Positions 1-55,433 of a stretch of DNA of 55,433 bases are shown in pieces. The notes below the pieces were generated by a model. The model made no database searches, had not been told where the DNA came from, and worked only from the letters and a program-made list of their open reading frames with translations. The translations under genes were made by a program, and so were the position numbers. The stretch spans positions 1 through 55,433 of IMG/VR virus record IMGVR_UViG_3300043449_001455. One strand, 5' to 3'. This stretch comes from a virus. Positions within the stretch are counted from its first letter, which is position 1, and the number at the start of each line of letters is the position of its first letter.

Positions 1-155
1 GCCGAGCGACGCACACCTAACTGTGAGCCGAGCGACGCACACCTAACTGTGAGCCGAGCGACGCACACCTAACTGTGAGCCGAGCGACGCACACCTAACT
101 GTGAGCCGAGCGACGCACACCTAACTGTGAGCCGAGCGACGCACACCTAACCGTG
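1..155. repeat. 26-bp tandem direct repeat array, left end
   Basis: Six head-to-tail copies of a 26-bp unit that begins GCCGAGCGACGCACACC and ends TAACTGTGA. The sixth copy (131-155) carries CCGTG in place of CTGTG and marks the array edge. The same unit fills the right end of the window. There are no unique spacers, so this is not CRISPR. Arrays of this period act as replication iterons or partition sites in plasmids and phages; the role here is inferred only. Copy number cannot be trusted because the contig breaks inside the repeat. Confidence 0.97.
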
Positions 156-186
156 TTGGCTGTTTGTGAAACAAACAAACAGCGCA

Positions 187-282
187 GTTTGTATTAGTTA
201 CAAACAGCACTGTTTTAGATCTTTATACAAATAGTAAATTTGTACTACTTAGTACACTTGTACTACTGTAGTACATGTATAC
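187..282. promoter_or_regulatory. AT-rich palindrome cluster beside the repeat array
   Basis: A short AT-rich stretch in a GC-rich genome holds several palindromes. GTTTGTA/TACAAAC lies at 187-193/199-205, TACAAA/TTTGTA at 226-231/239-244, and the perfect GTACTAC-T-GTAGTAC at 260-274, with a related GTAC..GTAC pair at 242-255. The repeated TTTGTA/TACAAA half-sites suggest operators or an unwinding element next to the 26-bp array. No gene lies between 156 and 404. Confidence 0.55.
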
Positions 283-311
283 CAGTGACCTAAATTTTCC
301 CTATTAGGGGT

Positions 312-410
312 GGCCGCCTAAAACCGGGCGGCCGCCGTGTGTAAAAAACACTATATAAAGCCGACCCCTTGCAAGTCCCTATAAAACCGGACCCTCGCAA
401 GTCCCTAAAT
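312..410 (-). repeat. Intergenic element copy 1, downstream of the 405-596 gene
   Basis: On the minus strand, AAATTTAGGGACTTGCGAGG is followed about 25 nt later by a second TATAGGGACTTGCAAGGGG, then by a GGCCGCC/GGCGGCC hairpin (312-318/327-333). The TAG stop of the upstream gene lies inside the first AATTTAGGGAC. A related element follows the gene at 2852. Together they look like a repeated 3'-end or promoter element of the minus-strand early genes; the function is unknown. Confidence 0.5.
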
Positions 411-596
411 TTTTGCGATCGGCCAGGCTTCGATGCCCAGGTCCTCGCAGGCCTCCAGCAGGTCTTCAGCATCAGCAGCCATCAGATCATCGCGGGTCTG
501 CAGCATCTGATCTTCAAAGATGTGGCCGCGCTTCACCATGGCCGCCACCAGGGCAGCCACGAGATCGATGCGCTGTTCTTCGGTGAGCTGTTTCAT
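405..596 (-). CDS. Small acidic hypothetical protein
   Basis: 63 residues from the ATG at 596 (MKQLTEEQRIDLVAALVA...), helical and acidic with no transmembrane segment. It resembles the protein of the adjacent gene in layout: an N-terminal helix with a run of Met/Ile/Val and an acidic C-terminal half. The start overlaps the stop of the upstream gene by 4 nt, so it is the last gene of the minus-strand early transcript. Function is not recognised. Confidence 0.65.
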   Translation of the reverse strand: MKQLTEEQRIDLVAALVAAMVKRGHIFEDQMLQTRDDLMAADAEDLLEACEDLGIEAWPIAKI

Positions 597-820
597 AGCG
601 TTGATCGGTAGCAGGTCAGGGCAGCGTCGACAAGGCGGGACCACTCCTCGGGGCAGCGGTCGTCGCATTCGCGGCGCAGGTCAGGATTGCTCAGTCCAGC
701 CAGCCAGGCTTCGGTCTCGCCGATCTGGCTGTCGGTGATGTCGCCCACCTCCAGCATCGCGTCGATCATGCTGTCGATGATGCGGGCGCGCATGGCCTTG
801 GTGATGTAGGTGCTCGCCAT
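593..820 (-). CDS. Small hypothetical protein
   Basis: 75 residues beginning MASTYITKAMRARIIDS. The ATG at 820 overlaps the TGA of the preceding gene (TGATG), which decides the start over an upstream in-frame ATG. The protein is helical and acidic with a C-terminal cysteine. It shares a loose pattern with the next gene (a DxMIDAML / DLVAALVAAM helix), so the two may be old duplicates. No family recognised. Confidence 0.65.
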   Translation of the reverse strand: MASTYITKAMRARIIDSMIDAMLEVGDITDSQIGETEAWLAGLSNPDLRRECDDRCPEEWSRLVDAALTCYRSTL

Positions 821-1152
821 CAGACCAGCCCCAGCAGGCGCAGCCATGAATCATCGGCATCGGGCTCGATGATGTCGCCAGCAGGGGTCTCGCACACGCT
901 GTCGAACGTCCAGCGCTCGATCTCTTCCATGGCGGGCACGGGCCACCACTTGGAGCGCCAGCGCAGCTTCAGCACCTGGCTGCCATCGCCCTTGCGGGTG
1001 AAGCGGCCCACGGCGCCATCGCGCAGCAGCTTCTGCACGGTGCCATCGGGCAGGGTGACTTTCTTCACCAGGTTCTGTGGCACCAGGATGTCGTCACCCT
1101 TGCGGCGGACGTTGACGGTGGCCGGGAACTGGTCGGCTTCGGTGATTCTCAC
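820..1152 (-). CDS. Hypothetical protein, GTG start proposed
   Basis: Read from GTG at 1152 this is a 110-residue soluble protein (VRITEADQFPATVNVRRKGD...) with a beta-rich core that is basic in the middle and acidic at the C-terminus. The frame stays open up to an ATG at 1221, but those extra 23 codons are made of a four-fold DNA repeat (1153-1217) and do not look like protein sequence. I therefore favour the GTG. Function unknown. Confidence 0.55.
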   Translation of the reverse strand: MRITEADQFPATVNVRRKGDDILVPQNLVKKVTLPDGTVQKLLRDGAVGRFTRKGDGSQVLKLRWRSKWWPVPAMEEIERWTFDSVCETPAGDIIEPDADDSWLRLLGLV

Positions 1153-1217
1153 GGGTCTCAAAGGGTAAAGGGGACTCAAATGGCCAAGGGACTCAAAGCG
1201 GCCCCGGGACTCCAAAA
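1153..1217. repeat. Four direct GGGACTCAAA repeats, 17-18 bp period
   Basis: GGGTCTCAAA (1153), GGGACTCAAA (1171), GGGACTCAAA (1188) and GGGACTCCAAAA (1206) are spaced 18, 17 and 18 bp apart. They lie directly upstream of the GTG proposed for the next minus-strand gene, so they could be operator sites or a leader of the mRNA. The alternative is that they encode a repetitive N-terminus (ESRGRFESLGHLSPL). Confidence 0.7.
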
Positions 1218-1258
1218 CCATAGAGCTGCGCCGGCCGCTAGAGCCGGCATCGTTACAT

Positions 1259-1699
1259 TCAGTAATGAACCGTGCTGCCCACCCAGTTTGGGTCAGCCGG
1301 ATCGGGCTCGACTTCGTCCGCAGGCTCCCAGATGTAGGTGTGGACCCAGCCCTGATTGAGCACGAACACGTAGCTGTGCTCGCAGCCCATGTCGCGGAAG
1401 TGCTCGATCAGGCGCTGGATGTCGGTGAAGCTGCGGGCGTCCACATCGGTCTCGCCGCGGCTGGCGTAATACAGGGGCCCTGACTCCCGGAGGGTCTCAC
1501 GGTTCCAGCCCAGATTGGTGCGCAGGCAGCTGATGTCACCGCCGGCCACCAGGTTCAGAGCAGCTGCAGGGCTGTTGTGATGCTCCTGCAGGATCGGCAG
1601 CTGGTGGCTGGGGTAGCCGTCGTAATGGCAGTAAACAGCGAGGTAGCGGGGCTTGCGGGCGGTGCCGGTGCGGACGGCGATGACGGAGCGGGTGGCCAT
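1259..1699 (-). CDS. Hypothetical protein
   Basis: 146 residues from the ATG at 1699 (MATRSVIAVRTGTARKPRYL). It contains an aromatic, His-rich middle (YCHYDGYPSHQLPILQEHH) and ends acidic with a WVGSTVHY tail. The opening 'sVIaV...yCHYDGYP..h' pattern resembles small phage proteins of unknown role that I have seen annotated only as hypothetical. It belongs to the minus-strand early run; the gap to the next gene holds one TGTAACG motif. Confidence 0.7.
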   Translation of the reverse strand: MATRSVIAVRTGTARKPRYLAVYCHYDGYPSHQLPILQEHHNSPAAALNLVAGGDISCLRTNLGWNRETLRESGPLYYASRGETDVDARSFTDIQRLIEHFRDMGCEHSYVFVLNQGWVHTYIWEPADEVEPDPADPNWVGSTVHY

Positions 1700-1703
1700 G
1701 GGA

Positions 1704-1964
1704 TCAACGAATAAAGGTGGATGCGTGCTGAGCCCAGTCGGCCAAATACTGCTCGACCTCGCCAAGCTTGCGGAACGCCTCGGCTCGCTCGGCCAGCGCT
1801 GAGCTCCACGCTTCAGGAGATTGAGGGTAGAAGTCTCGCTGGTTGCAGGTGGCGGCAGAGATGGCCTCTCTGGCGGCACGAACAGCACGCCAAGCGGCTT
1901 CGTACTCATCAAACAGCGACGATGCGCCGGTGCCGTTCAAGTGGATGGTGGGAAGGGTTGTCAT
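1704..1964 (-). CDS. Hypothetical protein, helical
   Basis: 86 residues from the ATG at 1964, two bases after the upstream stop. An Ala/Glu/Arg-rich helical stretch (YEAAWRAVRAAREAI) and a second helix near the C-terminus suggest a small coiled coil. There is one Cys and no membrane segment. It is co-transcribed with its neighbours on the minus strand. No family recognised. Confidence 0.65.
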   Translation of the reverse strand: MTTLPTIHLNGTGASSLFDEYEAAWRAVRAAREAISAATCNQRDFYPQSPEAWSSALAERAEAFRKLGEVEQYLADWAQHASTFIR

Positions 1965-1966
1965 GA

Positions 1967-2179
1967 TCAGGCGAGAGAAGGAGCGGCGCAGCCATTGGCC
2001 AGCAGCTGATCAGCGAGGCGCTCGGCATCCTCCAGCACCATGAGGTAATCCTTCGGCATGGGCCGGTCGCCGATGCTGTACAGGTCGTTGCCGAGGGCGA
2101 AGCCTTCTCTGTGCCAGCCGGCCACATGCAGGGCCTTGATCACGCGGGCTGTGTAGTCGCGAACTTCGTGGAGTTTCAT
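1967..2179 (-). CDS. Hypothetical protein
   Basis: 70 residues from the ATG at 2179 (MKLHEVRDYTARVIKALHVA). The upstream 85 nt contain a TGTAACG motif on the minus strand (about 2253) and an AT-richer GTGTATTGTTT block, so a promoter for the 405-2179 run probably sits there. Function unknown. Confidence 0.6.
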   Translation of the reverse strand: MKLHEVRDYTARVIKALHVAGWHREGFALGNDLYSIGDRPMPKDYLMVLEDAERLADQLLANGCAAPSLA

Positions 2180-2265
2180 GACAGGTAAGCGATAAAGGCG
2201 GCTCGGTGGCCGATGTGGAAACAATACACGGCCACCGACCCCGGCAGCCGTTTCGTTACAAACCG

Positions 2266-2589
2266 TCACCCGACAGCGGTGAGGCTCACGTACTCCTTCG
2301 GCCGATCCTGAGCCACGCCCACCACCTGCTCATCCAGCTGGAGCTGGCGCAGCTGCAGGGCCATGTTGTCGATCGCAGCGCTGTAGCTCCAGTTATGGCG
2401 GGTCTTCAGCACCACACGCAAGCCTTGGGTTTCAATCCGGTCCAGCCGGTTGCGCTGCATGTGAGCCAGCAGGAACTCCCGATCGGTCGACAGCTCAGCC
2501 TCAAGCTGCTGGATCTGCTGCTGCAGGGCCTTGGCACGCGCCAGACGCTTGCCGATGGTGCCGGTGGGGCTGTAAGAGCGAATAGTCAT
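2266..2589 (-). CDS. Coiled-coil hypothetical protein
   Basis: 107 residues from the ATG at 2589. Residues about 14-35 form a coiled coil (RLARAKALQQQIQQLEAEL), followed by a basic stretch and a Gln-rich helix near residues 80-92. The open frame runs further upstream, but that part (2590-2851) reads through intergenic DNA and is not protein-like. It is preceded by a 262-nt gap that contains the repeated element. Function unknown. Confidence 0.6.
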   Translation of the reverse strand: MTIRSYSPTGTIGKRLARAKALQQQIQQLEAELSTDREFLLAHMQRNRLDRIETQGLRVVLKTRHNWSYSAAIDNMALQLRQLQLDEQVVGVAQDRPKEYVSLTAVG

Positions 2590-2851
2590 GATGCGCAGGT
2601 AATTGCTGAACGCCCCAGAACAGTACGCCCTGGGCGCACCGTTACGACGCACTGCCGTAACAAATCGAAACAGTGCGCGAACCGGCTGATGATGTGGTAG
2701 ACAGACCACGGGAGCCTGTATTTGCAGCGGCCCAGCCTGTGTTAGTACGCACGCACCAGCTTGCAATTCAGCTGCAGCAGCCTGCACCCCATAAAGCCGG
2801 CCGCCAGCCGTGTGCGTGATCGGCCCCTTAAAGCCGCAACCCCGCCGGTCC
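2590..2851. other. Intergenic region with TGTAACG-like motifs
   Basis: I see no gene here on either strand. The region carries CCGTTACG and CCGTAACA about 20 nt apart (2627-2661), matching the TGTAACGG word of the iteron-like cluster, and the repeated element at 2790-2862. It probably holds the promoter for the gene ending at 2266. Confidence 0.4.
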
Positions 2852-2862
2852 CTAATTTTTTC
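2790..2862 (-). repeat. Intergenic element copy 2, downstream of the Xre-like gene
   Basis: This is a diverged copy of the element at 312-410. On the minus strand it reads AAAAATTAGGGACCGGCGGG, then GCGGCTTTAAGG and GGCGGCCGGCTTTAT. As in copy 1, the TAG stop of the preceding gene forms the left edge and CGTGTG follows next to a GGCCGCC-type block. The shared order of blocks argues for common descent. Confidence 0.45.
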
Positions 2863-3022
2863 GCGCCACGGTCTCCAGCGCCAGATCCAGATACGGCGGG
2901 ATCGCCCGGGCGCCAATTTCCCAGCGGGCGATCGTGACGCGGTCGACGCGCAGCCTGTTTGCCAGCTCCTGCTGGGTCAGGCCGTGCGTCTCCCGGAATT
3001 CAACAAGCTGCTTCGATGTCAT
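2852..3022 (-). CDS. Xre/Cro-type HTH regulator
   Basis: A 56-residue helix-turn-helix protein: MTSKQLVEFRETHGLTQQEL, then LRVDRVTIARWEIG. The LTQQELANRL...RVTIARWE pattern is the classic Xre/Cro recognition unit and nearly fills the protein, so it is a Cro-size DNA-binding protein with no cleavage domain. I choose the ATG at 3022 because AAGGG lies just upstream. A TTG at 3058 overlapping the previous stop is the alternative (68 residues). It may be a lysogeny or early-gene regulator. Confidence 0.8.
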   Translation of the reverse strand: MTSKQLVEFRETHGLTQQELANRLRVDRVTIARWEIGARAIPPYLDLALETVARKN

Positions 3023-3054
3023 GCAGCCCTTGTAACCGATGGCAACGGCCGCTG

Positions 3055-3843
3055 TCAACGGCCGCCCATCACTTCTTTCATCTTCTGCTGCACCAGATCC
3101 GGGAAATAGCCCCGCGCTAGGTTGCCGGTGATGCCGTAGAAGTCAAACTTTGGCGTCACATCTGGCGGCCCGTCAAATCTCTTAAACAGCATGCCCAATT
3201 CGCCACCCTTGCGGCGATAGATGCCCGGTGCCAGCCCGCCTGTTTTGCCAGCCCGGCGGTTCGGGGAGATGAAGAACGAGTCCTTCACTCGTCCCTTTTT
3301 CGCGTAACCACGCAGCGGTGACTCCATTGCACCCAGCGCGAACAGGATTCGGTTGTATTGACCAGGCGTGATGTTGCCGTAGCTGTTGAGCAGGTCGCCG
3401 ATCACATTGCTGGTCTTCTTCAGCGGCGCGGCGTACTCGTTATTGCCGATGAAGCCACCCCGACGCAGGCGCTTGGTGAAGCGGGTGACATAGACCTGCT
3501 TGCTGCCACTGCCTCCCGCCTCGTCATTCACCTGCGGGAACAGGTAGTAGCTCGGTGCCTGACCCTTGGCGCCGTCCTCCGAGATCCAGAACCCCATTTC
3601 GAGGTTGCTCTTATCGCTGCGCACCCAGGCCCGGTAGCCCTCAGCGCCCCACCGCACGCTCTTGGTGGTGAACGGCACCGGGTTCTCGAACGTGGTCTGC
3701 ATGCGCTGCTGCAGGTCGTTGCGCACCTTGGGCGCTAGCGCATTCAGCGCCCAGGAGGCGACGAAGGGCATCTGGACGCGCCGGATGATGTCCAGATCCT
3801 TGATCAGGTCGTCGGCGTCAAAGGTGATGGTGCGGCCGGCCAT
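3055..3843 (-). CDS. Putative minor tail / virion morphogenesis protein (gpZ-like)
   Basis: 262 residues. An N-terminal helix pair (ASWALNALAPKVRNDLQQRM) is followed by FENPVPFTTKSVRW, YYLFPQV and a basic TKRLRRGGFI segment, ending with KFDFYGITGN and a basic C-terminal helix. This layout matches a family of phage proteins annotated as minor tail or tail-completion proteins; lambda gpZ has a similar build. It is far from the late operon, where the slot between FII and U is empty. It overlaps the Xre region by 4 nt and starts 13 nt after a terminator. The family assignment is from memory, so a DNA-associated role cannot be excluded. Confidence 0.55.
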   Translation of the reverse strand: MAGRTITFDADDLIKDLDIIRRVQMPFVASWALNALAPKVRNDLQQRMQTTFENPVPFTTKSVRWGAEGYRAWVRSDKSNLEMGFWISEDGAKGQAPSYYLFPQVNDEAGGSGSKQVYVTRFTKRLRRGGFIGNNEYAAPLKKTSNVIGDLLNSYGNITPGQYNRILFALGAMESPLRGYAKKGRVKDSFFISPNRRAGKTGGLAPGIYRRKGGELGMLFKRFDGPPDVTPKFDFYGITGNLARGYFPDLVQQKMKEVMGGR

Positions 3844-3856
3844 GAAGCCTCCCTAC

Positions 3857-3885
3857 AAAAAGACCCCTGGTCTCACGCAGGGGTC
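3857..3885 (-). terminator. Rho-independent terminator
   Basis: On the minus strand GACCCCTG (3885-3878) and CAGGGGTC (3869-3862) form an 8-bp stem with an 8-nt loop, followed by TTTTT (3861-3857). It ends the transcript of the 3911-4123 gene but lies only 13 bp before the start of the gpZ-like gene. Confidence 0.85.
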
Positions 3886-3910
3886 GGTGGTCCTCTCGTC
3901 CGGGGTGAGT

Positions 3911-4123
3911 CTAGCCCCGTTTGAGATTGCGCGCATCCCCGCAGAAGACCATCCGCTGCTCCTTCCCCAGCCAGATGGCCCCACGAGCCCCGTGAAGGCC
4001 GTCCCAGGTGCCCTTGGCCCACCCATACCCCATGAACACCCTGCAGGCGGTTCCCCGAGGCCAGGACGGCCAGCTGGTGGGTGATGCGGCGAGGCGCTGG
4101 TGGTCGGGGGTGGCGTTGGGCAT
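3911..4123 (-). CDS. Small basic protein, hypothetical
   Basis: 70 residues from the ATG at 4123. The C-terminal half (RVFMGYGWAKGTWDGLHGAR...IWLGKEQRMVF) reads as a small beta barrel with alternating aromatic and Gly residues, reminiscent of Tudor/SH3-like folds; this is an impression only. It sits between the iteron-like region and a terminator, so it is probably transcribed alone or with the primase read-through. Confidence 0.5.
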   Translation of the reverse strand: MPNATPDHQRLAASPTSWPSWPRGTACRVFMGYGWAKGTWDGLHGARGAIWLGKEQRMVFCGDARNLKRG

Positions 4124-4126
4124 GGC

Positions 4127-4392
4127 TGTAACGCTGTAACGGTCCTGTAACGGTGGGTGTTACAGCCAAACCCCTTGCAGGGACTGGGTTGTAACGTTGT
4201 AACAATAATTTCTATAAAAGTAGATAGTAGTAGTAAGAGGGGAGAGGGGGTCTGTGACAGGGAGAGGGGCTGTATATCTCTATGGGTGTTTCCCGGAGAA
4301 AACCGTTACAACCGTTTCAACCGTTACATCCCTTGCGCTGCAAGGGATCTCGGCGAAACAGGCACCGTTACACCGACCCCGAAACCGTTACA
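4127..4392. repeat. Iteron-like TGTAACGG cluster, candidate replication origin
   Basis: Five TGTAAC words on the plus strand (4127, 4135, 4146, 4190, 4198) and one inverted copy (4159) lie on the left. Four inverted copies (GTTACA at 4305, 4323, 4367, 4387), all preceded by CC, lie on the right. The middle (4204-4300) is locally AT-rich. A perfect hairpin ATCCCTTGC-GCT-GCAAGGGAT sits at 4328-4348. Opposed binding-site arrays around a weak duplex, next to the primase/helicase gene, are typical of an origin. The extended consensus is TGTAACGGT. Single copies occur near 1250, 2253 and 15527. Confidence 0.6.
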
Positions 4393-7039
4393 GCGTCTCA
4401 AGCGTCTCAAGTGGGACCAAGGTTGCGCGAGCAACGCCGCACCCTTTGAACCTGATCGTGTTCGCGCTGGTCGTGGCACCCGTTACGCGCCTCAGAGCCT
4501 GCCGGTAGGCGTTCCCCGCCCATGGCGTGTCCTTCAACAGGGCCTGCAGGTTGGTGCTGTTGTTGGCCACCGCCAGCAGCCCGGAGGTCACCTTGAGCCC
4601 GTACCGGCCAAGGATCGTCTCGATCTCATCCGATGGGTGGTCCCGGCCGGGAATGGCGAAGATCACCCCGCGCTGGGCCATCTGCACCAGCTCCAGCACC
4701 GACATCCGCTTGCCGCCATCCACCTGGATCAGCGCCTGCAGGATGTGGTTGAGGCACTTCACCTCATCCGCGTCGGTGGCTTCAACCTCGCGGCTTTCCC
4801 AGTCCATCATGTTGATCCACTCAATCGCCTGCTGAAGCGATAGCTCGCCGCCACCACCAGGCTCAAGCGTCCAAGCGCCGGCCAGCAGAGTGCCGTACTG
4901 ATCACCGAAACGCTGCCCAAAACGACGCGAAAGTGCGGCCGCGAGGGTCTTGGCGTTCTTTCGAATCGCGGGGATTTGCTGAAGCGTCCGGGCCACAAGT
5001 CTGCGGCCGTTTTCCTCAGTGCAGGTCTCAAGAATCTGCTGTTCGAATTCAGTCCAGTCGTCCTTGTCCATGTGATCTTTGCGCAGGCCAAGAACACAAA
5101 AGCGATCGAGGTCGGCGCGTTGGATCAGGGCAACGTTGATGGATGAAACGCAGAACATCGAGCGGATCTCGAAGGTGTTGGATCCGCCGTTTGTGGTGCC
5201 CTTGTAGATTTTGCCGCCTTCCGATGATGCGATCCGCGCCAGGGCAAGGATGTTCTGCACCTGCATTTTGTCTTTGAGCTCGTTCTGCTCCAGCTCGTCG
5301 AACACCACGGGGATGGCATCAGAGCGCAGCTGGCCGCGAAGACCGGCTTCGGTGGTGCCGCCGGTAGCGCCCTCGAACATGCCGCCAAGCATGGGCTTCA
5401 TGAAGGAGCCCAAAATGGTGGTCTTGCCGGTCCCAGCCCCGCCAGTGACCCAGATATGGGGCCGCCACTTGAGGGAACCGCAAACCGGGGCCAGGACGAT
5501 CCATCCGAGGAGCAGGTTGGCTGAGGCTGGGGTCTCCCAGCGAAAGCGCTCAGCGATGAGGCGCACGTTGGCGCAGACGGCGTCGGGAAGGATGTCAGCT
5601 CCCGGACCGTCGATGGCCTTGGCGTTTTCGTAGAAGTAAAAGCTGGAAAACCTGCTGGGCAGCCGCGTGATCGGGTGCGAGCGGCCGTTGATGACAAGCC
5701 GGTTGCCGAGATGGAGGACAACCCGGTCGGCATCAGCCCATGCGCCACGACCGCGGACACGGGAGGGGTCGTAAACGCCCTGCGCGATGCAGGCGCCCAT
5801 GATGGCGTTCTGCGCCGAGTCCCAGTCAATGCGGCCGCGCTCGTCGCCGAAGCCACCGGCCCACCACTCAAGGGGCGCCAGCTGCAGGAAGTGCGACTTG
5901 TTGTGCTGGGCAGCGGTGAGTGCGGTCACCTGACAGGCTGCTGCCGGCAGGTAGTAGTAGATGCCGTGGTCGAAGCCAAGGGGGCGAAATGGGAGGCGAT
6001 CTACTGGCCCTGCTTCGGTAGCAGGATCTTCGAGATCCGGCTCCTCGACTGGGTTTTCGGCAGGCCCAGGAGCAACGTCTGCGGGGGGCAAGTTGGCAGG
6101 CAAGATGGGGGTCAAGTTGCGCAGCTCGGCCGGCCCGGGAAGGATCCTCCGCGGTGCCCGGTAGCCGTGCTCCTTGGCCCAGTACCAGAAGGTGCCAGCG
6201 GCCACGTCAGTGCCACCGGAGCGGGCGACCTGATCGATGCCACCCCACTGGGGGCTGTGGTTGGCCATCATCGCGATGGCGGTGTCGCGTGAGCTGCCGG
6301 CCTCCTCGCAGGCGGCGATGAGCCCCCACAGGATGTTGCGGTACATCGGATAGGTGTTGCCACCGGGCACCCGGGCCGGGATGCAGTTGAGGGCCTTCTG
6401 GATCTCGTCCAGCCCCTGGGTCTCGTAATCGGTGAAGGTGCGGGCCTGCTCAATGCGGGCTGCCACCACCGGTGCCGGCAGGCGTGATGCGATGGCGTCA
6501 GCTGTGTAGAGGGTGTCGTTGAGATTGACGATTTTGGCGATTTCGCCGGTCTGCGGGTGCGGGGTGCCGGGTAGGCGCATCACCCGCGATGGGTTCTTCA
6601 GTGCGCGATCGGCATCAGCGTGATCGAGCAGGCGGGTCTGGATGGTCTTCCAGGCATCGGGCGCCAGCGGCTCGGAGAGCACCCAGTAGGAGTGGATGGA
6701 CTTGCCACCGGTGTCGACCTGGATGGTGGGCTCGGGGAGGCCGAGCTCCTGCCATGCGGTGAGCTGCCAGTCCTTGGGCTTGTCGTCCCACTCGATAAAA
6801 AAGGCGATGCAGCCGGTGATGTCGGCATCCTTGTCGCCGCCGTTGTTGACGACGACGTAGACGCCGCGCTTGTCGGCCACCCAACCCTCGACGAGCTGCT
6901 TGGTGGGCTCACCTTTGGCGCCGCGGTCCTCGGCCTTGCGCGGGTCGGTCTTGGCGTAGAAGCCACGCAGGCGAATGGAGCCCTTGGGCTTGCCGAGAGC
7001 CGCGAGGAACTGGCGAGCCGCGTCGAAATCAATGGACAT
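4388..7039 (-). CDS. Bifunctional primase / SF3-type helicase
   Basis: 883 residues from the ATG at 7039 (MSIDFDAARQ). The N-terminal part shows archaeo-eukaryotic primase signatures: an acidic pair in FIEWDD near residue 80 and the S-x-H motif in SIHSYW near 113. A central linker precedes the ATPase, with Walker A GGAGTGKTT near 531-539, Walker B VVFDE near 575, and an SS-N sensor (CVSSIN). This architecture fits phage/plasmid replicases that prime and unwind the origin, which would be the iteron cluster at its 3' end. The start overlaps the +1-frame tail of the VRR-NUC gene by 11 nt. Confidence 0.88.
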   Translation of the reverse strand: MSIDFDAARQFLAALGKPKGSIRLRGFYAKTDPRKAEDRGAKGEPTKQLVEGWVADKRGVYVVVNNGGDKDADITGCIAFFIEWDDKPKDWQLTAWQELGLPEPTIQVDTGGKSIHSYWVLSEPLAPDAWKTIQTRLLDHADADRALKNPSRVMRLPGTPHPQTGEIAKIVNLNDTLYTADAIASRLPAPVVAARIEQARTFTDYETQGLDEIQKALNCIPARVPGGNTYPMYRNILWGLIAACEEAGSSRDTAIAMMANHSPQWGGIDQVARSGGTDVAAGTFWYWAKEHGYRAPRRILPGPAELRNLTPILPANLPPADVAPGPAENPVEEPDLEDPATEAGPVDRLPFRPLGFDHGIYYYLPAAACQVTALTAAQHNKSHFLQLAPLEWWAGGFGDERGRIDWDSAQNAIMGACIAQGVYDPSRVRGRGAWADADRVVLHLGNRLVINGRSHPITRLPSRFSSFYFYENAKAIDGPGADILPDAVCANVRLIAERFRWETPASANLLLGWIVLAPVCGSLKWRPHIWVTGGAGTGKTTILGSFMKPMLGGMFEGATGGTTEAGLRGQLRSDAIPVVFDELEQNELKDKMQVQNILALARIASSEGGKIYKGTTNGGSNTFEIRSMFCVSSINVALIQRADLDRFCVLGLRKDHMDKDDWTEFEQQILETCTEENGRRLVARTLQQIPAIRKNAKTLAAALSRRFGQRFGDQYGTLLAGAWTLEPGGGGELSLQQAIEWINMMDWESREVEATDADEVKCLNHILQALIQVDGGKRMSVLELVQMAQRGVIFAIPGRDHPSDEIETILGRYGLKVTSGLLAVANNSTNLQALLKDTPWAGNAYRQALRRVTGATTSANTIRFKGCGVARATLVPLETLETL

Positions 7040-7151
7040 GAGGATGTTGTTTGGGTGAGAGGCCGATGCGCTGCATTTCCTCATCAGTCGGCTCCGGGAG
7101 CCAATCGACGAGCTTGCGAAAGAAGAGTTGCAGCCGTTCAGACTCCTCGAA
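7029..7151 (-). CDS. Candidate +1-frame C-terminal extension of the VRR-NUC protein
   Basis: Downstream of the zero-frame stop there are 40 codons of protein-like sequence (PFEESERLQLFFRKLVDWL...) with no ATG, GTG or TTG start. If the ribosome reads CCC (7155-7153), slips +1 at CCC-T and continues TTC GAG GAG, the product runs IATEPFEESERLQLFF without a break. CCC-U is a known +1 slippery site in Listeria phage PSA. The extension ends 11 nt inside the primase start, as expected for coupled genes. A single-base assembly error is the plain alternative. Confidence 0.4.
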   Translation of the reverse strand, partial: FEESERLQLFFRKLVDWLPEPTDEEMQRIGLSPKQHPHVH

Positions 7152-7509
7152 AGGGTTCTGTTGCGATTCGTTGCGCGTCGGCTGTGGTGCGGACGATGGC
7201 CGAGATGCCACCGGCGCCGCGGATGTGATCGATGAAGCGGCGCTGCTCTGGTGTGGCGCGCCCTGTGGCGGTTTTGATTTCAAGGGCGGTAAAGACGGCG
7301 ATCTTCTGCCCGACCATGTCAGGCGTGATTGCGATGGTGCGGTAGCCGATGAGATCGGACCCGCCCGGGGAGGCGACGCCGAATTGAACCCAGCGACCGG
7401 TGCGCGGATCGGGGAGCTTACCGGAGTTGTTGCGCCAGAGGCGAACGTCGGGCAGCAGGCCCACAGCGAGGCGGATGCGCTGCTGGAGGTCGGTTTCTGA
7501 ATTCGCCAT
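7138..7509 (-). CDS. VRR-NUC domain nuclease
   Basis: 123 residues from the ATG at 7509. The order DVRLWRNNSGKL, then FGVASPGGSDLIGYRTIAI, then ALEIKTATGRATPEQ, then FIDHIRGAGGISAIVRT is the VRR-NUC fold. It carries the GxxD and ExK catalytic elements of a PD-(D/E)xK enzyme. Phage members are stand-alone structure-specific nucleases, often next to SF2 helicases as here. The zero frame stops at 7138, but coding-like sequence continues in the +1 frame to 7029 (separate entry). Confidence 0.85.
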   Translation of the reverse strand: MANSETDLQQRIRLAVGLLPDVRLWRNNSGKLPDPRTGRWVQFGVASPGGSDLIGYRTIAITPDMVGQKIAVFTALEIKTATGRATPEQRRFIDHIRGAGGISAIVRTTADAQRIATEPFRGV

Positions 7510-7534
7510 GGAGCCGGGCAGCTGCTGGGCCCCA

Positions 7535-7741
7535 TCATGTCCGGCGGGTGAAATACTTGCAGGCAATAGCCCCTAGCGGGATCGGTTTCTGCCATTTGCC
7601 GGTCATCTGCTTGGCCTTGGCGCAGCAGTTCCGCTGAAGCTGGACGAATGGCCGCGGCACGTAGTGAAGGCAGTCGTTACAGCGTGCGTTAATTGATGGA
7701 TCTGCGAAGTGCGCCTGTCCTGGGTGGGTGTATTCGTTCAT
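7535..7741 (-). CDS. Small Cys-rich protein
   Basis: 68 residues. CNDCLHY, then NCCAKA, then ACKYF form a C-x2-C-x-H-[YFW] ... C ... A-C-x-[YF] pattern that probably binds zinc. The same module ends the proteins at 15078-15530 and 19427-19765. The ATG overlaps the helicase stop by 4 nt, so the two are translated together. The function of this module is unknown to me. Confidence 0.7.
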   Translation of the reverse strand: MNEYTHPGQAHFADPSINARCNDCLHYVPRPFVQLQRNCCAKAKQMTGKWQKPIPLGAIACKYFTRRT

Positions 7742-9108
7742 GCTGCTCTCTTTCTCTGGCGTGCTGCGAGGACGTGCCGGGCCCAGCCGTGCGGGCTCTT
7801 CATCCCGCGCTTGCGCCCGATTTCGATCAGTTGTTCGAGGGTTTGTGCGCCGGCCTGCTCCCGATTCCGCTCACGGCGTAGAGCTGCTTCATCCACCTCC
7901 ACCAGCTGGCCATCGACCTGCTCGGGTCCACGTTGGACGGTGTCGGATTGATAAACGTGACCACACGCAGGACAAACGGGTGCGGGTTCATGGCAGGCGA
8001 AGCACTCGGGGCATTCTCTGACGGAGGGCGCATCGGTCGAGCCCTTGCGTTTTGGTTTCGCATCAAGCGACCACTCGCGTGGATCTTGCGGCAGGCCGTG
8101 GGTGAACACACAGGAGGCGTGGTCGAGAACGATCAGATCGGGCTTGCCGGGTGCAATGCGCAGGCCGCGGCCGACCGACTGCAGGTACATCGTGAGCGAC
8201 TTGGTGGGGCGCAGCAGGATGACGCAGCCGATCTCGGGGCAGTCAACACCAGCCACCCATAGGGCGCAGTTGCAGACGATGTCGATGGTGCCCTGGCGCA
8301 GGCCGGTCAGCGCCGCGGTGCGCTCTTCGCGGGTGGAGTTGCCGGAGATAGCGACAGCGCGGTAGCCGGCTGCAGTAAAGGCAGCAGCGGTGTGTTCTGC
8401 GTGGGCGATGTTGACGCAGAAGGCGACTGCCCGACGACCGTGGGCGTATTTGCGGTAGTGAGCAACGGCGTCACCGATGATGGACGGCCGATCAACGGCC
8501 TCTGCCAGCTGGTCTAGCGCGAAGTCGCCACCACGAGAGCGGACGTTGGCAAGATCGGGCTTGGTGGGTGCGTAGTAGCGGATCGGTGAGAGCAGACCCT
8601 CGGCGATGAGGTCTGCGGTGGAGCAGGTGGGGATGATGGTGTCGAACAGCTCGCCCAGGCCGCGGCCATCGAGACGGCAGGGCGTACCGGTGAGGCCGAG
8701 TATTGGCGGGTTGCCGGCGGCGGCCAATACCTGGCGATAGGTGTCGGCGACAGCGAGGTGACACTCGTCGACGATGATCAGCCCGGGCTTTTTGACGACC
8801 GGTCGGCGGACCGCGGTCTGCACCGAGACGATCTGCACCGGCTGGAACGGGTTGCGCGGCATGCCGGCCATGATGAAACCGTGCGGAATCTCGGCAGCTG
8901 CGAGGCGGCGAGCGGTGTCATCAAGAATCTCGCGCAGGTGGGCGAGGAACCAGACATCGTTGCCGCGCTCGATGGCGGATTTGATGATTTCGGCAGCGGT
9001 GTGGGTCTTGCCGAACCCGGTGGCGGCGCACAGCAATGGCGCCCGGAAACCAGCCCGATAGGCGGCGCGCACGTCCTGGATAGCTTTCTGTTGACGAGGT
9101 CTGAGCAT
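7738..9108 (-). CDS. SF2 DEAD/DEAH-like DNA helicase with C-terminal zinc ribbon
   Basis: 456 residues. Motif I is ATGFGKTHT (29-37), motif II DECH (114-117), motif III LTGTP, motif VI QSVGRGLRI near 312. The four-cysteine cluster CPECFACH...CPACG near residues 365-383 follows the RecA-like lobes. This matches phage SF2 helicases used in replication fork or recombination work. It heads the minus-strand replication cluster, followed by the Cys-rich protein, VRR-NUC and primase. Its promoter must lie in the divergent gap at 9109-9218. Confidence 0.88.
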   Translation of the reverse strand: MLRPRQQKAIQDVRAAYRAGFRAPLLCAATGFGKTHTAAEIIKSAIERGNDVWFLAHLREILDDTARRLAAAEIPHGFIMAGMPRNPFQPVQIVSVQTAVRRPVVKKPGLIIVDECHLAVADTYRQVLAAAGNPPILGLTGTPCRLDGRGLGELFDTIIPTCSTADLIAEGLLSPIRYYAPTKPDLANVRSRGGDFALDQLAEAVDRPSIIGDAVAHYRKYAHGRRAVAFCVNIAHAEHTAAAFTAAGYRAVAISGNSTREERTAALTGLRQGTIDIVCNCALWVAGVDCPEIGCVILLRPTKSLTMYLQSVGRGLRIAPGKPDLIVLDHASCVFTHGLPQDPREWSLDAKPKRKGSTDAPSVRECPECFACHEPAPVCPACGHVYQSDTVQRGPEQVDGQLVEVDEAALRRERNREQAGAQTLEQLIEIGRKRGMKSPHGWARHVLAARQRKRAA

Positions 9109-9218
9109 GGTCTTGACCGTGAGAGGTCAGTAACGGATAAGAGAAAAAGCCAAGCAATCATAAGGGCTTAGCGGGACAAAACGGGAAAGATGAAGAGATG
9201 CGACAAGAGGGGATGAGG
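9109..9218. promoter_or_regulatory. Divergent control region between helicase and RecE-like genes
   Basis: A 110-bp gap separates two divergent operons. It holds the inverted repeat TGACC-GTGAGA-GGTCA (9114-9129) next to the helicase start, followed by AGTAACGG, one base off the iteron word. AGAGGGG at 9204-9210 is the ribosome site for the RecE-like gene. No strong sigma-70 boxes stand out, so promoter placement is inferred from gene orientation. Confidence 0.5.
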
Positions 9219-10094
9219 ATGAGTGAATTTGCGGTAAGTTTCTGTCCACAGCCGACCGAGGAGCCGATGGGGCTCACCAATGCCGAGTACCACGCGAGGC
9301 CCGAGGTCTCGAAAAGCAGCCTGGATCTGGTGCATCGCAGCCCGCTGCATTTCTGGAACCGCTACCTGAATCCAGACCGCGTGGCAGAACCGCCGACTGA
9401 GGCGATGATCCTCGGCTCAGCGCTGCACACCCGGGTGCTGGAGCCGCACCTGTTCGAGGACGAGTATGCCGTGGCGCCCCACTGCGACCGGCGCACGAAG
9501 GAAGGCAAGATGATCTGGGCCGACTTCGAGCAGCAGGCCGCGGGCAAGACGCTGTTGAAGATGGAAGACGCGCTGCGGATCGACGCAATGGCTGGCGCGG
9601 TGCGGAAGCACGAGGCCGCGAGGTTCCTGCTGTCGCAGCCCGGCAAGGCAGAGCAGTCTTACTTCTGGACTGATGATGAGACAGGCGAGAAGTGCAAGTG
9701 CCGGCCCGACTGGCATAGTGCTGACCGCCGGATCATCGTCGACGTGAAGACCACCGAGGACGCCAGCCCGGCGAAGTTCTTGCGCAGCTCGGTGCTCGGG
9801 TGGCGCTACCACGTGCAGGCGGCGTTCTACATGCAGGGGCTCCCGGAGGCCGAGGTTTTCCTGTTCGTGTGCGTCGAGAAGAAGCCGCCCTATGCGGTGG
9901 CGGTCTACAGCCTGCCGCCGCTGCTGGTGGAGCGCGGGCTCAAGGAGGCCAAGGCCGACCTGGGTCTGATCGCTGCCTGCCGGGCGGCCGACAGCTGGCC
10001 GTCCTACAGCGAGGAGATCGAAGAGCTGCCACTGCCCAAGTGGCTTGACGATCCGGCCACTGCTGCACTCATTTCTGAAATCGAAGGTTTCTAA
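9219..10094 (+). CDS. RecE-like 5'-3' exonuclease (PD-(D/E)xK)
   Basis: 291 residues from the ATG at 9219 (MSEFAVSF), chosen because AGAGGGG lies 8 nt upstream; ATGs at 9198 and 9213 are alternatives. The N-terminal NAEYHARPEVSKSSLDLVHR with GSALHTRVLEP and the core CRPDW...IIVDVKTT near residues 160-178 match the DUF3799/RecE C-terminal nuclease. It resects double-strand ends. The RecT-like annealing partner follows after 3 nt, as in Rac-type pairs. Confidence 0.88.
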   Translation: MSEFAVSFCPQPTEEPMGLTNAEYHARPEVSKSSLDLVHRSPLHFWNRYLNPDRVAEPPTEAMILGSALHTRVLEPHLFEDEYAVAPHCDRRTKEGKMIWADFEQQAAGKTLLKMEDALRIDAMAGAVRKHEAARFLLSQPGKAEQSYFWTDDETGEKCKCRPDWHSADRRIIVDVKTTEDASPAKFLRSSVLGWRYHVQAAFYMQGLPEAEVFLFVCVEKKPPYAVAVYSLPPLLVERGLKEAKADLGLIAACRAADSWPSYSEEIEELPLPKWLDDPATAALISEIEGF

Positions 10095-10097
10095 CCG

Positions 10098-10808
10098 ATG
10101 TCCGATCAATCAACAGCGCTGACAACATTCAGCCAGGACGGTGTCTTCACCGGGATTCAACAGTTCGAGAACGCTCAGCGCATCGGCAAGGCTCTGGCCA
10201 GCAGTGCGCTGGTGCCAAAGGAATATCAGGGCCAGAACGGCCTGGCTAACACGCTGGTGGCGATGGAGATCGCCGGGCGGATGGGCCTGAGCCCGCTGCA
10301 GGTCATGCAGAATTTGCATATTATCCACGGCCGTCCCAGCTGGTCGTCGCAGTTCATTATTGCGATGGTGAATGGCTGCGGCCGGTTCACGCCGTTGGAG
10401 TTCGTGCTCGATGGCGAGGGCGACCAGCAGAGCTGCTACGCGATTGCCACCGACCTGAAGACCAGCAAGGAGCTGAAAGGCCCGGTGGTATCGATCACCA
10501 TGGCCAAGAAAGAAGGCTGGTTCAGCAAGACCGGATCGAAGTGGCAGACGATGCCGGATCTGATGCTGCGCTACCGCGCTGCAGCATTTTGGGGCCGTCT
10601 TTTCGTGCCTGAATTCCTAGTTGGAATGAAGACACAAGAAGAAGTTATTGATGTGGACTCAGTAGAAGTTGAATCTGTCGCTGCGGTAACAATCAAGGAA
10701 TTGAATAATACAATTTATTCTTCGGCAGCAGTAGACGAAGCCGAATCAGTGACCCAAAACGGCACAGCCGCAGAGCAGGGAGCAGGGGGCGATGATGCAG
10801 TCTGGTGA
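10098..10808 (+). CDS. RecT-like single-strand annealing protein
   Basis: 236 residues. The core NTLVAMEIAGRMGLSPLQVM, then LHIIHGRPSWSSQFIIAMVN, then MLRYRAAAFWGRLFVPEF follows the RecT-family pattern (...GLsPlqvmqn.yvi.GkPs...R..a...G...vpE). It anneals strands resected by the RecE-like nuclease encoded just upstream. The C-terminal 60 residues are acidic and AT-richer in DNA than the rest, probably a disordered tail. Confidence 0.8.
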   Translation: MSDQSTALTTFSQDGVFTGIQQFENAQRIGKALASSALVPKEYQGQNGLANTLVAMEIAGRMGLSPLQVMQNLHIIHGRPSWSSQFIIAMVNGCGRFTPLEFVLDGEGDQQSCYAIATDLKTSKELKGPVVSITMAKKEGWFSKTGSKWQTMPDLMLRYRAAAFWGRLFVPEFLVGMKTQEEVIDVDSVEVESVAAVTIKELNNTIYSSAAVDEAESVTQNGTAAEQGAGGDDAVW

Positions 10809-11013
10809 AACAAGTTACCTAACGCCAACCGAGCTGGCTGATCGATGGCGTAATGTCGTCTCGCTCAGCACGCTCGACAACTGGCGGTCACAGCAACGTG
10901 GTCCCAGATGGTTCAAAGCTGGAGGTCGGGTGCTCTACCCGGTCACTGAGGTCCTCCAGTACGAGCAGCGCAACATGCGCGGCTTCCCCAACAAAACCGC
11001 ATCCGAACGATGA
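10792..11013 (+). CDS. Excisionase-like HTH protein
   Basis: 73 residues (or 72 from the next ATG, 10795). SYLTPTELADRWRNVVSLST, then LDNWRSQQRGPRWFKAGGRV and LYPVTEVLQYE is the winged-helix pattern of AlpA/Xis/MerR-type proteins: LTptElAdrw.vs..TL..WR..grGP.f.k.ggrv.Y....v. It overlaps the RecT-like end by 17 nt. A role in excision or promoter control is inferred from family; the integrase is 10 kb away. Confidence 0.75.
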   Translation: MMQSGETSYLTPTELADRWRNVVSLSTLDNWRSQQRGPRWFKAGGRVLYPVTEVLQYEQRNMRGFPNKTASER

Positions 11014-11261
11014 ACCGCATCACCGCCGAACAAGCTCTTGAGCAGGTCGGCCGTCAATCGAAAACCGCTCCGCTGCGCAACGAGATCCTTGATCTCGAAC
11101 CCGGCGAAGCGATCGAGGTCGACTTCAACGAGTACAAGCCGGGCACCATCACTCAGGTGGCCGGCAACCTCAGCCGCCGGCAGTCAACCCGCAAGTTCTC
11201 GGTGCGCAAGCGCCGGGACGGCAGCGGCTGCTTCATCATCTGCCAATCCACTTCTAACTGA
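11010..11261 (+). CDS. Hypothetical basic protein
   Basis: 83 residues beginning MNRITAEQALEQVGRQSKTA. An acidic middle (LDLEPGEAIEVDF) precedes a strongly basic C-terminal part (RRQSTRKFSVRKRRDG). The start overlaps the previous stop by 4 nt and SSB follows after 8 nt, so it probably acts in replication or recombination. No family recognised. Confidence 0.7.
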   Translation: MNRITAEQALEQVGRQSKTAPLRNEILDLEPGEAIEVDFNEYKPGTITQVAGNLSRRQSTRKFSVRKRRDGSGCFIICQSTSN

Positions 11262-11269
11262 GCTCATCC

Positions 11270-11710
11270 ATGTTCAACGCAACACTGACCGGCAACCTCG
11301 GTCGCGACCCTGAATTCCAGACCACGCAGTCTGGCCAGATGGTGTCGAAGTTCTCGCTGGCTGTCCGCCAGGCCAAGAAGGACGCCCCGGCGTTCTGGGT
11401 GAAGGTGGAGGTCTGGGGCAAGCAGGCCGAGTACGTGGCCAACTACCTGAAGAAGGGCGCCAGCGTGTGCGTCACCGGCCAGGTGGGTGAGGACCAGTGG
11501 AATGACAAAACCACTGGCGAGCTGAAGAAGGCTGTGGTGATCCGCAACGCATCGGTGGAGAGCTGGCAGGCTCGTGCTGAGGGGGCTGCACCTGCACCCG
11601 CTCCGGCCCAACAATGGAACCAGCCGCCCGCCGCTGCACCTGCCCCCGCTGCTCCTCAGCAATGGAATCAGGCACCGCTGGAGCCCGACGACGACGGGAT
11701 TCCTTTCTGA
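11270..11710 (+). CDS. ssb: Single-stranded DNA-binding protein
   Basis: 146 residues. The OB fold is clear: MFNATLTGNLGRDPEFQTT, FSLAVRQ, FWVKVEVWGKQAEYVANYLK, then KGASVCVTGQV. A Pro/Ala/Gln linker with two AQQWNQ-type repeats leads to the acidic tip EPDDDGIPF, the standard partner-docking tail of bacterial SSB. It coats single strands made by the helicases and the RecE-like nuclease. The stop overlaps the next start (TGATG). Confidence 0.95.
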   Translation: MFNATLTGNLGRDPEFQTTQSGQMVSKFSLAVRQAKKDAPAFWVKVEVWGKQAEYVANYLKKGASVCVTGQVGEDQWNDKTTGELKKAVVIRNASVESWQARAEGAAPAPAPAQQWNQPPAAAPAPAAPQQWNQAPLEPDDDGIPF

Positions 11711-12180
11711 TGTCCACCGAGCGCGCAGCCTGGCTTGCCGATCTGCGTCGCTCCCACCGGTCCGAGACGATCCTGACGCTGCTGCAGCTGCAGGAACTCG
11801 GGCCGGGTCTCTACACCACCCAGGATCTGATGGAGCTGCTGGGCGTCCAGTCCAGCTCCACCGGCCTGGCTCTTGCCCGGCTGAAATGCGCAGGCCTGCT
11901 GCAGTACGAAGGCTGGTGCAAGAAGGGCCGACTGATCTGGTGGATCGCGAACTGGGACGACACACAGCCCAGTCCGACGACGCAGTACCCTCGCTGGGTG
12001 CTGCGGGCCAATGCGGCCAAGGAGGCCGAGGTAATGCTCGGCAAGGAGCGAGAGGCAGCACAGAAGCTCCGCGTCCACCCAAAGACGCTGAGCAACTTCC
12101 TGAGCGGGCGTTACGGCGACTGCCGCCTGCTGGGGGAGTGGAAGATCAAAACCACCCCTGTTGATTTTGTAACTCGATGA
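11710..12180 (+). CDS. Winged-helix-like hypothetical protein
   Basis: 156 residues from the ATG at 11710. Residues about 20-65 (LLQLQELGPGLYTTQDLMEL, LGVQSSSTGLALARLKCAGL) read as a winged helix. The C-terminal VHPKTLSNFLSGRYGDCRLL looks like a second small DNA-contacting unit. It is probably a DNA-binding protein of the recombination/replication operon; I cannot name the family. Confidence 0.65.
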   Translation: MSTERAAWLADLRRSHRSETILTLLQLQELGPGLYTTQDLMELLGVQSSSTGLALARLKCAGLLQYEGWCKKGRLIWWIANWDDTQPSPTTQYPRWVLRANAAKEAEVMLGKEREAAQKLRVHPKTLSNFLSGRYGDCRLLGEWKIKTTPVDFVTR

Positions 12181-12662
12181 AACTGACGTTCAACAGCCGA
12201 GAACTGGGGCAGATCGTGCCGATCGAGGCGATCTGCGAGATGGACCTAGAGCAGGCCCGGGCGTTCCACGTGGAACTGACCATGGCAATCCAGGGCATGG
12301 ATGACGCCATTAGTGAGGCGAACCGGCTTGAGCACGAGGCCGGCGTGCCGTTTGACCGCGACTGGATGCACAAGGCGCGCAAGAAGCGCCGGATCACGAT
12401 CGCGTTTGCCAGTGAGGCCAAGCGCCGGCTGCTGAAGCTGGAGGGCCTTGAGGGCGCCGACATGCGGCAGAAGCGCTCGATCTACGAAGCGCAGCGCAAC
12501 AAGTTCCAGACGCTGCGCCACGACCGGCTGCGCGAGCTGCTGAAGGAAGAGCTGGGCCCGGGTGTGCTGGAGGAGATCGAGGCCGATGCGCACGAGACAG
12601 CCGAGCGTGACCTGAAGGCGTGGCTGGAGGAGCACGGCTACGAGCAGGTCTACGTGACATGA
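12177..12662 (+). CDS. Hypothetical coiled-coil protein
   Basis: 161 residues, highly charged. A basic helix (MHKARKKRRITIAFASEAKR) is followed by a long charged helix (KFQTLRHDRLRELLKEEL) and an acidic C-terminal helix. It overlaps the previous stop by 4 nt and is the last gene before a small hairpin. Similar proteins occur in phage recombination clusters, but I do not recognise the family. Confidence 0.65.
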   Translation: MKLTFNSRELGQIVPIEAICEMDLEQARAFHVELTMAIQGMDDAISEANRLEHEAGVPFDRDWMHKARKKRRITIAFASEAKRRLLKLEGLEGADMRQKRSIYEAQRNKFQTLRHDRLRELLKEELGPGVLEEIEADAHETAERDLKAWLEEHGYEQVYVT

Positions 12663-12680
12663 AGGTTCGTAACGGTCGTG

Positions 12681-12706
12681 GGCGCCGGCAGCGGCGCCTT
12701 GCTTTG
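12681..12706 (+). terminator. Weak hairpin, possible terminator or attenuator
   Basis: GGCGCCG (12681-12687) pairs with CGGCGCC (12692-12698) around a GCAG loop, followed by TTGCTTTG. The stem is strong but the T-tract is interrupted, so it may only reduce flow from the recombination genes into the small-gene cluster. A GTAACGG word lies just upstream (12669). Confidence 0.4.
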
Positions 12707-12734
12707 ATATGCGAGTTCACGCCGAGGAGGGCGC

Positions 12735-12986
12735 ATGACACCTTTTGAACTTGTTGGCGTTGTGGCGCTGGGATCAGTCGCCGGTGCGCTGGTGTACCGG
12801 ACCATGCACAAGATTTTTGTTGCCGAAGCCAGCAAGCACATCGACTACGCAGTGCGCGAGGCATTCGAGAACGGCATGCTGTGCGCTGCCGACATGATCA
12901 CGATGGAGGGCCAGGAAGTGATCGCCGGCGACATCCGCAAGGCGATCGAAGTGGTCCGCACTACAAACCGCAATTCACACTCATGA
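12735..12986 (+). CDS. Small membrane-anchored hypothetical protein
   Basis: 83 residues with an N-terminal hydrophobic segment (FELVGVVALGSVAGALVY, about 4-21) and a soluble acidic remainder. A good GAGGAGG site lies 9 nt before the ATG. Possible roles such as superinfection exclusion are speculative; only the topology is visible. Confidence 0.65.
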   Translation: MTPFELVGVVALGSVAGALVYRTMHKIFVAEASKHIDYAVREAFENGMLCAADMITMEGQEVIAGDIRKAIEVVRTTNRNSHS

Positions 12987-13210
12987 CTGGTCAACAACCA
13001 ATTGCATTTCAGTGGCACGAGCACCAGAGCGGCTCGTATGGGCCTGGCATCAGCCGGCCAGCTGTGCCCGAGCGTGCCAAGAAGTTCACGCTGCAGGTGA
13101 AGCAGGGCGGCGCCCGGCCGATGAAGGTGACGCTGATGGCTGAGAACCAGAAGCTGGCGCTGCGCTATGCCGCAAACCGCTGGCCTGGTGCTGCGGTGGA
13201 GGTGGCGTGA
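12983..13210 (+). CDS. Small basic hypothetical protein
   Basis: 75 residues from the ATG at 12983, overlapping the preceding stop by 4 nt. It is Gln-rich at the N-terminus (MTGQQPIAFQWHEHQSGSYG) with a basic C-terminal half. The overlaps on both sides support translation. Function unknown. Confidence 0.6.
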   Translation: MTGQQPIAFQWHEHQSGSYGPGISRPAVPERAKKFTLQVKQGGARPMKVTLMAENQKLALRYAANRWPGAAVEVA

Positions 13211-13716
13211 TGGCAACGCCAGAGCAATGGGCGCAAGCCGAAAAGTGGGCTGATAACCCCGTGATCGGGGCCAGCGATGCCTGTCTCCTTGAACTCCGCG
13301 CCAGGGTCGAGCAGCTGGAGGCCAACACTACCCAGTGGCGCACGGATCACCTGCGACTGGCCAACACCTGTGCCTCGCTTGCGCCAGACCGCTTGAAATT
13401 CTTTGACGCTTTGCTGCCAAATCAAGAGGCGGAAATCTGTGATTACTACGCCGCGCTGAGCGCCCAGCACCACGGCCAGGCAGTGTTTCACGGCAACTCC
13501 AAGCCAACTCCTAATCCAAGCCAAATCAGGAGTTCACTGGTGGAGCGGGTGGCCATCGCCATCAGCCGATGCGAAGACTCCTCCTGCTGGGACGACGAGG
13601 CTGTCAACTGGGAGCCGGAAGCTCGCGCCGCGATCCGCGAGGTACTGGCTTGGCTCAAGGAAGGCGAGCACACCTGGGCTGCGCTGAAGCTGGAGCAGGA
13701 GGTGGAGCGTGACTGA
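13210..13716 (+). CDS. Picocyanobacterial-type modular hypothetical protein
   Basis: 168 residues from the ATG at 13210 (TGATG overlap). It opens MATPEQWAQAEKWADNP and LELRARVEQLEAN, a combination I know from small proteins of Synechococcus/Cyanobium genomes. It continues with SLVERVAIAISR and PEARAAIREVLAWL modules that recur in such proteins in varied order. Function unknown. It is one of the host-lineage markers of the window. Confidence 0.65.
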   Translation: MATPEQWAQAEKWADNPVIGASDACLLELRARVEQLEANTTQWRTDHLRLANTCASLAPDRLKFFDALLPNQEAEICDYYAALSAQHHGQAVFHGNSKPTPNPSQIRSSLVERVAIAISRCEDSSCWDDEAVNWEPEARAAIREVLAWLKEGEHTWAALKLEQEVERD

Positions 13717-14062
13717 CAGAACACTCCCGGTTCACAAAAACTGCCCCGACCAAGGCTGCGACATCTGCCAGCGCGACTGGCCCTGTGCTCGACTGGCACG
13801 AGCAGAACACGATGCCGCCGCCAAGCACACCGATCAAGACCTTTCCTCTGCCAGCCGGATCATGATTGCAGTGACGCATCTCTACCAAGAGCACGGCGGA
13901 GACCCTCCGGCTCGCGCTGTTGCTGCCGCCGCACTGCGAGCTGCTGCGGATCAGGTGGCTCCCGACTACGCCTGCAAAAGAGGCAGCATTTACGGGGACA
14001 CAATGCGCGGAGTCCGAAGCAACCTCCTCGATATCGCCGCCAAGCTGGAGGCCGAGCAATGA
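13709..14062 (+). CDS. Cys-containing modular hypothetical protein
   Basis: 117 residues from a GTG at 13709, overlapping the previous stop by 8 nt. The N-terminal CPDQGCDICQRDWPC is a dense Cys cluster likely to bind metal. The C-terminal VAAAALRAAADQVAPDY and LLDIAAKLEAE form a module also seen, diverged, in the protein at 17976-18260. Function unknown. Confidence 0.6.
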   Translation: MTDRTLPVHKNCPDQGCDICQRDWPCARLARAEHDAAAKHTDQDLSSASRIMIAVTHLYQEHGGDPPARAVAAAALRAAADQVAPDYACKRGSIYGDTMRGVRSNLLDIAAKLEAEQ

Positions 14063-14244
14063 TCTCCATGAACTCTGAAGGCGGCCACATCGGTCCGTTC
14101 TGGTGGATCAATGGCGATCCGTCTCAAACGCACCGTGTCGGTTTTGATTTTGCCGGTGCTCACGTCCACCTCGATCTTTACTGGTGGGGCACCTGCGGGA
14201 TCGGCCCCAACATTCACGTCGCAATGGGACCCTGCAATGACTGA
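14059..14244 (+). CDS. Small hypothetical protein
   Basis: 61 residues, aromatic and His-rich (GPFWWINGDPSQTHRVGFDF, HVHLDLYWW), with no charge clusters. The start overlaps the previous stop by 4 nt. Its composition is unusual, but both neighbours are tightly spaced and the next gene overlaps it by 8 nt. Confidence 0.5.
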   Translation: MISMNSEGGHIGPFWWINGDPSQTHRVGFDFAGAHVHLDLYWWGTCGIGPNIHVAMGPCND

Positions 14245-14383
14245 CCCACCCCTTGAACTGATCGAACACTGGGTCGCCGATGCGATCGAAATGGTCTGTG
14301 AAGGCGTGATTGCGCCCGAGGCCATACACCACCACGTCGCCTGTCTTGCTGCGGAGTGGGGCTACAACCAACGCGACCGATGA
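14237..14383 (+). CDS. Short 'PPxELIxxWV' hypothetical protein
   Basis: 48 residues. MTDPPLELIEHWVADAI and LAAEWGYNQR align with the start of the 113-residue protein at 16758-17099 (PPPELVQQWVEE ... RAAQWGADQE). It looks like a short paralogue holding only the N-terminal module. Function unknown. Confidence 0.55.
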   Translation: MTDPPLELIEHWVADAIEMVCEGVIAPEAIHHHVACLAAEWGYNQRDR

Positions 14384-14583
14384 ACTACCCCGACTGGATC
14401 TGTGACCCTTGCGGCCGCCGCCTTGGCCGCTTCTACATCGATGGCCGATGGGTCGGTCCGGTGCGCCACAGCGCCACCTATCACGAGGGCTGCTGTGATG
14501 TCTGCGGCAAGACCGCACCCGTCACCGAACCCCGCGACCATGGGCACCTGGTGTCCGACTGGCAACGCCTCTTGAAACCATGA
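14380..14583 (+). CDS. Zinc-ribbon-like small protein
   Basis: 67 residues with two CxxC knuckles: ICDPCGRRLGRFY near the N-terminus and CCDVCGKTAPVTEPRD in the middle, then DHGHL. This four-cysteine spacing suits one zinc ion. Proteins of this size and pattern are common in phages with no known role. ATGA overlaps at both ends. Confidence 0.7.
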   Translation: MNYPDWICDPCGRRLGRFYIDGRWVGPVRHSATYHEGCCDVCGKTAPVTEPRDHGHLVSDWQRLLKP

Positions 14584-14891
14584 ACTCTTATCCCGAAACC
14601 CGCCTGCTGGAGCTGTACCGGCAGCAGATGATGCCGATGATCGATCCCGATGCGGTGACGCTGATCCGCTGGGCCGATCGCATCGAAACCCTCGCCCACT
14701 TCAACGTGGCGCGGAAGGGCTGGTCCTACGAGCGGGCCGGCACGCTGGTGGACGAGGTCCGCGAGCTACTGCGCATCTGGCGGCTGGAGATGCACACCTG
14801 GGTGGTCGAGACCCCGCAGGCCGATGGCACCGAGATCAGCCGTCAGATCCAGGCGCCCACCTACGAGCAGGCGATTCAGCTGTTTGACTGA
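14580..14891 (+). CDS. Hypothetical protein
   Basis: 103 residues, soluble, mixed helix with a beta-like C-terminus (MHTWVVETPQADGTEISRQI). It overlaps the previous stop by 4 nt. The 3' end overlaps a minus-strand gene tail-to-tail by 16 nt. No family recognised. Confidence 0.6.
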   Translation: MNSYPETRLLELYRQQMMPMIDPDAVTLIRWADRIETLAHFNVARKGWSYERAGTLVDEVRELLRIWRLEMHTWVVETPQADGTEISRQIQAPTYEQAIQLFD

Positions 14892-15079
14892 CGGTCGCAA
14901 TCCATGAGCAGCAGCTCAAGCCGGGCGATTTCGTTGACCGCCTTCTGGATCTGGAACTGCTGCTGGCAGCAAAGCCTGTACAACATGGCTGTACGGGGAT
15001 CTTCCCTGCGGGCGATGGTCTCAACAGCCCACATTTCCTCTGTGCTCATTTCAGCCTGAAGCCACTCACCAAACGTCAT
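14876..15079 (-). CDS. Antisense-oriented small hypothetical protein
   Basis: 67 residues from the ATG at 15079 (MTFGEWLQAEMSTEEMWAVE...), helical, with KAVNEIARLELLLMD near the C-terminus. It fills a gap that has no plus-strand frame and is the only minus-strand gene inside the 9.2-19.9 kb plus block. Its ATG shares CATG with the divergent gene at 15078. No clear ribosome site, so moderate confidence. Confidence 0.5.
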   Translation of the reverse strand: MTFGEWLQAEMSTEEMWAVETIARREDPRTAMLYRLCCQQQFQIQKAVNEIARLELLLMDCDRQSNS

Positions 15080-15530
15080 GGAATTGAACGGCAGCGACCA
15101 TTCAACAGTAGGCAATGGTGTCTGTAACCACCAAAACAGCAGGATTACTTCCACGTATCGCAACAAAAAGGGTGGAATAAAGAAGCGCCACCAGTGCAAA
15201 GACTGCGGGCACTGCTGGAGCACCGGTGCCGTTGGTCCGGGCCCGAAGCTCAGCCAGAGCGACGTGCTGGAGATTCTTGCCACGCCGCGGACCTTCACCA
15301 ATGTGGAGCTGGGCGAGCGGTACGGCGTGAGCCGCGAGACGATCCGCCAGGTGCGCTGCGGCATGATCCACAAGCACGTGGAATCGGTCGACGCGCGGCC
15401 TGATGGCAGCCGGTACTGCACCACCTGTGCCCACTTCAACCTTGGCAGCGGGTGCCGGATGCAGTTCCCGGATTTCGACGAGCTGGGGCCGGTGTTCGCC
15501 AGCGAATGCGAAACCTACTGCGCCGTGTAA
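15078..15530 (+). CDS. Zinc-finger plus HTH protein with Cys-rich tail
   Basis: 150 residues in three parts. Residues about 16-50 are a zinc finger (CNHQNSRITSTYRNKKGG, QCKDCGHCW), like the N-termini of transposase-type proteins. A helix-turn-helix follows (TFTNVELGERYGVSRETIRQ, about 75-95). The tail CTTCAHF..GSGCRMQFPDF..ASECETYC is the Cys module shared with two other proteins here. It is probably a DNA-binding regulator. Confidence 0.7.
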   Translation: MELNGSDHSTVGNGVCNHQNSRITSTYRNKKGGIKKRHQCKDCGHCWSTGAVGPGPKLSQSDVLEILATPRTFTNVELGERYGVSRETIRQVRCGMIHKHVESVDARPDGSRYCTTCAHFNLGSGCRMQFPDFDELGPVFASECETYCAV

Positions 15531-15599
15531 CGAATTGTTAAGACGCTGTGGCTCCTGCCCGGATGCCCGGCACAATTAGCCCGTCCACCTCTCCAACCC

Positions 15600-15722
15600 A
15601 TGAAGCGACTGCTGATTCTCCTTATCCCCATTGTCACGATCGCCGTGATCGTCAACGAGCACGCCAACAGCTGCCGCATCGCCCATCACCCTTCTGCCGG
15701 GCCGATGCCCGTTTGCGAATGA
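15600..15722 (+). CDS. Small secreted or membrane peptide
   Basis: 40 residues, MKRLLILLIPIVTIAVIVNE..., a short positively charged start and one hydrophobic segment, followed by a 20-residue tail with two cysteines. A TGTAACG word at 15527 lies in the 69-bp gap upstream and may mark a promoter. The next gene overlaps its stop by 4 nt. Export or membrane insertion is inferred. Confidence 0.55.
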   Translation: MKRLLILLIPIVTIAVIVNEHANSCRIAHHPSAGPMPVCE

Positions 15723-15910
15723 CTGAGCGCAACTACCACTTCACCATCCCGCAGTCGAACGTCTTCGACTACGTCACCGCTGCCAGCTTTACCGATGCCA
15801 AAGCCAAAGCCTTCGCCGAATACGGCCCCTGGTGGAGCCTCATCGAGTGGCTCGACGCGGATGACAACGATCAACGACGCGCTGGCACCCTGGATGACCG
15901 TTCGCTCTGA
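15719..15910 (+). CDS. Hypothetical protein
   Basis: 63 residues, MTERNYHFTIPQSNVFDYVT followed by AASFTDAKAKAFAEYG. The pattern suggests a small alpha/beta protein and resembles small picocyanobacterial proteins with a 'tAdsfeeAkakA' stretch. ATGA overlap with the peptide gene upstream. Function unknown. Confidence 0.55.
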   Translation: MTERNYHFTIPQSNVFDYVTAASFTDAKAKAFAEYGPWWSLIEWLDADDNDQRRAGTLDDRSL

Positions 15911-16115
15911 TGTCGACTGGGACTCATGCCCGGACAAGCTGTGGGACGAGCTGCTTGAGCAGGCACCCAGGCTGGCGACCATCAGCCGGTTCTGGTTCCT
16001 GAAGGGCATCCACCGCGCCATTACCGAGATGGAGCGCAAGATCGACGACAAGCCGCTGTGGCCCACACGTCAAGACCTTATCGATCACCTGAATTCGATC
16101 AATGCACCCAACTGA
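15861..16115 (+). CDS. Hypothetical protein
   Basis: 84 residues from the ATG at 15861, or 73 from 15894; neither has a clear ribosome site. The former overlaps the previous gene by 50 nt, the latter by 17. It is soluble and helical (KGIHRAITEMERKIDD) with PTRQDLIDHL near the end. Function unknown. Confidence 0.5.
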   Translation: MTTINDALAPWMTVRSDVDWDSCPDKLWDELLEQAPRLATISRFWFLKGIHRAITEMERKIDDKPLWPTRQDLIDHLNSINAPN

Positions 16116-16491
16116 AGACGACTTCCGGCTGATCCCGGAAACCTTGATCTACATGCAGACGCGCACCATCAATGCGCTGCTGCGGGGCGGGTTCTTCACC
16201 GCCGAGCAGATCATGATGGCCAGCACGGCCGACCTGATGAACCTCAAGAATTTCGGCGTGCAGTCGCTGGCTGAGGTTGCCGCCTGGCGCCAAGCGCTTA
16301 TAGAGCCCGATCCAGTGCTTTATCGCGAGACCCATCAAGCGGTCACGGCAGCGCTGAACGAATGCGGCAGCTGCATGGCTGATCAGGAGGCTGTTGCGGC
16401 AATGCGGGTGGTCTGGAGCCGAATCGCTCGCGGGCCGTTCACCGCCACCCGGATCCGCCAGATGCTGATGCCGCCGGAGGTGCAGGCCTGA
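16102..16491 (+). CDS. RNA polymerase alpha-CTD-like protein
   Basis: 129 residues. Residues about 14-62 (MQTRTINALLRGGFFTAEQI, LMNLKNFGVQSLAEVAAW) follow the helix-hairpin-helix pattern of the alpha-subunit C-terminal domain (lsvRt.N.L...gi.t..dLl..t...L...kNfG.kSl.Ev). The N-terminal assembly domains of a true alpha subunit are absent. The other half (AVTAALNECGSCMADQEAVA...) is unrelated. A role as DNA- or polymerase-contacting mimic that redirects host transcription is inferred; generic HhH DNA binding is the alternative. Confidence 0.7.
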   Translation: MHPTEDDFRLIPETLIYMQTRTINALLRGGFFTAEQIMMASTADLMNLKNFGVQSLAEVAAWRQALIEPDPVLYRETHQAVTAALNECGSCMADQEAVAAMRVVWSRIARGPFTATRIRQMLMPPEVQA

Positions 16492-16494
16492 GCC

Positions 16495-16761
16495 ATGGGC
16501 TACTTCAACTGCGCTTCGACCAAGGAGGCCTACTACCTGTCGATGGCCAACCGGCCGCGGCCGAAAAACGGAACCAGCACCTATCGCGGGGTGTCACGCA
16601 GCAGCAGCCCGAACTTGCCGTGGCGTGCAGCGCTGGGCTACCGCGGCGCCCGCTACTACCTCGGATCGTTTGCCACCGAGCGGGAGGCGGCACTGGCGTA
16701 CAACGAGGCAGCGCTGCGGATCATTGGTGAGCATGCTGTGATCAATGAGGTGGGCGAATGA
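16495..16761 (+). CDS. Stand-alone AP2 DNA-binding domain protein
   Basis: 88 residues. STYRGVSRSSSPNLPWRAAL, then YLGSFATEREAALAYNEAAL and FGE-like IIGEHAVINEV is an AP2/ERF fold. Phage AP2 domains usually sit at the end of HNH homing nucleases; here no HNH residues occur in or beside the protein. It may be a remnant or a pure DNA-binding protein. A second possible start is the ATG at 16543. Confidence 0.8.
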   Translation: MGYFNCASTKEAYYLSMANRPRPKNGTSTYRGVSRSSSPNLPWRAALGYRGARYYLGSFATEREAALAYNEAALRIIGEHAVINEVGE

Positions 16762-17099
16762 CCCACCCCATCACCCCACCGCCGGAGCTGGTGCAGCAGT
16801 GGGTTGAAGAAACGCGCTCGCATGATTGCATTGGCTCTTATCCAGAAGACCTTGAGCAGCGAATTGCTACCCGCGCCGCCCAATGGGGCGCCGACCAGGA
16901 GCTGGAGGCGTGCTGCCAGTACTTTGCCCGCGATCTCCGTGAAAGTCTTGCGCTAGAACTCCGCGCCGCCCGCCGCCCCAAGCCTCAAACGCTAAACAGC
17001 ATTGCCTTGCAAATGCTGGGCACAATCGAGCGCGACGCGCACTATCTGCCCGAGATCACCGACACCATCCGCCGCGCCCTAGAGGCCCTGCCCGAATGA
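16758..17099 (+). CDS. Picocyanobacterial-type hypothetical protein
   Basis: 113 residues, MTHPITPPPELVQQWVEET..., then RAAQWGADQELEACCQYF, then ARRPKPQTLNSIALQML, ending IRRALEALPE. I know this ordered set of short motifs from many Synechococcus/Cyanobium hypothetical proteins. Function unknown. A truncated relative lies at 14237-14383. Confidence 0.7.
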   Translation: MTHPITPPPELVQQWVEETRSHDCIGSYPEDLEQRIATRAAQWGADQELEACCQYFARDLRESLALELRAARRPKPQTLNSIALQMLGTIERDAHYLPEITDTIRRALEALPE

Positions 17100-17305
17100 C
17101 TTACGTTTCAGGCCATAGCCAAGAAATACGAGGGCTGCTTGATGCTTTGGGCATTTCGCATGAAGCCGTTACAGTTCGCTTGCTTGTTGAACCCGATCAA
17201 CTTGTTCGAGTTCAAGTAGAGCGGCTGGTTACTGCTGACGAGATAGGTGAGATAACAGAGTGGGTTCTCAAGCACGGCATCAAAGCGGAGCAACTCGATG
17301 ACTGA
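17096..17305 (+). CDS. Hypothetical protein
   Basis: 69 residues, ATGA overlap upstream, 8-nt overlap downstream. It has a beta-rich core (VTVRLLVEPDQLVRVQVERL) followed by an acidic helix. The DNA is AT-richer than its neighbours, suggesting a recent arrival. No family recognised. Confidence 0.6.
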   Translation: MTYVSGHSQEIRGLLDALGISHEAVTVRLLVEPDQLVRVQVERLVTADEIGEITEWVLKHGIKAEQLDD

Positions 17306-17699
17306 CTACCTCTCTCTGCGGATCAGCGCCGTCAGCGCCCGTTGCAAGTTCGGCGCCATGATCCACGACTGGTATCGCTGCAATGGCTGGCAGCGCTGGG
17401 CCTTGGCATCCTGGGCTGAATCAGCAGGCTTCCATGCCATTCCCTATGGCCGGATACCTGACATCTTTGGCGGCACTGCCGGGGAACTGTCAAGGCAAGA
17501 CTTCGAAGCCCTCGCTGAAGCGAACCGCCGGCTTGCTGCTAGGGACTACGGCACCTTCGCCAACTACCGGGATGCGCAGGCCATCAGCAATGGCGTACCA
17601 CTGCTCCATGAGAGCGGCGCACCTTGGTCCGCTTCTGACTTCTGGGCCTGCTATTGCGGGCTGCTTGCACCCACCCGCCCCTTGACTCGCCATGACTGA
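17298..17699 (+). CDS. Hypothetical protein
   Basis: 133 residues, Trp- and Ala-rich (DWYRCNGWQRWALASWAESA), with a helical middle (DFEALAEANRRLAARDYGTF). No membrane helix, no recognised motif. It overlaps both neighbours by 8 nt (ATGACTGA-type junctions), the usual spacing in this cluster. Confidence 0.6.
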   Translation: MTDYLSLRISAVSARCKFGAMIHDWYRCNGWQRWALASWAESAGFHAIPYGRIPDIFGGTAGELSRQDFEALAEANRRLAARDYGTFANYRDAQAISNGVPLLHESGAPWSASDFWACYCGLLAPTRPLTRHD

Positions 17700-17976
17700 C
17701 TACCGCGCCCTGTGCGCCCGCATGGCTGACGAGCTGGATCATTACCGCCAGCTCCTAATGGATGATCGCCGCGAGACTCATGCGTTGGCGGCTGAAGCTC
17801 GCGCGACCCTGGCCCAGCCCGAGCCGCAGGGGGCGACGGATGAGGAGCTGTACAACTACTGGATCAGCACCTCTCCAGAGTTTGGCTGCGCCGATCCTGT
17901 TGGTTTTGCCCGCGCCGTCCTCGCCCGCTGGGGCCGCCCCGCCATCAAGCCGGTGCCGCAGCAGGAGGCTGAGTGA
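17692..17976 (+). CDS. Picocyanobacterial-type modular hypothetical protein
   Basis: 94 residues. MTDYRALCARMADELDHYRQ opens it, EARATLAQPEPQGATDEEL forms the middle, and GFARAVLARWGRPAIKPVP the end. These blocks recur together in small Synechococcus/Cyanobium proteins. Function unknown. Confidence 0.65.
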   Translation: MTDYRALCARMADELDHYRQLLMDDRRETHALAAEARATLAQPEPQGATDEELYNYWISTSPEFGCADPVGFARAVLARWGRPAIKPVPQQEAE

Positions 17977-18260
17977 TGACTGACCTCTCCCCCGCCGCGC
18001 AGGCAGTCTTGACTGCCTTCGGCAAGCATCCCTTGCACGGTGACCACGTAGCCGAAACGCTGATGCACGGTGCGCTACCCGCCGCTCTCCGCGTTGCTGC
18101 GCAAACACTTGCCTACGAAGCTCACGGCGAAGGCTGGTTTGAGTTGGTCGTAGATGCTGCTGACCTTTATGCCATCGCCGCCGAGCTGGAGGGTGATGGA
18201 CCGGCTGTGTCGGCAGACAGGGAACCGGCCTCTATCGTGATCGACGCCAACCCACGATGA
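17976..18260 (+). CDS. Picocyanobacterial-type modular hypothetical protein
   Basis: 94 residues from the ATG at 17976 (TGATG overlap; a GTG one codon earlier is also in frame). MTDLSPAAQAVLTAFGKHP is followed by LPAALRVAAQTLAYEAHGEG and AADLYAIAAELEG, a module shared in diverged form with the protein at 13709. Function unknown. Confidence 0.65.
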   Translation: MTDLSPAAQAVLTAFGKHPLHGDHVAETLMHGALPAALRVAAQTLAYEAHGEGWFELVVDAADLYAIAAELEGDGPAVSADREPASIVIDANPR

Positions 18261-18346
18261 CCCTGCTTCAGTTCCTCTACCTCACAGGCGCCTACTGCGT
18301 CGTCTGCCTGCTGCTGATCTGCTTCTTCAAGAAAATTCTCCCATGA
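18257..18346 (+). CDS. Tiny membrane peptide
   Basis: 29 residues, nearly all hydrophobic with two central cysteines and a KK near the end (MTLLQFLYLTGAYCVVCLLL...). ATGA overlaps join it to both neighbours, which supports real translation despite the small size. Confidence 0.5.
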   Translation: MTLLQFLYLTGAYCVVCLLLICFFKKILP

Positions 18347-18501
18347 CCGTTGGCTATTACCGCATCCGCCTGCGGGATCCCGCTGGCAACATCAAGGTCT
18401 GGTGTACCTGGGCGGTCAGCGCCACCAATGCCCATTGGATGGCAGCTGAACTGCACCCCGGCTACCAGGTCGAAGTTCTTGGCTTGGAGGACGAATGGTG
18501 A
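18343..18501 (+). CDS. Small hypothetical protein
   Basis: 52 residues (MTVGYYRIRLRDPAGNIKVW...), a likely small beta-alpha unit with four Trp. It overlaps the membrane peptide by 4 nt and the next gene by 7 nt. Function unknown. Confidence 0.55.
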   Translation: MTVGYYRIRLRDPAGNIKVWCTWAVSATNAHWMAAELHPGYQVEVLGLEDEW

Positions 18502-18692
18502 TTCATTCTGAGCAAGGCGTCTGGCAGGGGCAGAACCATCCCTGCTACGGCGCCCACCCATCCGAATACGGGTTTACCCTGATGTTCCGGCCCTGGGTTT
18601 ACGACGGCACCCACGTTCGTTGGGGCCCCGGGTACGAGACCCATTCCGAAGCTCTCCTGGCCGCAAAGCGGCTCGCTGGACACGATGTTTGA
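18495..18692 (+). CDS. Small hypothetical protein
   Basis: 65 residues, His/Tyr/Gly-rich (CYGAHPSEYGFTLMFRPWVY), ending in a short basic helix (EALLAAKRLAGHDV). Overlap with both neighbours. No family recognised. Confidence 0.55.
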   Translation: MVIHSEQGVWQGQNHPCYGAHPSEYGFTLMFRPWVYDGTHVRWGPGYETHSEALLAAKRLAGHDV

Positions 18693-18897
18693 CTGCCACC
18701 CCACGACCGAACAGATGAAGGCCGAGTTCCTCGACGAGCTCTATGAGCAGTCGGGCCGTGACGACCTTCCCTATGCCCACCCTCTGCGCTCCACCTACAC
18801 CGGCCTCTGGCAGGAATTCACCCAGCGCTCGGCTGAAGAGGCCCGGCAGGCCTGGTGGGATGTGAAGCAGATCGATTCATCGGCATTCGATCGATGA
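18685..18897 (+). CDS. Small acidic hypothetical protein
   Basis: 70 residues, helical and acidic (MKAEFLDELYEQSGRDDL). It overlaps the kinase start by 4 nt. Function unknown. Confidence 0.6.
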   Translation: MFDCHPTTEQMKAEFLDELYEQSGRDDLPYAHPLRSTYTGLWQEFTQRSAEEARQAWWDVKQIDSSAFDR

Positions 18898-19427
18898 GCA
18901 GGATCATCGGCCTCTACAGCCCGGCGCCACAGTCGGGCAAGACCTTCGCGGCCACAGCGCTCGCGCACCAGGGCTTCCAGCCGATCAGCTTTGCCGAGCC
19001 ACTCAAGCAGATGGCTGTCGTCTTTCTTGAGAGCTTCGGCTACCGGGAGGATGAGGCCCTGAAGCTGGTTTGGGTCGACAAGCACAAGTATCTGCCCGAA
19101 CTTGGCTGCACAGCCCGGTGGCTGCTGCAGACCATCGGGACAGAGTGGGGCCGGCAGAAGATCGCCGACGATGTCTGGATCCGCTGCTGGCAAGCCCGGG
19201 TCGAGCGTCATGACAAGGTCGTGACAGACGACGTGCGCTTCCTCAACGAGGCCGAGGCGATCAAGGCTGCCGGTGGCGAGATGTGGAAGGTGGTACGGCG
19301 TTCTGCCGTACACGATGGCAGCCACGAATCGGAAGGTGCTCTGGACAATTGGGACGGATTTGATGCCGTGATCGATAATGACGGCAGTCTCGAAGATTTC
19401 CGTCGCAAGATCGACGCACTGCTCTGA
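18894..19427 (+). CDS. Deoxynucleoside monophosphate kinase-like protein
   Basis: 177 residues from the ATG at 18894. The P-loop is GLYSPAPQSGKTFAA near residues 6-20, followed by FQPISFAEPLKQMAV, a lid region rich in Trp/Arg, and VVTDDVRFLNEAEAIKAAGG, all features of phage dNMP kinases. It would phosphorylate dTMP or dGMP to the diphosphate and works with ThyX and dCTP deaminase encoded 3-4 kb away. Confidence 0.8.
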   Translation: MSRIIGLYSPAPQSGKTFAATALAHQGFQPISFAEPLKQMAVVFLESFGYREDEALKLVWVDKHKYLPELGCTARWLLQTIGTEWGRQKIADDVWIRCWQARVERHDKVVTDDVRFLNEAEAIKAAGGEMWKVVRRSAVHDGSHESEGALDNWDGFDAVIDNDGSLEDFRRKIDALL

Positions 19428-19765
19428 TGGCGATGATGCGGTTTCATGCAGGGCGGATGGTGCTCTACCTTGAGCACTCCGTCTGGCATGTCCGCATCAA
19501 GCTCGGCAACAGGCCCCACCAGCAGGTGGAGTCATCGCTGCAGACGCAACAGGCCGAAGCGGCGATCTTCAAAGCCGAACGGATTTACTCGGACCTCAAG
19601 CGCAAGCTGAACAGCAAGGCCGACAACAAGCCGCTGTGCTGGCAGTGCATCCACTGGGAGGGGCTGAAGGCGCAGTGCTCTTTCGGCTGGCCCGAAGCCC
19701 GCCAGACTGGTGGCAGATTTGCAGCCCAATGCTCGGTGTTCAAGGCATGCCCAACCCGACAGTGA
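19427..19765 (+). CDS. Hypothetical protein with C-terminal Cys module
   Basis: 112 residues. The N-terminal half (RMVLYLEHSVWHVRIKLGNR, then EAAIFKAERIYSDLKRK) resembles a small arm-binding or AP2-like beta sheet plus helix. The end CWQCIHWEG..AQCSFGWPEA..FAAQCSVF is the Cys module shared with 7535-7741 and 15078-15530. TGATG overlap with the kinase. Confidence 0.65.
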   Translation: MAMMRFHAGRMVLYLEHSVWHVRIKLGNRPHQQVESSLQTQQAEAAIFKAERIYSDLKRKLNSKADNKPLCWQCIHWEGLKAQCSFGWPEARQTGGRFAAQCSVFKACPTRQ

Positions 19766-19920
19766 TCAGCTCGATGGAGCGCGACGGCGGCACGATCGAA
19801 ACGCTTGAGCCCGCTGGTGGTGGTGAGCTGTACTACCGCAGCTGCGCCAACGGCTACTGCCGGTATTCGAGCGACCTGTGGCAGGCCGAGATCTACCTCG
19901 ACCACCTGCTGGCTCGGTGA
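19747..19920 (+). CDS. Small hypothetical protein
   Basis: 57 residues (MPNPTVISSMERDGGTIETL...), beta-rich with SCANGYCRYSSDLWQAEIYL near the end. It overlaps the previous gene by 19 nt and is the last plus-strand gene of the block; the HNH gene converges from the right. Confidence 0.55.
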   Translation: MPNPTVISSMERDGGTIETLEPAGGGELYYRSCANGYCRYSSDLWQAEIYLDHLLAR

Positions 19921-20015
19921 ATGGTTGGGAGGTGGCGCCGGCTCTCGCACCTGCACGCCTCACCGCAGCCCCCCTGCTACGGAATGCCCAGCGATTAGAT
20001 CGTTGGACCGGAAGC

Positions 20016-20372
20016 CTAGCAGGAATTCCGGCCGCCGTCCTGCTCCAGCCACTGCAGGATTGCCTGCTCCTGGAGCTCAGAGTGGAACGACTGCGAGCGG
20101 AACCAGCCCTCCCAGTCGTGGTGCATCTTGTGGCTGTTGCAAGCCAGGCAGCAGGCCACCAGGTTCTCGCGGACGGTGAGCCCGCCCTTCACCTTCGGCA
20201 CCACGTGATCAAGCGTCGCAGAGCGCCCCAGTGGCTCCCGGCAGTACGCGCAGGCATAGTCCCAAGCCAGAAGGATCTGGTCACGGAACCGGAGCTTCGC
20301 CTCCTTCCTCGGGATCAGCTCGGTCTCCGAGATCTGATGATCCACCTGGCTCCTGGGGTAGGGGAAAGGCAT
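20016..20372 (-). CDS. HNH endonuclease
   Basis: 118 residues. ACAYCREPLG, then ATLDHVVPKVKGGLTVRENL, then VACCLACNSHKM are the CxxC-DH-CxxCN signature of an HNH nuclease with a structural zinc. VPRKEAKLRFRD-type basic residues precede it. It may be a homing or packaging nuclease; its place beside the integrase does not decide. Its start lies 92 nt inside the upstream gene. Confidence 0.88.
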   Translation of the reverse strand: MPFPYPRSQVDHQISETELIPRKEAKLRFRDQILLAWDYACAYCREPLGRSATLDHVVPKVKGGLTVRENLVACCLACNSHKMHHDWEGWFRSQSFHSELQEQAILQWLEQDGGRNSC

Positions 20373-20514
20373 CCAGTTCGATGTCGACGATGTGCTCGTC
20401 GTCGGGGATGAACTCAGCGATCCGCGAGTAGGTGTTCGCGAGGAATTCCTCGATGGAATCCTCGTCGCTATGCACCACGACCTTGGCGGCCACTTCCAAC
20501 AGGTAGGTCGCCAT
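20281..20514 (-). CDS. Small acidic hypothetical protein
   Basis: 77 residues from the ATG at 20514 (MATYLLEVAAKVVVHSDEDS, then EEFLANTYSRIAEFIPDDEH), a small alpha/beta acidic protein. The last 30 residues are low-complexity and overlap the HNH start in another frame. It is the first gene of this short minus-strand pair. Confidence 0.55.
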   Translation of the reverse strand: MATYLLEVAAKVVVHSDEDSIEEFLANTYSRIAEFIPDDEHIVDIELDAFPLPQEPGGSSDLGDRADPEEGGEAPVP

Positions 20515-20649
20515 CGGCGCCACCGGCAAGGTCTCGAACCACGGTAGCCACTGCAACCGCACTGAACGATTTCTTTGGGATCACTGCGGGATTCGGACGT
20601 GCGCGTAAGAAATACGGACGTGTTCGTAAGGTACGAACAATTGATGAAA
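20515..20649. promoter_or_regulatory. Upstream repeats and palindrome beside tRNA-Lys
   Basis: The 16-mer CGGACGTG(CG/TT)CGTAAG occurs twice (20594-20609, 20615-20630). The second copy runs into the perfect palindrome TGTTCGTA-AGG-TACGAACA (20621-20639). It precedes the minus-strand pair ending at 20016 and may be an operator or additional integrase/excisionase binding DNA. Confidence 0.5.
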
Positions 20650-20724
20650 TGGTGAGCCGGGAGGGATTCGAACCCTCGGCCAGTTGATTAAAAGTCAACT
20701 GCTCTACCCCTGAGCTACCGGCTC
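20650..20724 (-). tRNA. tRNA-Lys(UUU) with encoded CCA
   Basis: A complete cloverleaf reads on the minus strand. The acceptor GAGCCGG pairs with CCGGCTC and the D stem is GCTC/GAGC. The anticodon stem GTTGA/TCAAC encloses loop CTTTTAA (anticodon UUU). The T stem is GAGGG/CCCTC with loop TTCGAAT. The discriminator A is followed by encoded CCA (20652-20650). It lies 244 bp from the integrase gene, with its 5' end facing the integrase. Confidence 0.97.
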
Positions 20725-20730
20725 CAAGCC

Positions 20731-20960
20731 TGCGCGAATGCTGCGCGAACGGCTATTTTGCTACTTGCTAACCCCTTGCGTTCAAATGCAAATTTGCCGT
20801 CGATCAACTGATTAAAAGTCTCTTTCTATGGTCTCACGGAACTTCACGGAATCTCATTAAGTATCTGAATAACCGGCATTTATTAGGATTGCTTTTTCCG
20901 CGCCGTTCGCGCAACTTACCGCAAATTCGCGCAAATCTGCGCGAATAGTGCGCGAACGGA
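20731..20960. other. Candidate attP: arm-type repeats around a tRNA-like core
   Basis: A 22-mer TGCGCGAAT..TGCGCGAACGG occurs at 20731-20752 and 20938-20959 with two mismatches. Inverted half-sites lie at 20903-20913 and 20925-20933, making six TGCGCGAA half-sites. Between them, 20809-20820 (TGATTAAAAGTC) repeats the anticodon-loop region of tRNA-Lys (20685-20696). Read on the minus strand it continues CTTTTAATCAGTTGATCG, like a tRNA 3' half. Arm sites around a tRNA-derived core beside int is the usual attP design; the crossover point is inferred. Confidence 0.6.
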
Positions 20961-20967
20961 GGGACGC

Positions 20968-22107
20968 ATGAAGCGTGACTGGAAGCCCGATACGAAGGTG
21001 GCCGGCCTGGGCCTGATGGTCATGCCGAGCGGGGTGTCGACCTGGTATCTGCGCTACCGCGAACCGGGCGGCAAACAGCAGCACCACAAGATCGGCCGGG
21101 CCGATGTCCTCAACCGCACGCTGGCCCGCGAGGAGGCGCAGAAGATCCTCGTGGCCGCCGCCCAGGGCAAGTCGCCCACCAGCGCCCGCCAGGAGCTGCG
21201 CACGGCCCCGACCATGGCCGACCTGTACCGGCGGATGGTCGCCGAGCACTACCCGAAACTGCGCCCGGGCACCGCAAAGAACTACAAGAGCATCTGGGAC
21301 GTTCACATCATCCCCAAGCTCGGCCGGCACAAGATCCAGGCGGTCACCAGCGCCGACGTGATGAAGCTGTTGATGCGAATCCGGCCGATCCAAGCCAACC
21401 GGTGCCTGGCAGTGCTGCGCAAGGCGTTCAACCTCGCGATCCTGTGGCAGCTGCGCCCCGACAACCCCTGCTCCAAGGTGCCGAGCAACACCGAGCGCAA
21501 GCGGCGGCGCTATCTGTCAAACGAAGAGCGGCAGCGGCTGGTGGCTGCACTGGATGCGATAGCCACGTCGCCACTGCGGTGGCGTTTCGCGCAGCTGGTG
21601 CGGTTGCTGATGCTGACGGGGTGCCGGGTGGGTGAGATCTGCCGCGGCAGGTGGGATTGGGTCGACGAGAAGGCAGGGCTGATGGTGATCCCGCCAGAGA
21701 GTCACAAAACCGGCCAGAAGGTGGGCCACGAGCGCGTAGTGCATATTCCTCCTGCAGGAATTCTCATCTTGAGAGAACTGCGTCTCAAATCGAATACACA
21801 GTGGATTATCGCAGGGGATGGCGACGGCCACCTAGTGGGGTATCAGAAGCTCTGGGAGGAGTTGATGCGCATCGCTGAAATCAAAAATTTCCGCGTGCAT
21901 GATGCTCGGCATCACTGGGCATCGGTGGCGATCACCAAGGTCGGCTTGACGCTGCCACAGGTCGGCAGCCTGCTTGGCCATGCCAGCCCGCTCACCACCA
22001 GCCGCTATGCCCACCTGCTGGAAGATGGCGCACAGGCGATGGCCGGAGCCGTTGCCGATCAGATTGGCGTCGGATCGTCGCCGTCCTGGAAGCGACAGGC
22101 GATGTAG
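20968..22107 (+). CDS. int: Tyrosine recombinase integrase
   Basis: 379 residues. The N-terminal arm-binding sheet (GLGLMVMPSGVSTWYLRYRE) is followed by a SAM-like core-binding domain (about 82-175) and the catalytic domain. Catalytic residues are R220 (TGCRVGEI), K247, H311 and R314 (HDARHH), H338 (LLGHAS) and Y347 (TTSRYAHL). GGAGGGACGC precedes the ATG. It integrates the phage at a host tRNA gene, probably through the attP just upstream. The 3' end overlaps a convergent gene by 49 nt. Confidence 0.95.
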   Translation: MKRDWKPDTKVAGLGLMVMPSGVSTWYLRYREPGGKQQHHKIGRADVLNRTLAREEAQKILVAAAQGKSPTSARQELRTAPTMADLYRRMVAEHYPKLRPGTAKNYKSIWDVHIIPKLGRHKIQAVTSADVMKLLMRIRPIQANRCLAVLRKAFNLAILWQLRPDNPCSKVPSNTERKRRRYLSNEERQRLVAALDAIATSPLRWRFAQLVRLLMLTGCRVGEICRGRWDWVDEKAGLMVIPPESHKTGQKVGHERVVHIPPAGILILRELRLKSNTQWIIAGDGDGHLVGYQKLWEELMRIAEIKNFRVHDARHHWASVAITKVGLTLPQVGSLLGHASPLTTSRYAHLLEDGAQAMAGAVADQIGVGSSPSWKRQAM

Positions 22108-22370
22108 GCCGGCTCGCCCTCGTCGCTCAGTACCGGCTGCACCTCCTCGTCGCAGATCATGTTGAACAACGACACGTGGGCCATCACCTCGGTGAGGTGG
22201 TTGGCCAGCGCGGTGTACTCGCTCTCGCCAACGATGCCGATGCTGTCCGGGTCGGCGTAGACCAGAAACATCATGGCCGCCTCCTTTGGGCGGCCGTCAC
22301 GAAACAGGTCGTAGGCCGTGCGCAGCCCTTCTTCGGGCGTCACCGTGCCATCGCGGGTGGCGAATCTCAT
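22059..22370 (-). CDS. Hypothetical protein linked to thyX
   Basis: 103 residues. It has an N-terminal helical segment (TPEEGLRTAYDLFRDGRPKE), a middle with the MFLVYAD motif, and an acidic C-terminus. The ATG overlaps the ThyX stop by 4 nt, so it is translated with the nucleotide genes. Function unknown. Tail-to-tail overlap with integrase. Confidence 0.7.
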   Translation of the reverse strand: MRFATRDGTVTPEEGLRTAYDLFRDGRPKEAAMMFLVYADPDSIGIVGESEYTALANHLTEVMAHVSLFNMICDEEVQPVLSDEGEPAYIACRFQDGDDPTPI

Positions 22371-23098
22371 GGCGCGAGACGGGCTTTGTGCAGCCTAGTG
22401 CGCTCGTACCAAGCCGCGATCTCTGGCGCCCAACGGTGAATCACCGGCCACATCAGATCGCACATTGCCTGGATCTCGGGCTGGGCGTCGGCCTTGGCGC
22501 GCAGATCCATAAAGTGCAGCGCCGAGCGCAGGTTGAACGACACCACGAAGTTCTGGCGGAAGTCGAACGGGATCATGCCGCGGGCGTGCTCCTCGGCCCA
22601 GCCAAGGCTGATTTTGTTTTCGTAGGTGCGGGCTGCGAACAGGCAGTCGGCCAGGTCTGATTCGCGCTGCTCCTCGCTGTAGGTGTATTTCTTGCCCTTG
22701 CGGTCGCGGTATTCGCCGGCCGGTCGCAGGTAAAACACGTCCTCGATGCTGATCTCATCGTTGGCGGCCCGGCAAAGCCGCAGGCCGGTGTAGCGCATCG
22801 ACTGCACGTCGAAACTGATGCCTACGCGATGCGTGCGTGCCTGCTGCATCACCGAATGCGGAAATCCGGCGGTGGCCATGGTGATGGTCGGGTGCTCCAG
22901 CGGGCCGTAGTGGCCGCGCTCGCCGGCGAGCAGGTGCTTGACCACGAGCTTACCGGCCTCTTCCTCCTCGGGCGCGTCACAGTCGAGCACCGTGCCCTCG
23001 AAATAGTCCTGGTGCATCGCCATCCAGACCAGCTGCTGGGGTGCCATCGTCCAGTTGATGGCGTCGATGCGGAAGCGGGGGTCGTTCAGGCTTCCCAT
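22367..23098 (-). CDS. thyX: Flavin-dependent thymidylate synthase
   Basis: 243 residues from the ATG at 23098 (MGSLNDPRFRIDAI). The signature is ARTHRVGISFDVQSMRYTG, an RTHR-x8-S variant of the ThyX motif R-H-R-x7/8-S, in the form I associate with cyanobacterial enzymes. FGHYGPLEH-type residues (RGHYGPLEHP) form the FAD site. It converts dUMP to dTMP with methylene-tetrahydrofolate and reduced flavin. It overlaps the dCTP deaminase stop by 13 nt. An in-frame upstream extension is not protein-like. Confidence 0.95.
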   Translation of the reverse strand: MGSLNDPRFRIDAINWTMAPQQLVWMAMHQDYFEGTVLDCDAPEEEEAGKLVVKHLLAGERGHYGPLEHPTITMATAGFPHSVMQQARTHRVGISFDVQSMRYTGLRLCRAANDEISIEDVFYLRPAGEYRDRKGKKYTYSEEQRESDLADCLFAARTYENKISLGWAEEHARGMIPFDFRQNFVVSFNLRSALHFMDLRAKADAQPEIQAMCDLMWPVIHRWAPEIAAWYERTRLHKARLAP

Positions 23099-23604
23099 GA
23101 CGGCATCACTTGGGGTTGAGAGTTGTAGTGGCCGACCTCGGCGTAGGAGATGTCCGGGATCCCGGCGGTCAGCATGAACACCATCTGGCCGATCTTGAGG
23201 CCGGGCCACAGGCGCAGCGGCCGCAGCTGGCGGGCATTGGTGAGCTCCAGCGTCAGCTTCGACCCGGTCCATTGCGGATCCGCGAAGCCGGCATGGCTGT
23301 GCTCCAGGCCCTCGCGCGCGCGGCTCGATTTCAGGAAGAAGAAGCCCGCCACATCGTCGGGCATGTTGAACGTCTCGAACGTCTCGGCGAGGATCCACTG
23401 GCCGGGCTTGAGCAGGTATGGATCGGCCTGGGTGTGAGCACTGATGTTGACGCGCACCAGCGTGTCGGTGGTGGCGCTCTCGATCATGATCTCGTTGCCC
23501 AGCAGCAGGTCGTAGCTGGCCGGGTTGAGCTGGTCGAGATCGAAGGGAACGATCATCCGCTGCTCTTCGCAGAAGCGGCGAAGCTCGGTGTCGTGGAGTA
23601 TCAC
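23086..23604 (-). CDS. dcd: dCTP deaminase
   Basis: 172 residues. LNPASYDLLLGNEI near the N-terminus, KSSRAREGLEHSHAGFADP in the active-site region (Ser and Arg of SSxAR) and KLTLELTN with the catalytic Glu match Dcd. It makes dUTP from dCTP, feeding dUMP to ThyX. A bifunctional deaminase/dUTPase form cannot be excluded by eye. Confidence 0.92.
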   Translation of the reverse strand: MILHDTELRRFCEEQRMIVPFDLDQLNPASYDLLLGNEIMIESATTDTLVRVNISAHTQADPYLLKPGQWILAETFETFNMPDDVAGFFFLKSSRAREGLEHSHAGFADPQWTGSKLTLELTNARQLRPLRLWPGLKIGQMVFMLTAGIPDISYAEVGHYNSQPQVMPSWEA

Positions 23605-23867
23605 TGGGTCAAACTGCTTGCGGCTTCAGCGTACCCGTCATTGACCCTAGCTGAGATTACGTTTTGCGACTGCAACCTCTCCTTTTCATGCAGACAAAGC
23701 TAGTGCTGACACAAGTAGGCGATGATTTAGATATGTAAATACGAGCCGCAGGTCAGCTGCCTTTTCGCAGCAGGGGCCTTCAAGGCAGGCAGGGAAGATT
23801 ACGTTTACCTCATGCGCACAGCCCGCTGAGCGCAATCAACACAGCCTCGCCATTCGGCGTTACCTTC
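23605..23867. other. Divergent intergenic region
   Basis: 263 bp between the minus-strand dcd and a plus-strand gene, AT-richer than its flanks (for example 23700-23750). It must hold promoters for both directions. I could not assign -35/-10 pairs with confidence. TTTTCGCAGCAGGGGCC and two GATTACGTTT words (23656, 23798) are the only repeats noticed. Confidence 0.5.
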
Positions 23868-24428
23868 ATGCCTGCACCTCGCGTTTTTAAGGACGAATTC
23901 AAGTCTAAACTCCTGCGTATTGCTATTAGCCCAGACGAGCTGCTGGAGCGGCTCCAGTCCAAGACATGTCTGCAAGACCTGATCCTAGAAAACAACCGTG
24001 ATCACCTGATCAGCAATCGCCATTACAACACAGTAGGATATGTGCTGCAGTTGTTTGAGTATCTCGGACGCAACACTACTGCAGCCGAAATGATTGCCGC
24101 CAGCGAAGACTCTAAGCTCACTGAGCGGTCAATCCATGTTGCGGTCAACCGCCTGAACGAAATCCTGTACCAGCTGCTAGGCCTGCAGATTCAGCGAGTC
24201 CATGAGTCTGGTGAGCTGCGACTGGCCAACCAGAACGATGCAATCGCGGCCACCGAGAAGTTCGCCAAGCGGTTTGCCAAAGTCAGCGATGAGTTTGTTC
24301 ACACCATGAACGCCTATCGCGCCACCGGCGGTGATGTGGCAGGGCTGCTCGCCTCAAGCAGTGCCGGTCAGAAGCTGGCAGACCTGGGCCATGTTCTTGC
24401 CCCAGCGCAAGATGGCGCCCGGACCTGA
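23868..24428 (+). CDS. Winged-helix-like hypothetical protein
   Basis: 186 residues. Residues about 60-125 (YVLQLFEYLGRNTTAAEMIA, ERSIHVAVNRLNEILYQLLG, RVHESGELRL) read as a winged helix, with a helical C-terminal part. It could be a lysogeny regulator, as it is the first gene of a plus-strand pair isolated between minus-strand operons. No ribosome site is obvious at the chosen ATG. Family not recognised. Confidence 0.6.
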   Translation: MPAPRVFKDEFKSKLLRIAISPDELLERLQSKTCLQDLILENNRDHLISNRHYNTVGYVLQLFEYLGRNTTAAEMIAASEDSKLTERSIHVAVNRLNEILYQLLGLQIQRVHESGELRLANQNDAIAATEKFAKRFAKVSDEFVHTMNAYRATGGDVAGLLASSSAGQKLADLGHVLAPAQDGART

Positions 24429-24430
24429 TC

Positions 24431-24466
24431 AAAAAAAAGCGCCGCCCAACCTTGCATTGGGCGGCG
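24431..24466 (-). terminator. Rho-independent terminator for the late operon
   Basis: A 10-bp stem CGCCGCCCAA (24440-24449) with TTGGGCGGCG (24457-24466) and a 7-nt loop is followed, on the minus strand, by C and eight T (24438-24431). There is no T-tract in the plus direction. It therefore stops transcripts coming from the right, over 1.1 kb beyond the last late gene. Confidence 0.88.
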
Positions 24467-24491
24467 ATCCTAAAAACACAGCAATTTCATC

Positions 24492-25583
24492 ATGTCACAC
24501 AACCTCACGATTAGTCCACTGATTGGACTACAGACTGTCTCTGACTCCATGAGCGCTGACGAACGATGTGCTGTTGGAGTCAGCAACATTGAGCTTCTCA
24601 TCGATCTGGAGTGGCGCTCCAACCTGTTGCTTGGTGCCGAGTTGAGCCGCATGAAATGGAGTGGGGACTTTACCCGCGACACGGTTTGGTCCGAGCAAGA
24701 CAAGGCACGTGGCTGGCCTGAATGGCTGAAGCGCCGAGGCTTTCGTCTGGGTGGCAGTGATTCTCCAATCCCAAGCGATACGGCTAATGCGCTAATTATG
24801 TGGTCGGTTCTTTATTCTTGTTTTGCAGATGAAAACCAGCGCCGTGCGGATCGTAGCCATCTGCCTCTGCCGTTGCCCACCAGCGTCAGTCAGCTGCGTC
24901 CCTACGCCAGCCTGATGCGGCGCGTTGATGACTGGCAGCCACCATCCCTGGATCAAGCCGGCAATCAGACCAGCTTTGAGATGGAGCCTCCCTTCACCGC
25001 CGATCAAGCCGAAGTGATCGCAGCATGGGAAGCGGCTTGGGAGACGATTCCGCCAGAAAAGCGCATCCGCAAGGGTGAATTGGTGCCGCCCAGCAAGCCT
25101 GTATCGGAACAGTATCTTCGAGAGCGCGAAGGCCTGAAGCGCTTGAGGGCGCGTGAGGAGCGCGACCTGGAGGCAGCCCGGCAACCGGCGCTGACGGTGG
25201 GGGCTGCGCCTGCCAGCGTCAAGCGGCAGCAGGAGGCAGCGCTAGGCGGTCCAGCGCGCGTTGCACCGGCGAGGGTGTCAGAGGCGCAGATCCAGGCCGA
25301 GCGCCGTGCCTACCAGGTGCAGCAGGACGCTAGGGACTACCGGTTAAAGCTAATGAACTTGCAGCAGTCAGCAGAATCTCTGCGCTCATTCCTCGCGGGA
25401 GTGTTGGCACGCGAGGGGAGTGATGCCTATCTGAATGAGCTGCGCGATCTGCCTGCTGGCATCTATTCGGTAGATCAAGACGCCGATCTACTGCGCACTG
25501 CCGTGGTGACGCTGCAGGAGGTGTTTCGGCTGGCCACTGAACCGTACTCCCCGCCTGCGCCGGTGCCGCGTGGCGTGGACTGA
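24492..25583 (+). CDS. Hypothetical protein, possible partition/regulatory type
   Basis: 363 residues. The N-terminal half has a helical DLEWRSNLLLGAELSRMKW and RGWPEWLKRRGF, then LPTSVSQLRPYASL, a 'PTSxSQxRPl' segment I associate with DNA-binding proteins of plasmids and phages. The C-terminal half is a long Ala/Arg/Gln-rich coiled coil (about 200-310). A replication, partition or silencing role is speculative. The whole gene lies opposite the probable 3' extension of the late transcript. Confidence 0.6.
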   Translation: MSHNLTISPLIGLQTVSDSMSADERCAVGVSNIELLIDLEWRSNLLLGAELSRMKWSGDFTRDTVWSEQDKARGWPEWLKRRGFRLGGSDSPIPSDTANALIMWSVLYSCFADENQRRADRSHLPLPLPTSVSQLRPYASLMRRVDDWQPPSLDQAGNQTSFEMEPPFTADQAEVIAAWEAAWETIPPEKRIRKGELVPPSKPVSEQYLREREGLKRLRAREERDLEAARQPALTVGAAPASVKRQQEAALGGPARVAPARVSEAQIQAERRAYQVQQDARDYRLKLMNLQQSAESLRSFLAGVLAREGSDAYLNELRDLPAGIYSVDQDADLLRTAVVTLQEVFRLATEPYSPPAPVPRGVD

Positions 25584-25614
25584 ACTGGAGGTGGGCGCTC
25601 AGCCCACCCCGAAG

Positions 25615-26802
25615 TCACTTTGAGACCAGCATTGCCCAGCCGGAGCCTGGGCCTTCGACCTCCCAGCGCCGCAACCAGTTCTTCCGGCTGTAGACCACAC
25701 CGGCGCCCTTGCTGTTGACGTAGTCGCCATTGACCAGGTCGCACTCGCCGTAGGGGTCGTTGTGGATGATGCTGGTGGTGTTGAACCCGATCGCCACGCT
25801 CCAGTGCCCGCCGCCGCTGGGGGCCGCTGCTGGGCCCTTGTGCAGCCAGCCCACACCAACGGGCCGGCCGGCGCGCAGCTCGCGCTCCAGCATTGCAACG
25901 GTGCAGCTCTGGATGAACTGCGGCTTCAAGCCCAGTGCCTGCAGAGTCTTGATCTGCGCCGTGGGCTCGGTGGTGTCGCCGTACTGGGCGCGGATGGCGT
26001 TGTATTCGTCGTCTGATTTCACCTTGCCGTGGAAGGCCGCGATCATGGCCATGCTCGAACTGAAGCACTCGCGATAGCCTTGGCCCGACTTGTTGTCGCG
26101 CTGGCTGAAGTAGGGGACGGCCAGCTGGATCGCATCGAACGTCTCAAGGCCGGGCATTTCGGGCATGTCCTTGAGCCAGAGATCACCTTCAGCCTTGCGC
26201 CGCCGCTTCAGGCCGGCCTCCACCGATGAACCCGGATTGCGGTAGAGCATCATGGCGCCGGGTACGTCCTTCCAGCGCTTCTCGCGCAGCGCCTTGCTGA
26301 TGGTGGCAAAGCCCTCGGTGCCATAGAAGCCGGAGCCGAGGTTGTACGCGAAGCTGATCAGCGCCGACTTCTGGTTATCGCCGAGCTCCTTCCAGGCCGG
26401 GATGGTCTGTGCGAGTTTCTGACAGATGCGGTCCATCTCAAGCCGCAACAGCATGTCGGCTTCGATGGCGTTGATCTTGTCGCCCTGCTTCACCGGCCGG
26501 CCATCGCCGTAGCGGGTGGTGCCGTAGCCGATCGTGGCGACCTTCCAGCCATGCAGTGGGTCTGCGTATGCCTCAAGGTGGCAGCCCTCGAACTCCTTGA
26601 TCAGCGCCAGCCCGGCCGACAGATCAGCTTGCTTGCCGTCCTGGCTCCAAGTGTTGAACCACGGCCGATCACGCCGCATGGCGTCCTCGTAGCCGTTCTC
26701 GCGCAGATCGGCCTCCAGCTCGGCGATGGCGGCCAGCTGGTGGGGCAGGCCGCGGTAGAAGCGGAACAGCTGCTCAAGGGTGATCGGTGCGGTGTTGCTC
26801 AA
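25615..26802 (-). CDS. Two-domain endolysin: GH24 lysozyme plus C39-like peptidase
   Basis: 395 residues from a TTG at 26802; TGGAGG lies 6-11 nt before it and the TTGA overlaps the upstream stop. After a 60-residue helical lead, LIKEFEGCHLEAYADPLHGW and IGYGTT (E72, D81, T95) form a T4-type muramidase. Residues about 226-390 form a cysteine peptidase of C39 type: C245 (YRECFSSSMAM), H332 (GGHWSVAIGF), N/D347-348 (IIHNDPYG). Two cutting activities on peptidoglycan, glycan and peptide, are predicted. No signal peptide, so it needs a holin. Confidence 0.88.
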   Translation of the reverse strand: MSNTAPITLEQLFRFYRGLPHQLAAIAELEADLRENGYEDAMRRDRPWFNTWSQDGKQADLSAGLALIKEFEGCHLEAYADPLHGWKVATIGYGTTRYGDGRPVKQGDKINAIEADMLLRLEMDRICQKLAQTIPAWKELGDNQKSALISFAYNLGSGFYGTEGFATISKALREKRWKDVPGAMMLYRNPGSSVEAGLKRRRKAEGDLWLKDMPEMPGLETFDAIQLAVPYFSQRDNKSGQGYRECFSSSMAMIAAFHGKVKSDDEYNAIRAQYGDTTEPTAQIKTLQALGLKPQFIQSCTVAMLERELRAGRPVGVGWLHKGPAAAPSGGGHWSVAIGFNTTSIIHNDPYGECDLVNGDYVNSKGAGVVYSRKNWLRRWEVEGPGSGWAMLVSK

Positions 26803-27118
26803 TCTCGCCTCCAGGGGGCTTTGATTTCCATGGCGCCACCAAGCAGCCGGCTGTCGCCGGTCTGCAGGTCAGGGTCGATCGGGTGATGCTCGATCACCGG
26901 AGCGGGAGTGCTTGGTGGCTGAGTGGCGTGCCAGTCCTCAATGGCGCGATCGAGCCGCGGCCCGATCGTCAGCGTTTTGGGAAAGCGAGCCGCAGGAACT
27001 GCAGGACCAGCTGGATGATGCTGTTGGCGCGCAGAGGGCTGAGTGCAATTGCCTCAGACAGCGCAGCGATGGCGATCGCGACGATTGCAGCGGTAGTGGG
27101 GTCCATGCCTAAGCCCAT
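26799..27118 (-). CDS. Predicted -1 frameshift product of the small membrane gene
   Basis: The end of the 49-codon frame is TTC CCA AAA CGC TGA, containing C-CCA-AAA (26981-26975), a canonical X-XXY-YYZ heptamer. Six nt later a 9-bp stem CGATCGGGC/GCTCGATCG follows (26968-26960 with 26955-26947, loop CGCG). After -1 slippage, 58 more codons read TLTIGPRLDRAIEDWHATQP... and end at the TGA that overlaps the endolysin start. That frame has no start of its own near its 5' end. The product would be 106 residues: membrane anchor plus Pro-rich soluble tail. Confidence 0.6.
26969..27118 (-). CDS. Small membrane protein, holin candidate (zero-frame product)
   Basis: 49 residues, MGLGMDPTTAAIVAIAIAAL..., one hydrophobic segment (about 10-26) and a basic end (LRLAFPKR). 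Very similar small proteins occur near lysis genes of cyanophages as far as I recall. It sits directly upstream of the endolysin. Its last codons hold a slippery heptamer, and a -1 shift would extend it (next entry). Confidence 0.65.
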   Translation of the reverse strand: MGLGMDPTTAAIVAIAIAALSEAIALSPLRANSIIQLVLQFLRLAFPKR

Positions 27119-27134
27119 GGTGTGTTCTCCAAGA

Positions 27135-27404
27135 TTAGCCCTGCTTGCTGATCACAGCCGCGGTGGGTCGAAGATTTAGCTGAAAGTGCTGTCCGACGAA
27201 CGAAGCGATGGGCGGCAAAACAAGGCTGGCGATCACTGCGGCCAGCACCACCTGACCCATGCGGGTTTCCAGTGTGCCGATGCGTTTGAAAATGTCCTTC
27301 TTGTCGTCGTCGTCCTTTTCGGTACGAAGGATCAGGGCAGACATCATGCCCTTGAGCTCACCGAGCTCTCGGTAGATGTCATTGTGCGACACCTGCGGCT
27401 CCAT
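27135..27404 (-). CDS. Coiled-coil membrane protein, lysis-module candidate
   Basis: 89 residues. A charged helix (ELGELKGMMSALILRTEKDD, then KDIFKRIGTLETRMG) leads into one membrane segment (VVLAAVIASLVLPPIASFVG, about 52-71) and a short tail. This build resembles XhlA-type haemolysin/holin partners. Position beside the other small membrane protein and the endolysin supports a lysis role. Confidence 0.6.
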   Translation of the reverse strand: MEPQVSHNDIYRELGELKGMMSALILRTEKDDDDKKDIFKRIGTLETRMGQVVLAAVIASLVLPPIASFVGQHFQLNLRPTAAVISKQG

Positions 27405-27430
27405 GGAGGGCTTCCTTCGACTGAACGATC

Positions 27431-27574
27431 CTACCGAGGCAGTTCGTGGTCAAAAGGATCGCCCTTGCCCTGGCAGATAGCAACAGCCCGCCTGTAGTAG
27501 TGGTTGTCGGTTTTTCCCGCCTTCTCAAGAGCTTCCTTGACTTTGCGCCAGTTCTCCCGTTCGGCGGAATCCAT
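27431..27574 (-). CDS. Small hypothetical protein
   Basis: 47 residues from the ATG at 27574 (MDSAERENWRKVKEALEKAG, then YYRRAVAICQGKGDPF). The start overlaps the TAA of the upstream small gene (TAATG). Charged helix with a single Cys. It is conserved-looking but not assigned; it lies between the tail-fibre and lysis genes. Confidence 0.65.
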   Translation of the reverse strand: MDSAERENWRKVKEALEKAGKTDNHYYRRAVAICQGKGDPFDHELPR

Positions 27575-27711
27575 TACCGACCTTGCCCTCTGAGGGGCTT
27601 CTTGCCGCGGCGCCGCGGGCGACTGCGCTGGCCGAACCCTTGGCTGGTGGTCTTGGGCGGACCGGGATTGTGCTCGACGCGAGCGGTGCCGGTCTTGCTG
27701 CGAACTGCCAT
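27574..27711 (-). CDS. Tiny basic cyanophage-type protein
   Basis: 45 residues (MAVRSKTGTARVEHNPGPPK, ending KKPLRGQGR), extremely basic and Gly/Pro-rich. I recall near-identical short proteins with 'HNPGPPKKT...RGQGR' in cyanophage genomes, of unknown role. TGATG and TAATG overlaps join it to both neighbours. Confidence 0.7.
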   Translation of the reverse strand: MAVRSKTGTARVEHNPGPPKTTSQGFGQRSRPRRRGKKPLRGQGR

Positions 27712-28160
27712 CAGGGTTCCTCAGGCCAGGTGACCTGCCAGGGGAAACCAGACTGGCTGGTGACATCACGCAGCAGCTGGCGGTAGGCGGCCCAGTCGGC
27801 CGTGTCTACGGGTGCATCGGGGAGCTGCGTCCAGTCACAATCGGCAAGGCGCTGGTTGCGCTCTTGACGCACGCTGGCGGCCTGGGCGTCGGTGCGTTCA
27901 GCGATCTCGGCCGGCGTGGCATCGGTGACGACCCAGACCTGCTCGTAGCCCGAGCGGGTCTTCGCAGGAGCGCCTTCGCTCAGGTTCTGGGTGTGGTCGA
28001 TCACCGGCTGGATCGTCGGCAGCACCACGGCATAGCCGAGATCGGGCAGACAGGCTTCAAAACCAGCCACATCCGAGGGAAAACTGGTGTCAGAGAAAGC
28101 GGCGCGGACATCTGCTGCGGAGAGCGGATAGGCGCCGGTGGTGGTGTTCAGGTAGCTCAT
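27711..28160 (-). CDS. Tail fibre assembly / chaperone-like protein
   Basis: 149 residues. The C-terminal EIAERTDAQAASVRQERNQR, then LADCDWTQLPDAP and WAAYRQLLRDVTSQ is the common phage tail-assembly chaperone end (R..RN..L..CDWTQLpDap.....W..YRqaLRD). It follows the fibre genes. It probably assists fibre folding. Confidence 0.75.
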   Translation of the reverse strand: MSYLNTTTGAYPLSAADVRAAFSDTSFPSDVAGFEACLPDLGYAVVLPTIQPVIDHTQNLSEGAPAKTRSGYEQVWVVTDATPAEIAERTDAQAASVRQERNQRLADCDWTQLPDAPVDTADWAAYRQLLRDVTSQSGFPWQVTWPEEP

Positions 28161-28174
28161 TGGGTCACCTTAAA

Positions 28175-28828
28175 TCAGGCAGGCTTGATGCCGACAAGAA
28201 TTGCAGCGGGGGATGACACGCCCCCGTTCGCGGTCGCGGATCGTGTGCCGGTACTGCCTGCTGATAGGTTCAGCTCCCGGTATAACGCCCACGACGGCGT
28301 GGCGCTGTCGCTTTTGTTTGCAGTTGCAATCAGCCCTGATGTCGGATTGGTCCACAATCGGCCTGTGTTGTCGCAGGCAAAGAAGGCGATGACTGCCCCG
28401 CCGCTTTGAGACAGCGTAATTGCAGGTGCGGTTTGAGTGCTGCTGGAGTGCGTTGTTGAAATACTGCCAACAACATCGTAAGCGGCGTTCCTGAACGTGG
28501 CGATGACGCCAGTAATCCTGGCGTTACCACTTGAGGTGAAGGCATAACTTGAGGGCTCGCTCGCCCCTGCGACAAGGTACGCGACTCGCAGGCATGGGAT
28601 AACGCCCTGGTCTATGACTTCGGTCCACCCCGTATCGCCTGTCCATGTTCTATTACTGTCAGCCGCCATAATCGCGACCATCAAGTCACCGGACTGCGTT
28701 CCAGTGGGCTTGCTGATGGTCAGGGTGGAGGTACTGCTTGTCGTCGCCTGCGCTGAAGCCACAAACTCGATGGGCGCCGCTCCACCAGCAGCAGCGCCCA
28801 TCATCAGTGCTCGGGTGGTCGGGTCCAT
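28175..28828 (-). CDS. Putative tail fibre/baseplate accessory protein
   Basis: 217 residues, Ser/Thr/Ala-rich, beta-sandwich-like, with regular short strands (ISKPTGTQSGDLMVAIMAAD, then WTEVIDQG). Such proteins follow fibre genes in marine phages and may bind glycans at the tail tip. TGATG overlap with the fibre gene upstream. Confidence 0.6.
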   Translation of the reverse strand: MDPTTRALMMGAAAGGAAPIEFVASAQATTSSTSTLTISKPTGTQSGDLMVAIMAADSNRTWTGDTGWTEVIDQGVIPCLRVAYLVAGASEPSSYAFTSSGNARITGVIATFRNAAYDVVGSISTTHSSSTQTAPAITLSQSGGAVIAFFACDNTGRLWTNPTSGLIATANKSDSATPSWALYRELNLSAGSTGTRSATANGGVSSPAAILVGIKPA

Positions 28829-31545
28829 CAGTTGGTGTAGTTGATCAGGCTGGATGCACGCCAGCGGGTGCCGCCGTCATCAGTGACGAACAGGAACAGG
28901 TGCGTCTTGCCGGTGGTGAGTGTCGGCGCCGTGCCACCGGGCCACTCCACACCAGAGAACCATGTGATCGTGCCGCTAGTGTGCGTCAGCTCCAGGGTGA
29001 AGCTGTAGGCCCGGCTGGCCGGAACATTGCTCACCGTGAAGGTCGAGGCGCCGTTGATCGTCTTGGTGAAGTAGTTGCCGGTGCTGCAGTCGATATCCAG
29101 CGCCGAGACGGCTACCACCGTCTGGGCGTAGGTGCCGGCCACGTCGAGATCGGTGTTGGCTGCCGCGCTCGATTGGCCCACGGCCAACGCACCCGTGGTG
29201 GCGATGTTGCCGCTGGTGCCGATCGCCGTGCTGCCGGCGATGGTGCCGGAGGTGATGGCGCTGCCGCTGACCTTGCCGGCGGTGCTGATCGTCGCCAGCT
29301 TGCTGTCGGCGATGGCGGCCGATGCGTTGATGTCGGCGTTGACGATGCTGCCCGTGAGCGCCAGCTTGCTGTAGGCGATCGCAGCTGAGGCGTTCACATC
29401 GGCGTTCACGATGGCGCCGTCCGCGATCATCGTGCTCGTGACGGTGCCGGTGTCACCCGTCGTCACCACGGTGCCGGTCGCTGCCGGGAAGGTGATCGTG
29501 TTGGTGCCGGCCACGGCCGCCGGCTGGATGGTGATGGTGCCGCTGGTGGAGCCCGGCAGCGCCACGCTGCTGATGCCGGTGAGCGCTTGGTTGGCCGAGC
29601 TGCGGTTCAGCGACAGCGACGTGGTGCCGAGGAACGTGGTGCCGTTGAAGGTGGCCGTGATCGTGCCAGCCGAAAAGTTGCCGCTGCCGTCGCGGGCCAC
29701 GATCGTTGAGGCCGTGTTGGCATCGGTCGCGGTGGTGGCGCTGTTGGCCACCTTGCCGGCGGTGCTGATGGTGCTCAGCTTGGAGTCGGCGATGCTGCCG
29801 GCCAGCATCGTGCTGGTGACCGTGCCGGTGTCGCCGGTGGTGATCACCGTGCCGGTGGCATCCGGGAAGGTGATGGTGCGGTCGGCGGTTGGATCCACCA
29901 CCGCCAAGTAGGTCTCGTAGGCATTGGCCGTACTGCCCTCGAACGCCAACGATCCCGTGGTGCCGATCAGCAGCTCGCCGGTGACGGTGCCGCCAGCCTT
30001 GGCCAGCTTCTCGTCGTCCAGCTCCTGCAGCGCCGTCTGGGCGTTGGTGGCAGCGATGTTGCCGTAGGGCGTGAAGCTGATGTTTGAGGCCGCCTGGCCG
30101 GCGATAGCAGACGAAACGTCGATCAGCTCCCAGCTGGTGCCGCCTGAGACGATCATGTCTGGCGGGGCAAGCGATACGGCCGGGGCCGGTGCCACGCCGG
30201 TGCCGCTGTCGGAGACGACGAGGTAATAGCGCAGGTTGCCGTTGGAAGCGTTCGGCAGCGAGGCATTGGCCACCAGACCTGCGGCAGTGCCGGCCTGCGT
30301 GACCGACTTCACCTTGTTGGTGCTGGCGTCGTAGGTGCCGCCATAGATCAGTTCACCAGCGGTGATGGTGATCGGCTGCCAAGCCGACCCGTCGTAGAGG
30401 TACAGGTCGCCGTTCAGCGCGTCGAAGAAATACTGCCCCTGGAAGTCCGGGCTCGGGAAGGTGACGACGCCGGCAGTCGAGCCAGCACCACCGAACTTCA
30501 CCGTGGCTGAGTTGGCCAGCTTGGCGCCGGTGATGGCGTTGTTGCCGATCAACGCGATGTCCAGCGTGCCAGAGGTGATCTTGCTGGCTGCCAGGTTGGG
30601 AATGTCGGTGGCATCCAGTGACGCCCCGCCCGTGACGTGGCCCTGCGCGTCGTAGGTGATCTTGGTGTTGGTGGCCGCCGTGACGCTGTTGGAGTGGTTC
30701 AGCACGCCAGCGCCGGTGACTGCCAAGCCGGTGCCGGGATGCACCACGCCGTTCACGCTGGCGGTGGCTGCTGGCAGATCTGAGCCTTGGATGGCCCGCC
30801 CGCCCGTCACCAGGCCTTTGGCGTTGAAGTTGACGACCTTGTAATCGGAGAGGCTCGCGGTGACATCGTTGTCCACCTCGACAACGCTGCCATCCATGCG
30901 CAGGCCCTCGCCGTTCACGACCACCGCACCCTTCGTGGTGGTGGTGGCGGTCGGCAGGTCGGTGGGGTCGATCGTCCGGTAGCTCGGTGCTCCACCAGCG
31001 CCGGTGGGGCCTGCGAGGAACTGATTGGCAGCGCCGGTGGCATCCAGTGTTGCCGTGATCGCCACCGAGTCGCCGGTGGTCGTCACGTTGATGTTGACGA
31101 TGCCGCTTGCGTCGCCCGCAATCGCGTTGATCGAGCCGGCGGCCTTGAAGCTTTGCCAGGCGCTGCCGTCCCAGCAGTAGACCTTCAGATCATCGGTGTC
31201 GAGGGCGAGTTGGCCGACGTAGGCACCGGATGCTGGCAGCACGGTGACCAGATCCACCGTGGACTCGTTACCGAGCTTGGCGGCGGTGACTGCATCATTC
31301 GCCAGCTGCGTGGTGCCGATGCTACCGCTGGCAATCGCGCCGCCCGACACGCTGCCGCTGTTGAACAGAATCTTGCTTTCGGGGATGGTGGCGTCAGCGA
31401 TCAGGGTGACGCCGTATCCGATGGCGTCTTGAACCGTGATTCTCTTGGTCTCGCTCCCCGAGATGTCGACGACAGCCAGCAGGTCGCTGCCAGCGAGGTC
31501 AACGCCGGCCAGGGCCGCAAGTTCTGAAATCTTTAGATCGGCCAT
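28828..31545 (-). CDS. Long repetitive tail fibre
   Basis: 905 residues. MADLKISELAALAGVDLAGS opens a small N-terminal domain. The remainder consists of repeats such as ADGAIVNADVNASAAIAYSK and DTGTVTSTMIAD, with several near-identical copies, typical of trimeric beta-helical fibres. The C-terminal 100 residues are different (beta jelly-roll-like) and would contact the host. The internal DNA repeats make this gene prone to recombination and copy change. Confidence 0.82.
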   Translation of the reverse strand: MADLKISELAALAGVDLAGSDLLAVVDISGSETKRITVQDAIGYGVTLIADATIPESKILFNSGSVSGGAIASGSIGTTQLANDAVTAAKLGNESTVDLVTVLPASGAYVGQLALDTDDLKVYCWDGSAWQSFKAAGSINAIAGDASGIVNINVTTTGDSVAITATLDATGAANQFLAGPTGAGGAPSYRTIDPTDLPTATTTTKGAVVVNGEGLRMDGSVVEVDNDVTASLSDYKVVNFNAKGLVTGGRAIQGSDLPAATASVNGVVHPGTGLAVTGAGVLNHSNSVTAATNTKITYDAQGHVTGGASLDATDIPNLAASKITSGTLDIALIGNNAITGAKLANSATVKFGGAGSTAGVVTFPSPDFQGQYFFDALNGDLYLYDGSAWQPITITAGELIYGGTYDASTNKVKSVTQAGTAAGLVANASLPNASNGNLRYYLVVSDSGTGVAPAPAVSLAPPDMIVSGGTSWELIDVSSAIAGQAASNISFTPYGNIAATNAQTALQELDDEKLAKAGGTVTGELLIGTTGSLAFEGSTANAYETYLAVVDPTADRTITFPDATGTVITTGDTGTVTSTMLAGSIADSKLSTISTAGKVANSATTATDANTASTIVARDGSGNFSAGTITATFNGTTFLGTTSLSLNRSSANQALTGISSVALPGSTSGTITIQPAAVAGTNTITFPAATGTVVTTGDTGTVTSTMIADGAIVNADVNASAAIAYSKLALTGSIVNADINASAAIADSKLATISTAGKVSGSAITSGTIAGSTAIGTSGNIATTGALAVGQSSAAANTDLDVAGTYAQTVVAVSALDIDCSTGNYFTKTINGASTFTVSNVPASRAYSFTLELTHTSGTITWFSGVEWPGGTAPTLTTGKTHLFLFVTDDGGTRWRASSLINYTN

Positions 31546-31566
31546 GTCAGCTCAGCGAGTTACCCA

Positions 31567-32457
31567 TCAGCCTTCTTGAAGCAGGCTAGCAGTCGCGTCT
31601 TGATCGAGACGGATGTCGTCGCCTGCCTCCTGGAGGATCTTGCCGTCACTTTCGGTGAAGACCCGCAGCCTGATCGGCCCGGTCGTGATGAATTCGGCAC
31701 TCATCTCGACGATAGTGCCGGGGGTGAATTGGATTGCGGAATTGGTCAGCACTCCATTGATGTCGTACCAGATCTGGTCGTTGGCCTGCTCGGGCACGCC
31801 AGATGGGTTGTATTCATCGGTCTTGAGAAACAGTTGAGCCCTGAACTCACTTCCGACTTCTGTTCTTAATGCGAGCTGCAGCAGGTATTGCGCTGTCTCA
31901 TATTCGCCGTTCCCGCAGCAGTCCTTGTAGTCCCACTGGCAGCTCACTCGGCCAGAGCCTGACATCAGCGACGACCACTGCGACCTGAACTGGTCTGACA
32001 GTGCCGTGACATCAACCGCCTCGCGCTGAGTGCTCAGCTCGTAACCTGTAATTGATCCGAGGATCCGCTGCTGCGCATTTGCGATCACAACCCGGATCGG
32101 GATGTTGGTGACGATGCTATCAAGCGCGATGGCGTTGACGCTACCGCCGTTTACGGCATTAGCGAAACTGGAGTACAGCCTGATTCCGCCAAGCTCATCG
32201 ACATTCACGTACCACTTGCCGTTTGACTGCTTCGTACCGCTTACCCAGCCCGCTGTACTGACCCAATCAAGAGTGGCGTCATTTGTGCTTGTGATTTCGA
32301 CCTGGTCGCCGGTGATCAGGAAGCCGCTGTCGAAATCAAACGAAAACCGCTTCTTGGCCGCGTTCACATCCGATGGATTAACGACCGATTCCACGAAGCC
32401 TTGGTCGGACTTGCGCTGCAGGATCAGCCTGCCAAAGGTGCCGAGATAGACAGCCAT
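31567..32457 (-). CDS. Tail-tip structural protein, hypothetical
   Basis: 296 residues. The N-terminal MAVYLGTFGRLILQRKSDQG resembles the start of tail-tube-fold proteins. The C-terminal part (MSGSGRVSCQWDYKDCC, then YLLQLALRTEVGSEFRAQLF) resembles a second such domain, so it may be a tube-like tip ring or adaptor. One-base overlap with the gene upstream. Confidence 0.6.
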   Translation of the reverse strand: MAVYLGTFGRLILQRKSDQGFVESVVNPSDVNAAKKRFSFDFDSGFLITGDQVEITSTNDATLDWVSTAGWVSGTKQSNGKWYVNVDELGGIRLYSSFANAVNGGSVNAIALDSIVTNIPIRVVIANAQQRILGSITGYELSTQREAVDVTALSDQFRSQWSSLMSGSGRVSCQWDYKDCCGNGEYETAQYLLQLALRTEVGSEFRAQLFLKTDEYNPSGVPEQANDQIWYDINGVLTNSAIQFTPGTIVEMSAEFITTGPIRLRVFTESDGKILQEAGDDIRLDQDATASLLQEG

Positions 32458-32888
32458 TAGATACTCGCTGCTGTGAGTGCGCCGGTGGCCTGGAAGGAGA
32501 TCTGCGCCGAGACGATTTCACCCACCGATGCGCCGATCGATACGCTGTTGATGTAGGCCGTGAGGCCGATGTCGTTTAGGTCGCTGCCATCGGCCAGCCG
32601 CAGCGTCAGACTCACTGTGTCAGCGGTCGTGACGCCGCCCGTGCCAGTCTTGACGAGCTTGCGAAGCAGCGTGCCAGCGTCGATATTGCCGCTGTCCGCT
32701 TTGTAATAAATCAGAGCCGCCGTGCCCGCAAAGCTTTGCACACCTGGAACGAATGAACGCTGGTTATCGCCCAGCGTGGTGGACTCCAGCATCTCAACAT
32801 CCGCTTGGATGCTCCAACTGGTCACCTTGACCAGCTCGGCACCAGCTAGCAAAAGTTTGCCATCGCGCCCGGTGTAGACCTTTGCCAT
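32457..32888 (-). CDS. Tail-tube-fold structural protein
   Basis: 143 residues, MAKVYTGRDGKLLLAGAELV, then WSIQADVEMLESTTLGDNQR and VPGVQSFAGTAALIYYK. This is the pattern of tail tube/baseplate-tube proteins in cyanobacterial prophages and cyanophages. It is separate from the main tube gene at 42780, so it may form a distal ring. Confidence 0.65.
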   Translation of the reverse strand: MAKVYTGRDGKLLLAGAELVKVTSWSIQADVEMLESTTLGDNQRSFVPGVQSFAGTAALIYYKADSGNIDAGTLLRKLVKTGTGGVTTADTVSLTLRLADGSDLNDIGLTAYINSVSIGASVGEIVSAQISFQATGALTAASI

Positions 32889-32909
32889 GATGAGCCTCCT
32901 TCCGTCAGT

Positions 32910-33278
32910 TTAGAGAACAGCGACCAGCGACACCTGCACAGTGCTGCGGCCTGGTCTTACGTTGCTGACCTCCGGGGGTCCGGCATAACGCCAGGAATTG
33001 CCGGCTCCGGTGTTGAAATTTACGGATTCCCAGCCAGCGCGAGTGTCTGCATTGATGTCGAACGTGCCAAAGGTGCCTCGCACTTCCTCGTAGTGCTGCA
33101 CGAAATCGTTGGCCTGAGTGTCGAGGATGTTCTCGTAGGACAAAGACAGCTCAGCGCCGGTGCGACGACTGCCGTAAAGAATGCGAGTTTCAACGCCCGA
33201 CTGCGACCGAAACGTGCGGATCGGATAGTCGCCGGCATTGAACGACCGGGAAGTTGGGCGTAGGGCGGGGAATGGCAT
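32910..33278 (-). CDS. Minor tail protein
   Basis: 122 residues. MPFPALRPTSRSFNAGDYPI, then VETRILYGSRRTGAELSLSY and HYEEVRGTFGTFDI suggest a small beta-rich distal tail protein known from cyanophage-like tails. Two bases separate it from the hub gene stop. Precise role unknown. Confidence 0.6.
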   Translation of the reverse strand: MPFPALRPTSRSFNAGDYPIRTFRSQSGVETRILYGSRRTGAELSLSYENILDTQANDFVQHYEEVRGTFGTFDINADTRAGWESVNFNTGAGNSWRYAGPPEVSNVRPGRSTVQVSLVAVL

Positions 33279-33280
33279 CG

Positions 33281-36200
33281 TCAGCCCTCCGTGGTAAACG
33301 CTGTGGTCGAGACCGCATCAAGGGCGATGAGGCTACGGTAGCTGCTGTCAGTGGGGAACTCGCTGGCCGCGATCTCAACCATGCCATCCTCGTCGAGCGA
33401 CAGCTGCTCGATCTGGTAGACGTTGCTGCTGGTGGTGGCGGTGGTCACGGTGAACACGCTGCCGAACAGTGCAGACTGGTTGGTGGCTCCGTTGCTGACC
33501 GTTAGCGTGCCGGTGGCCACCGATGTTGCCGGTGGCCTGTAGTAGATGATGTCGTAGGTGCCATTGGCCAGCGGGCTGATGGAGGTGAGAACCCCGTCGT
33601 CGCCAATCACGCCATTGTTGGCGCCGCTGTACGGGTTCGCCTGCGTTACCACTCGAATGAAGTTGCCCGGCGCCAGATTGAGGCCGTAGGGGCTGGTCTT
33701 GAACTTGACCGTGTGAGTGATGCGCCGGCGCACCGACAGCAGGAACTTGGCAGCCAGCAGCGCATGGCCCCGGCTGGTGCAATATTGCGTCAGGTCGAAG
33801 GACTCGACCTTGTGAGCGGTGGAGCCCGCCTCGTTCCAGCGCACGGTGAGCGTCTTCTCCTCAGGCAACTGATTCTTGGCGCCCTGGCGGTAACGCATCA
33901 CGGCCTGGATGCTCTCGCGTTCCTCGCTGCCGAGGTAGTCGATTGAGAATGACTCCTCCACGATGTTGCCGCTGGTGAACAGCGCACTGATAGGCACCGC
34001 TGCTGTGCTGATCGCACCACCAGATGCGGTCGGCAGCGCCGGCACAAGGCTAAACAGCCCATCAGCTACCACGAAGTTGCAGAGAAAGAATGGCGCGATC
34101 TGGGTGATGAAGTCGCGAATGTTGGTTGGCTCTGCAATGGCGCCGTCAAAGAACAGGCTGTTGGTGCGCAAGAACTGCGCGGTTGACGCGAAATCGCTTG
34201 TTTTGATCTGAGACGGAGAGATGATCGTGCCTGCTCCTGCGGTGCGGTCAGTCAGCAGGTAGTAGACCAAATCACAAAGCAGGTTGCTGGGGCCAATCGT
34301 GCCGGCTTCTGTAGGGTGAAAGCGCGTGACGGGTATTCCATCGTCCTTCCAGATGCGGATCTGATCCAGTGATGCGTAGGTGCGGGATGCCTTGAGCGCC
34401 AAACAGGACGTGACTAGGTTGTCGTAGTCGGGCGTCGTCGGATTGATGATGATTTCGTTCACATAGCTGACCGCGTGCTCAGGCGCGCTTTCGTTGCTCT
34501 TGTTGAGCAGGTTGCCATAGAAGCTGACATCGGCCAGTTGACTGCTGCTTTCAAAGACGCGCGCGTAGCCAGCGCCGTTCTGATTCAGGGTTGCCATCTC
34601 TTCATTGAACTCGACATCACTTGCTGACACGAGCTTGGCGGACGCCTGCAGTGTGATGTTGCCGTAGCGAGTGGCATAGGTTTGGGAGAGCAGCGACTGG
34701 CCGCTTGCCGAGTAGCGGGCATCCAGCTGCCACATGTAATCGGTCGCGGCCATGTGGCGCACCACATCAGCGCCAGAGCGCGGGACAAGCCGAAACTCAA
34801 ATTGCCGCTGCGTTGGGTGAACAATGCGGATCTGGTTGTAGATGTCGGTTGGAGCTTCTCCCGTTACGCAAAGGTTTTCGAGGTGCTCCCACGGGTTGTC
34901 AGCACCGTCCAGCCCGGTGCCTGCAATCTTTATCTGCAGGGCAAAGCAGGACGTGCGCTTGAAGTAGAGCGACATGGTGCCGCTAGTCAGCGCCATGCGG
35001 TCTTGCTCCGCCTTGCGGAACTCGTCAGGAGACGGCAGCGTGGCAAAGTTGCACAAGCCGTTGGCGCGATTCCAGACCTGCGACTTGATGCCGATTTCGG
35101 TAACGTCGCAAGCACGCGTATTGCGCACTGTCGCAAACTGAACCTGCGTTAATGGGTAGTAGGCAATCGGAGCTATAGTCCGATCATCTTCCCAAATGTC
35201 GCGGCGCAGCAGATCGCGGCGAATGAGGCCGATCTGACGACGCTTGTCGGATGTTCCCAGGATTTCAATGCAGCGAAGCGTGATCTCTTGCGTCTGGCCC
35301 TTTTGCCAAATCGGCAACAGTCGGCTGACCACCTTCCACATCGTGTAGCCAATTTGGAAGGTTTCACCTAGCTGCAGTTGACCATCGACCGCCGCGCACT
35401 GGCTGTCGATTTCGCTGTTGATGTCATCGACCTGCGTATTCTTGGCGTTGGTCGTGTGATAGTAGGTTTTTGGGATCCGGTCCGGGTAGATCGTAAAGAC
35501 GCAGGTATCGTTCACCGCGACATAACGCGTTTCAGTTTCAGGGCCACCCGATGGGATGAAGTAGCTGTTGTGCTTGATGATGCCCATCTTGCGGCTGTAG
35601 CCGCGGCCTATGCCCCTTTGGCCTTGCTGCTTGATCAGCTCGCGGTCGGCCTGAGACGCAAAGCTGTAACCGTAGCTGCCGGCAATCTTTACCCGGTCAA
35701 TGCACATCTGCCCGTTTGGATCGTCGGCCGTGTCTGGGACTCTCGGGATGCCAACCAGACGCCAATTCACCCGGTAGTCAGTGCCGTTGTAAATCGGCGC
35801 ATAGACTCCAAACTCGACATTGGAGCTTAAGGAGAACGCGTTGCAGAAAGCAAAGGCATTGGCGCCTGGCCGCGTACCCACCTCCAGCACGTCGTCCGCC
35901 TTCTCGGGGTCGCCGCTGTCGTTGGTGGCGCGGGTGCCGTAGCGCAGGTTGCTGCCCTTGATCCGTGACGTGCCGTTGAAGCTGCCGCTCTTCCAATAGA
36001 AGGCGTAGGTGTGCTCGAAGGCGGCATCCAGCGGCGTGTTGCCGAGGAAGATGCCGGCAAGGTCTGGCTTGTCGATGCCGGCGGTGCCGACGCCCTGCTC
36101 GCCGACCACGAACATTAGCTTGGCGCCTTGCTGCTTGCCGTAGCTGAAAGCGCGGGACCAGACCAGCTTGGGGGAGAACAGCATCCCGCCCGTGGTGCCG

Positions 36201-36646
36201 GTGTAGCGGCCGAACAGGATCGGAATCGGTTCGCCGTAGGTGGCAAGCTGGGCCTGCGTGTCGAAGCCTGTGGTGGGCGCAAAGGCTTGCAGGCCCTCGC
36301 GGTTGGCCAGTTGCTTTTGGCGGGTGCCCTGATCGGCGGCGATACCCTTTGGCTTAGGGATCAGCAGAATGCTGGCAGCCGTGCTGGCAATGCCAATCAC
36401 CAGGCTGATGATGGCGATTGTGCCGGGGTCCATCCGCACATCGGGGATGTGCTCGTAACCAGCCGGACGCGGCTTGGCTCGCTTTACCGCCTCGCTGACG
36501 AAGAACCGGTACTCATCCTCAGTCAGTCCAGCGTGCGCAATGAGCTCGCGCTCGAACGGAAGCAGTGGCAGTCGGTGACGCTTGACAGTGGGCACCAGGC
36601 CACCTGCTCCAGCTGTCGGTTGATGTAGAGGATTCCGCTCTGCCAT
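33281..36646 (-). CDS. Central tail tip / host-recognition hub (gpJ-like)
   Basis: 1121 residues from 36646; a GTG at 36595 (VPTVKRHRLPLLPF) may be the true start, because conserved-looking sequence begins there. An early hydrophobic stretch (TIAIISLVIGIASTAASILL, about 76-95) is gpI-like. The remainder carries large beta-rich hub domains with LAGIFLGNTPLDAAF and repeated FN3-type strands near the end. It occupies the J position after L and K. It probably forms the tail tip and contacts the fibres. Confidence 0.82.
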   Translation of the reverse strand: MAERNPLHQPTAGAGGLVPTVKRHRLPLLPFERELIAHAGLTEDEYRFFVSEAVKRAKPRPAGYEHIPDVRMDPGTIAIISLVIGIASTAASILLIPKPKGIAADQGTRQKQLANREGLQAFAPTTGFDTQAQLATYGEPIPILFGRYTGTTGGMLFSPKLVWSRAFSYGKQQGAKLMFVVGEQGVGTAGIDKPDLAGIFLGNTPLDAAFEHTYAFYWKSGSFNGTSRIKGSNLRYGTRATNDSGDPEKADDVLEVGTRPGANAFAFCNAFSLSSNVEFGVYAPIYNGTDYRVNWRLVGIPRVPDTADDPNGQMCIDRVKIAGSYGYSFASQADRELIKQQGQRGIGRGYSRKMGIIKHNSYFIPSGGPETETRYVAVNDTCVFTIYPDRIPKTYYHTTNAKNTQVDDINSEIDSQCAAVDGQLQLGETFQIGYTMWKVVSRLLPIWQKGQTQEITLRCIEILGTSDKRRQIGLIRRDLLRRDIWEDDRTIAPIAYYPLTQVQFATVRNTRACDVTEIGIKSQVWNRANGLCNFATLPSPDEFRKAEQDRMALTSGTMSLYFKRTSCFALQIKIAGTGLDGADNPWEHLENLCVTGEAPTDIYNQIRIVHPTQRQFEFRLVPRSGADVVRHMAATDYMWQLDARYSASGQSLLSQTYATRYGNITLQASAKLVSASDVEFNEEMATLNQNGAGYARVFESSSQLADVSFYGNLLNKSNESAPEHAVSYVNEIIINPTTPDYDNLVTSCLALKASRTYASLDQIRIWKDDGIPVTRFHPTEAGTIGPSNLLCDLVYYLLTDRTAGAGTIISPSQIKTSDFASTAQFLRTNSLFFDGAIAEPTNIRDFITQIAPFFLCNFVVADGLFSLVPALPTASGGAISTAAVPISALFTSGNIVEESFSIDYLGSEERESIQAVMRYRQGAKNQLPEEKTLTVRWNEAGSTAHKVESFDLTQYCTSRGHALLAAKFLLSVRRRITHTVKFKTSPYGLNLAPGNFIRVVTQANPYSGANNGVIGDDGVLTSISPLANGTYDIIYYRPPATSVATGTLTVSNGATNQSALFGSVFTVTTATTSSNVYQIEQLSLDEDGMVEIAASEFPTDSSYRSLIALDAVSTTAFTTEG

Positions 36647-36909
36647 GTCACACCGAATGCCTGCGTGTCCTGCCGAAACAGAAGCACATCACCATCGTAC
36701 CTAGGCTCAGGAACTCTGCGGCCCCAGCCAAAAAGATCGCGAGTGATTTCGCGCCAGCCGGCCTGATACCAGTCGGGCTTGAAAGGCGGGGCAGGGATCC
36801 CCAGCCGATCGAGCACCACGTACACCAGGTGGATGCAGTCGATCTCGCCGTCGCTGCCATCCGCGCCGCGGCGATATTTAAGCCCGACCAGGTCACTGCA
36901 GTCGCACAT
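36523..36909 (-). CDS. NlpC/P60-like tail-tip peptidase (gpK-like), His motif altered
   Basis: 128 residues. GEIDCIHLVYVVLDRLGIP supplies the NlpC/P60 cysteine. DGDVLLFRQDTQAFGVTWQS is where the catalytic His (HVGI-type) usually sits, but FGVTW has none. The fold therefore appears kept and the triad broken, or the His lies elsewhere. It overlaps the hub gene by 124 nt in another frame and the L-like gene by 17 nt. Confidence 0.7.
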   Translation of the reverse strand: MCDCSDLVGLKYRRGADGSDGEIDCIHLVYVVLDRLGIPAPPFKPDWYQAGWREITRDLFGWGRRVPEPRYDGDVLLFRQDTQAFGVTWQSGILYINRQLEQVAWCPLSSVTDCHCFRSSASSLRTLD

Positions 36910-37360
36910 TGCTGGTCACCGGCAACGATCCGATGAGCTGCTGCGTCAGTCGGCGCATGGGAGCGTCAGCGCCCACCGCGTCGAGCACTGTGTTCAGCGT
37001 CAGGCTGAGCGATGCCTCATCCCATGATCCCTGCGCCACTTGGCCGACGTATTGGTGCATCCGGGTGCCGGTGGTGCGGTCGTCAGGATTCAGGGCCATC
37101 ACGTACACCGTGGCCATCCACCGTTGCTCAAGCGCCGACACGGCCCAGGCCCGGCTGAGGTCGTTGTTCGGGAAGACCAGCGAGGCTTCGGTGTTGTCGC
37201 CGTTGCGGTTGATCGTGACGCCAGAGAAGCCGAACGGCAGGAACTGATAGGACTGCCCCTCAAATGTGGCCGACTGCGCGATGTGGAAATTCTGGAATCG
37301 GTAGGTCACGTTGGTGCCGGCCAGCGTGAGGTAGTTGCCGATCGCAAGTTCAATGCTCAT
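36893..37360 (-). CDS. Minor tail protein (gpL/gpM-like, DUF1833 type)
   Basis: 155 residues. FEGQSYQFLPFGFSGVTINR, then TEASLVFPNNDLSRAW and a DDRTTGTRMHQYVGQV segment fit the distal tail protein family placed between tape measure and gpK-like genes. It is expected to help form the tail tip. 4-nt overlap with the tape measure stop. Confidence 0.75.
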   Translation of the reverse strand: MSIELAIGNYLTLAGTNVTYRFQNFHIAQSATFEGQSYQFLPFGFSGVTINRNGDNTEASLVFPNNDLSRAWAVSALEQRWMATVYVMALNPDDRTTGTRMHQYVGQVAQGSWDEASLSLTLNTVLDAVGADAPMRRLTQQLIGSLPVTSNVRLQ

Positions 37361-40300
37361 ACGCCAACCTTCCTGCGGGTGCTGGGCGACTGCTGCAGGC
37401 GACGCAGCGTTTGGCGCTCACCTTGGCGAGCTCCTTCCAGTGCAGCCTGCCTCATGCCTTGCTGGAATTGATCGGCCGTCACGTATTCCACATTGTTGAT
37501 GCGCTCGACGGTGTAGCGGACATCGATCGGGCCGCCGCCAGCGGAGCCGGGGTCGCCTGCAGCTGCGCTGGCCATCTTGCCGTCTTCAGTGACGGTGCCG
37601 TTGGCGCCGATCGGCCGGTAGCGGTTCAGCGCGTCGTCACGCTGCTTCATCTTCACCGGGATCGAACGGCCGTCCGGTAGCGGCACATAGGCCTCGGGGC
37701 CGCGCTCGCCAAACATGGCCAGCTGCGGGGCTTTGGCGACCCCGCCCGTGGCGTAGCGGTTCAGCGGAACCGGGCCGCCGGTGGCCATGACGCCACCGTT
37801 GGCAAAGCTGAAGCCAGATGCAAAGCCTCCACCAGAAAGCAGGGCATAAGAGGGAACGCCTGCAGTGCTGACACCGCCTAGGCCACCTCCACCACCTCCA
37901 CCGAAGACCCTGGCGATGCTGTTCAGCGCAACGATGATCAGCTGCTTGGCGATAATGTCCGCGGCCATTTTGATGAACGCATCACCAATGGACTTGAACA
38001 TGTCAGAGAGAGTCTGCTTGATGCTCTGAGCACCGGTGACAAGATTGCTTACTGCGCTGCCGATTGCTGTGCCGAGACTGCTCTCGATCGTCTGAGCCAT
38101 GCTGATGATGTAATTTTCGATGTTTGTCAGCTCGGCAAGCTGCAGCTTCATCTGGCCGATGTAGTTGGCCAGTGCTACGCCGGAATTCGTCAGGGCTTGA
38201 GCGCGTGCATTCTCGGCCGCTACTTGGCGGTCAAGCGCGCTGTTCATCAGCTCAAGCTCTAACGTGTAAGCGGCCGCTTTTTGTGGATCGTCTTTGTTTT
38301 CACTGATTAAATTATTTAGCTCAGCTTCGCGATCGCGGCGCCGCATTTCGATCTTTTCGATATTCATGCGAGCCTCGATCAGCTCAGGGCGCATCCCCTC
38401 CTGTTCAAGCTTCACCCGCTCTCTAAGCAGCGCATTGGTGTCCTCCATCGCTCTTGCTTCATTGCGCAAGCCTTGAGTCTGATCTTGTGCGTACCTGATT
38501 GCCTCTCGGCTGATCAGGAATTTCGACTGATCAGCGCTCATGTCAAGCAGAGCATTGGCCTGCTGCACTTCCGCGTTGGCGCTTCCGAGCTTGCCTTGTG
38601 CGGCGACGTTGCGGCGGCTCTGAGCAGCTACACCAGTAGGAGCGCTGTTGGTCGCGCCGCCCTCAAACTTGCCGTGGATAATTTTATACACTTTACCGTC
38701 AGGCGTCATAAACGCAGCGGCGTCGCCGAAGGAGCCCGGGGTGCTGCCCATCCATTTGGCACCACCGGCGAGGGTTAGCGCCGCTCCAGCGCCAAACGCA
38801 TAATCTCGACCAGCGTGTCCGCCGTAGCTGCGAGGGGCGCCGTACTCTCCGCCCGGCACCGTCACACCGCTGGACAGCGGCCTTCCGTTCACCTGGACGT
38901 AGGCATCGAGTGCATTTCGGGCGTAATAGCCACCGTCGCTGCGCTTGATGTCGAAGTGCGGGCCGTACTGGTTGGCACCCCGCGGCCCGATGCCGCCTTG
39001 GATGTAGCGGCCGGTCACGGACCCACCGCCACTGCCGGAAGCACTTCCCAGCCCCTGCGAGGTGACGGCCTCCATCTGGGCGTTGAATTGCGCAGTCCGC
39101 TCGGCAACGGCAACGCCGAGCGTTGTCTCGCGCAATTGACGGCGAATCGCGTCGATGCGCGCAGAGAACTCGTTGGCGGCGCGGCGCACTTCGGCACGCT
39201 CGCCCTCCAGCGCGCCGGCCCGAATATCTGCCTGCAGCCGCATGCGCTCGTCTTCGTAGTCGTAGCGCCTTTTGACCAGCTCAATTTGGTTATTGAAGAC
39301 TGTTCGGGCCTGCTCGACTTGGGCCCTCGCAGTGGCTTCGTCGAGGCGCTGCTGCTCGGCGGCGAGGCGTTCGGCATCCTCGCGTGCCTTTTCGGCGGCC
39401 TTGTCGGCGCCGCCTTCCTTGCCGGCAGGGTCATCGAACTTGGTGAGCTCTTGCTGCAGCCTTTTGAGCTGGTCGCGCTGGACCTCTAATTCAGTGGGGA
39501 ACTTAAGTGGATCAAGACTGTCGATTGTTTTCTGCGCGCGGGCGATGCGAGTCTCAAGCAGTTTTTTCTGCGCTTGATAGTCACCAGGGCCGGCGCCAAA
39601 TAGCGTGGCGCCAGGGATCATCGTTTTCCATGATCCGGCGTTCAGGCTTTTCAGTTCGTCGCGGAATTTGCTCAGGTCGGTGCGGGCCTGGCCGACAGCA
39701 CCCTGAACGGTTTCGCGCGTTGCTCCAGCAAAAGTTTGGTTTGGATTGTATTCGCGAAGCGACTTGAGCTCTTCGCGGACTCGGCGAACCTGATCAAGGC
39801 CCTTGACAATGACGTTGACGCCAACGGTGATGATCCCAAGCACAGTCAGCGACCTGAGCGCCGCGCCCAGCGCCACAACCTTTGGCGTTGCCATCGCTGC
39901 CGCGATTGCAGTCTGCGTGCTGCCCAGCTGAATAATGGCAAACATTGCCGAAACCGCTGGCCTCAGCGCAATGAATGCCTTGATCGCCAGCGAAATCGCG
40001 CCCATCTGGGCGGCAAACTTAACCAGATTTGCAATCGCACCGGCATTTTCAACGATGGCCTTAATCGCCCCGGCCAGCCCCTTGGCCGCTTCAATTACGC
40101 CGGGCGTAATGCTCTTGAGGAAGTCGGAGAATGCGTTCTGCAGTTCGGCGCCGATTGGTACGAGCTCTTTGCCGATGGCTGCGCGGAAGTCTGCCAGTGT
40201 TTTCTGGAAACGCTGGCCAGCATCAGCGTCAGACGTGGCAATCTTCTTGGCCGTTTCGGTGTAGCGATCTCCAAGGGAGATCACGAATTTCATCACGTCG

Positions 40301-42105
40301 TTCAGGCCGACAGTGCCTTGCTCAAGATCCTTCTGGAGCTGGGGCAGGGTGCGTCCGGTGGCCTCGGCGAATGCTGTGACAGCGCCAGGCAAGCGCTCGC
40401 CCAACTGGCCCTGCAGCTCTTCTGCCGAGACCTTGCCCTTCGAGAAGATCTGCGCCATAGCGGTCAGGGCGCCCTGCACCTGCTCGGCGCCGCCACCGGT
40501 GGCCTTAATGGCCGTGGTGATGTTGCGGAACACCAGCTCGGCGTCGTTGACCTTGCCGCCAGCACCGATGACTGCAGCGCTCAGCTGCGTCATGCTTTGC
40601 GTGGTCTCGCCGATCGGCACGTTGAACTGGTTGGAGATGCTCTGTGCCGCCTGCAGTGCCCGCTGGTATTCAGCTGCGCTGCCGGCAACGCCTTCAAGGG
40701 CGATGCGCTGCTTCTCAAGCTGCGCGGCGTAGTCAGCAAAGCCGCCCAGCGCCTGACGGCCCATGCCGCCATAGGCGCCCACGGATCCGCCGAGGAATGC
40801 CCCCGTGGCAAAGCCGGCGGGGCCGCCAACTGCAGCGCCAATCAGGGATCCGCCCAAGCTGCCGAGGAAGCCCTCGGGCCCGCCGAAGATGCCCGACGCA
40901 GCGAGCGCACCAGCGCCTTGCCCGATTTGCGCAGCGCCGCCGCGATTGCCGCCCTGTCGCCGCCCGATCTGACTGTCGATCGTGCTGACCGCCTTGCGAG
41001 CCTCGCGCTCGATCTGCGCGTATTCCTTGTCGAGCGGGCTGATCGTGGCGCGGAGCTGCTCCCATGCCGCACGCTGCTGCTGCAGGCTGCTCACGCTGCC
41101 ATCAGACGCCATCGATGTCCGGCGGATGCTTTGAGCTACCTCTTCGTAGCTGCGCCCCATGAGCTGCAGCTGGTTGGCTGCAATCTGGTTGCTGATGCCG
41201 CCAATGCTGCGGAAAAGGGCGCTGGGCTCCGGCGGACCGATCGGCGCGTCGTAAAGCGGGCCGGGCTGGCGAGCCTGGTTGCGGGCGATCGATTTCTGGA
41301 CCGCGATTCGGTCTTCAAGGCCGCTGGAGAATGCCAGGAACCCGCTGCCGGTATTGCGGCTCTGCTCAAGGCGGCGACGAGCGGCCTCAACTGCAGGGTT
41401 TGAGAATTCTTGATTCAGCCGCCGCTGGACGTTGGCGATTTCACGCGACACCCGGATCCAGTCGGTGCCGCCGCGGCTAAGGTTGACGAACTCGGCGTTC
41501 AGTTCGCTCAGGCGCTGGTTGAGGCCTGCTGTGGTGTTCGGCAGCTCGGGCAATGCTGCCCCACCCTTGCCGCCTTGCGCGTAAGCCGCTGCACCGGCGA
41601 TCACATTCTGCCGGCCAAGCGCAGCGTTAAACGGGATCTGGCGACGCTGGATCTCGGTCAGAGCGTCGGTGTACTGGCGGGAATAGACGCTGAGTTCTTG
41701 CAGTCCGCGCTTGAGCGCACCGATCTGCTTCTCGAATGTACTCGGCTTTGATCCAACAATCTGGCTTTTTAGCTGCGCATCAGTGAATTGCTTTACGCCA
41801 CTCGCCGCTTCTTGATACGCGCCACCAAGGGCTTTTACGTCTTTACCAAGCTGCCTATAGACAGCGCCGCCGATTGATGCCTGCGCTTGCAGCGCTTTTA
41901 GGGCATCAACCTGGCCCTTGATAACCTGCTGGCTTCTGGCGCCAGCTTCGCCGAATGCCAGGATCTGTTTTCTGGCTTTTTCCAGCTCGGCATCAGCCGG
42001 CCCGATCGCCTGCTGCAGCCCCTTAAACGCACCCTTGAGCCTGTCGAAGCCCTCTAGGCCTTCGATCTGGGCGAGAATCTTTACCCTTGCGACCGACTCA
42101 GCCAT
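37357..42105 (-). CDS. Tail tape measure protein with M23-like insert
   Basis: 1582 residues, Ala/Gln-rich helices throughout, with hydrophobic segments in the middle (about 690-790). The gpH-type core is FNVPIGETTQSMTQLSAAVI, TAMAQIFSKGKVSAEELQGQ. Around residues 1035-1155 lies a domain like M23 peptidases: HFDIKRSDGGYYARNALDAY and GGHAGRDYAFGAG (H-x3-D), but the second His pair reads IIHGKF rather than HxH. Length predicts a long flexible tail. ATG overlaps the T-frame stop by 8 nt. Confidence 0.92.
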   Translation of the reverse strand: MAESVARVKILAQIEGLEGFDRLKGAFKGLQQAIGPADAELEKARKQILAFGEAGARSQQVIKGQVDALKALQAQASIGGAVYRQLGKDVKALGGAYQEAASGVKQFTDAQLKSQIVGSKPSTFEKQIGALKRGLQELSVYSRQYTDALTEIQRRQIPFNAALGRQNVIAGAAAYAQGGKGGAALPELPNTTAGLNQRLSELNAEFVNLSRGGTDWIRVSREIANVQRRLNQEFSNPAVEAARRRLEQSRNTGSGFLAFSSGLEDRIAVQKSIARNQARQPGPLYDAPIGPPEPSALFRSIGGISNQIAANQLQLMGRSYEEVAQSIRRTSMASDGSVSSLQQQRAAWEQLRATISPLDKEYAQIEREARKAVSTIDSQIGRRQGGNRGGAAQIGQGAGALAASGIFGGPEGFLGSLGGSLIGAAVGGPAGFATGAFLGGSVGAYGGMGRQALGGFADYAAQLEKQRIALEGVAGSAAEYQRALQAAQSISNQFNVPIGETTQSMTQLSAAVIGAGGKVNDAELVFRNITTAIKATGGGAEQVQGALTAMAQIFSKGKVSAEELQGQLGERLPGAVTAFAEATGRTLPQLQKDLEQGTVGLNDVMKFVISLGDRYTETAKKIATSDADAGQRFQKTLADFRAAIGKELVPIGAELQNAFSDFLKSITPGVIEAAKGLAGAIKAIVENAGAIANLVKFAAQMGAISLAIKAFIALRPAVSAMFAIIQLGSTQTAIAAAMATPKVVALGAALRSLTVLGIITVGVNVIVKGLDQVRRVREELKSLREYNPNQTFAGATRETVQGAVGQARTDLSKFRDELKSLNAGSWKTMIPGATLFGAGPGDYQAQKKLLETRIARAQKTIDSLDPLKFPTELEVQRDQLKRLQQELTKFDDPAGKEGGADKAAEKAREDAERLAAEQQRLDEATARAQVEQARTVFNNQIELVKRRYDYEDERMRLQADIRAGALEGERAEVRRAANEFSARIDAIRRQLRETTLGVAVAERTAQFNAQMEAVTSQGLGSASGSGGGSVTGRYIQGGIGPRGANQYGPHFDIKRSDGGYYARNALDAYVQVNGRPLSSGVTVPGGEYGAPRSYGGHAGRDYAFGAGAALTLAGGAKWMGSTPGSFGDAAAFMTPDGKVYKIIHGKFEGGATNSAPTGVAAQSRRNVAAQGKLGSANAEVQQANALLDMSADQSKFLISREAIRYAQDQTQGLRNEARAMEDTNALLRERVKLEQEGMRPELIEARMNIEKIEMRRRDREAELNNLISENKDDPQKAAAYTLELELMNSALDRQVAAENARAQALTNSGVALANYIGQMKLQLAELTNIENYIISMAQTIESSLGTAIGSAVSNLVTGAQSIKQTLSDMFKSIGDAFIKMAADIIAKQLIIVALNSIARVFGGGGGGGLGGVSTAGVPSYALLSGGGFASGFSFANGGVMATGGPVPLNRYATGGVAKAPQLAMFGERGPEAYVPLPDGRSIPVKMKQRDDALNRYRPIGANGTVTEDGKMASAAAGDPGSAGGGPIDVRYTVERINNVEYVTADQFQQGMRQAALEGARQGERQTLRRLQQSPSTRRKVGV

Positions 42106-42759
42106 CTGACTTGTTCAGCTCCTGGAGGGCGGTCGATTCCATGACCTGGATTCCCTCAAGCATGGCCTTCGGGTCCTCTACCGAGTATAGGTCGCACAGC
42201 TTGAAGAGCACCTCGTACTTCAAGCCTGTGTAGCCACCCATCACAACGCTCCACTGGGTCTGCATCCGCAGAAACATCATGACAATGTCCCAGTTTTCGT
42301 CCCAGACCTCAAAATGCTCTTCCTCTGCCTCCTCGGAGACTGCAGATGGAGCAAGGCCGAAGAGACGAGCGTCTTCCTCGGCCTTGTCAGTGCTGGGGGA
42401 GCCGCCCGTGGCCCAGTACCGAGCGGCTTCCTTCAGTTTTTTGCTTTGGCCCCTTCCAGCGTCTCAAGGTACGCTTTCACAATCCCCTTGGCGAAATAGG
42501 GATCGTCGAGCATGTCCTTGAGCGCTGCTTTGGTGAAGGGGATCTCCTTCCCTGCTTCGTCCTTGACGCCTTCCCAGTCCTGCAGGACTGCGTGAACCAG
42601 GTCGGCGTCACCCTTGTCGACCAGCTTGCTGAACTCGTCACGCCCAAGGCGCTTGAAAGTTGCGTCAAACGACTCACTTTCAAACGAGCCACCGTCGACG
42701 GGAAATTCAACGGTGACGGGCCACTTGAACGTGGACGATTTCTTGCGGACGAAAGCCAT
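42098..42759 (-). CDS. Tail assembly chaperone G-T by -1 programmed frameshift
   Basis: The heptamer A-AAA-AAC (42442-42436) lies in zero frame directly before the G stop. A stem AGCCGC/GCGGCT (42428-42423 with 42405-42400) follows within 10 nt. Slippage gives 112 further residues (LKEAARYWATGGSP..., ending ALQELNKSDG), for a 220-residue G-T fusion, as in lambda and most siphoviruses. The T part contains WDIVMMFLRMQTQWSVVMGG, a typical T signature. Confidence 0.9.
42433..42759 (-). CDS. Tail assembly chaperone G
   Basis: 108 residues (MAFVRKKSSTFKWPVTVEFP, then LQDWEGVKDEAGKEIPFTKA, LDDPYFAKGIVKAYLETLEG). This is the standard gpG-type chaperone build. It lies between tail tube and tape measure. 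The frame ends GCA AAA AAC TGA, which includes a slippery heptamer. Confidence 0.88.
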   Translation of the reverse strand: MAFVRKKSSTFKWPVTVEFPVDGGSFESESFDATFKRLGRDEFSKLVDKGDADLVHAVLQDWEGVKDEAGKEIPFTKAALKDMLDDPYFAKGIVKAYLETLEGAKAKN

Positions 42760-42779
42760 GCAGGGAGTGCTCCTAAGGA

Positions 42780-43712
42780 TCAGGTGAAGGCGAGGCTAAC
42801 CTCGTCGTTACCTGCGCTGGTGGGGATGGCCACGTAGGGCAGGTTCAGCATTTGGATGCCGTCGCTGTCACTATACGTGGGGCTGCCGATGTCGACCTTC
42901 TGGGCGGTGAAGGTGACGATGTTGCCGGCCGTGGTGCCGTGCTCGAACGTCAGGCTGCCGGTGGTGTTGCTGTTTGCGACCGTGAAGAAGTCCTTCGCCG
43001 CGATGGTCGGGGCCTCGATCACAGCCTCGCCGGAGGGGGCGCGGTTGGTGATGATCACCTGCTTGGTGCAGCCAATCAGCTCGCGGTAGACCACCTCGTT
43101 GGCGATGTCGAAGTTCACCGACATCAGGCAGCCGCTGTAGCTCAGCAGGCTGAAGTTCGAGGTGTTGCCTTCCTTGAAGATCAAGGGGGTGGCCTGAGCC
43201 GAGTAGGTCACCACCGGGGCCGCGGTGTCGGTCGGGGCGTTGTAGATGCCGGTCATCGTGAAGTCGATGGTCGGGATCTGGCCCAGCTCGCAGTTCATCG
43301 TGAATGAGCCGCGGCAGCCGGTGGCCTTGTGCAGCACGCCATCGTTGTTGAAGTAGATGGTGGCCGAGCTGAAGCTGGCGCTCACCGGCGCATAGGTCAC
43401 GCTCGTGCTCGCCACGATGGTCGCGCTCATGCCGCATGCCTTCAGCAGGGCGTCGTACTTGGGCGCAGTGCCGGCGGTGCCGGAGCCGGCCAGCTCCACC
43501 TGGAAGGTGATGCTGACGCGGGTGTTGCCGAGGAGCTGCTCGGAGTTGCCCAAGTAGGGGCGGATCAGGTCACGGGACACCTGATCGGATTCGATCGGAG
43601 TGATGTCCAAGTTGCGCACCAGGATCGCGTCGGTGCCTGCCGGCGTCGAATCTGTTGCGTAGGTGGATTCAGTCTTCGCCAGGATCAGGCGTTTGCGAGT
43701 CAGGAGCGGCAT
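42780..43712 (-). CDS. Major tail tube protein
   Basis: 310 residues. MPLLTRKRLILAKTESTYAT, then NLDITPIESDQVSRDLIRPY and ATGCRGSFTMNCELGQIPT are features of the long tail-tube protein family. It is long enough to carry an Ig-like C-terminal part. It sits between the U-like terminator and the G gene, the lambda V position. Confidence 0.85.
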   Translation of the reverse strand: MPLLTRKRLILAKTESTYATDSTPAGTDAILVRNLDITPIESDQVSRDLIRPYLGNSEQLLGNTRVSITFQVELAGSGTAGTAPKYDALLKACGMSATIVASTSVTYAPVSASFSSATIYFNNDGVLHKATGCRGSFTMNCELGQIPTIDFTMTGIYNAPTDTAAPVVTYSAQATPLIFKEGNTSNFSLLSYSGCLMSVNFDIANEVVYRELIGCTKQVIITNRAPSGEAVIEAPTIAAKDFFTVANSNTTGSLTFEHGTTAGNIVTFTAQKVDIGSPTYSDSDGIQMLNLPYVAIPTSAGNDEVSLAFT

Positions 43713-43842
43713 CGCTGGTTACCTCAGGTTGGGGTGTCGCGACCGGCTCAGTCCGCTCGATGAGCTGTCTCTTGCCGGTTTTGGGGTTGAGGAGGTAGGT
43801 GCCTCCCTGACCATGGTATTCGTCGATTGTGATAGCCATCAT
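43669..43842 (-). CDS. Small protein between tail terminator and tube
   Basis: 57 residues from the ATG at 43842 (TGATG overlap), or 56 from the next codon. MAITIDEYHGQGGTYLLNPK, then TGKRQLIERT and an acidic Pro-rich tail. Similar short ORFs occur at this position in related phages. It overlaps the tube start by 44 nt. Confidence 0.6.
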   Translation of the reverse strand: MMAITIDEYHGQGGTYLLNPKTGKRQLIERTEPVATPQPEVTSDAAPDSQTPDPGED

Positions 43843-44264
43843 CAGGCCCCAAGGTTGACAACGGAAGTTCTGTACTTGACCAGGTAGTCGCACATCACGA
43901 CACCGGCTGGCACATCTGCTTCCACTGTTTGAAACTCTACTTGGAATGGCTGGATGTCGATCGCGAGCCCGCCAAGTGTCAGATCCGCCATCAGCCTGGC
44001 GTGTAGCGACTCGACTACGGGGTCCGCAGCCTGATCCGGTACGTTGGCGCGCACGATCACGGCCACGCGAACCAGCAGCGACCAGTCCAGCGTTGGCAGG
44101 CTGGTGTTCTGCTCGCAGCGGTCCTTCATCGGCTCGACGATGATCGCCGGGCTCTCCTGTCTTGCCAGTGGCTCCACCCTGCTGCGATAGATCCGGGTGC
44201 TGACGCCGGTGGTGCCGGTCAGCGCTGTGCGGATAGCGGCGAGGATCTGTTCGCGCTTTGTCAT
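43842..44264 (-). CDS. Tail terminator (gpU-like)
   Basis: 140 residues. ILAAIRTALTGTTGVSTRIY, RVEPLARQESPAIIVEP, LDWSLLVRVAVIVRA and LHARLMADLTLGGLAIDIQP form the alpha/beta pattern of tail-completion proteins. It caps the tail tube and joins it to the head. It is located between the FII-like and tube genes as in lambda. Confidence 0.8.
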   Translation of the reverse strand: MTKREQILAAIRTALTGTTGVSTRIYRSRVEPLARQESPAIIVEPMKDRCEQNTSLPTLDWSLLVRVAVIVRANVPDQAADPVVESLHARLMADLTLGGLAIDIQPFQVEFQTVEADVPAGVVMCDYLVKYRTSVVNLGA

Positions 44265-44317
44265 GGGTTCAGATTAGCGACAGCCGACAGAGCGGGCGCG
44301 AAGGATGGCGTGAGAAA

Positions 44318-44593
44318 TCATGACTTCGTCAGCATCAATTCGGTGAACTTGCCGTCGTCGACCTTCATCGCCTCGCGGATCGTGTACACGGCGCCATCGA
44401 CGGTGATCGTATTGCCGTAAATCAGACCGCCAAAATCAGCCGTCTTTACTGTGAGCCTGTAGTCGGTGGTGAGCACCATGCCATCTGCCACGATCTGGCT
44501 GGGCATGTCGAGGATGCCTACGCCGGTCACCGCGCCGGCCGACACCGACACTCCGAAATCAGACAGGAACAGATCCAGCTCTTCGGTGATCAC
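44318..44593 (-). CDS. Head-tail joining protein (gpFII-like)
   Basis: 91 residues from a GTG at 44593 (GTGA overlap with the upstream stop). LFLSDFGVSVSAGAVTGVGI, then LTVKTADFGGLIYGNTITVD and AVYTIREAM..DDGKFTELM is the small beta barrel of lambda FII/attachment proteins. It links connector and tail terminator. Confidence 0.8.
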   Translation of the reverse strand: MITEELDLFLSDFGVSVSAGAVTGVGILDMPSQIVADGMVLTTDYRLTVKTADFGGLIYGNTITVDGAVYTIREAMKVDDGKFTELMLTKS

Positions 44594-45606
44594 AGTGCTA
44601 CCGCCTTGCCTCGTGCAATCAGGCTAGCCGCGTCGGCTGCCAGCACTGCAACTTCAGACCCCGACCAGGCGGGCTGGCCGCCAATCATCACATCCCCCGT
44701 CAGTCGCAGGCGAATCTCGCCCCGGCTGCTCACTGGTGTCGTAATCCGGCGCAGTTGGTCGACCCGAATGGCCTCAATTGCGCAGTCGAGATCATTTCGC
44801 CCATAGGCCACCAGCGCCTTCTGCCCGAACAGTTCCAACCCGCCGGGAAACGCGCATAGTGGCTGCCAGCCCTGCGCGCCTTCTGGCGCACCCCACTCTT
44901 CCTGCGCCGTGATCACCGGTGCCGCAGACATCAGCGTCGGTGCGTGCGGAGCCGTGGCGCCGAACGCCAGCCATGCGGCGTGATACAGGCGACTGCGGCG
45001 CGGGTGCTTCTCCCAGCTGTGGAACATCGTCAGCTTCTGCCCCTGCCAGTCAACCGCAGGCGTGCCACCGCTCATGCGGCCCCAACGCCAGCGCAACGGC
45101 TCGCTGCGCCACTCCTGCACCACCTCGTCGCCATCAAGCTCCAGCACGGTCCACCCGGCCGCGCCCATGTCGTAGATGCAGCGCAGCGCACCCTCGGCCT
45201 CGAAGAACGTCCAGTTCTTTTCCTTGCTGCTCCAGTCGTTGGCGCCGTACTTCGGCACCCACGTCTGTGCCAAGCTCCACGTCTTGCCCTTCTTCACCAG
45301 CCGGCCATAGGCCTGCACGCACTTCCAGCCCTGTTCCAGCCCATAGCGGGCAATCGAGAAGGCGATGTACGTACAGCTGCCGTACATGAAGAGCCGCGGA
45401 TCTTCCAGCGAGCACCCCTTCTCGACACCCGGCACCTTGAGCCGCTGGTTGCGCAGCACTTTGCGTGCCCCATCCAGCTCGGCCAACACGATCTCACTGA
45501 CCTTAAAATCTTCCGGCTCAGACCGGTACGCCAAGAGAAAGCCCTCCCCGGTCGAAACCAGGGAGGGGTTGTAATTCCGCTTGGCCTGAATCAGCCCAGC
45601 GATCAT
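44590..45606 (-). CDS. Glycosidase-like beta-propeller protein in the head module
   Basis: 338 residues from the ATG at 45606, two nt after the capsid stop. RNYNPSLVSTGEGFLLAYRS, GCSLEDPRLFMYGSCTYIAF, YGANDWSSKEKNWTFFE and MSGGTPAVDWQGQKLTMFHS follow the five-bladed propeller pattern of GH43/GH130-type enzymes, including NP and EDPR elements. The last 60 residues (IRLRLTGDVMIGGQPAWSGS..., then SLIARGKAV) match a small domain common in phage head proteins. It may be a capsid decoration or glycan-acting moron; activity is unproven. Confidence 0.6.
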   Translation of the reverse strand: MIAGLIQAKRNYNPSLVSTGEGFLLAYRSEPEDFKVSEIVLAELDGARKVLRNQRLKVPGVEKGCSLEDPRLFMYGSCTYIAFSIARYGLEQGWKCVQAYGRLVKKGKTWSLAQTWVPKYGANDWSSKEKNWTFFEAEGALRCIYDMGAAGWTVLELDGDEVVQEWRSEPLRWRWGRMSGGTPAVDWQGQKLTMFHSWEKHPRRSRLYHAAWLAFGATAPHAPTLMSAAPVITAQEEWGAPEGAQGWQPLCAFPGGLELFGQKALVAYGRNDLDCAIEAIRVDQLRRITTPVSSRGEIRLRLTGDVMIGGQPAWSGSEVAVLAADAASLIARGKAVAL

Positions 45607-45608
45607 GT

Positions 45609-47855
45609 TCAGCTCAGGGCACCGGTGCCGTAGCAGAAGGCGCCGGGCTGCTTGATCGCGAAGTCGATGTCCTGCAGCGCGATGATGCGCACGGTGCCGC
45701 TGGTGGCGCCGGCGTAGGGATCGAGGGTCAGGTCGAGACCGGACCACATGCCCATGATCATCTGGTCGAAGGCACCGAACACGATGTCGTCGAAGGCCAG
45801 CTGGTTGGACACCACGGCGGGGTAGCCGTTCACTTCGTTGTTCTCGTACACGAAGCCAGCGGCCACGGCAGAGACAGACTTGGCGGTGGACTTCAGAGCG
45901 CCGCGGGCGGCAGCGTTCATCAGGTAGAACAGCGAGCCGGCGTCGGCGTTGTCCTTGGCGACTTCGGTCTCCATGTCGATCAGCTCGGCGAAGGTGCCGT
46001 AGCCGGTCAGAGACTTGGTGTTGATGCCAACGGTGTTCACCAGGCCGCGGGGCTGGTTGCTGTTGCCGGAGCCGTACAGGCCAGCGCGGTCGATCTCAAG
46101 AGCGATCACGCGAGCCAGGTCGTTGCGGACCATTTGCTCAACGTCCACGGAGGACTGGAGCAGCAGGCGGCGGCTGTAGTCGACGAACGCGCCCACGGTC
46201 TTGGGCGACATGGTCACCTGACCCAGAGTCGGATCGGACTCGGTAGGAGCGTTGCCTTCACCCACCCAGTAAGCAGTGGCGGAACCGGTCTGCTTGGGGA
46301 TGGCGATGTTGCCCTGCAGGCCGTTCAGCACGGTGGCGCCCACCTGAGCCAGGGCCAGCTTGTTGCGCAGCAGCTCGATGAAGGAGCCAGCCAGGAGGTC
46401 GGTAGCAACCAGGTTGCCGCCGGCGGTGGCGGGGCTGGTGGCCAGGTCGCGGCGCAGCACCTCGTTGGGCACCATCAGACCGTTGGCGGGCTTGCCGTAG
46501 GTCTTAGAAGCAGCCTCGGAAACCTCACGCTCGAAAGCGGCGGCTTCAGCAGCCTGTTTGTCGCCGGGGTTGGCGAGGTAGTTGAGGGCGCGAAGGAAGG
46601 AATAGGAGCGGGTCTCCTTGTCGGTCAGGCCGAGGTCGGCTGCCTTTTCGTCAGCGATGCGATGTTCCACTTTGGAGGCGCGGGTGTCGAGTTTGTCGAG
46701 GACAGCGGCGCGAGCCTCGTCCACGGAGCGGCCACCATCGATCAGCTCACGAGCCAGATCTTTGAGGCCATGCTTGTCACCAAGAGCGGTGATGGCGGCG
46801 ATACGGCTACGCTCGGCCTCGGCGGCCTTGGACCGGATCACCTCCACGTCAGGGGTGGTGTTTTCCATTTGGAGAACCTTTGGTTCGGGGGTTGGTGATG
46901 CGGCGGTGGCCGCAGAATCGATCGCAAGCGACCGACCCACACCCACAGTGGGGTCAGCCGGAATGCTAACGACCGATACTTCGTAGGGACTCCAATCAGT
47001 CGCTACGAAGCTCTCGCCACGCTCCTCCATCTTGTTGATGGCGTAGCCAAAGCTGACGCCCCGAAGGACGCCATCCTTGACATCAGCCATCACCTCTTTG
47101 GCGAAGCTGTTGCGAGAGAAGCGGACCTTGACATAGCCACGCTTCTTCTTGCCGTCGACCCATGCACGCTCGACGACGCCCACCACCTTGTCAGGGTTGT
47201 GGTTGAAGAGGAGCGGCGCACCGTCATTGAGACGGCTCAGGTCAGCGGACGCACCGTCGTGGCTCAGCACTTCGTTCCCGAAGTACCGCGCGACGGGATA
47301 CTCGCTAGAGAAGGGGAACTCGAAAGTCCGATCCTCCACTTCCGAGAAAACAGTGGCCTCAGTGCGCTGATAGTTGCCTTCCAGTGAGCGGAGGGCCGAA
47401 ATCTTGGTCAGCGCACTGAATCGATGGCCTGCCATCACGTCAGTTTCATCCCAGCCATCGGCGCCTTTGCGGTACACCGCAATCAGCGCAGCCGGGTCGG
47501 CTTCGGTGCCGACAATCTCGAAGCTGCTGCTGGGCACATCGATGCGGCCATCTCGCTCGATCTTGGTGATCCGACCCTGAGCATTGCCGCCAGGGGTGTT
47601 CCACCGGACAAAGTCACCAACGCTGAGTGCGTCGGCTTCGGCGCGTTGCACCAGACCTTCGGCCGCTTCGCGTTCATCGACATCATCCTCTGACTCTTCG
47701 CCAGACAGTGCCTCGACTACATCCTCGACAGCCTCAGCCATATGCTCAGCCACGACCTCGGCAACAGTCTCGCCGATTGCAGCAACTTGCTCTTCCGTCA
47801 GATCGTGCATTGCACGCTCCTCGGTATCGGTAGGTTGTTCCTTGGGTTCGTCCAT
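45609..47855 (-). CDS. Fused prohead protease and HK97-fold major capsid protein
   Basis: 748 residues. Residues 1-75 are acidic. About 78-129 is a Tudor/KOW-like domain (GDFVRWNTPGGNAQGRITKI). About 130-310 is the HK97-type protease with H219 (LLFNHN) and S268 (LRGVSFGYAI). From about 330 (an internal Met) begins the delta-like helical region (VIRSKAAEAERSRIAAITAL) and the capsid fold with TSPATAGGNLVATDLLAGSF and YGSGNSNQPRGLVNT. One protein thus cleaves and builds the shell. An internal start at 46868 has an AAGG upstream and could add free capsid protein. Confidence 0.92.
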   Translation of the reverse strand: MDEPKEQPTDTEERAMHDLTEEQVAAIGETVAEVVAEHMAEAVEDVVEALSGEESEDDVDEREAAEGLVQRAEADALSVGDFVRWNTPGGNAQGRITKIERDGRIDVPSSSFEIVGTEADPAALIAVYRKGADGWDETDVMAGHRFSALTKISALRSLEGNYQRTEATVFSEVEDRTFEFPFSSEYPVARYFGNEVLSHDGASADLSRLNDGAPLLFNHNPDKVVGVVERAWVDGKKKRGYVKVRFSRNSFAKEVMADVKDGVLRGVSFGYAINKMEERGESFVATDWSPYEVSVVSIPADPTVGVGRSLAIDSAATAASPTPEPKVLQMENTTPDVEVIRSKAAEAERSRIAAITALGDKHGLKDLARELIDGGRSVDEARAAVLDKLDTRASKVEHRIADEKAADLGLTDKETRSYSFLRALNYLANPGDKQAAEAAAFEREVSEAASKTYGKPANGLMVPNEVLRRDLATSPATAGGNLVATDLLAGSFIELLRNKLALAQVGATVLNGLQGNIAIPKQTGSATAYWVGEGNAPTESDPTLGQVTMSPKTVGAFVDYSRRLLLQSSVDVEQMVRNDLARVIALEIDRAGLYGSGNSNQPRGLVNTVGINTKSLTGYGTFAELIDMETEVAKDNADAGSLFYLMNAAARGALKSTAKSVSAVAAGFVYENNEVNGYPAVVSNQLAFDDIVFGAFDQMIMGMWSGLDLTLDPYAGATSGTVRIIALQDIDFAIKQPGAFCYGTGALS

Positions 47856-49477
47856 CAGTTAAGCGACCCTTCTGGACGCTCGGGTTGAACTTCTTCCACC
47901 TTACTCGCTTTCTTGCGACGCGATTTCACAGCCCGGCGGGGAGGCTGTTCAGGAGAATCTGCCTCCCCGCCGTCTGCCGCGGGCTCCCCGGGAGGAATAG
48001 GGGCCGCCGGCGGTGCCATATCAACGTCGAGCTGTACCCCGGCGTCGGTGATCGACTTCTTCTCGCGAGCCAGCTGCTGGATGTTTTCGTCAAAATCGCC
48101 GCCCAGCTGCGCGCAGATCTGCGCTTTGGTCATGTAGCCGGCCGCTTCCATCTCACGGTAGGCCTTGACTTCCTTGAGCGGGTCGACCCAGCTCCAGCCG
48201 CGGGCCAGCCACTTCGGGCTGTCGTAGCGCTCGGGGCGCAGCTCGTAATCGGGCAGCGCCAGCTCGCCGGTCAGCACGGCCACGTCGAGCCACTCGCGGA
48301 ACACCCGCATGTGGAAATTCTCGATCAGGTACGCCTGCATCACGCGCCAGTGGTCGCGATCCTCCAGCAGGCTTAGGCGGCTGCTGCTGTAGTTGGTTTC
48401 GCTGAAATCACGGCTCAGCGTTTCGTAGGAGCAGCCAAAGCCCGAAGCAAAGCGCCGGGTCTTGGCGCGCACGAACGCCTCATACTGCGCATCTGGCGAC
48501 GAGATGTCGGGCACCGTGACGCTCTGACCTGGATCGAGATACTTGAACACCCCGGGCTCGAACTCGGTGATGCGCTGCTCGTTCTCAACGTCATCCGCCT
48601 CAAGCTCGCCTTCAGGCGATGTCACGAAGCCCATCAGCGATGCTGCGCTGCGGGCCCGCACCACCGCGGCCTCCTCGTAACCGGCCAGCTGATGCGCATC
48701 GGTGATCACCGGCGCGAACCAGGGCACACCGCGGTGCTGATTCGGGCGCTCGGGAATGAACAGATGGATGACATCCTTGGCCGGCAGGAACACGTGCTTC
48801 ACGTTTTCCCGATCCGGGCTGCCGGCGAACCAATAGTCGCCCGGGTGGCGCGTCAGGAACGCATACTGCACCGGCCGGCCGTAGCGGTCGATCTCGACCC
48901 CCATCCGCCACTCATTGCCCTTGGCGCTCACTGCACCGTTGTACTCATCATCGAGCAGGTCGCTCTCGATGATCTCCAGCGCGATCGGCACCTTGCTGCC
49001 GCCGAACGGGCGCCGGTGGATCCTGAAGATCACCTCGCCGCTTTCTGGCAGCGCACCGGCCGCCAGCCACTCGAACATGTTGAAGCTCTGCTTGCCGGCC
49101 ACATCGCAGTAGTCCTTGCGGCACCAGCGCTCCCACTTGGCCTCGATCAGCCCATTGATCTTCTCGTCGCGTCGATTGCCGCGCAGGCTCATCACCTGCG
49201 ACTGCATCTTCACGCCGGCGCCGATCACGTTGATCTGCGTCGTGCGCTTGGCTTGGCGGGCATACGGGTTGTCCCGCACCATCTGCCGCGACCGGTCGCG
49301 CAGCTTGCGCAGGCTGGTCTTGATCTCGGCATCGGCGCTGGTGCCGTTGCTGATCCAGTCGCTGGTCAGGCGATTGATGATCGCCCCGGCATAGGTGCGG
49401 CGCCGACGCTTGGCGGGCTCCGCCTGTTGTTTCGGCCCGAATCCGATGGCCGTCAGAAGTCGTGTGCGGAGTCCCAT
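47855..49477 (-). CDS. Portal protein (lambda gpB type)
   Basis: 540 residues. TDWISNGTSADAEIKTSLRK, LRDRSRQMVRDNPYARQAKR, then GVEIDRYGRPVQYAFLTRHP, VIHLFIPERPNQHRGVPWFA and SYETLSRDFSETNYSSSRLS are strong portal signatures of the lambda family. It forms the dodecameric DNA channel. The Lys/Arg-rich C-terminus (RRAVKSRRKKASK) is disordered. TGATG overlap with the protease-capsid start. Confidence 0.92.
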   Translation of the reverse strand: MGLRTRLLTAIGFGPKQQAEPAKRRRRTYAGAIINRLTSDWISNGTSADAEIKTSLRKLRDRSRQMVRDNPYARQAKRTTQINVIGAGVKMQSQVMSLRGNRRDEKINGLIEAKWERWCRKDYCDVAGKQSFNMFEWLAAGALPESGEVIFRIHRRPFGGSKVPIALEIIESDLLDDEYNGAVSAKGNEWRMGVEIDRYGRPVQYAFLTRHPGDYWFAGSPDRENVKHVFLPAKDVIHLFIPERPNQHRGVPWFAPVITDAHQLAGYEEAAVVRARSAASLMGFVTSPEGELEADDVENEQRITEFEPGVFKYLDPGQSVTVPDISSPDAQYEAFVRAKTRRFASGFGCSYETLSRDFSETNYSSSRLSLLEDRDHWRVMQAYLIENFHMRVFREWLDVAVLTGELALPDYELRPERYDSPKWLARGWSWVDPLKEVKAYREMEAAGYMTKAQICAQLGGDFDENIQQLAREKKSITDAGVQLDVDMAPPAAPIPPGEPAADGGEADSPEQPPRRAVKSRRKKASKVEEVQPERPEGSLN

Positions 49478-50058
49478 TAGCGGCCGAACCTCACATAGAG
49501 GTTATGAGGGTTGCCTAGTCCGTTTGCGATCATCGCTGCTTTGTTCTCGCGAGCGACATCAGCCTTGAGCTTGCTCTCCAGCGCCAGCAGGTCGGCGAGC
49601 TCGTAGCGCTTGAGGCTTCGGGTGCCGATCCGGTACTCCTGCACCGCACCGCCGCTCATCAGGCTGCGGATTGCACCCTGAACTGCCTCAAGATCCTTCT
49701 GCGCCTGGCTGCGACCATCGAACGCCCCGGGCAGGCCGGCGTAGCTCAGGCTGGGCAGCACTTCAAACTGCCCCGTGCCCAGCGTCGTCTTCTCGCCGCC
49801 GCTCAGCGCGGTCGCCACCGCCTGGAAGTACCAGATGCCGGCATCAAACGCCGCTGATGTCACCGCCGAGATGGTGAACTCCCACCCCGAATCTGCTGCC
49901 ACGCCGACGACAGTCGCGCCCTCGTGGCTGGTGTTGGTGCGGAGGAAGTAGGTGAGACCGTGAGTTGCACTGGTCAGGGGGGCTCCAAACACGTCCGTGG
50001 CGGAGGGGTCTCGCCAGCGGACTGTGTCTCCAGCGCGTACTTGCGAGGGTATTCTCAC
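49477..50058 (-). CDS. gpW-like head-tail joining protein with N-terminal extension
   Basis: 193 residues. The C-terminal 80 (LEAVQGAIRSLMSGGAVQEY, SLKRYELADLLALESKLKAD) match the gpW fold that closes the filled head. Residues 1-115 are a beta-rich extra domain (RAGDTVRWRDPS, GAPLTSATHGLTYFLR), unusual for gpW, which has about 68 residues in lambda. The position A-W-B is as in lambda. TAATG overlap with portal. Confidence 0.75.
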   Translation of the reverse strand: MRIPSQVRAGDTVRWRDPSATDVFGAPLTSATHGLTYFLRTNTSHEGATVVGVAADSGWEFTISAVTSAAFDAGIWYFQAVATALSGGEKTTLGTGQFEVLPSLSYAGLPGAFDGRSQAQKDLEAVQGAIRSLMSGGAVQEYRIGTRSLKRYELADLLALESKLKADVARENKAAMIANGLGNPHNLYVRFGR

Positions 50059-50062
50059 GGCC

Positions 50063-51916
50063 TCACCATTGGCGAACGAACGACCGCTTTGCGGGCTTAT
50101 TCGATCTTAGCGGCGCCTTGCGCTCCCTTTCTACCGGCTTTTCGAGCCGTTTCTCCAGCTGATCCCACATTGTTCTGCGGTCGTACCGCTGATACATCCG
50201 ATTTAGCGCTGCATACGCATACACCAGCTCATCCAGTGCTTCGTTGCGCTGGCTCGATTTCTTCACCCAAACGCGCTCTGGATACCCGCGCACGAACCGG
50301 GTGATCTGCTTCTCTGCTGTCAGCTCCTCAAAATACTCTTTTCCAGCATCTGCGTAAAAGTGCAGGAAGCCTGGGCCGGGCTCGTTGTGCTTTAGTCGGC
50401 CAAACAGCAGGCTTTTCACTGTGTCGCCACCCACCGGATACACCTCGGCGCCTTTCTTCAGCGCCTTGCCCTTGTAGTTCAGGTCGACCTTGGTGGGCTT
50501 GCCGATCGGTGGCTTGCCCTTCTGGCTCTGACCCTTGATCGCGATCACGCCCAGGTTCTGCCGTTCGCGGGCGTACTGGTACACCTCCATCGTGTGGTGG
50601 CCGCCGGAGTCGATGCAGACCACATCCGGCCGCAGCTCGCCGCCCATCGCATGCTTGAACGGCCGCATGATCAGCTCGTCCAGCTGCTTCCACGGCTCTG
50701 GCCGGCTTGGGTCGCCATGGATCACCTGCCGGTCGACCAGCCAGCCTTCCTCCTCGCGGCCCCAGGCCCACACGCTCAGGCTCAGCCTGTTGTCCTGCAC
50801 GTCGCAGCCGATCGTCAGCACTGATGCCTCAGCCGGGATCATCCGCTTCTCGTAGAACTCGGCCCGCTCCAGCAGGCTGTCGGCGCCCACCTTCGCCGCG
50901 TAATCGTCCTCCCAGCTTTCGCCCAGCACGGTGTTGACAAACGTCTTCAGTGCCTCGGGGTCGCTCTTTGCCTCTAGGAACTCGTCCCGCAAGTTCTCCC
51001 AGCTGGCGTTCGGGCTGTAGCTGTAGGCCGCCCAGATGTGGAACGAAGCGTGCTTGCCATTGCCCGGTGCAGTCGCCCGCCATTCGCCGCGCTCGACCAT
51101 CCAGCGCTTTTTGCTATGCGGGATCAGCACCCCGCATTCCTCGCACACGTAATGCACCGGTGAATACGGATCGTCCCACCGCATGTGCGCCCACTTGAGG
51201 TACTGCATGTGCCCGCAATCAGGACACGGCACGAAATACCGGCGCTGGTCGCCCTGCGCGAACAATCGCTCGATCCGGCTTGCATCTTTCAGTGTTGGTG
51301 TGCTGCCGGCGATGATCTTGCGGTTCCAGTAATACTCTGTCCGCCTGATGCCCAGCTTGATCTGGTCGCCCTCGGGCCCGGCACTCGGCGGGTAGCCGTC
51401 CGTTTCGTCGAACATCACAATCCGGCGGCTCACACGGCGGAAGCCCCGCGGGCTGTTGGCGCCCACCAGGCCCAGCGTTCCGCCCGGATACTGCTTCTGC
51501 AGGATCGTGTTGGCGCCGTCCTTCGCCTTGCTATCGCTCACCAACCCCTTCAGCACCGGCACGTCGCGCAGCATTGGCGCGATCTCTTCTTTCGAGTAGC
51601 CCTGGGCGTCCTCAATTGTCGGCTGCACCAGCATCATCGGGCAGGGGTCCTGGTGGATGTGAAAAGCGATGCAGGCGTTGAGGCACTTGGTGTAGCCCAC
51701 CCGGGCGCTCTTCATCACCGAGATCTGCTCGATCGCCGGATCAGTGATCGAGTCCATGATTCCCTTCTGGTACGGCAGCGTGTGCCACCGGCCAGCCTCG
51801 GCGCTGCTCTCGGCCGACAGGAAGAAGTACCGGTCGGACCACTCCGACAGGCTCAGCTTCTCCGGTGGCCTCCATGCCCGCAGCGCAGACGCAGCCAGTT
51901 GCGCAACTTCAGCCAT
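50063..51916 (-). CDS. Terminase large subunit (gpA family)
   Basis: 617 residues from the ATG at 51916, which overlaps the small-subunit stop by 8 nt; the frame is open further upstream but reads as shadow. FFLSAESSAEAGRWHTLPYQ precedes the Walker A-like MKSARVGYTK (68-77). Walker B is RIVMFDETDGY (D170, E171). The C-terminal nuclease shows TIGCDVQDNRL and VVCIDSGGHHT acidic residues. Lambda gpA-type enzymes cut at cos. Confidence 0.95.
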   Translation of the reverse strand: MAEVAQLAASALRAWRPPEKLSLSEWSDRYFFLSAESSAEAGRWHTLPYQKGIMDSITDPAIEQISVMKSARVGYTKCLNACIAFHIHQDPCPMMLVQPTIEDAQGYSKEEIAPMLRDVPVLKGLVSDSKAKDGANTILQKQYPGGTLGLVGANSPRGFRRVSRRIVMFDETDGYPPSAGPEGDQIKLGIRRTEYYWNRKIIAGSTPTLKDASRIERLFAQGDQRRYFVPCPDCGHMQYLKWAHMRWDDPYSPVHYVCEECGVLIPHSKKRWMVERGEWRATAPGNGKHASFHIWAAYSYSPNASWENLRDEFLEAKSDPEALKTFVNTVLGESWEDDYAAKVGADSLLERAEFYEKRMIPAEASVLTIGCDVQDNRLSLSVWAWGREEEGWLVDRQVIHGDPSRPEPWKQLDELIMRPFKHAMGGELRPDVVCIDSGGHHTMEVYQYARERQNLGVIAIKGQSQKGKPPIGKPTKVDLNYKGKALKKGAEVYPVGGDTVKSLLFGRLKHNEPGPGFLHFYADAGKEYFEELTAEKQITRFVRGYPERVWVKKSSQRNEALDELVYAYAALNRMYQRYDRRTMWDQLEKRLEKPVERERKAPLRSNKPAKRSFVRQW

Positions 51917-52451
51917 CTTTCTCTGCCAGCTCCTCCAGCGCTTCCCGGACGATGTCCTCCAGGATCGCAATCTGGTCCTGGGTGAGATCGGGGATCCGCT
52001 GCTTGGCCTTTGACGGCACACCGAGCACCTTGGTGCGGCTGATCGTGATCACCTCCACCCACTGCGCCTCGACATCCGCGGCCCGCACCAGCAGCCCTTC
52101 CTTCTCCTTGCGCTCCAGCTCCAGCAGCTCGGCCTTGAGGTATTCAGTGCGCGCGCGGCTCTCGTTGTACTCGGGGACAATGTCCTCGGGTTCTGGAGAC
52201 GCGAGTGATCGTTGGGCTGGCTTGGGCCGCGCTGGAGGAAAGGCAGTCTCGCCGGCCGGCGGCTTTGGACCCACGCCGATCTTGGCCATGGTTTTGGCGA
52301 ACCAGTCCTCGCGCAGCGTGTCGGACTGAATCAGCTCCTTGCCTTCAGCCGTGCGCACGACCGGAAGGCGACCCTGGCTGATCGCCTTGTAGACGGCAGT
52401 CCGGGACACTCCGAGCGCCGCGGCGGCTTCTGACTTGGTGATGAGCGGCAA
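51909..52451 (-). CDS. Terminase small subunit (Nu1-like)
   Basis: 180 residues. ITKSEAAAALGVSRTAVYKA and ISQGRLPVVRT are a winged HTH of Nu1 type. A coiled linker (RARTEYLKAELLELERKEKE) and the C-terminal gpA-binding region (TQDQIAILEDIVREALEEL) follow. It binds cos and recruits the large subunit. Confidence 0.9.
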   Translation of the reverse strand: MPLITKSEAAAALGVSRTAVYKAISQGRLPVVRTAEGKELIQSDTLREDWFAKTMAKIGVGPKPPAGETAFPPARPKPAQRSLASPEPEDIVPEYNESRARTEYLKAELLELERKEKEGLLVRAADVEAQWVEVITISRTKVLGVPSKAKQRIPDLTQDQIAILEDIVREALEELAEKDG

Positions 52452-52694
52452 GGTATGCCGGTGGTGTTGACCAATGTTACGGGTTTACAGTCCTGGTTGA
52501 CACCAAGCCCAAAACCTAGGCGCAGAGGCTACTATGGCCGGTTGCCTTGTTTTCGGGGAAAGGGGAGATATTGCGCGAAATCGAGTTGAGGCTCATGAGA
52601 CTCACACCAACTTCGGCAAGTTGTGCCTAGGAAAACATCGAGATCCGAATCTACCCCCGAGTCCCTCACGTCGGGAGGACCCGCGAATGAGAAT
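52452..52694. other. Gap upstream of terminase, likely cos region
   Basis: 243 bp without a gene. It contains GTTGACCAATGTTACGGG and a second GGTTGACACCAA 24-30 nt away (52467-52510), close to the Nu1 start. In lambda-type phages cos and the Nu1 binding sites lie in this position. No nicking palindrome could be fixed by eye. Confidence 0.4.
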
Positions 52695-52695
52695 C

Positions 52696-52882
52696 AGTCG
52701 CAACAAAGGGGCCAGGGCCTGCCCCAGGCCTGCCCCTGGGGTGGCCATTCGCTGAGCTCACCCCAGGCAAAGGGCAGGGGGGTGAGATACAACAAAGGCC
52801 CCGCACAATGGCAGGCCCTGAGATACAACAAAGGCCAGGCATGATGCCTGGCCCAGATACAACAAAGGGGCCAGCTGGCCCC
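52696..52882. repeat. Hairpin array with conserved AGATACAACAAAGG spacer
   Basis: The 14-mer AGATACAACAAAGG occurs at 52785, 52821 and 52855 (36 and 34 bp apart), with a diverged copy AGTCGCAACAAAGG at 52696. Each is flanked by a different inverted repeat: CTCACCCC/GGGGTGAG (52757-52786), GGCCAGGCA-TGA-TGCCTGGCC (52833-52853), GGGGCCAGCTGGCCCC (52867-52882), and imperfect GGCC-rich ones. On the minus strand every stem is followed by CCTTTGTTGTATCT. The array lies just downstream of the GP88-like stop. Serial terminators or structured RNA are possible. Confidence 0.7.
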
Positions 52883-52908
52883 CTGCGGTTTGGCTGTGAT
52901 GCCTGGGC

Positions 52909-54018
52909 TCAGGCCCAGACTAGTTCAATCGATCCATCTGCCAGGGCCTGAGGGCCAGGGGTGGCCTGCAGGCTGAAGGGGTCAGCGATGGCACGGTCCG
53001 CCCCTTTGCTTACCTTTGTGCGCAGTATCACAGCCACCCCCTGAGGCTCTAACCATCGATTATCAGACTCATCCCCTGCAATGGCAGGGAGGGTAACTGT
53101 TTGGCCCTTACGGGTGAGCCTGAGGGCCACAGGCCAGGCCTGGCCCTTGGCCAGCAGCACAGGGGCAGCCAGCCTGAAACCTGCCAGGGCAGCTGCCATG
53201 GCGTCTGCCACAGCTGAGGGCCTGTCAGCTGCCAGGCTGGCTGTGACATCCCAGCCAGCTGCCCTTTGTGCTAAAAGGCCAGTCCTGCCCTGCAGGGGGG
53301 CCTTGGAATAGTCGTATAGGGCCATGCTGCCATCGCTCAGGGGCAGGGCCAGGGCCTGGGCTAGGTTCATGGATTCCCCAGCCACAGCCTGCAGGCCATA
53401 ACGTATCCGCAGGGCCTGGGCCTCCTGGGGGCTCAGGCTGAACCGTGCCAAATGGTGCGGGTGATCGTCTGTGCCGCGCAGTCTCACAGCCAAGGGCAGG
53501 CCCAGGGCCTGAGCCTTTGCGTAATGCCGGCCAATGGCCCACAGGAGGGCCCGTTGATACGTGGCAGGCTCAGCCAGCATGGCAAGGGTGCGTCTGCCCC
53601 TGGCAGCTGCCACAGCCTGGCTCAGGCCACCATGGCCAGCCCAGTTAAGGCATCCCATTGCACAGCCAGGGGTGGCCCAGGGGCAGCCATTGCGGGCCAG
53701 GCCCTTTGCCAGGAGGCCCTCAGTCTCAGCCAGGGCCCTCAGGGCAGGGATGAAGGCCCGCGATGGGATGCCGGCATTCTCAGGGGTGATGGCAGCTGCC
53801 AGGGCCTTATGGGGCAAGTGATGAAGAATCACAGGGAGGGCCTGGGCTGAGCCCTTGGCCAGTTTGGCATTGTCGTCTGTCAGCAGGCCAGGGAGGGTGA
53901 GGCTGAACCGTGCCAGGAGGGCTGCCACGTCTGCAGGCAGACGGGAGGGGGCACAAGCGCGGGCCTGGGCTGTGGTTTGGATGGCAGGCATGGAAGGAAG
54001 GGGGATAAGGGTGAGCAT
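52909..54018 (-). CDS. GP88-like family protein
   Basis: 369 residues from the ATG at 54018 (MLTLIPLPSMPAIQTTA); a GTG at 54099 is in frame but lies upstream of the predicted promoter. LLTDDNAKLAKGSAQALPVI, then CPWATPGCAMGCLNWAGHGG (three Cys), ARGRRTLAMLAEPATYQRAL and AVRLRGTDDHP match the order of mycobacteriophage gp88-type proteins (N.Kl.Kg...C..aT..C...CL...G.G...vRL.GtsD). Biochemical role unknown; they occur on phages and plasmids. The gene is CpG-poor and GGCC-rich, unlike the rest of the genome. Confidence 0.7.
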   Translation of the reverse strand: MLTLIPLPSMPAIQTTAQARACAPSRLPADVAALLARFSLTLPGLLTDDNAKLAKGSAQALPVILHHLPHKALAAAITPENAGIPSRAFIPALRALAETEGLLAKGLARNGCPWATPGCAMGCLNWAGHGGLSQAVAAARGRRTLAMLAEPATYQRALLWAIGRHYAKAQALGLPLAVRLRGTDDHPHHLARFSLSPQEAQALRIRYGLQAVAGESMNLAQALALPLSDGSMALYDYSKAPLQGRTGLLAQRAAGWDVTASLAADRPSAVADAMAAALAGFRLAAPVLLAKGQAWPVALRLTRKGQTVTLPAIAGDESDNRWLEPQGVAVILRTKVSKGADRAIADPFSLQATPGPQALADGSIELVWA

Positions 54019-54046
54019 TGTCTGGGCTTCCTGTTTGGAATGGCCC

Positions 54047-54101
54047 TTTGTAGCCATTGGCCACAATTCAGTCAACAGAAATATGTGGCCATTGGCCACA
54101 T
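54047..54101 (-). promoter_or_regulatory. Sigma-70-like promoter with two palindromic operators
   Basis: On the minus strand TTGACT (54075-54070), 17 bp, TACAAA (54052-54047) form a good promoter for the GP88-like gene. A 19-bp palindrome ATGTGGCCA-T-TGGCCACAT lies at 54083-54101 and a one-mismatch copy at 54049-54065, overlapping the -10. Centres are 35 bp apart. This looks like a repressor-controlled promoter. Confidence 0.65.
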
Positions 54102-54107
54102 TCTGTG

Positions 54108-54308
54108 CTAGTGGCGATCTGAGATCAGCCAGGCCTGGGCCTGAGGCTCAGGGGGCAGCTGGCTCGATCGGATGGCCCGTCTGAGGGCCTCCTGGGCAGC
54201 CTCCTGGGCAGCGTAATGCTGCAGGATGGCTGCCAGGTCTGGCCTGCCAGGGGTGGCCCATCCGATGGGCTGGCCCTGGCTGTTTGTGACGCGTTCTAGC
54301 TCAGGCAT
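54108..54308 (-). CDS. Small hypothetical protein
   Basis: 66 residues (MPELERVTNSQGQPIGWATP, then LAAILQHYAAQEAAQEALRR). The helical, Ala/Gln-rich middle is typical of this segment. It starts 8 nt inside the preceding small gene. Function unknown. Confidence 0.55.
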   Translation of the reverse strand: MPELERVTNSQGQPIGWATPGRPDLAAILQHYAAQEAAQEALRRAIRSSQLPPEPQAQAWLISDRH

Positions 54309-54453
54309 GGGGGGCCAGCTTAAAAGTGTGATCCTGGCCCTTAATACGTTGCAGGAGGGCCAGCCTGCGCTCAGCCACAGCCACAGGCCGAGCCTGGGGG
54401 ATGGCAGGCTGCCATCCCTGCTGAATGCCGCGCCAAATCAAAACAATTGCCAT
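54301..54453 (-). CDS. Small hypothetical protein
   Basis: 50 residues (MAIVLIWRGIQQGWQPAIPQ, then VAVAERRLALLQRI). The ATGCCTGA overlap with the next gene and the uniform codon style of the segment support it. Function unknown. Confidence 0.5.
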   Translation of the reverse strand: MAIVLIWRGIQQGWQPAIPQARPVAVAERRLALLQRIKGQDHTFKLAPHA

Positions 54454-54489
54454 GGGAGGGGTAAGGGTAAGGGTTGAAAGGGTGAGGGC

Positions 54490-55104
54490 TCAGGCTGTGG
54501 CCTCACGGGCCAGGGCTAGCCTGCGGATTCCGTCAGCCTGCCAGACCAGCTGGCGGGCCATGCTGCGGATATCTGCAGCAGAACGGGCCAGGGCTGGAAT
54601 CCTGGCCAGGGCCTGCAGGGCCTCAAGGGCCTCAGTCTCGAGTTCAGCGGCCTGGGCCCTGAGCTCAGCAGGGGTGGCAGGGGGGCGAATGGTGGGCAAC
54701 TGAGGGGCAGGGCCAGCCTGGGCGGGAGGGGCAGGGGGCAGGGCCTCACCTGGCAGCACAGGCCGGGCCTGGGCCCAGGGGCCAGGCTCAGAGACTGCGC
54801 TGAACCTGGCCCCCTCAGGGGGCAGGGCCTGGGCCACAGCCTGGGCCACAGCCTGGGCCCTGGCAGCCCTGGCACCCCTGGCAGCCTTAATGGCAGCCTG
54901 GCCAGCTGTGGCAAAGGCCTCTGCAGGGGTGCGAGGGGTAGGGGCATCAACGGCCACCACGCGATAGGCATTGTGGGGGCTGTGCTGAGCCCAGATTGCC
55001 GCGCGACGTTCTGCGCATTCGCGCGGCTCAGGGCCCAGGCCAGTAGGGCCCCAGGCCCCCACGCGGTTCTGCTGAACTTCAATCCGGCAAATTTCAAAAG
55101 CCAT
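54490..55104 (-). CDS. Ala-rich hypothetical protein
   Basis: 204 residues. A short alpha/beta N-terminus (MAFEICRIEVQQNRVGAWGP) is followed by Ala/Pro-rich low-complexity sequence (ARAAR..AQAVAQAVAQAL) and a C-terminal coiled coil (ELRAQAAELETEALEALQAL). It is the first gene of the GGCC-rich minus-strand group. Function unknown. Confidence 0.6.
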   Translation of the reverse strand: MAFEICRIEVQQNRVGAWGPTGLGPEPRECAERRAAIWAQHSPHNAYRVVAVDAPTPRTPAEAFATAGQAAIKAARGARAARAQAVAQAVAQALPPEGARFSAVSEPGPWAQARPVLPGEALPPAPPAQAGPAPQLPTIRPPATPAELRAQAAELETEALEALQALARIPALARSAADIRSMARQLVWQADGIRRLALAREATA

Positions 55105-55280
55105 AAGAGGTAAGGATTAATGCCCCCAAATACTGAAGCCCAGGCCACCCCTAGCCCAGGGCCAGTGTGCCGGTTTTCTGATTGGCCTAGTTGCCACAGG
55201 CTGGCCACCCCTCGCGAGGGTGCGGACCTGGGGTGGCATTTCACCCCATGCATAAGGAGGGCCACAGCCTGGCCACCCCT
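55105..55280. other. Intergenic segment before the 26-bp array
   Basis: 176 bp with no gene. TAAGAGGTAAGGATTAATG precedes the 55104 start and may hold the ribosome site and promoter of that group on the minus strand. Several CCACCCCT words occur (55146, 55205, 55273), the last one abutting the array. Confidence 0.4.
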
Positions 55281-55433
55281 GCCGAGCGACGCACACCTAA
55301 CTGTGAGCCGAGCGACGCACACCTAACTGTGAGCCGAGCGACGCACACCTAACTGTGAGCCGAGCGACGCACACCTAACTGTGAGCCGAGCGACGCACAC
55401 CTAACTGTGAGCCGAGCGACGCACACCTAACTG
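55281..55433. repeat. 26-bp tandem direct repeat array, right end
   Basis: Five full copies of the 26-bp unit plus 23 nt of a sixth. The last 127 nt equal bases 1-127. That is what a circular molecule, or a tandem repeat longer than the assembly word size, leaves at contig ends. This array and the one at 1-155 are therefore probably a single array of unknown length between the genes at 55104 and 596. Confidence 0.97.

Follow-up and report, generated by a model that had tools for sequence, protein, structure and literature searches.

Comparison of a small membrane gene next to a phage endolysin gene with its cyanophage relatives points to programmed −1 frameshifting, which would yield a major short form and a minor, tailed form of the same membrane protein. 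On the sequence evidence given below, we put the probability of this reading at roughly 0.9. That two products arise by frameshift in a gene of a lysis cassette is, in our estimate, likely. A first-pass annotation of this DNA had proposed one gene with a short and a −1-extended product, and the proposal appears sound: the slippery heptamer is kept at a fixed spacing, and the −1 frame behind it is under selection.

One gene with two reading frames

The window is the whole stretch of 55,433 nt analyzed here (IMG/VR record IMGVR_UViG_3300043449_001455, positions 1 to 55,433); the gene lies on its minus strand. A 49-codon zero-frame ORF (27118–26969) encodes the short form, MGLGMDPTTAAIVAIAIAALSEAIALSPLRANSIIQLVLQFLRLAFPKR*, and its 3′ end reads TTC CCA AAA CGC TGA. 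Within this end, C CCA AAA (26975–26981) is an exact X XXY YYZ slippery heptamer one codon 5′ of the zero-frame stop (TGA, 26969–26971), which follows it by 3 nt, a spacing kept in relatives. The −1 frame (26799–26975) is open for 58 codons before a TGA and would be joined to the short form after a slip; its translation, the tail, is TLTIGPRLDRAIEDWHATQPPSTPAPVIEHHPIDPDLQTGDSRLLGGAMEIKAPWRRD*.

The tail TGA (26801–26799) overlaps the TTG start of the endolysin gene (26802–26800, also minus strand), and the first ATG, GTG or TTG in the −1 frame is a GTG at 26897, inside the tail and past a conserved WHATQP motif. Rechecked on the sequence, the positions that the first-pass annotation had given for the ORF, heptamer, −1 frame and stem all hold, as do its observations that the −1 frame has no usable start near its beginning and that its stop overlaps the endolysin start.

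The heptamer is conserved and its codons are constrained

A search of IMG/VR with the fusion protein assembled in silico returned 60 loci, and a profile built from diverse fusions returned at least 439 confirmed stretches, 80 of which were taken into the analysis. We placed both halves of the protein by tblastn and then measured the frame between them at each locus. In all 136 loci with both halves the tail frame is −1 relative to the short form, a relation that stays constant although the length of the linker varies between clades; the loci are related by descent, and such counts are not independent trials. The first-pass annotation had singled out the heptamer, and homologues nearly always keep an exact one at the same place, the canonical types being interchangeable: AAAAAAG, CCCAAAG, GGGAAAG or CCCAAAA occurs at 106 of 109 distinct sites, with 3 nt between heptamer and stop in 105 of them and none in one. 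As background, 2 of 1029 long open frames from these loci have a shift-prone heptamer 3 nt before the stop, so the heptamer of the window exceeds chance at this place. Across the wider family, 158 of the 163 loci having a tail carry an exact canonical heptamer.

Codon choice at the site is equally restricted. Relatives with AAAAAAG have Gly, Ala, Arg, Thr, Gln, Ser or Pro ahead of the Lys pair, always spelled with a codon ending in A. Those with CCCAAAR spell Phe-Pro as TTC CCA without exception; elsewhere in the same ORFs, TTT accounts for 61 of 132 Phe codons and Pro is often written with other codons. A tree of 151 fusions, which has few columns and includes the residues encoded at the heptamer, shows at least eight switches of heptamer type among AAAAAAG, CCCAAAG, CCCAAAA and GGGAAAG. 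Repeated changes of type together with fixed codon choice argue for selection on the slippery property rather than on one amino-acid sequence. In Escherichia coli, C_CCA_AAG, G_GGA_AAG and A_AAA_AAG are shift-prone (PMC5009743). CCCAAAA, the type in the window, is less common and might be less slippery than CCCAAAG.

The cultured members S-CBS1, S-CBS3, KBS-S-2A and S-EIVl infect Synechococcus, and the frameshift arrangement is common to these isolates and the T7-like S-B28. The records of S-CBS1, S-CBS3 and S-EIVl (within the set L061–L064, with KBS-S-2A) treat the tail as a gene in its own right that begins at an internal start; the KBS-S-2A record leaves it unannotated. A scan of genome contigs for hosts matched two, one from a Synechococcaceae MAG and one from a Hyphomonadaceae MAG; the relative in the Hyphomonadaceae-binned contig (L148) is of the AAAAAAG class and could be a misbinned cyanophage or reflect a wider host range. 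One candidate relative from a faecal phage contig (H10) was rejected as a chance match.

The tail is selected as protein in the −1 frame

The median pairwise dN/dS of the tail is 0.30 in the −1 frame and 1.16 and 1.69 in the other two frames of the same aligned DNA (Nei-Gojobori; pairs are not independent). This pattern indicates that the tail DNA is under purifying selection in the −1 frame only, and it agrees with the expectation, set out when the site was first noticed, that the downstream frame be conserved as protein. Together with the frame agreement at all 136 loci, it rules out a sequencing error or a pseudogene.

Two other routes to the tail were considered. Translational coupling would make it a separate protein, ribosomes stopping at the end of the short form and restarting in the −1 frame with no frameshift. 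GTG overlaps the stop in S-CBS2, where the heptamer is missing, and L100 has GTGA beside a broken heptamer; GenBank records give the tail its own gene in S-CBS1 and S-CBS3; and, scanning from 60 nt before the stop, we found some ATG, GTG or TTG ahead of the WH motif in 58 of 99 relatives. Yet the other 41 have no such codon there, the window has none before the GTG at 26897, and the positions of the remainder scatter, so that an internal start was rejected for the family. Coupling, moreover, would not require an exact heptamer at fixed spacing, and we regard it as improbable. The lysis gene of phage MS2 likewise lies in an overlapping frame; a frameshift proposed for it in 1982 was later explained by termination-reinitiation (according to references given in PMC5009743). 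Translation of the MS2 lysis protein begins at a codon of its own, whereas the cyanophage gene conserves an exact heptamer and often has no start codon for the tail. The other route is slippage of RNA polymerase on a run of A, giving mixed transcripts in place of ribosomal slippage. The AAAAAAG class, with 6 or 7 consecutive A, would suit it, but CCCAAAG and GGGAAAG hold the same position and function with runs of only three, which are not expected to slip and make transcript slippage unlikely there. We give this route very little credence for the family as a whole.

Natural gains and losses of tail and heptamer

Heptamer and tail are concordant in 232 of 238 distinct loci, with both a heptamer and a −1 tail in 158 and neither in 74. 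The six discordant loci comprise five with a tail and no heptamer and one with a heptamer and no tail. In L049 (3980–4500) the tail is lost and CCCGAAG stands where the heptamer would be; in L016 (3070–3600) the tail is deleted and the heptamer CCCAAAG is still present. In L100 and L126 the heptamer is broken and the tail stays in the −1 frame, with the GTGA already mentioned in L100. In S-CBS2 (L065), S-CRES2 and S-CRES3 the tail is a separate gene without a heptamer, and in S-CBS2 a GTG overlaps the stop of the membrane gene. S-CBS2, L100 and L126 are the three relatives with a −1 tail but no intact heptamer, and they count against the frameshift reading. Homologues with a tail and no heptamer therefore exist, S-CBS2 having a start of its own, and are few (5/238 loci); overall, the case for recoding stands. 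Profile comparison of the two-gene with the one-gene versions matched the membrane parts at E = 7e-16 and the tails at E = 5e-6 (probability 86%).

The membrane part also occurs in T7-like cyanopodoviruses. WH11-B, 7B11-B and S-B28 have AAAAAAG immediately 5′ of TAA and a −1 tail whose end resembles SISLTSPW, and S-CBP1, S-CBP3, S-CBP4, P60 and S-SRP01, in which the membrane part is present, have neither heptamer nor tail.

A stem-loop is found in the near clade only

In the window, a 9-bp stem-loop (26947–26968, minus strand) begins 6 nt past the heptamer and is a candidate stimulator. Its strands, CGATCGGGC and GCTCGATCG (26968–26960 with 26955–26947), form eight Watson-Crick pairs and one G-U pair. 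The folding of this stretch compared with shuffled sequences gave z = −0.83, so the stem alone is not beyond chance. Across 13 near relatives, 73.5% of the stem pairs are kept and two-sided changes occur at 2 of the 9 pairs; the stem is broken in L096, L103 and L121, and RNAalifold run on the near-relative alignment did not predict it as a consensus fold. The part of the first-pass annotation concerning the stem is thus borne out for its existence and, through the two covarying pairs, for the nearest clade, and does not carry over to the wider family, for which we rejected the stem as a stimulator.

Sequence around and after the stop (50 nt, 106 sites) folds modestly better than stretches drawn at random from these loci (mean z −0.85 vs −0.30, p = 7e-5). 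A Shine-Dalgarno-like sequence upstream was found at 20 of 107 sites against a background of 15.5%, no clear excess. Alignment, RNAalifold, and the folding and Shine-Dalgarno comparisons pointed to no stimulatory RNA element common to the family; beside the heptamer, we saw one other constant feature, the adjacent stop codon.

Properties of the short form and the tail

The short form has one predicted membrane helix, an amphipathic helix and a basic C terminus, and its structure model contains two helices (pLDDT 73). It has no match in Pfam or NCBIfam, and its matches in PHROG, including PHROG 22542 (E = 3e-9), are to families of unknown function, none named holin. In every member examined, the charge is −1 to −2 before the membrane segment and +3 to +4 after it. 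This pattern suggests that the short form lies N-out/C-in, which would place the tail in the cytoplasm.

The tail is modeled as helix-strand-helix-strand (pLDDT 84, pTM 0.41). A fold search with this model matched no solved structure in the PDB and, in a viral library, matched only cyanophage proteins, including the S-PM2 protein 'T4-like GC 852'. Free-standing homologues of the tail occur in P-RSM6, P-HM2, S-B64, S-PM2 and others in varied gene contexts, and in T4-like cyanophages they adjoin no membrane gene. Five of the free-standing loci are L321, L322, L325 and L326 (P-RSM6, P-HM2, S-B64 and DSL-LC03) and L323 (S-CBP2); neighbors of such homologues include UvsY, nrdB and a tail-tip lysozyme. 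The DSL-LC03 protein has its own basic N terminus and a hydrophobic segment, and its charges would suggest the opposite topology.

Gene neighborhood and a probable role in lysis

Downstream of the gene, the endolysin (25615–26802, minus strand) consists of an N-terminal domain, a phage lysozyme domain (PF00959) and a C39/C70-like peptidase part. Endolysins of relatives keep the N-terminal domain and have their catalytic parts swapped or lost. Upstream lies a cassette partner of 89 aa (27135–27404, minus strand), with a charged N-terminal half and one hydrophobic segment; it has no name in Pfam or NCBIfam, and we take its layout to be like that of XhlA-type lysis proteins. Most loci have a relative of this 89-aa protein just upstream of the gene and the endolysin just downstream. 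Between tail-fibre-like genes and the lysis cassette, a 149-aa protein (27711–28160, minus strand) matches PF16778 (Phage_tail_APC, E = 5e-22).

The gene had been described at the outset as a small membrane gene beside the endolysin, and its hydrophobic segment, its charge pattern and the adjoining endolysin in most loci confirm that description. In S-B28 and P60 the gene precedes that of the terminase small subunit, a position we take to be the place of the T7 holin gene 17.5. Both positions, next to the endolysin and in the place resembling that of gene 17.5, make a role in lysis likely, and from this neighborhood we judge that the products of the gene probably act in lysis. The short form resembles holins in being a small membrane protein of a lysis cassette, and no match to a known holin family was found. 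It is best described as holin-like, and might fill the role of holin in these phages.

A model for two products and its alternatives

We propose that most ribosomes would reach the TGA and release a 49-aa single-pass membrane protein, a holin-type or holin-helper protein of the lysis cassette, and that a minority, slipping on C CCA AAA with one codon left before the stop, would go on to append the 58-aa tail. Judging from the charges, the same anchor would carry the tail on the cytoplasmic side of the membrane as a small domain. The minor long form might then join the same membrane assembly and modulate it, the number of tails per anchor being set by slip efficiency. Since other cyanophages encode the two parts as separate neighboring genes, the tail is best viewed as a companion of the membrane protein, which the frameshift would link to it in a fixed proportion. 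A holin/antiholin pair is plausible, as the first observation had suggested. Restraint or timing of the short form by the long one is a tentative suggestion, and more doubtful again is a cyanophage-wide lysis control in which slip efficiency at the conserved heptamer decides how much short holin is made relative to a tailed, antiholin-like form, the pairing being reached either by frameshift or by two genes. If this were true, lysis timing could respond to translation conditions through slip efficiency.

The part played by the tail could be a different one. A possibility that we take seriously, at somewhat less than even odds, is that the short form is the lysis protein and the tail a passenger with another job, to which the fusion gives an anchor and a low dose without any antiholin effect. 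The free-standing homologues in varied contexts (P-RSM6, P-HM2, S-B64, S-PM2 and others) fit this, those in T4-like cyanophages indicating that the tail may serve partners or functions other than lysis, and 74 relatives manage without a tail; against it, where the tail is separate, in S-CBS2 and S-CRES2/3, its gene directly follows the membrane gene, a hint that the two proteins have a task in common. We think it most improbable that the tail acts like a spanin, as a periplasmic domain disrupting the outer membrane. No Rz/Rz1 pair was recognized in the cassette, the tail is proline-rich, one form (DSL-LC03) has charges that suggest an orientation other than cytoplasmic, and there is a very weak PHROG match to 'Rz-like spanin' (E = 0.35). 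However, for all frameshift members examined, the charges would place the tail in the cytoplasm, and no lipobox is seen in the tail. We also considered that the tail docks the endolysin through the endolysin N-terminal domain, because the tail gene usually directly precedes an endolysin with that domain. This co-occurrence breaks both ways: endolysins of tail-less relatives of the S-CBP3 type often start with a similar YKGLPHQ motif, the N-terminal domain persists in L016 despite loss of the tail, and the T7-like S-B28 keeps the tail with the terminase small subunit as its next gene. We therefore rejected a pairing of the two, and think docking a poor prospect.

Relation to known systems

Dual-start holin/antiholin genes such as lambda S105/S107 offer one parallel to the proposed modulation by the long form: a single small membrane gene by the endolysin gives two products with a common membrane part. 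In the cyanophage gene, it is the C termini that would differ, owing to a frameshift instead of a second start codon. T7 gene 17.5, in which we know of no frameshift, is similarly small with one hydrophobic segment and similarly placed before the terminase small subunit (as in S-B28 and P60), and is the only known T7 holin (PMC8365609). The S-CBS2 gp049/gp048 pair and the pairs of S-CRES2/3 consist of a homologous membrane protein and tail, adjacent and in the same order; they differ in being two genes with their own starts, with no heptamer and no fusion. The same protein pair thus occurs as two genes or as one gene with a frameshift, which makes a direct comparison possible.

Tail chaperones are, to our knowledge, the main example of −1 frameshifting that is widely conserved among tailed phages. 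The present gene, unrelated to them, would add a second conserved example, this one in the lysis region of phages whose hosts are abundant photosynthetic bacteria. We found no earlier report of a conserved frameshift in a phage lysis-region gene in the open-access literature searched. The frameshift reading would also correct the gene calls of S-CBS1, S-CBS3, KBS-S-2A, S-EIVl and S-B28, where the tail is unannotated or has a doubtful start.

Mechanistically, the slip would be of the classic tandem type known from the tail chaperone; this phage appears to use the chaperone slip as well. The −1 frameshift of the tail assembly chaperones G/GT of tailed phages (Xu, Hendrix and Duda 2004, as summarized in PMC3483164) resembles the one proposed here in its canonical X XXY YYZ site near the zero-frame stop, its −1 direction, its short and extended products with a common N terminus and its wide conservation. 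The lysis-region product, unlike the soluble G/GT chaperone encoded before the tape measure, is an unrelated membrane protein, and its tail can be a separate gene elsewhere. The gene is not itself a G/GT gene, since it lies in the lysis region and not just upstream of the tape measure. That position is held in the window by an ORF at 42433–42759 (minus strand), likely chaperone G, which ends in GCA AAA AAC TGA with an AAAAAAC site. After this ORF the −1 frame runs on, long and protein-like, and serves as a positive control for frameshifting in this phage.
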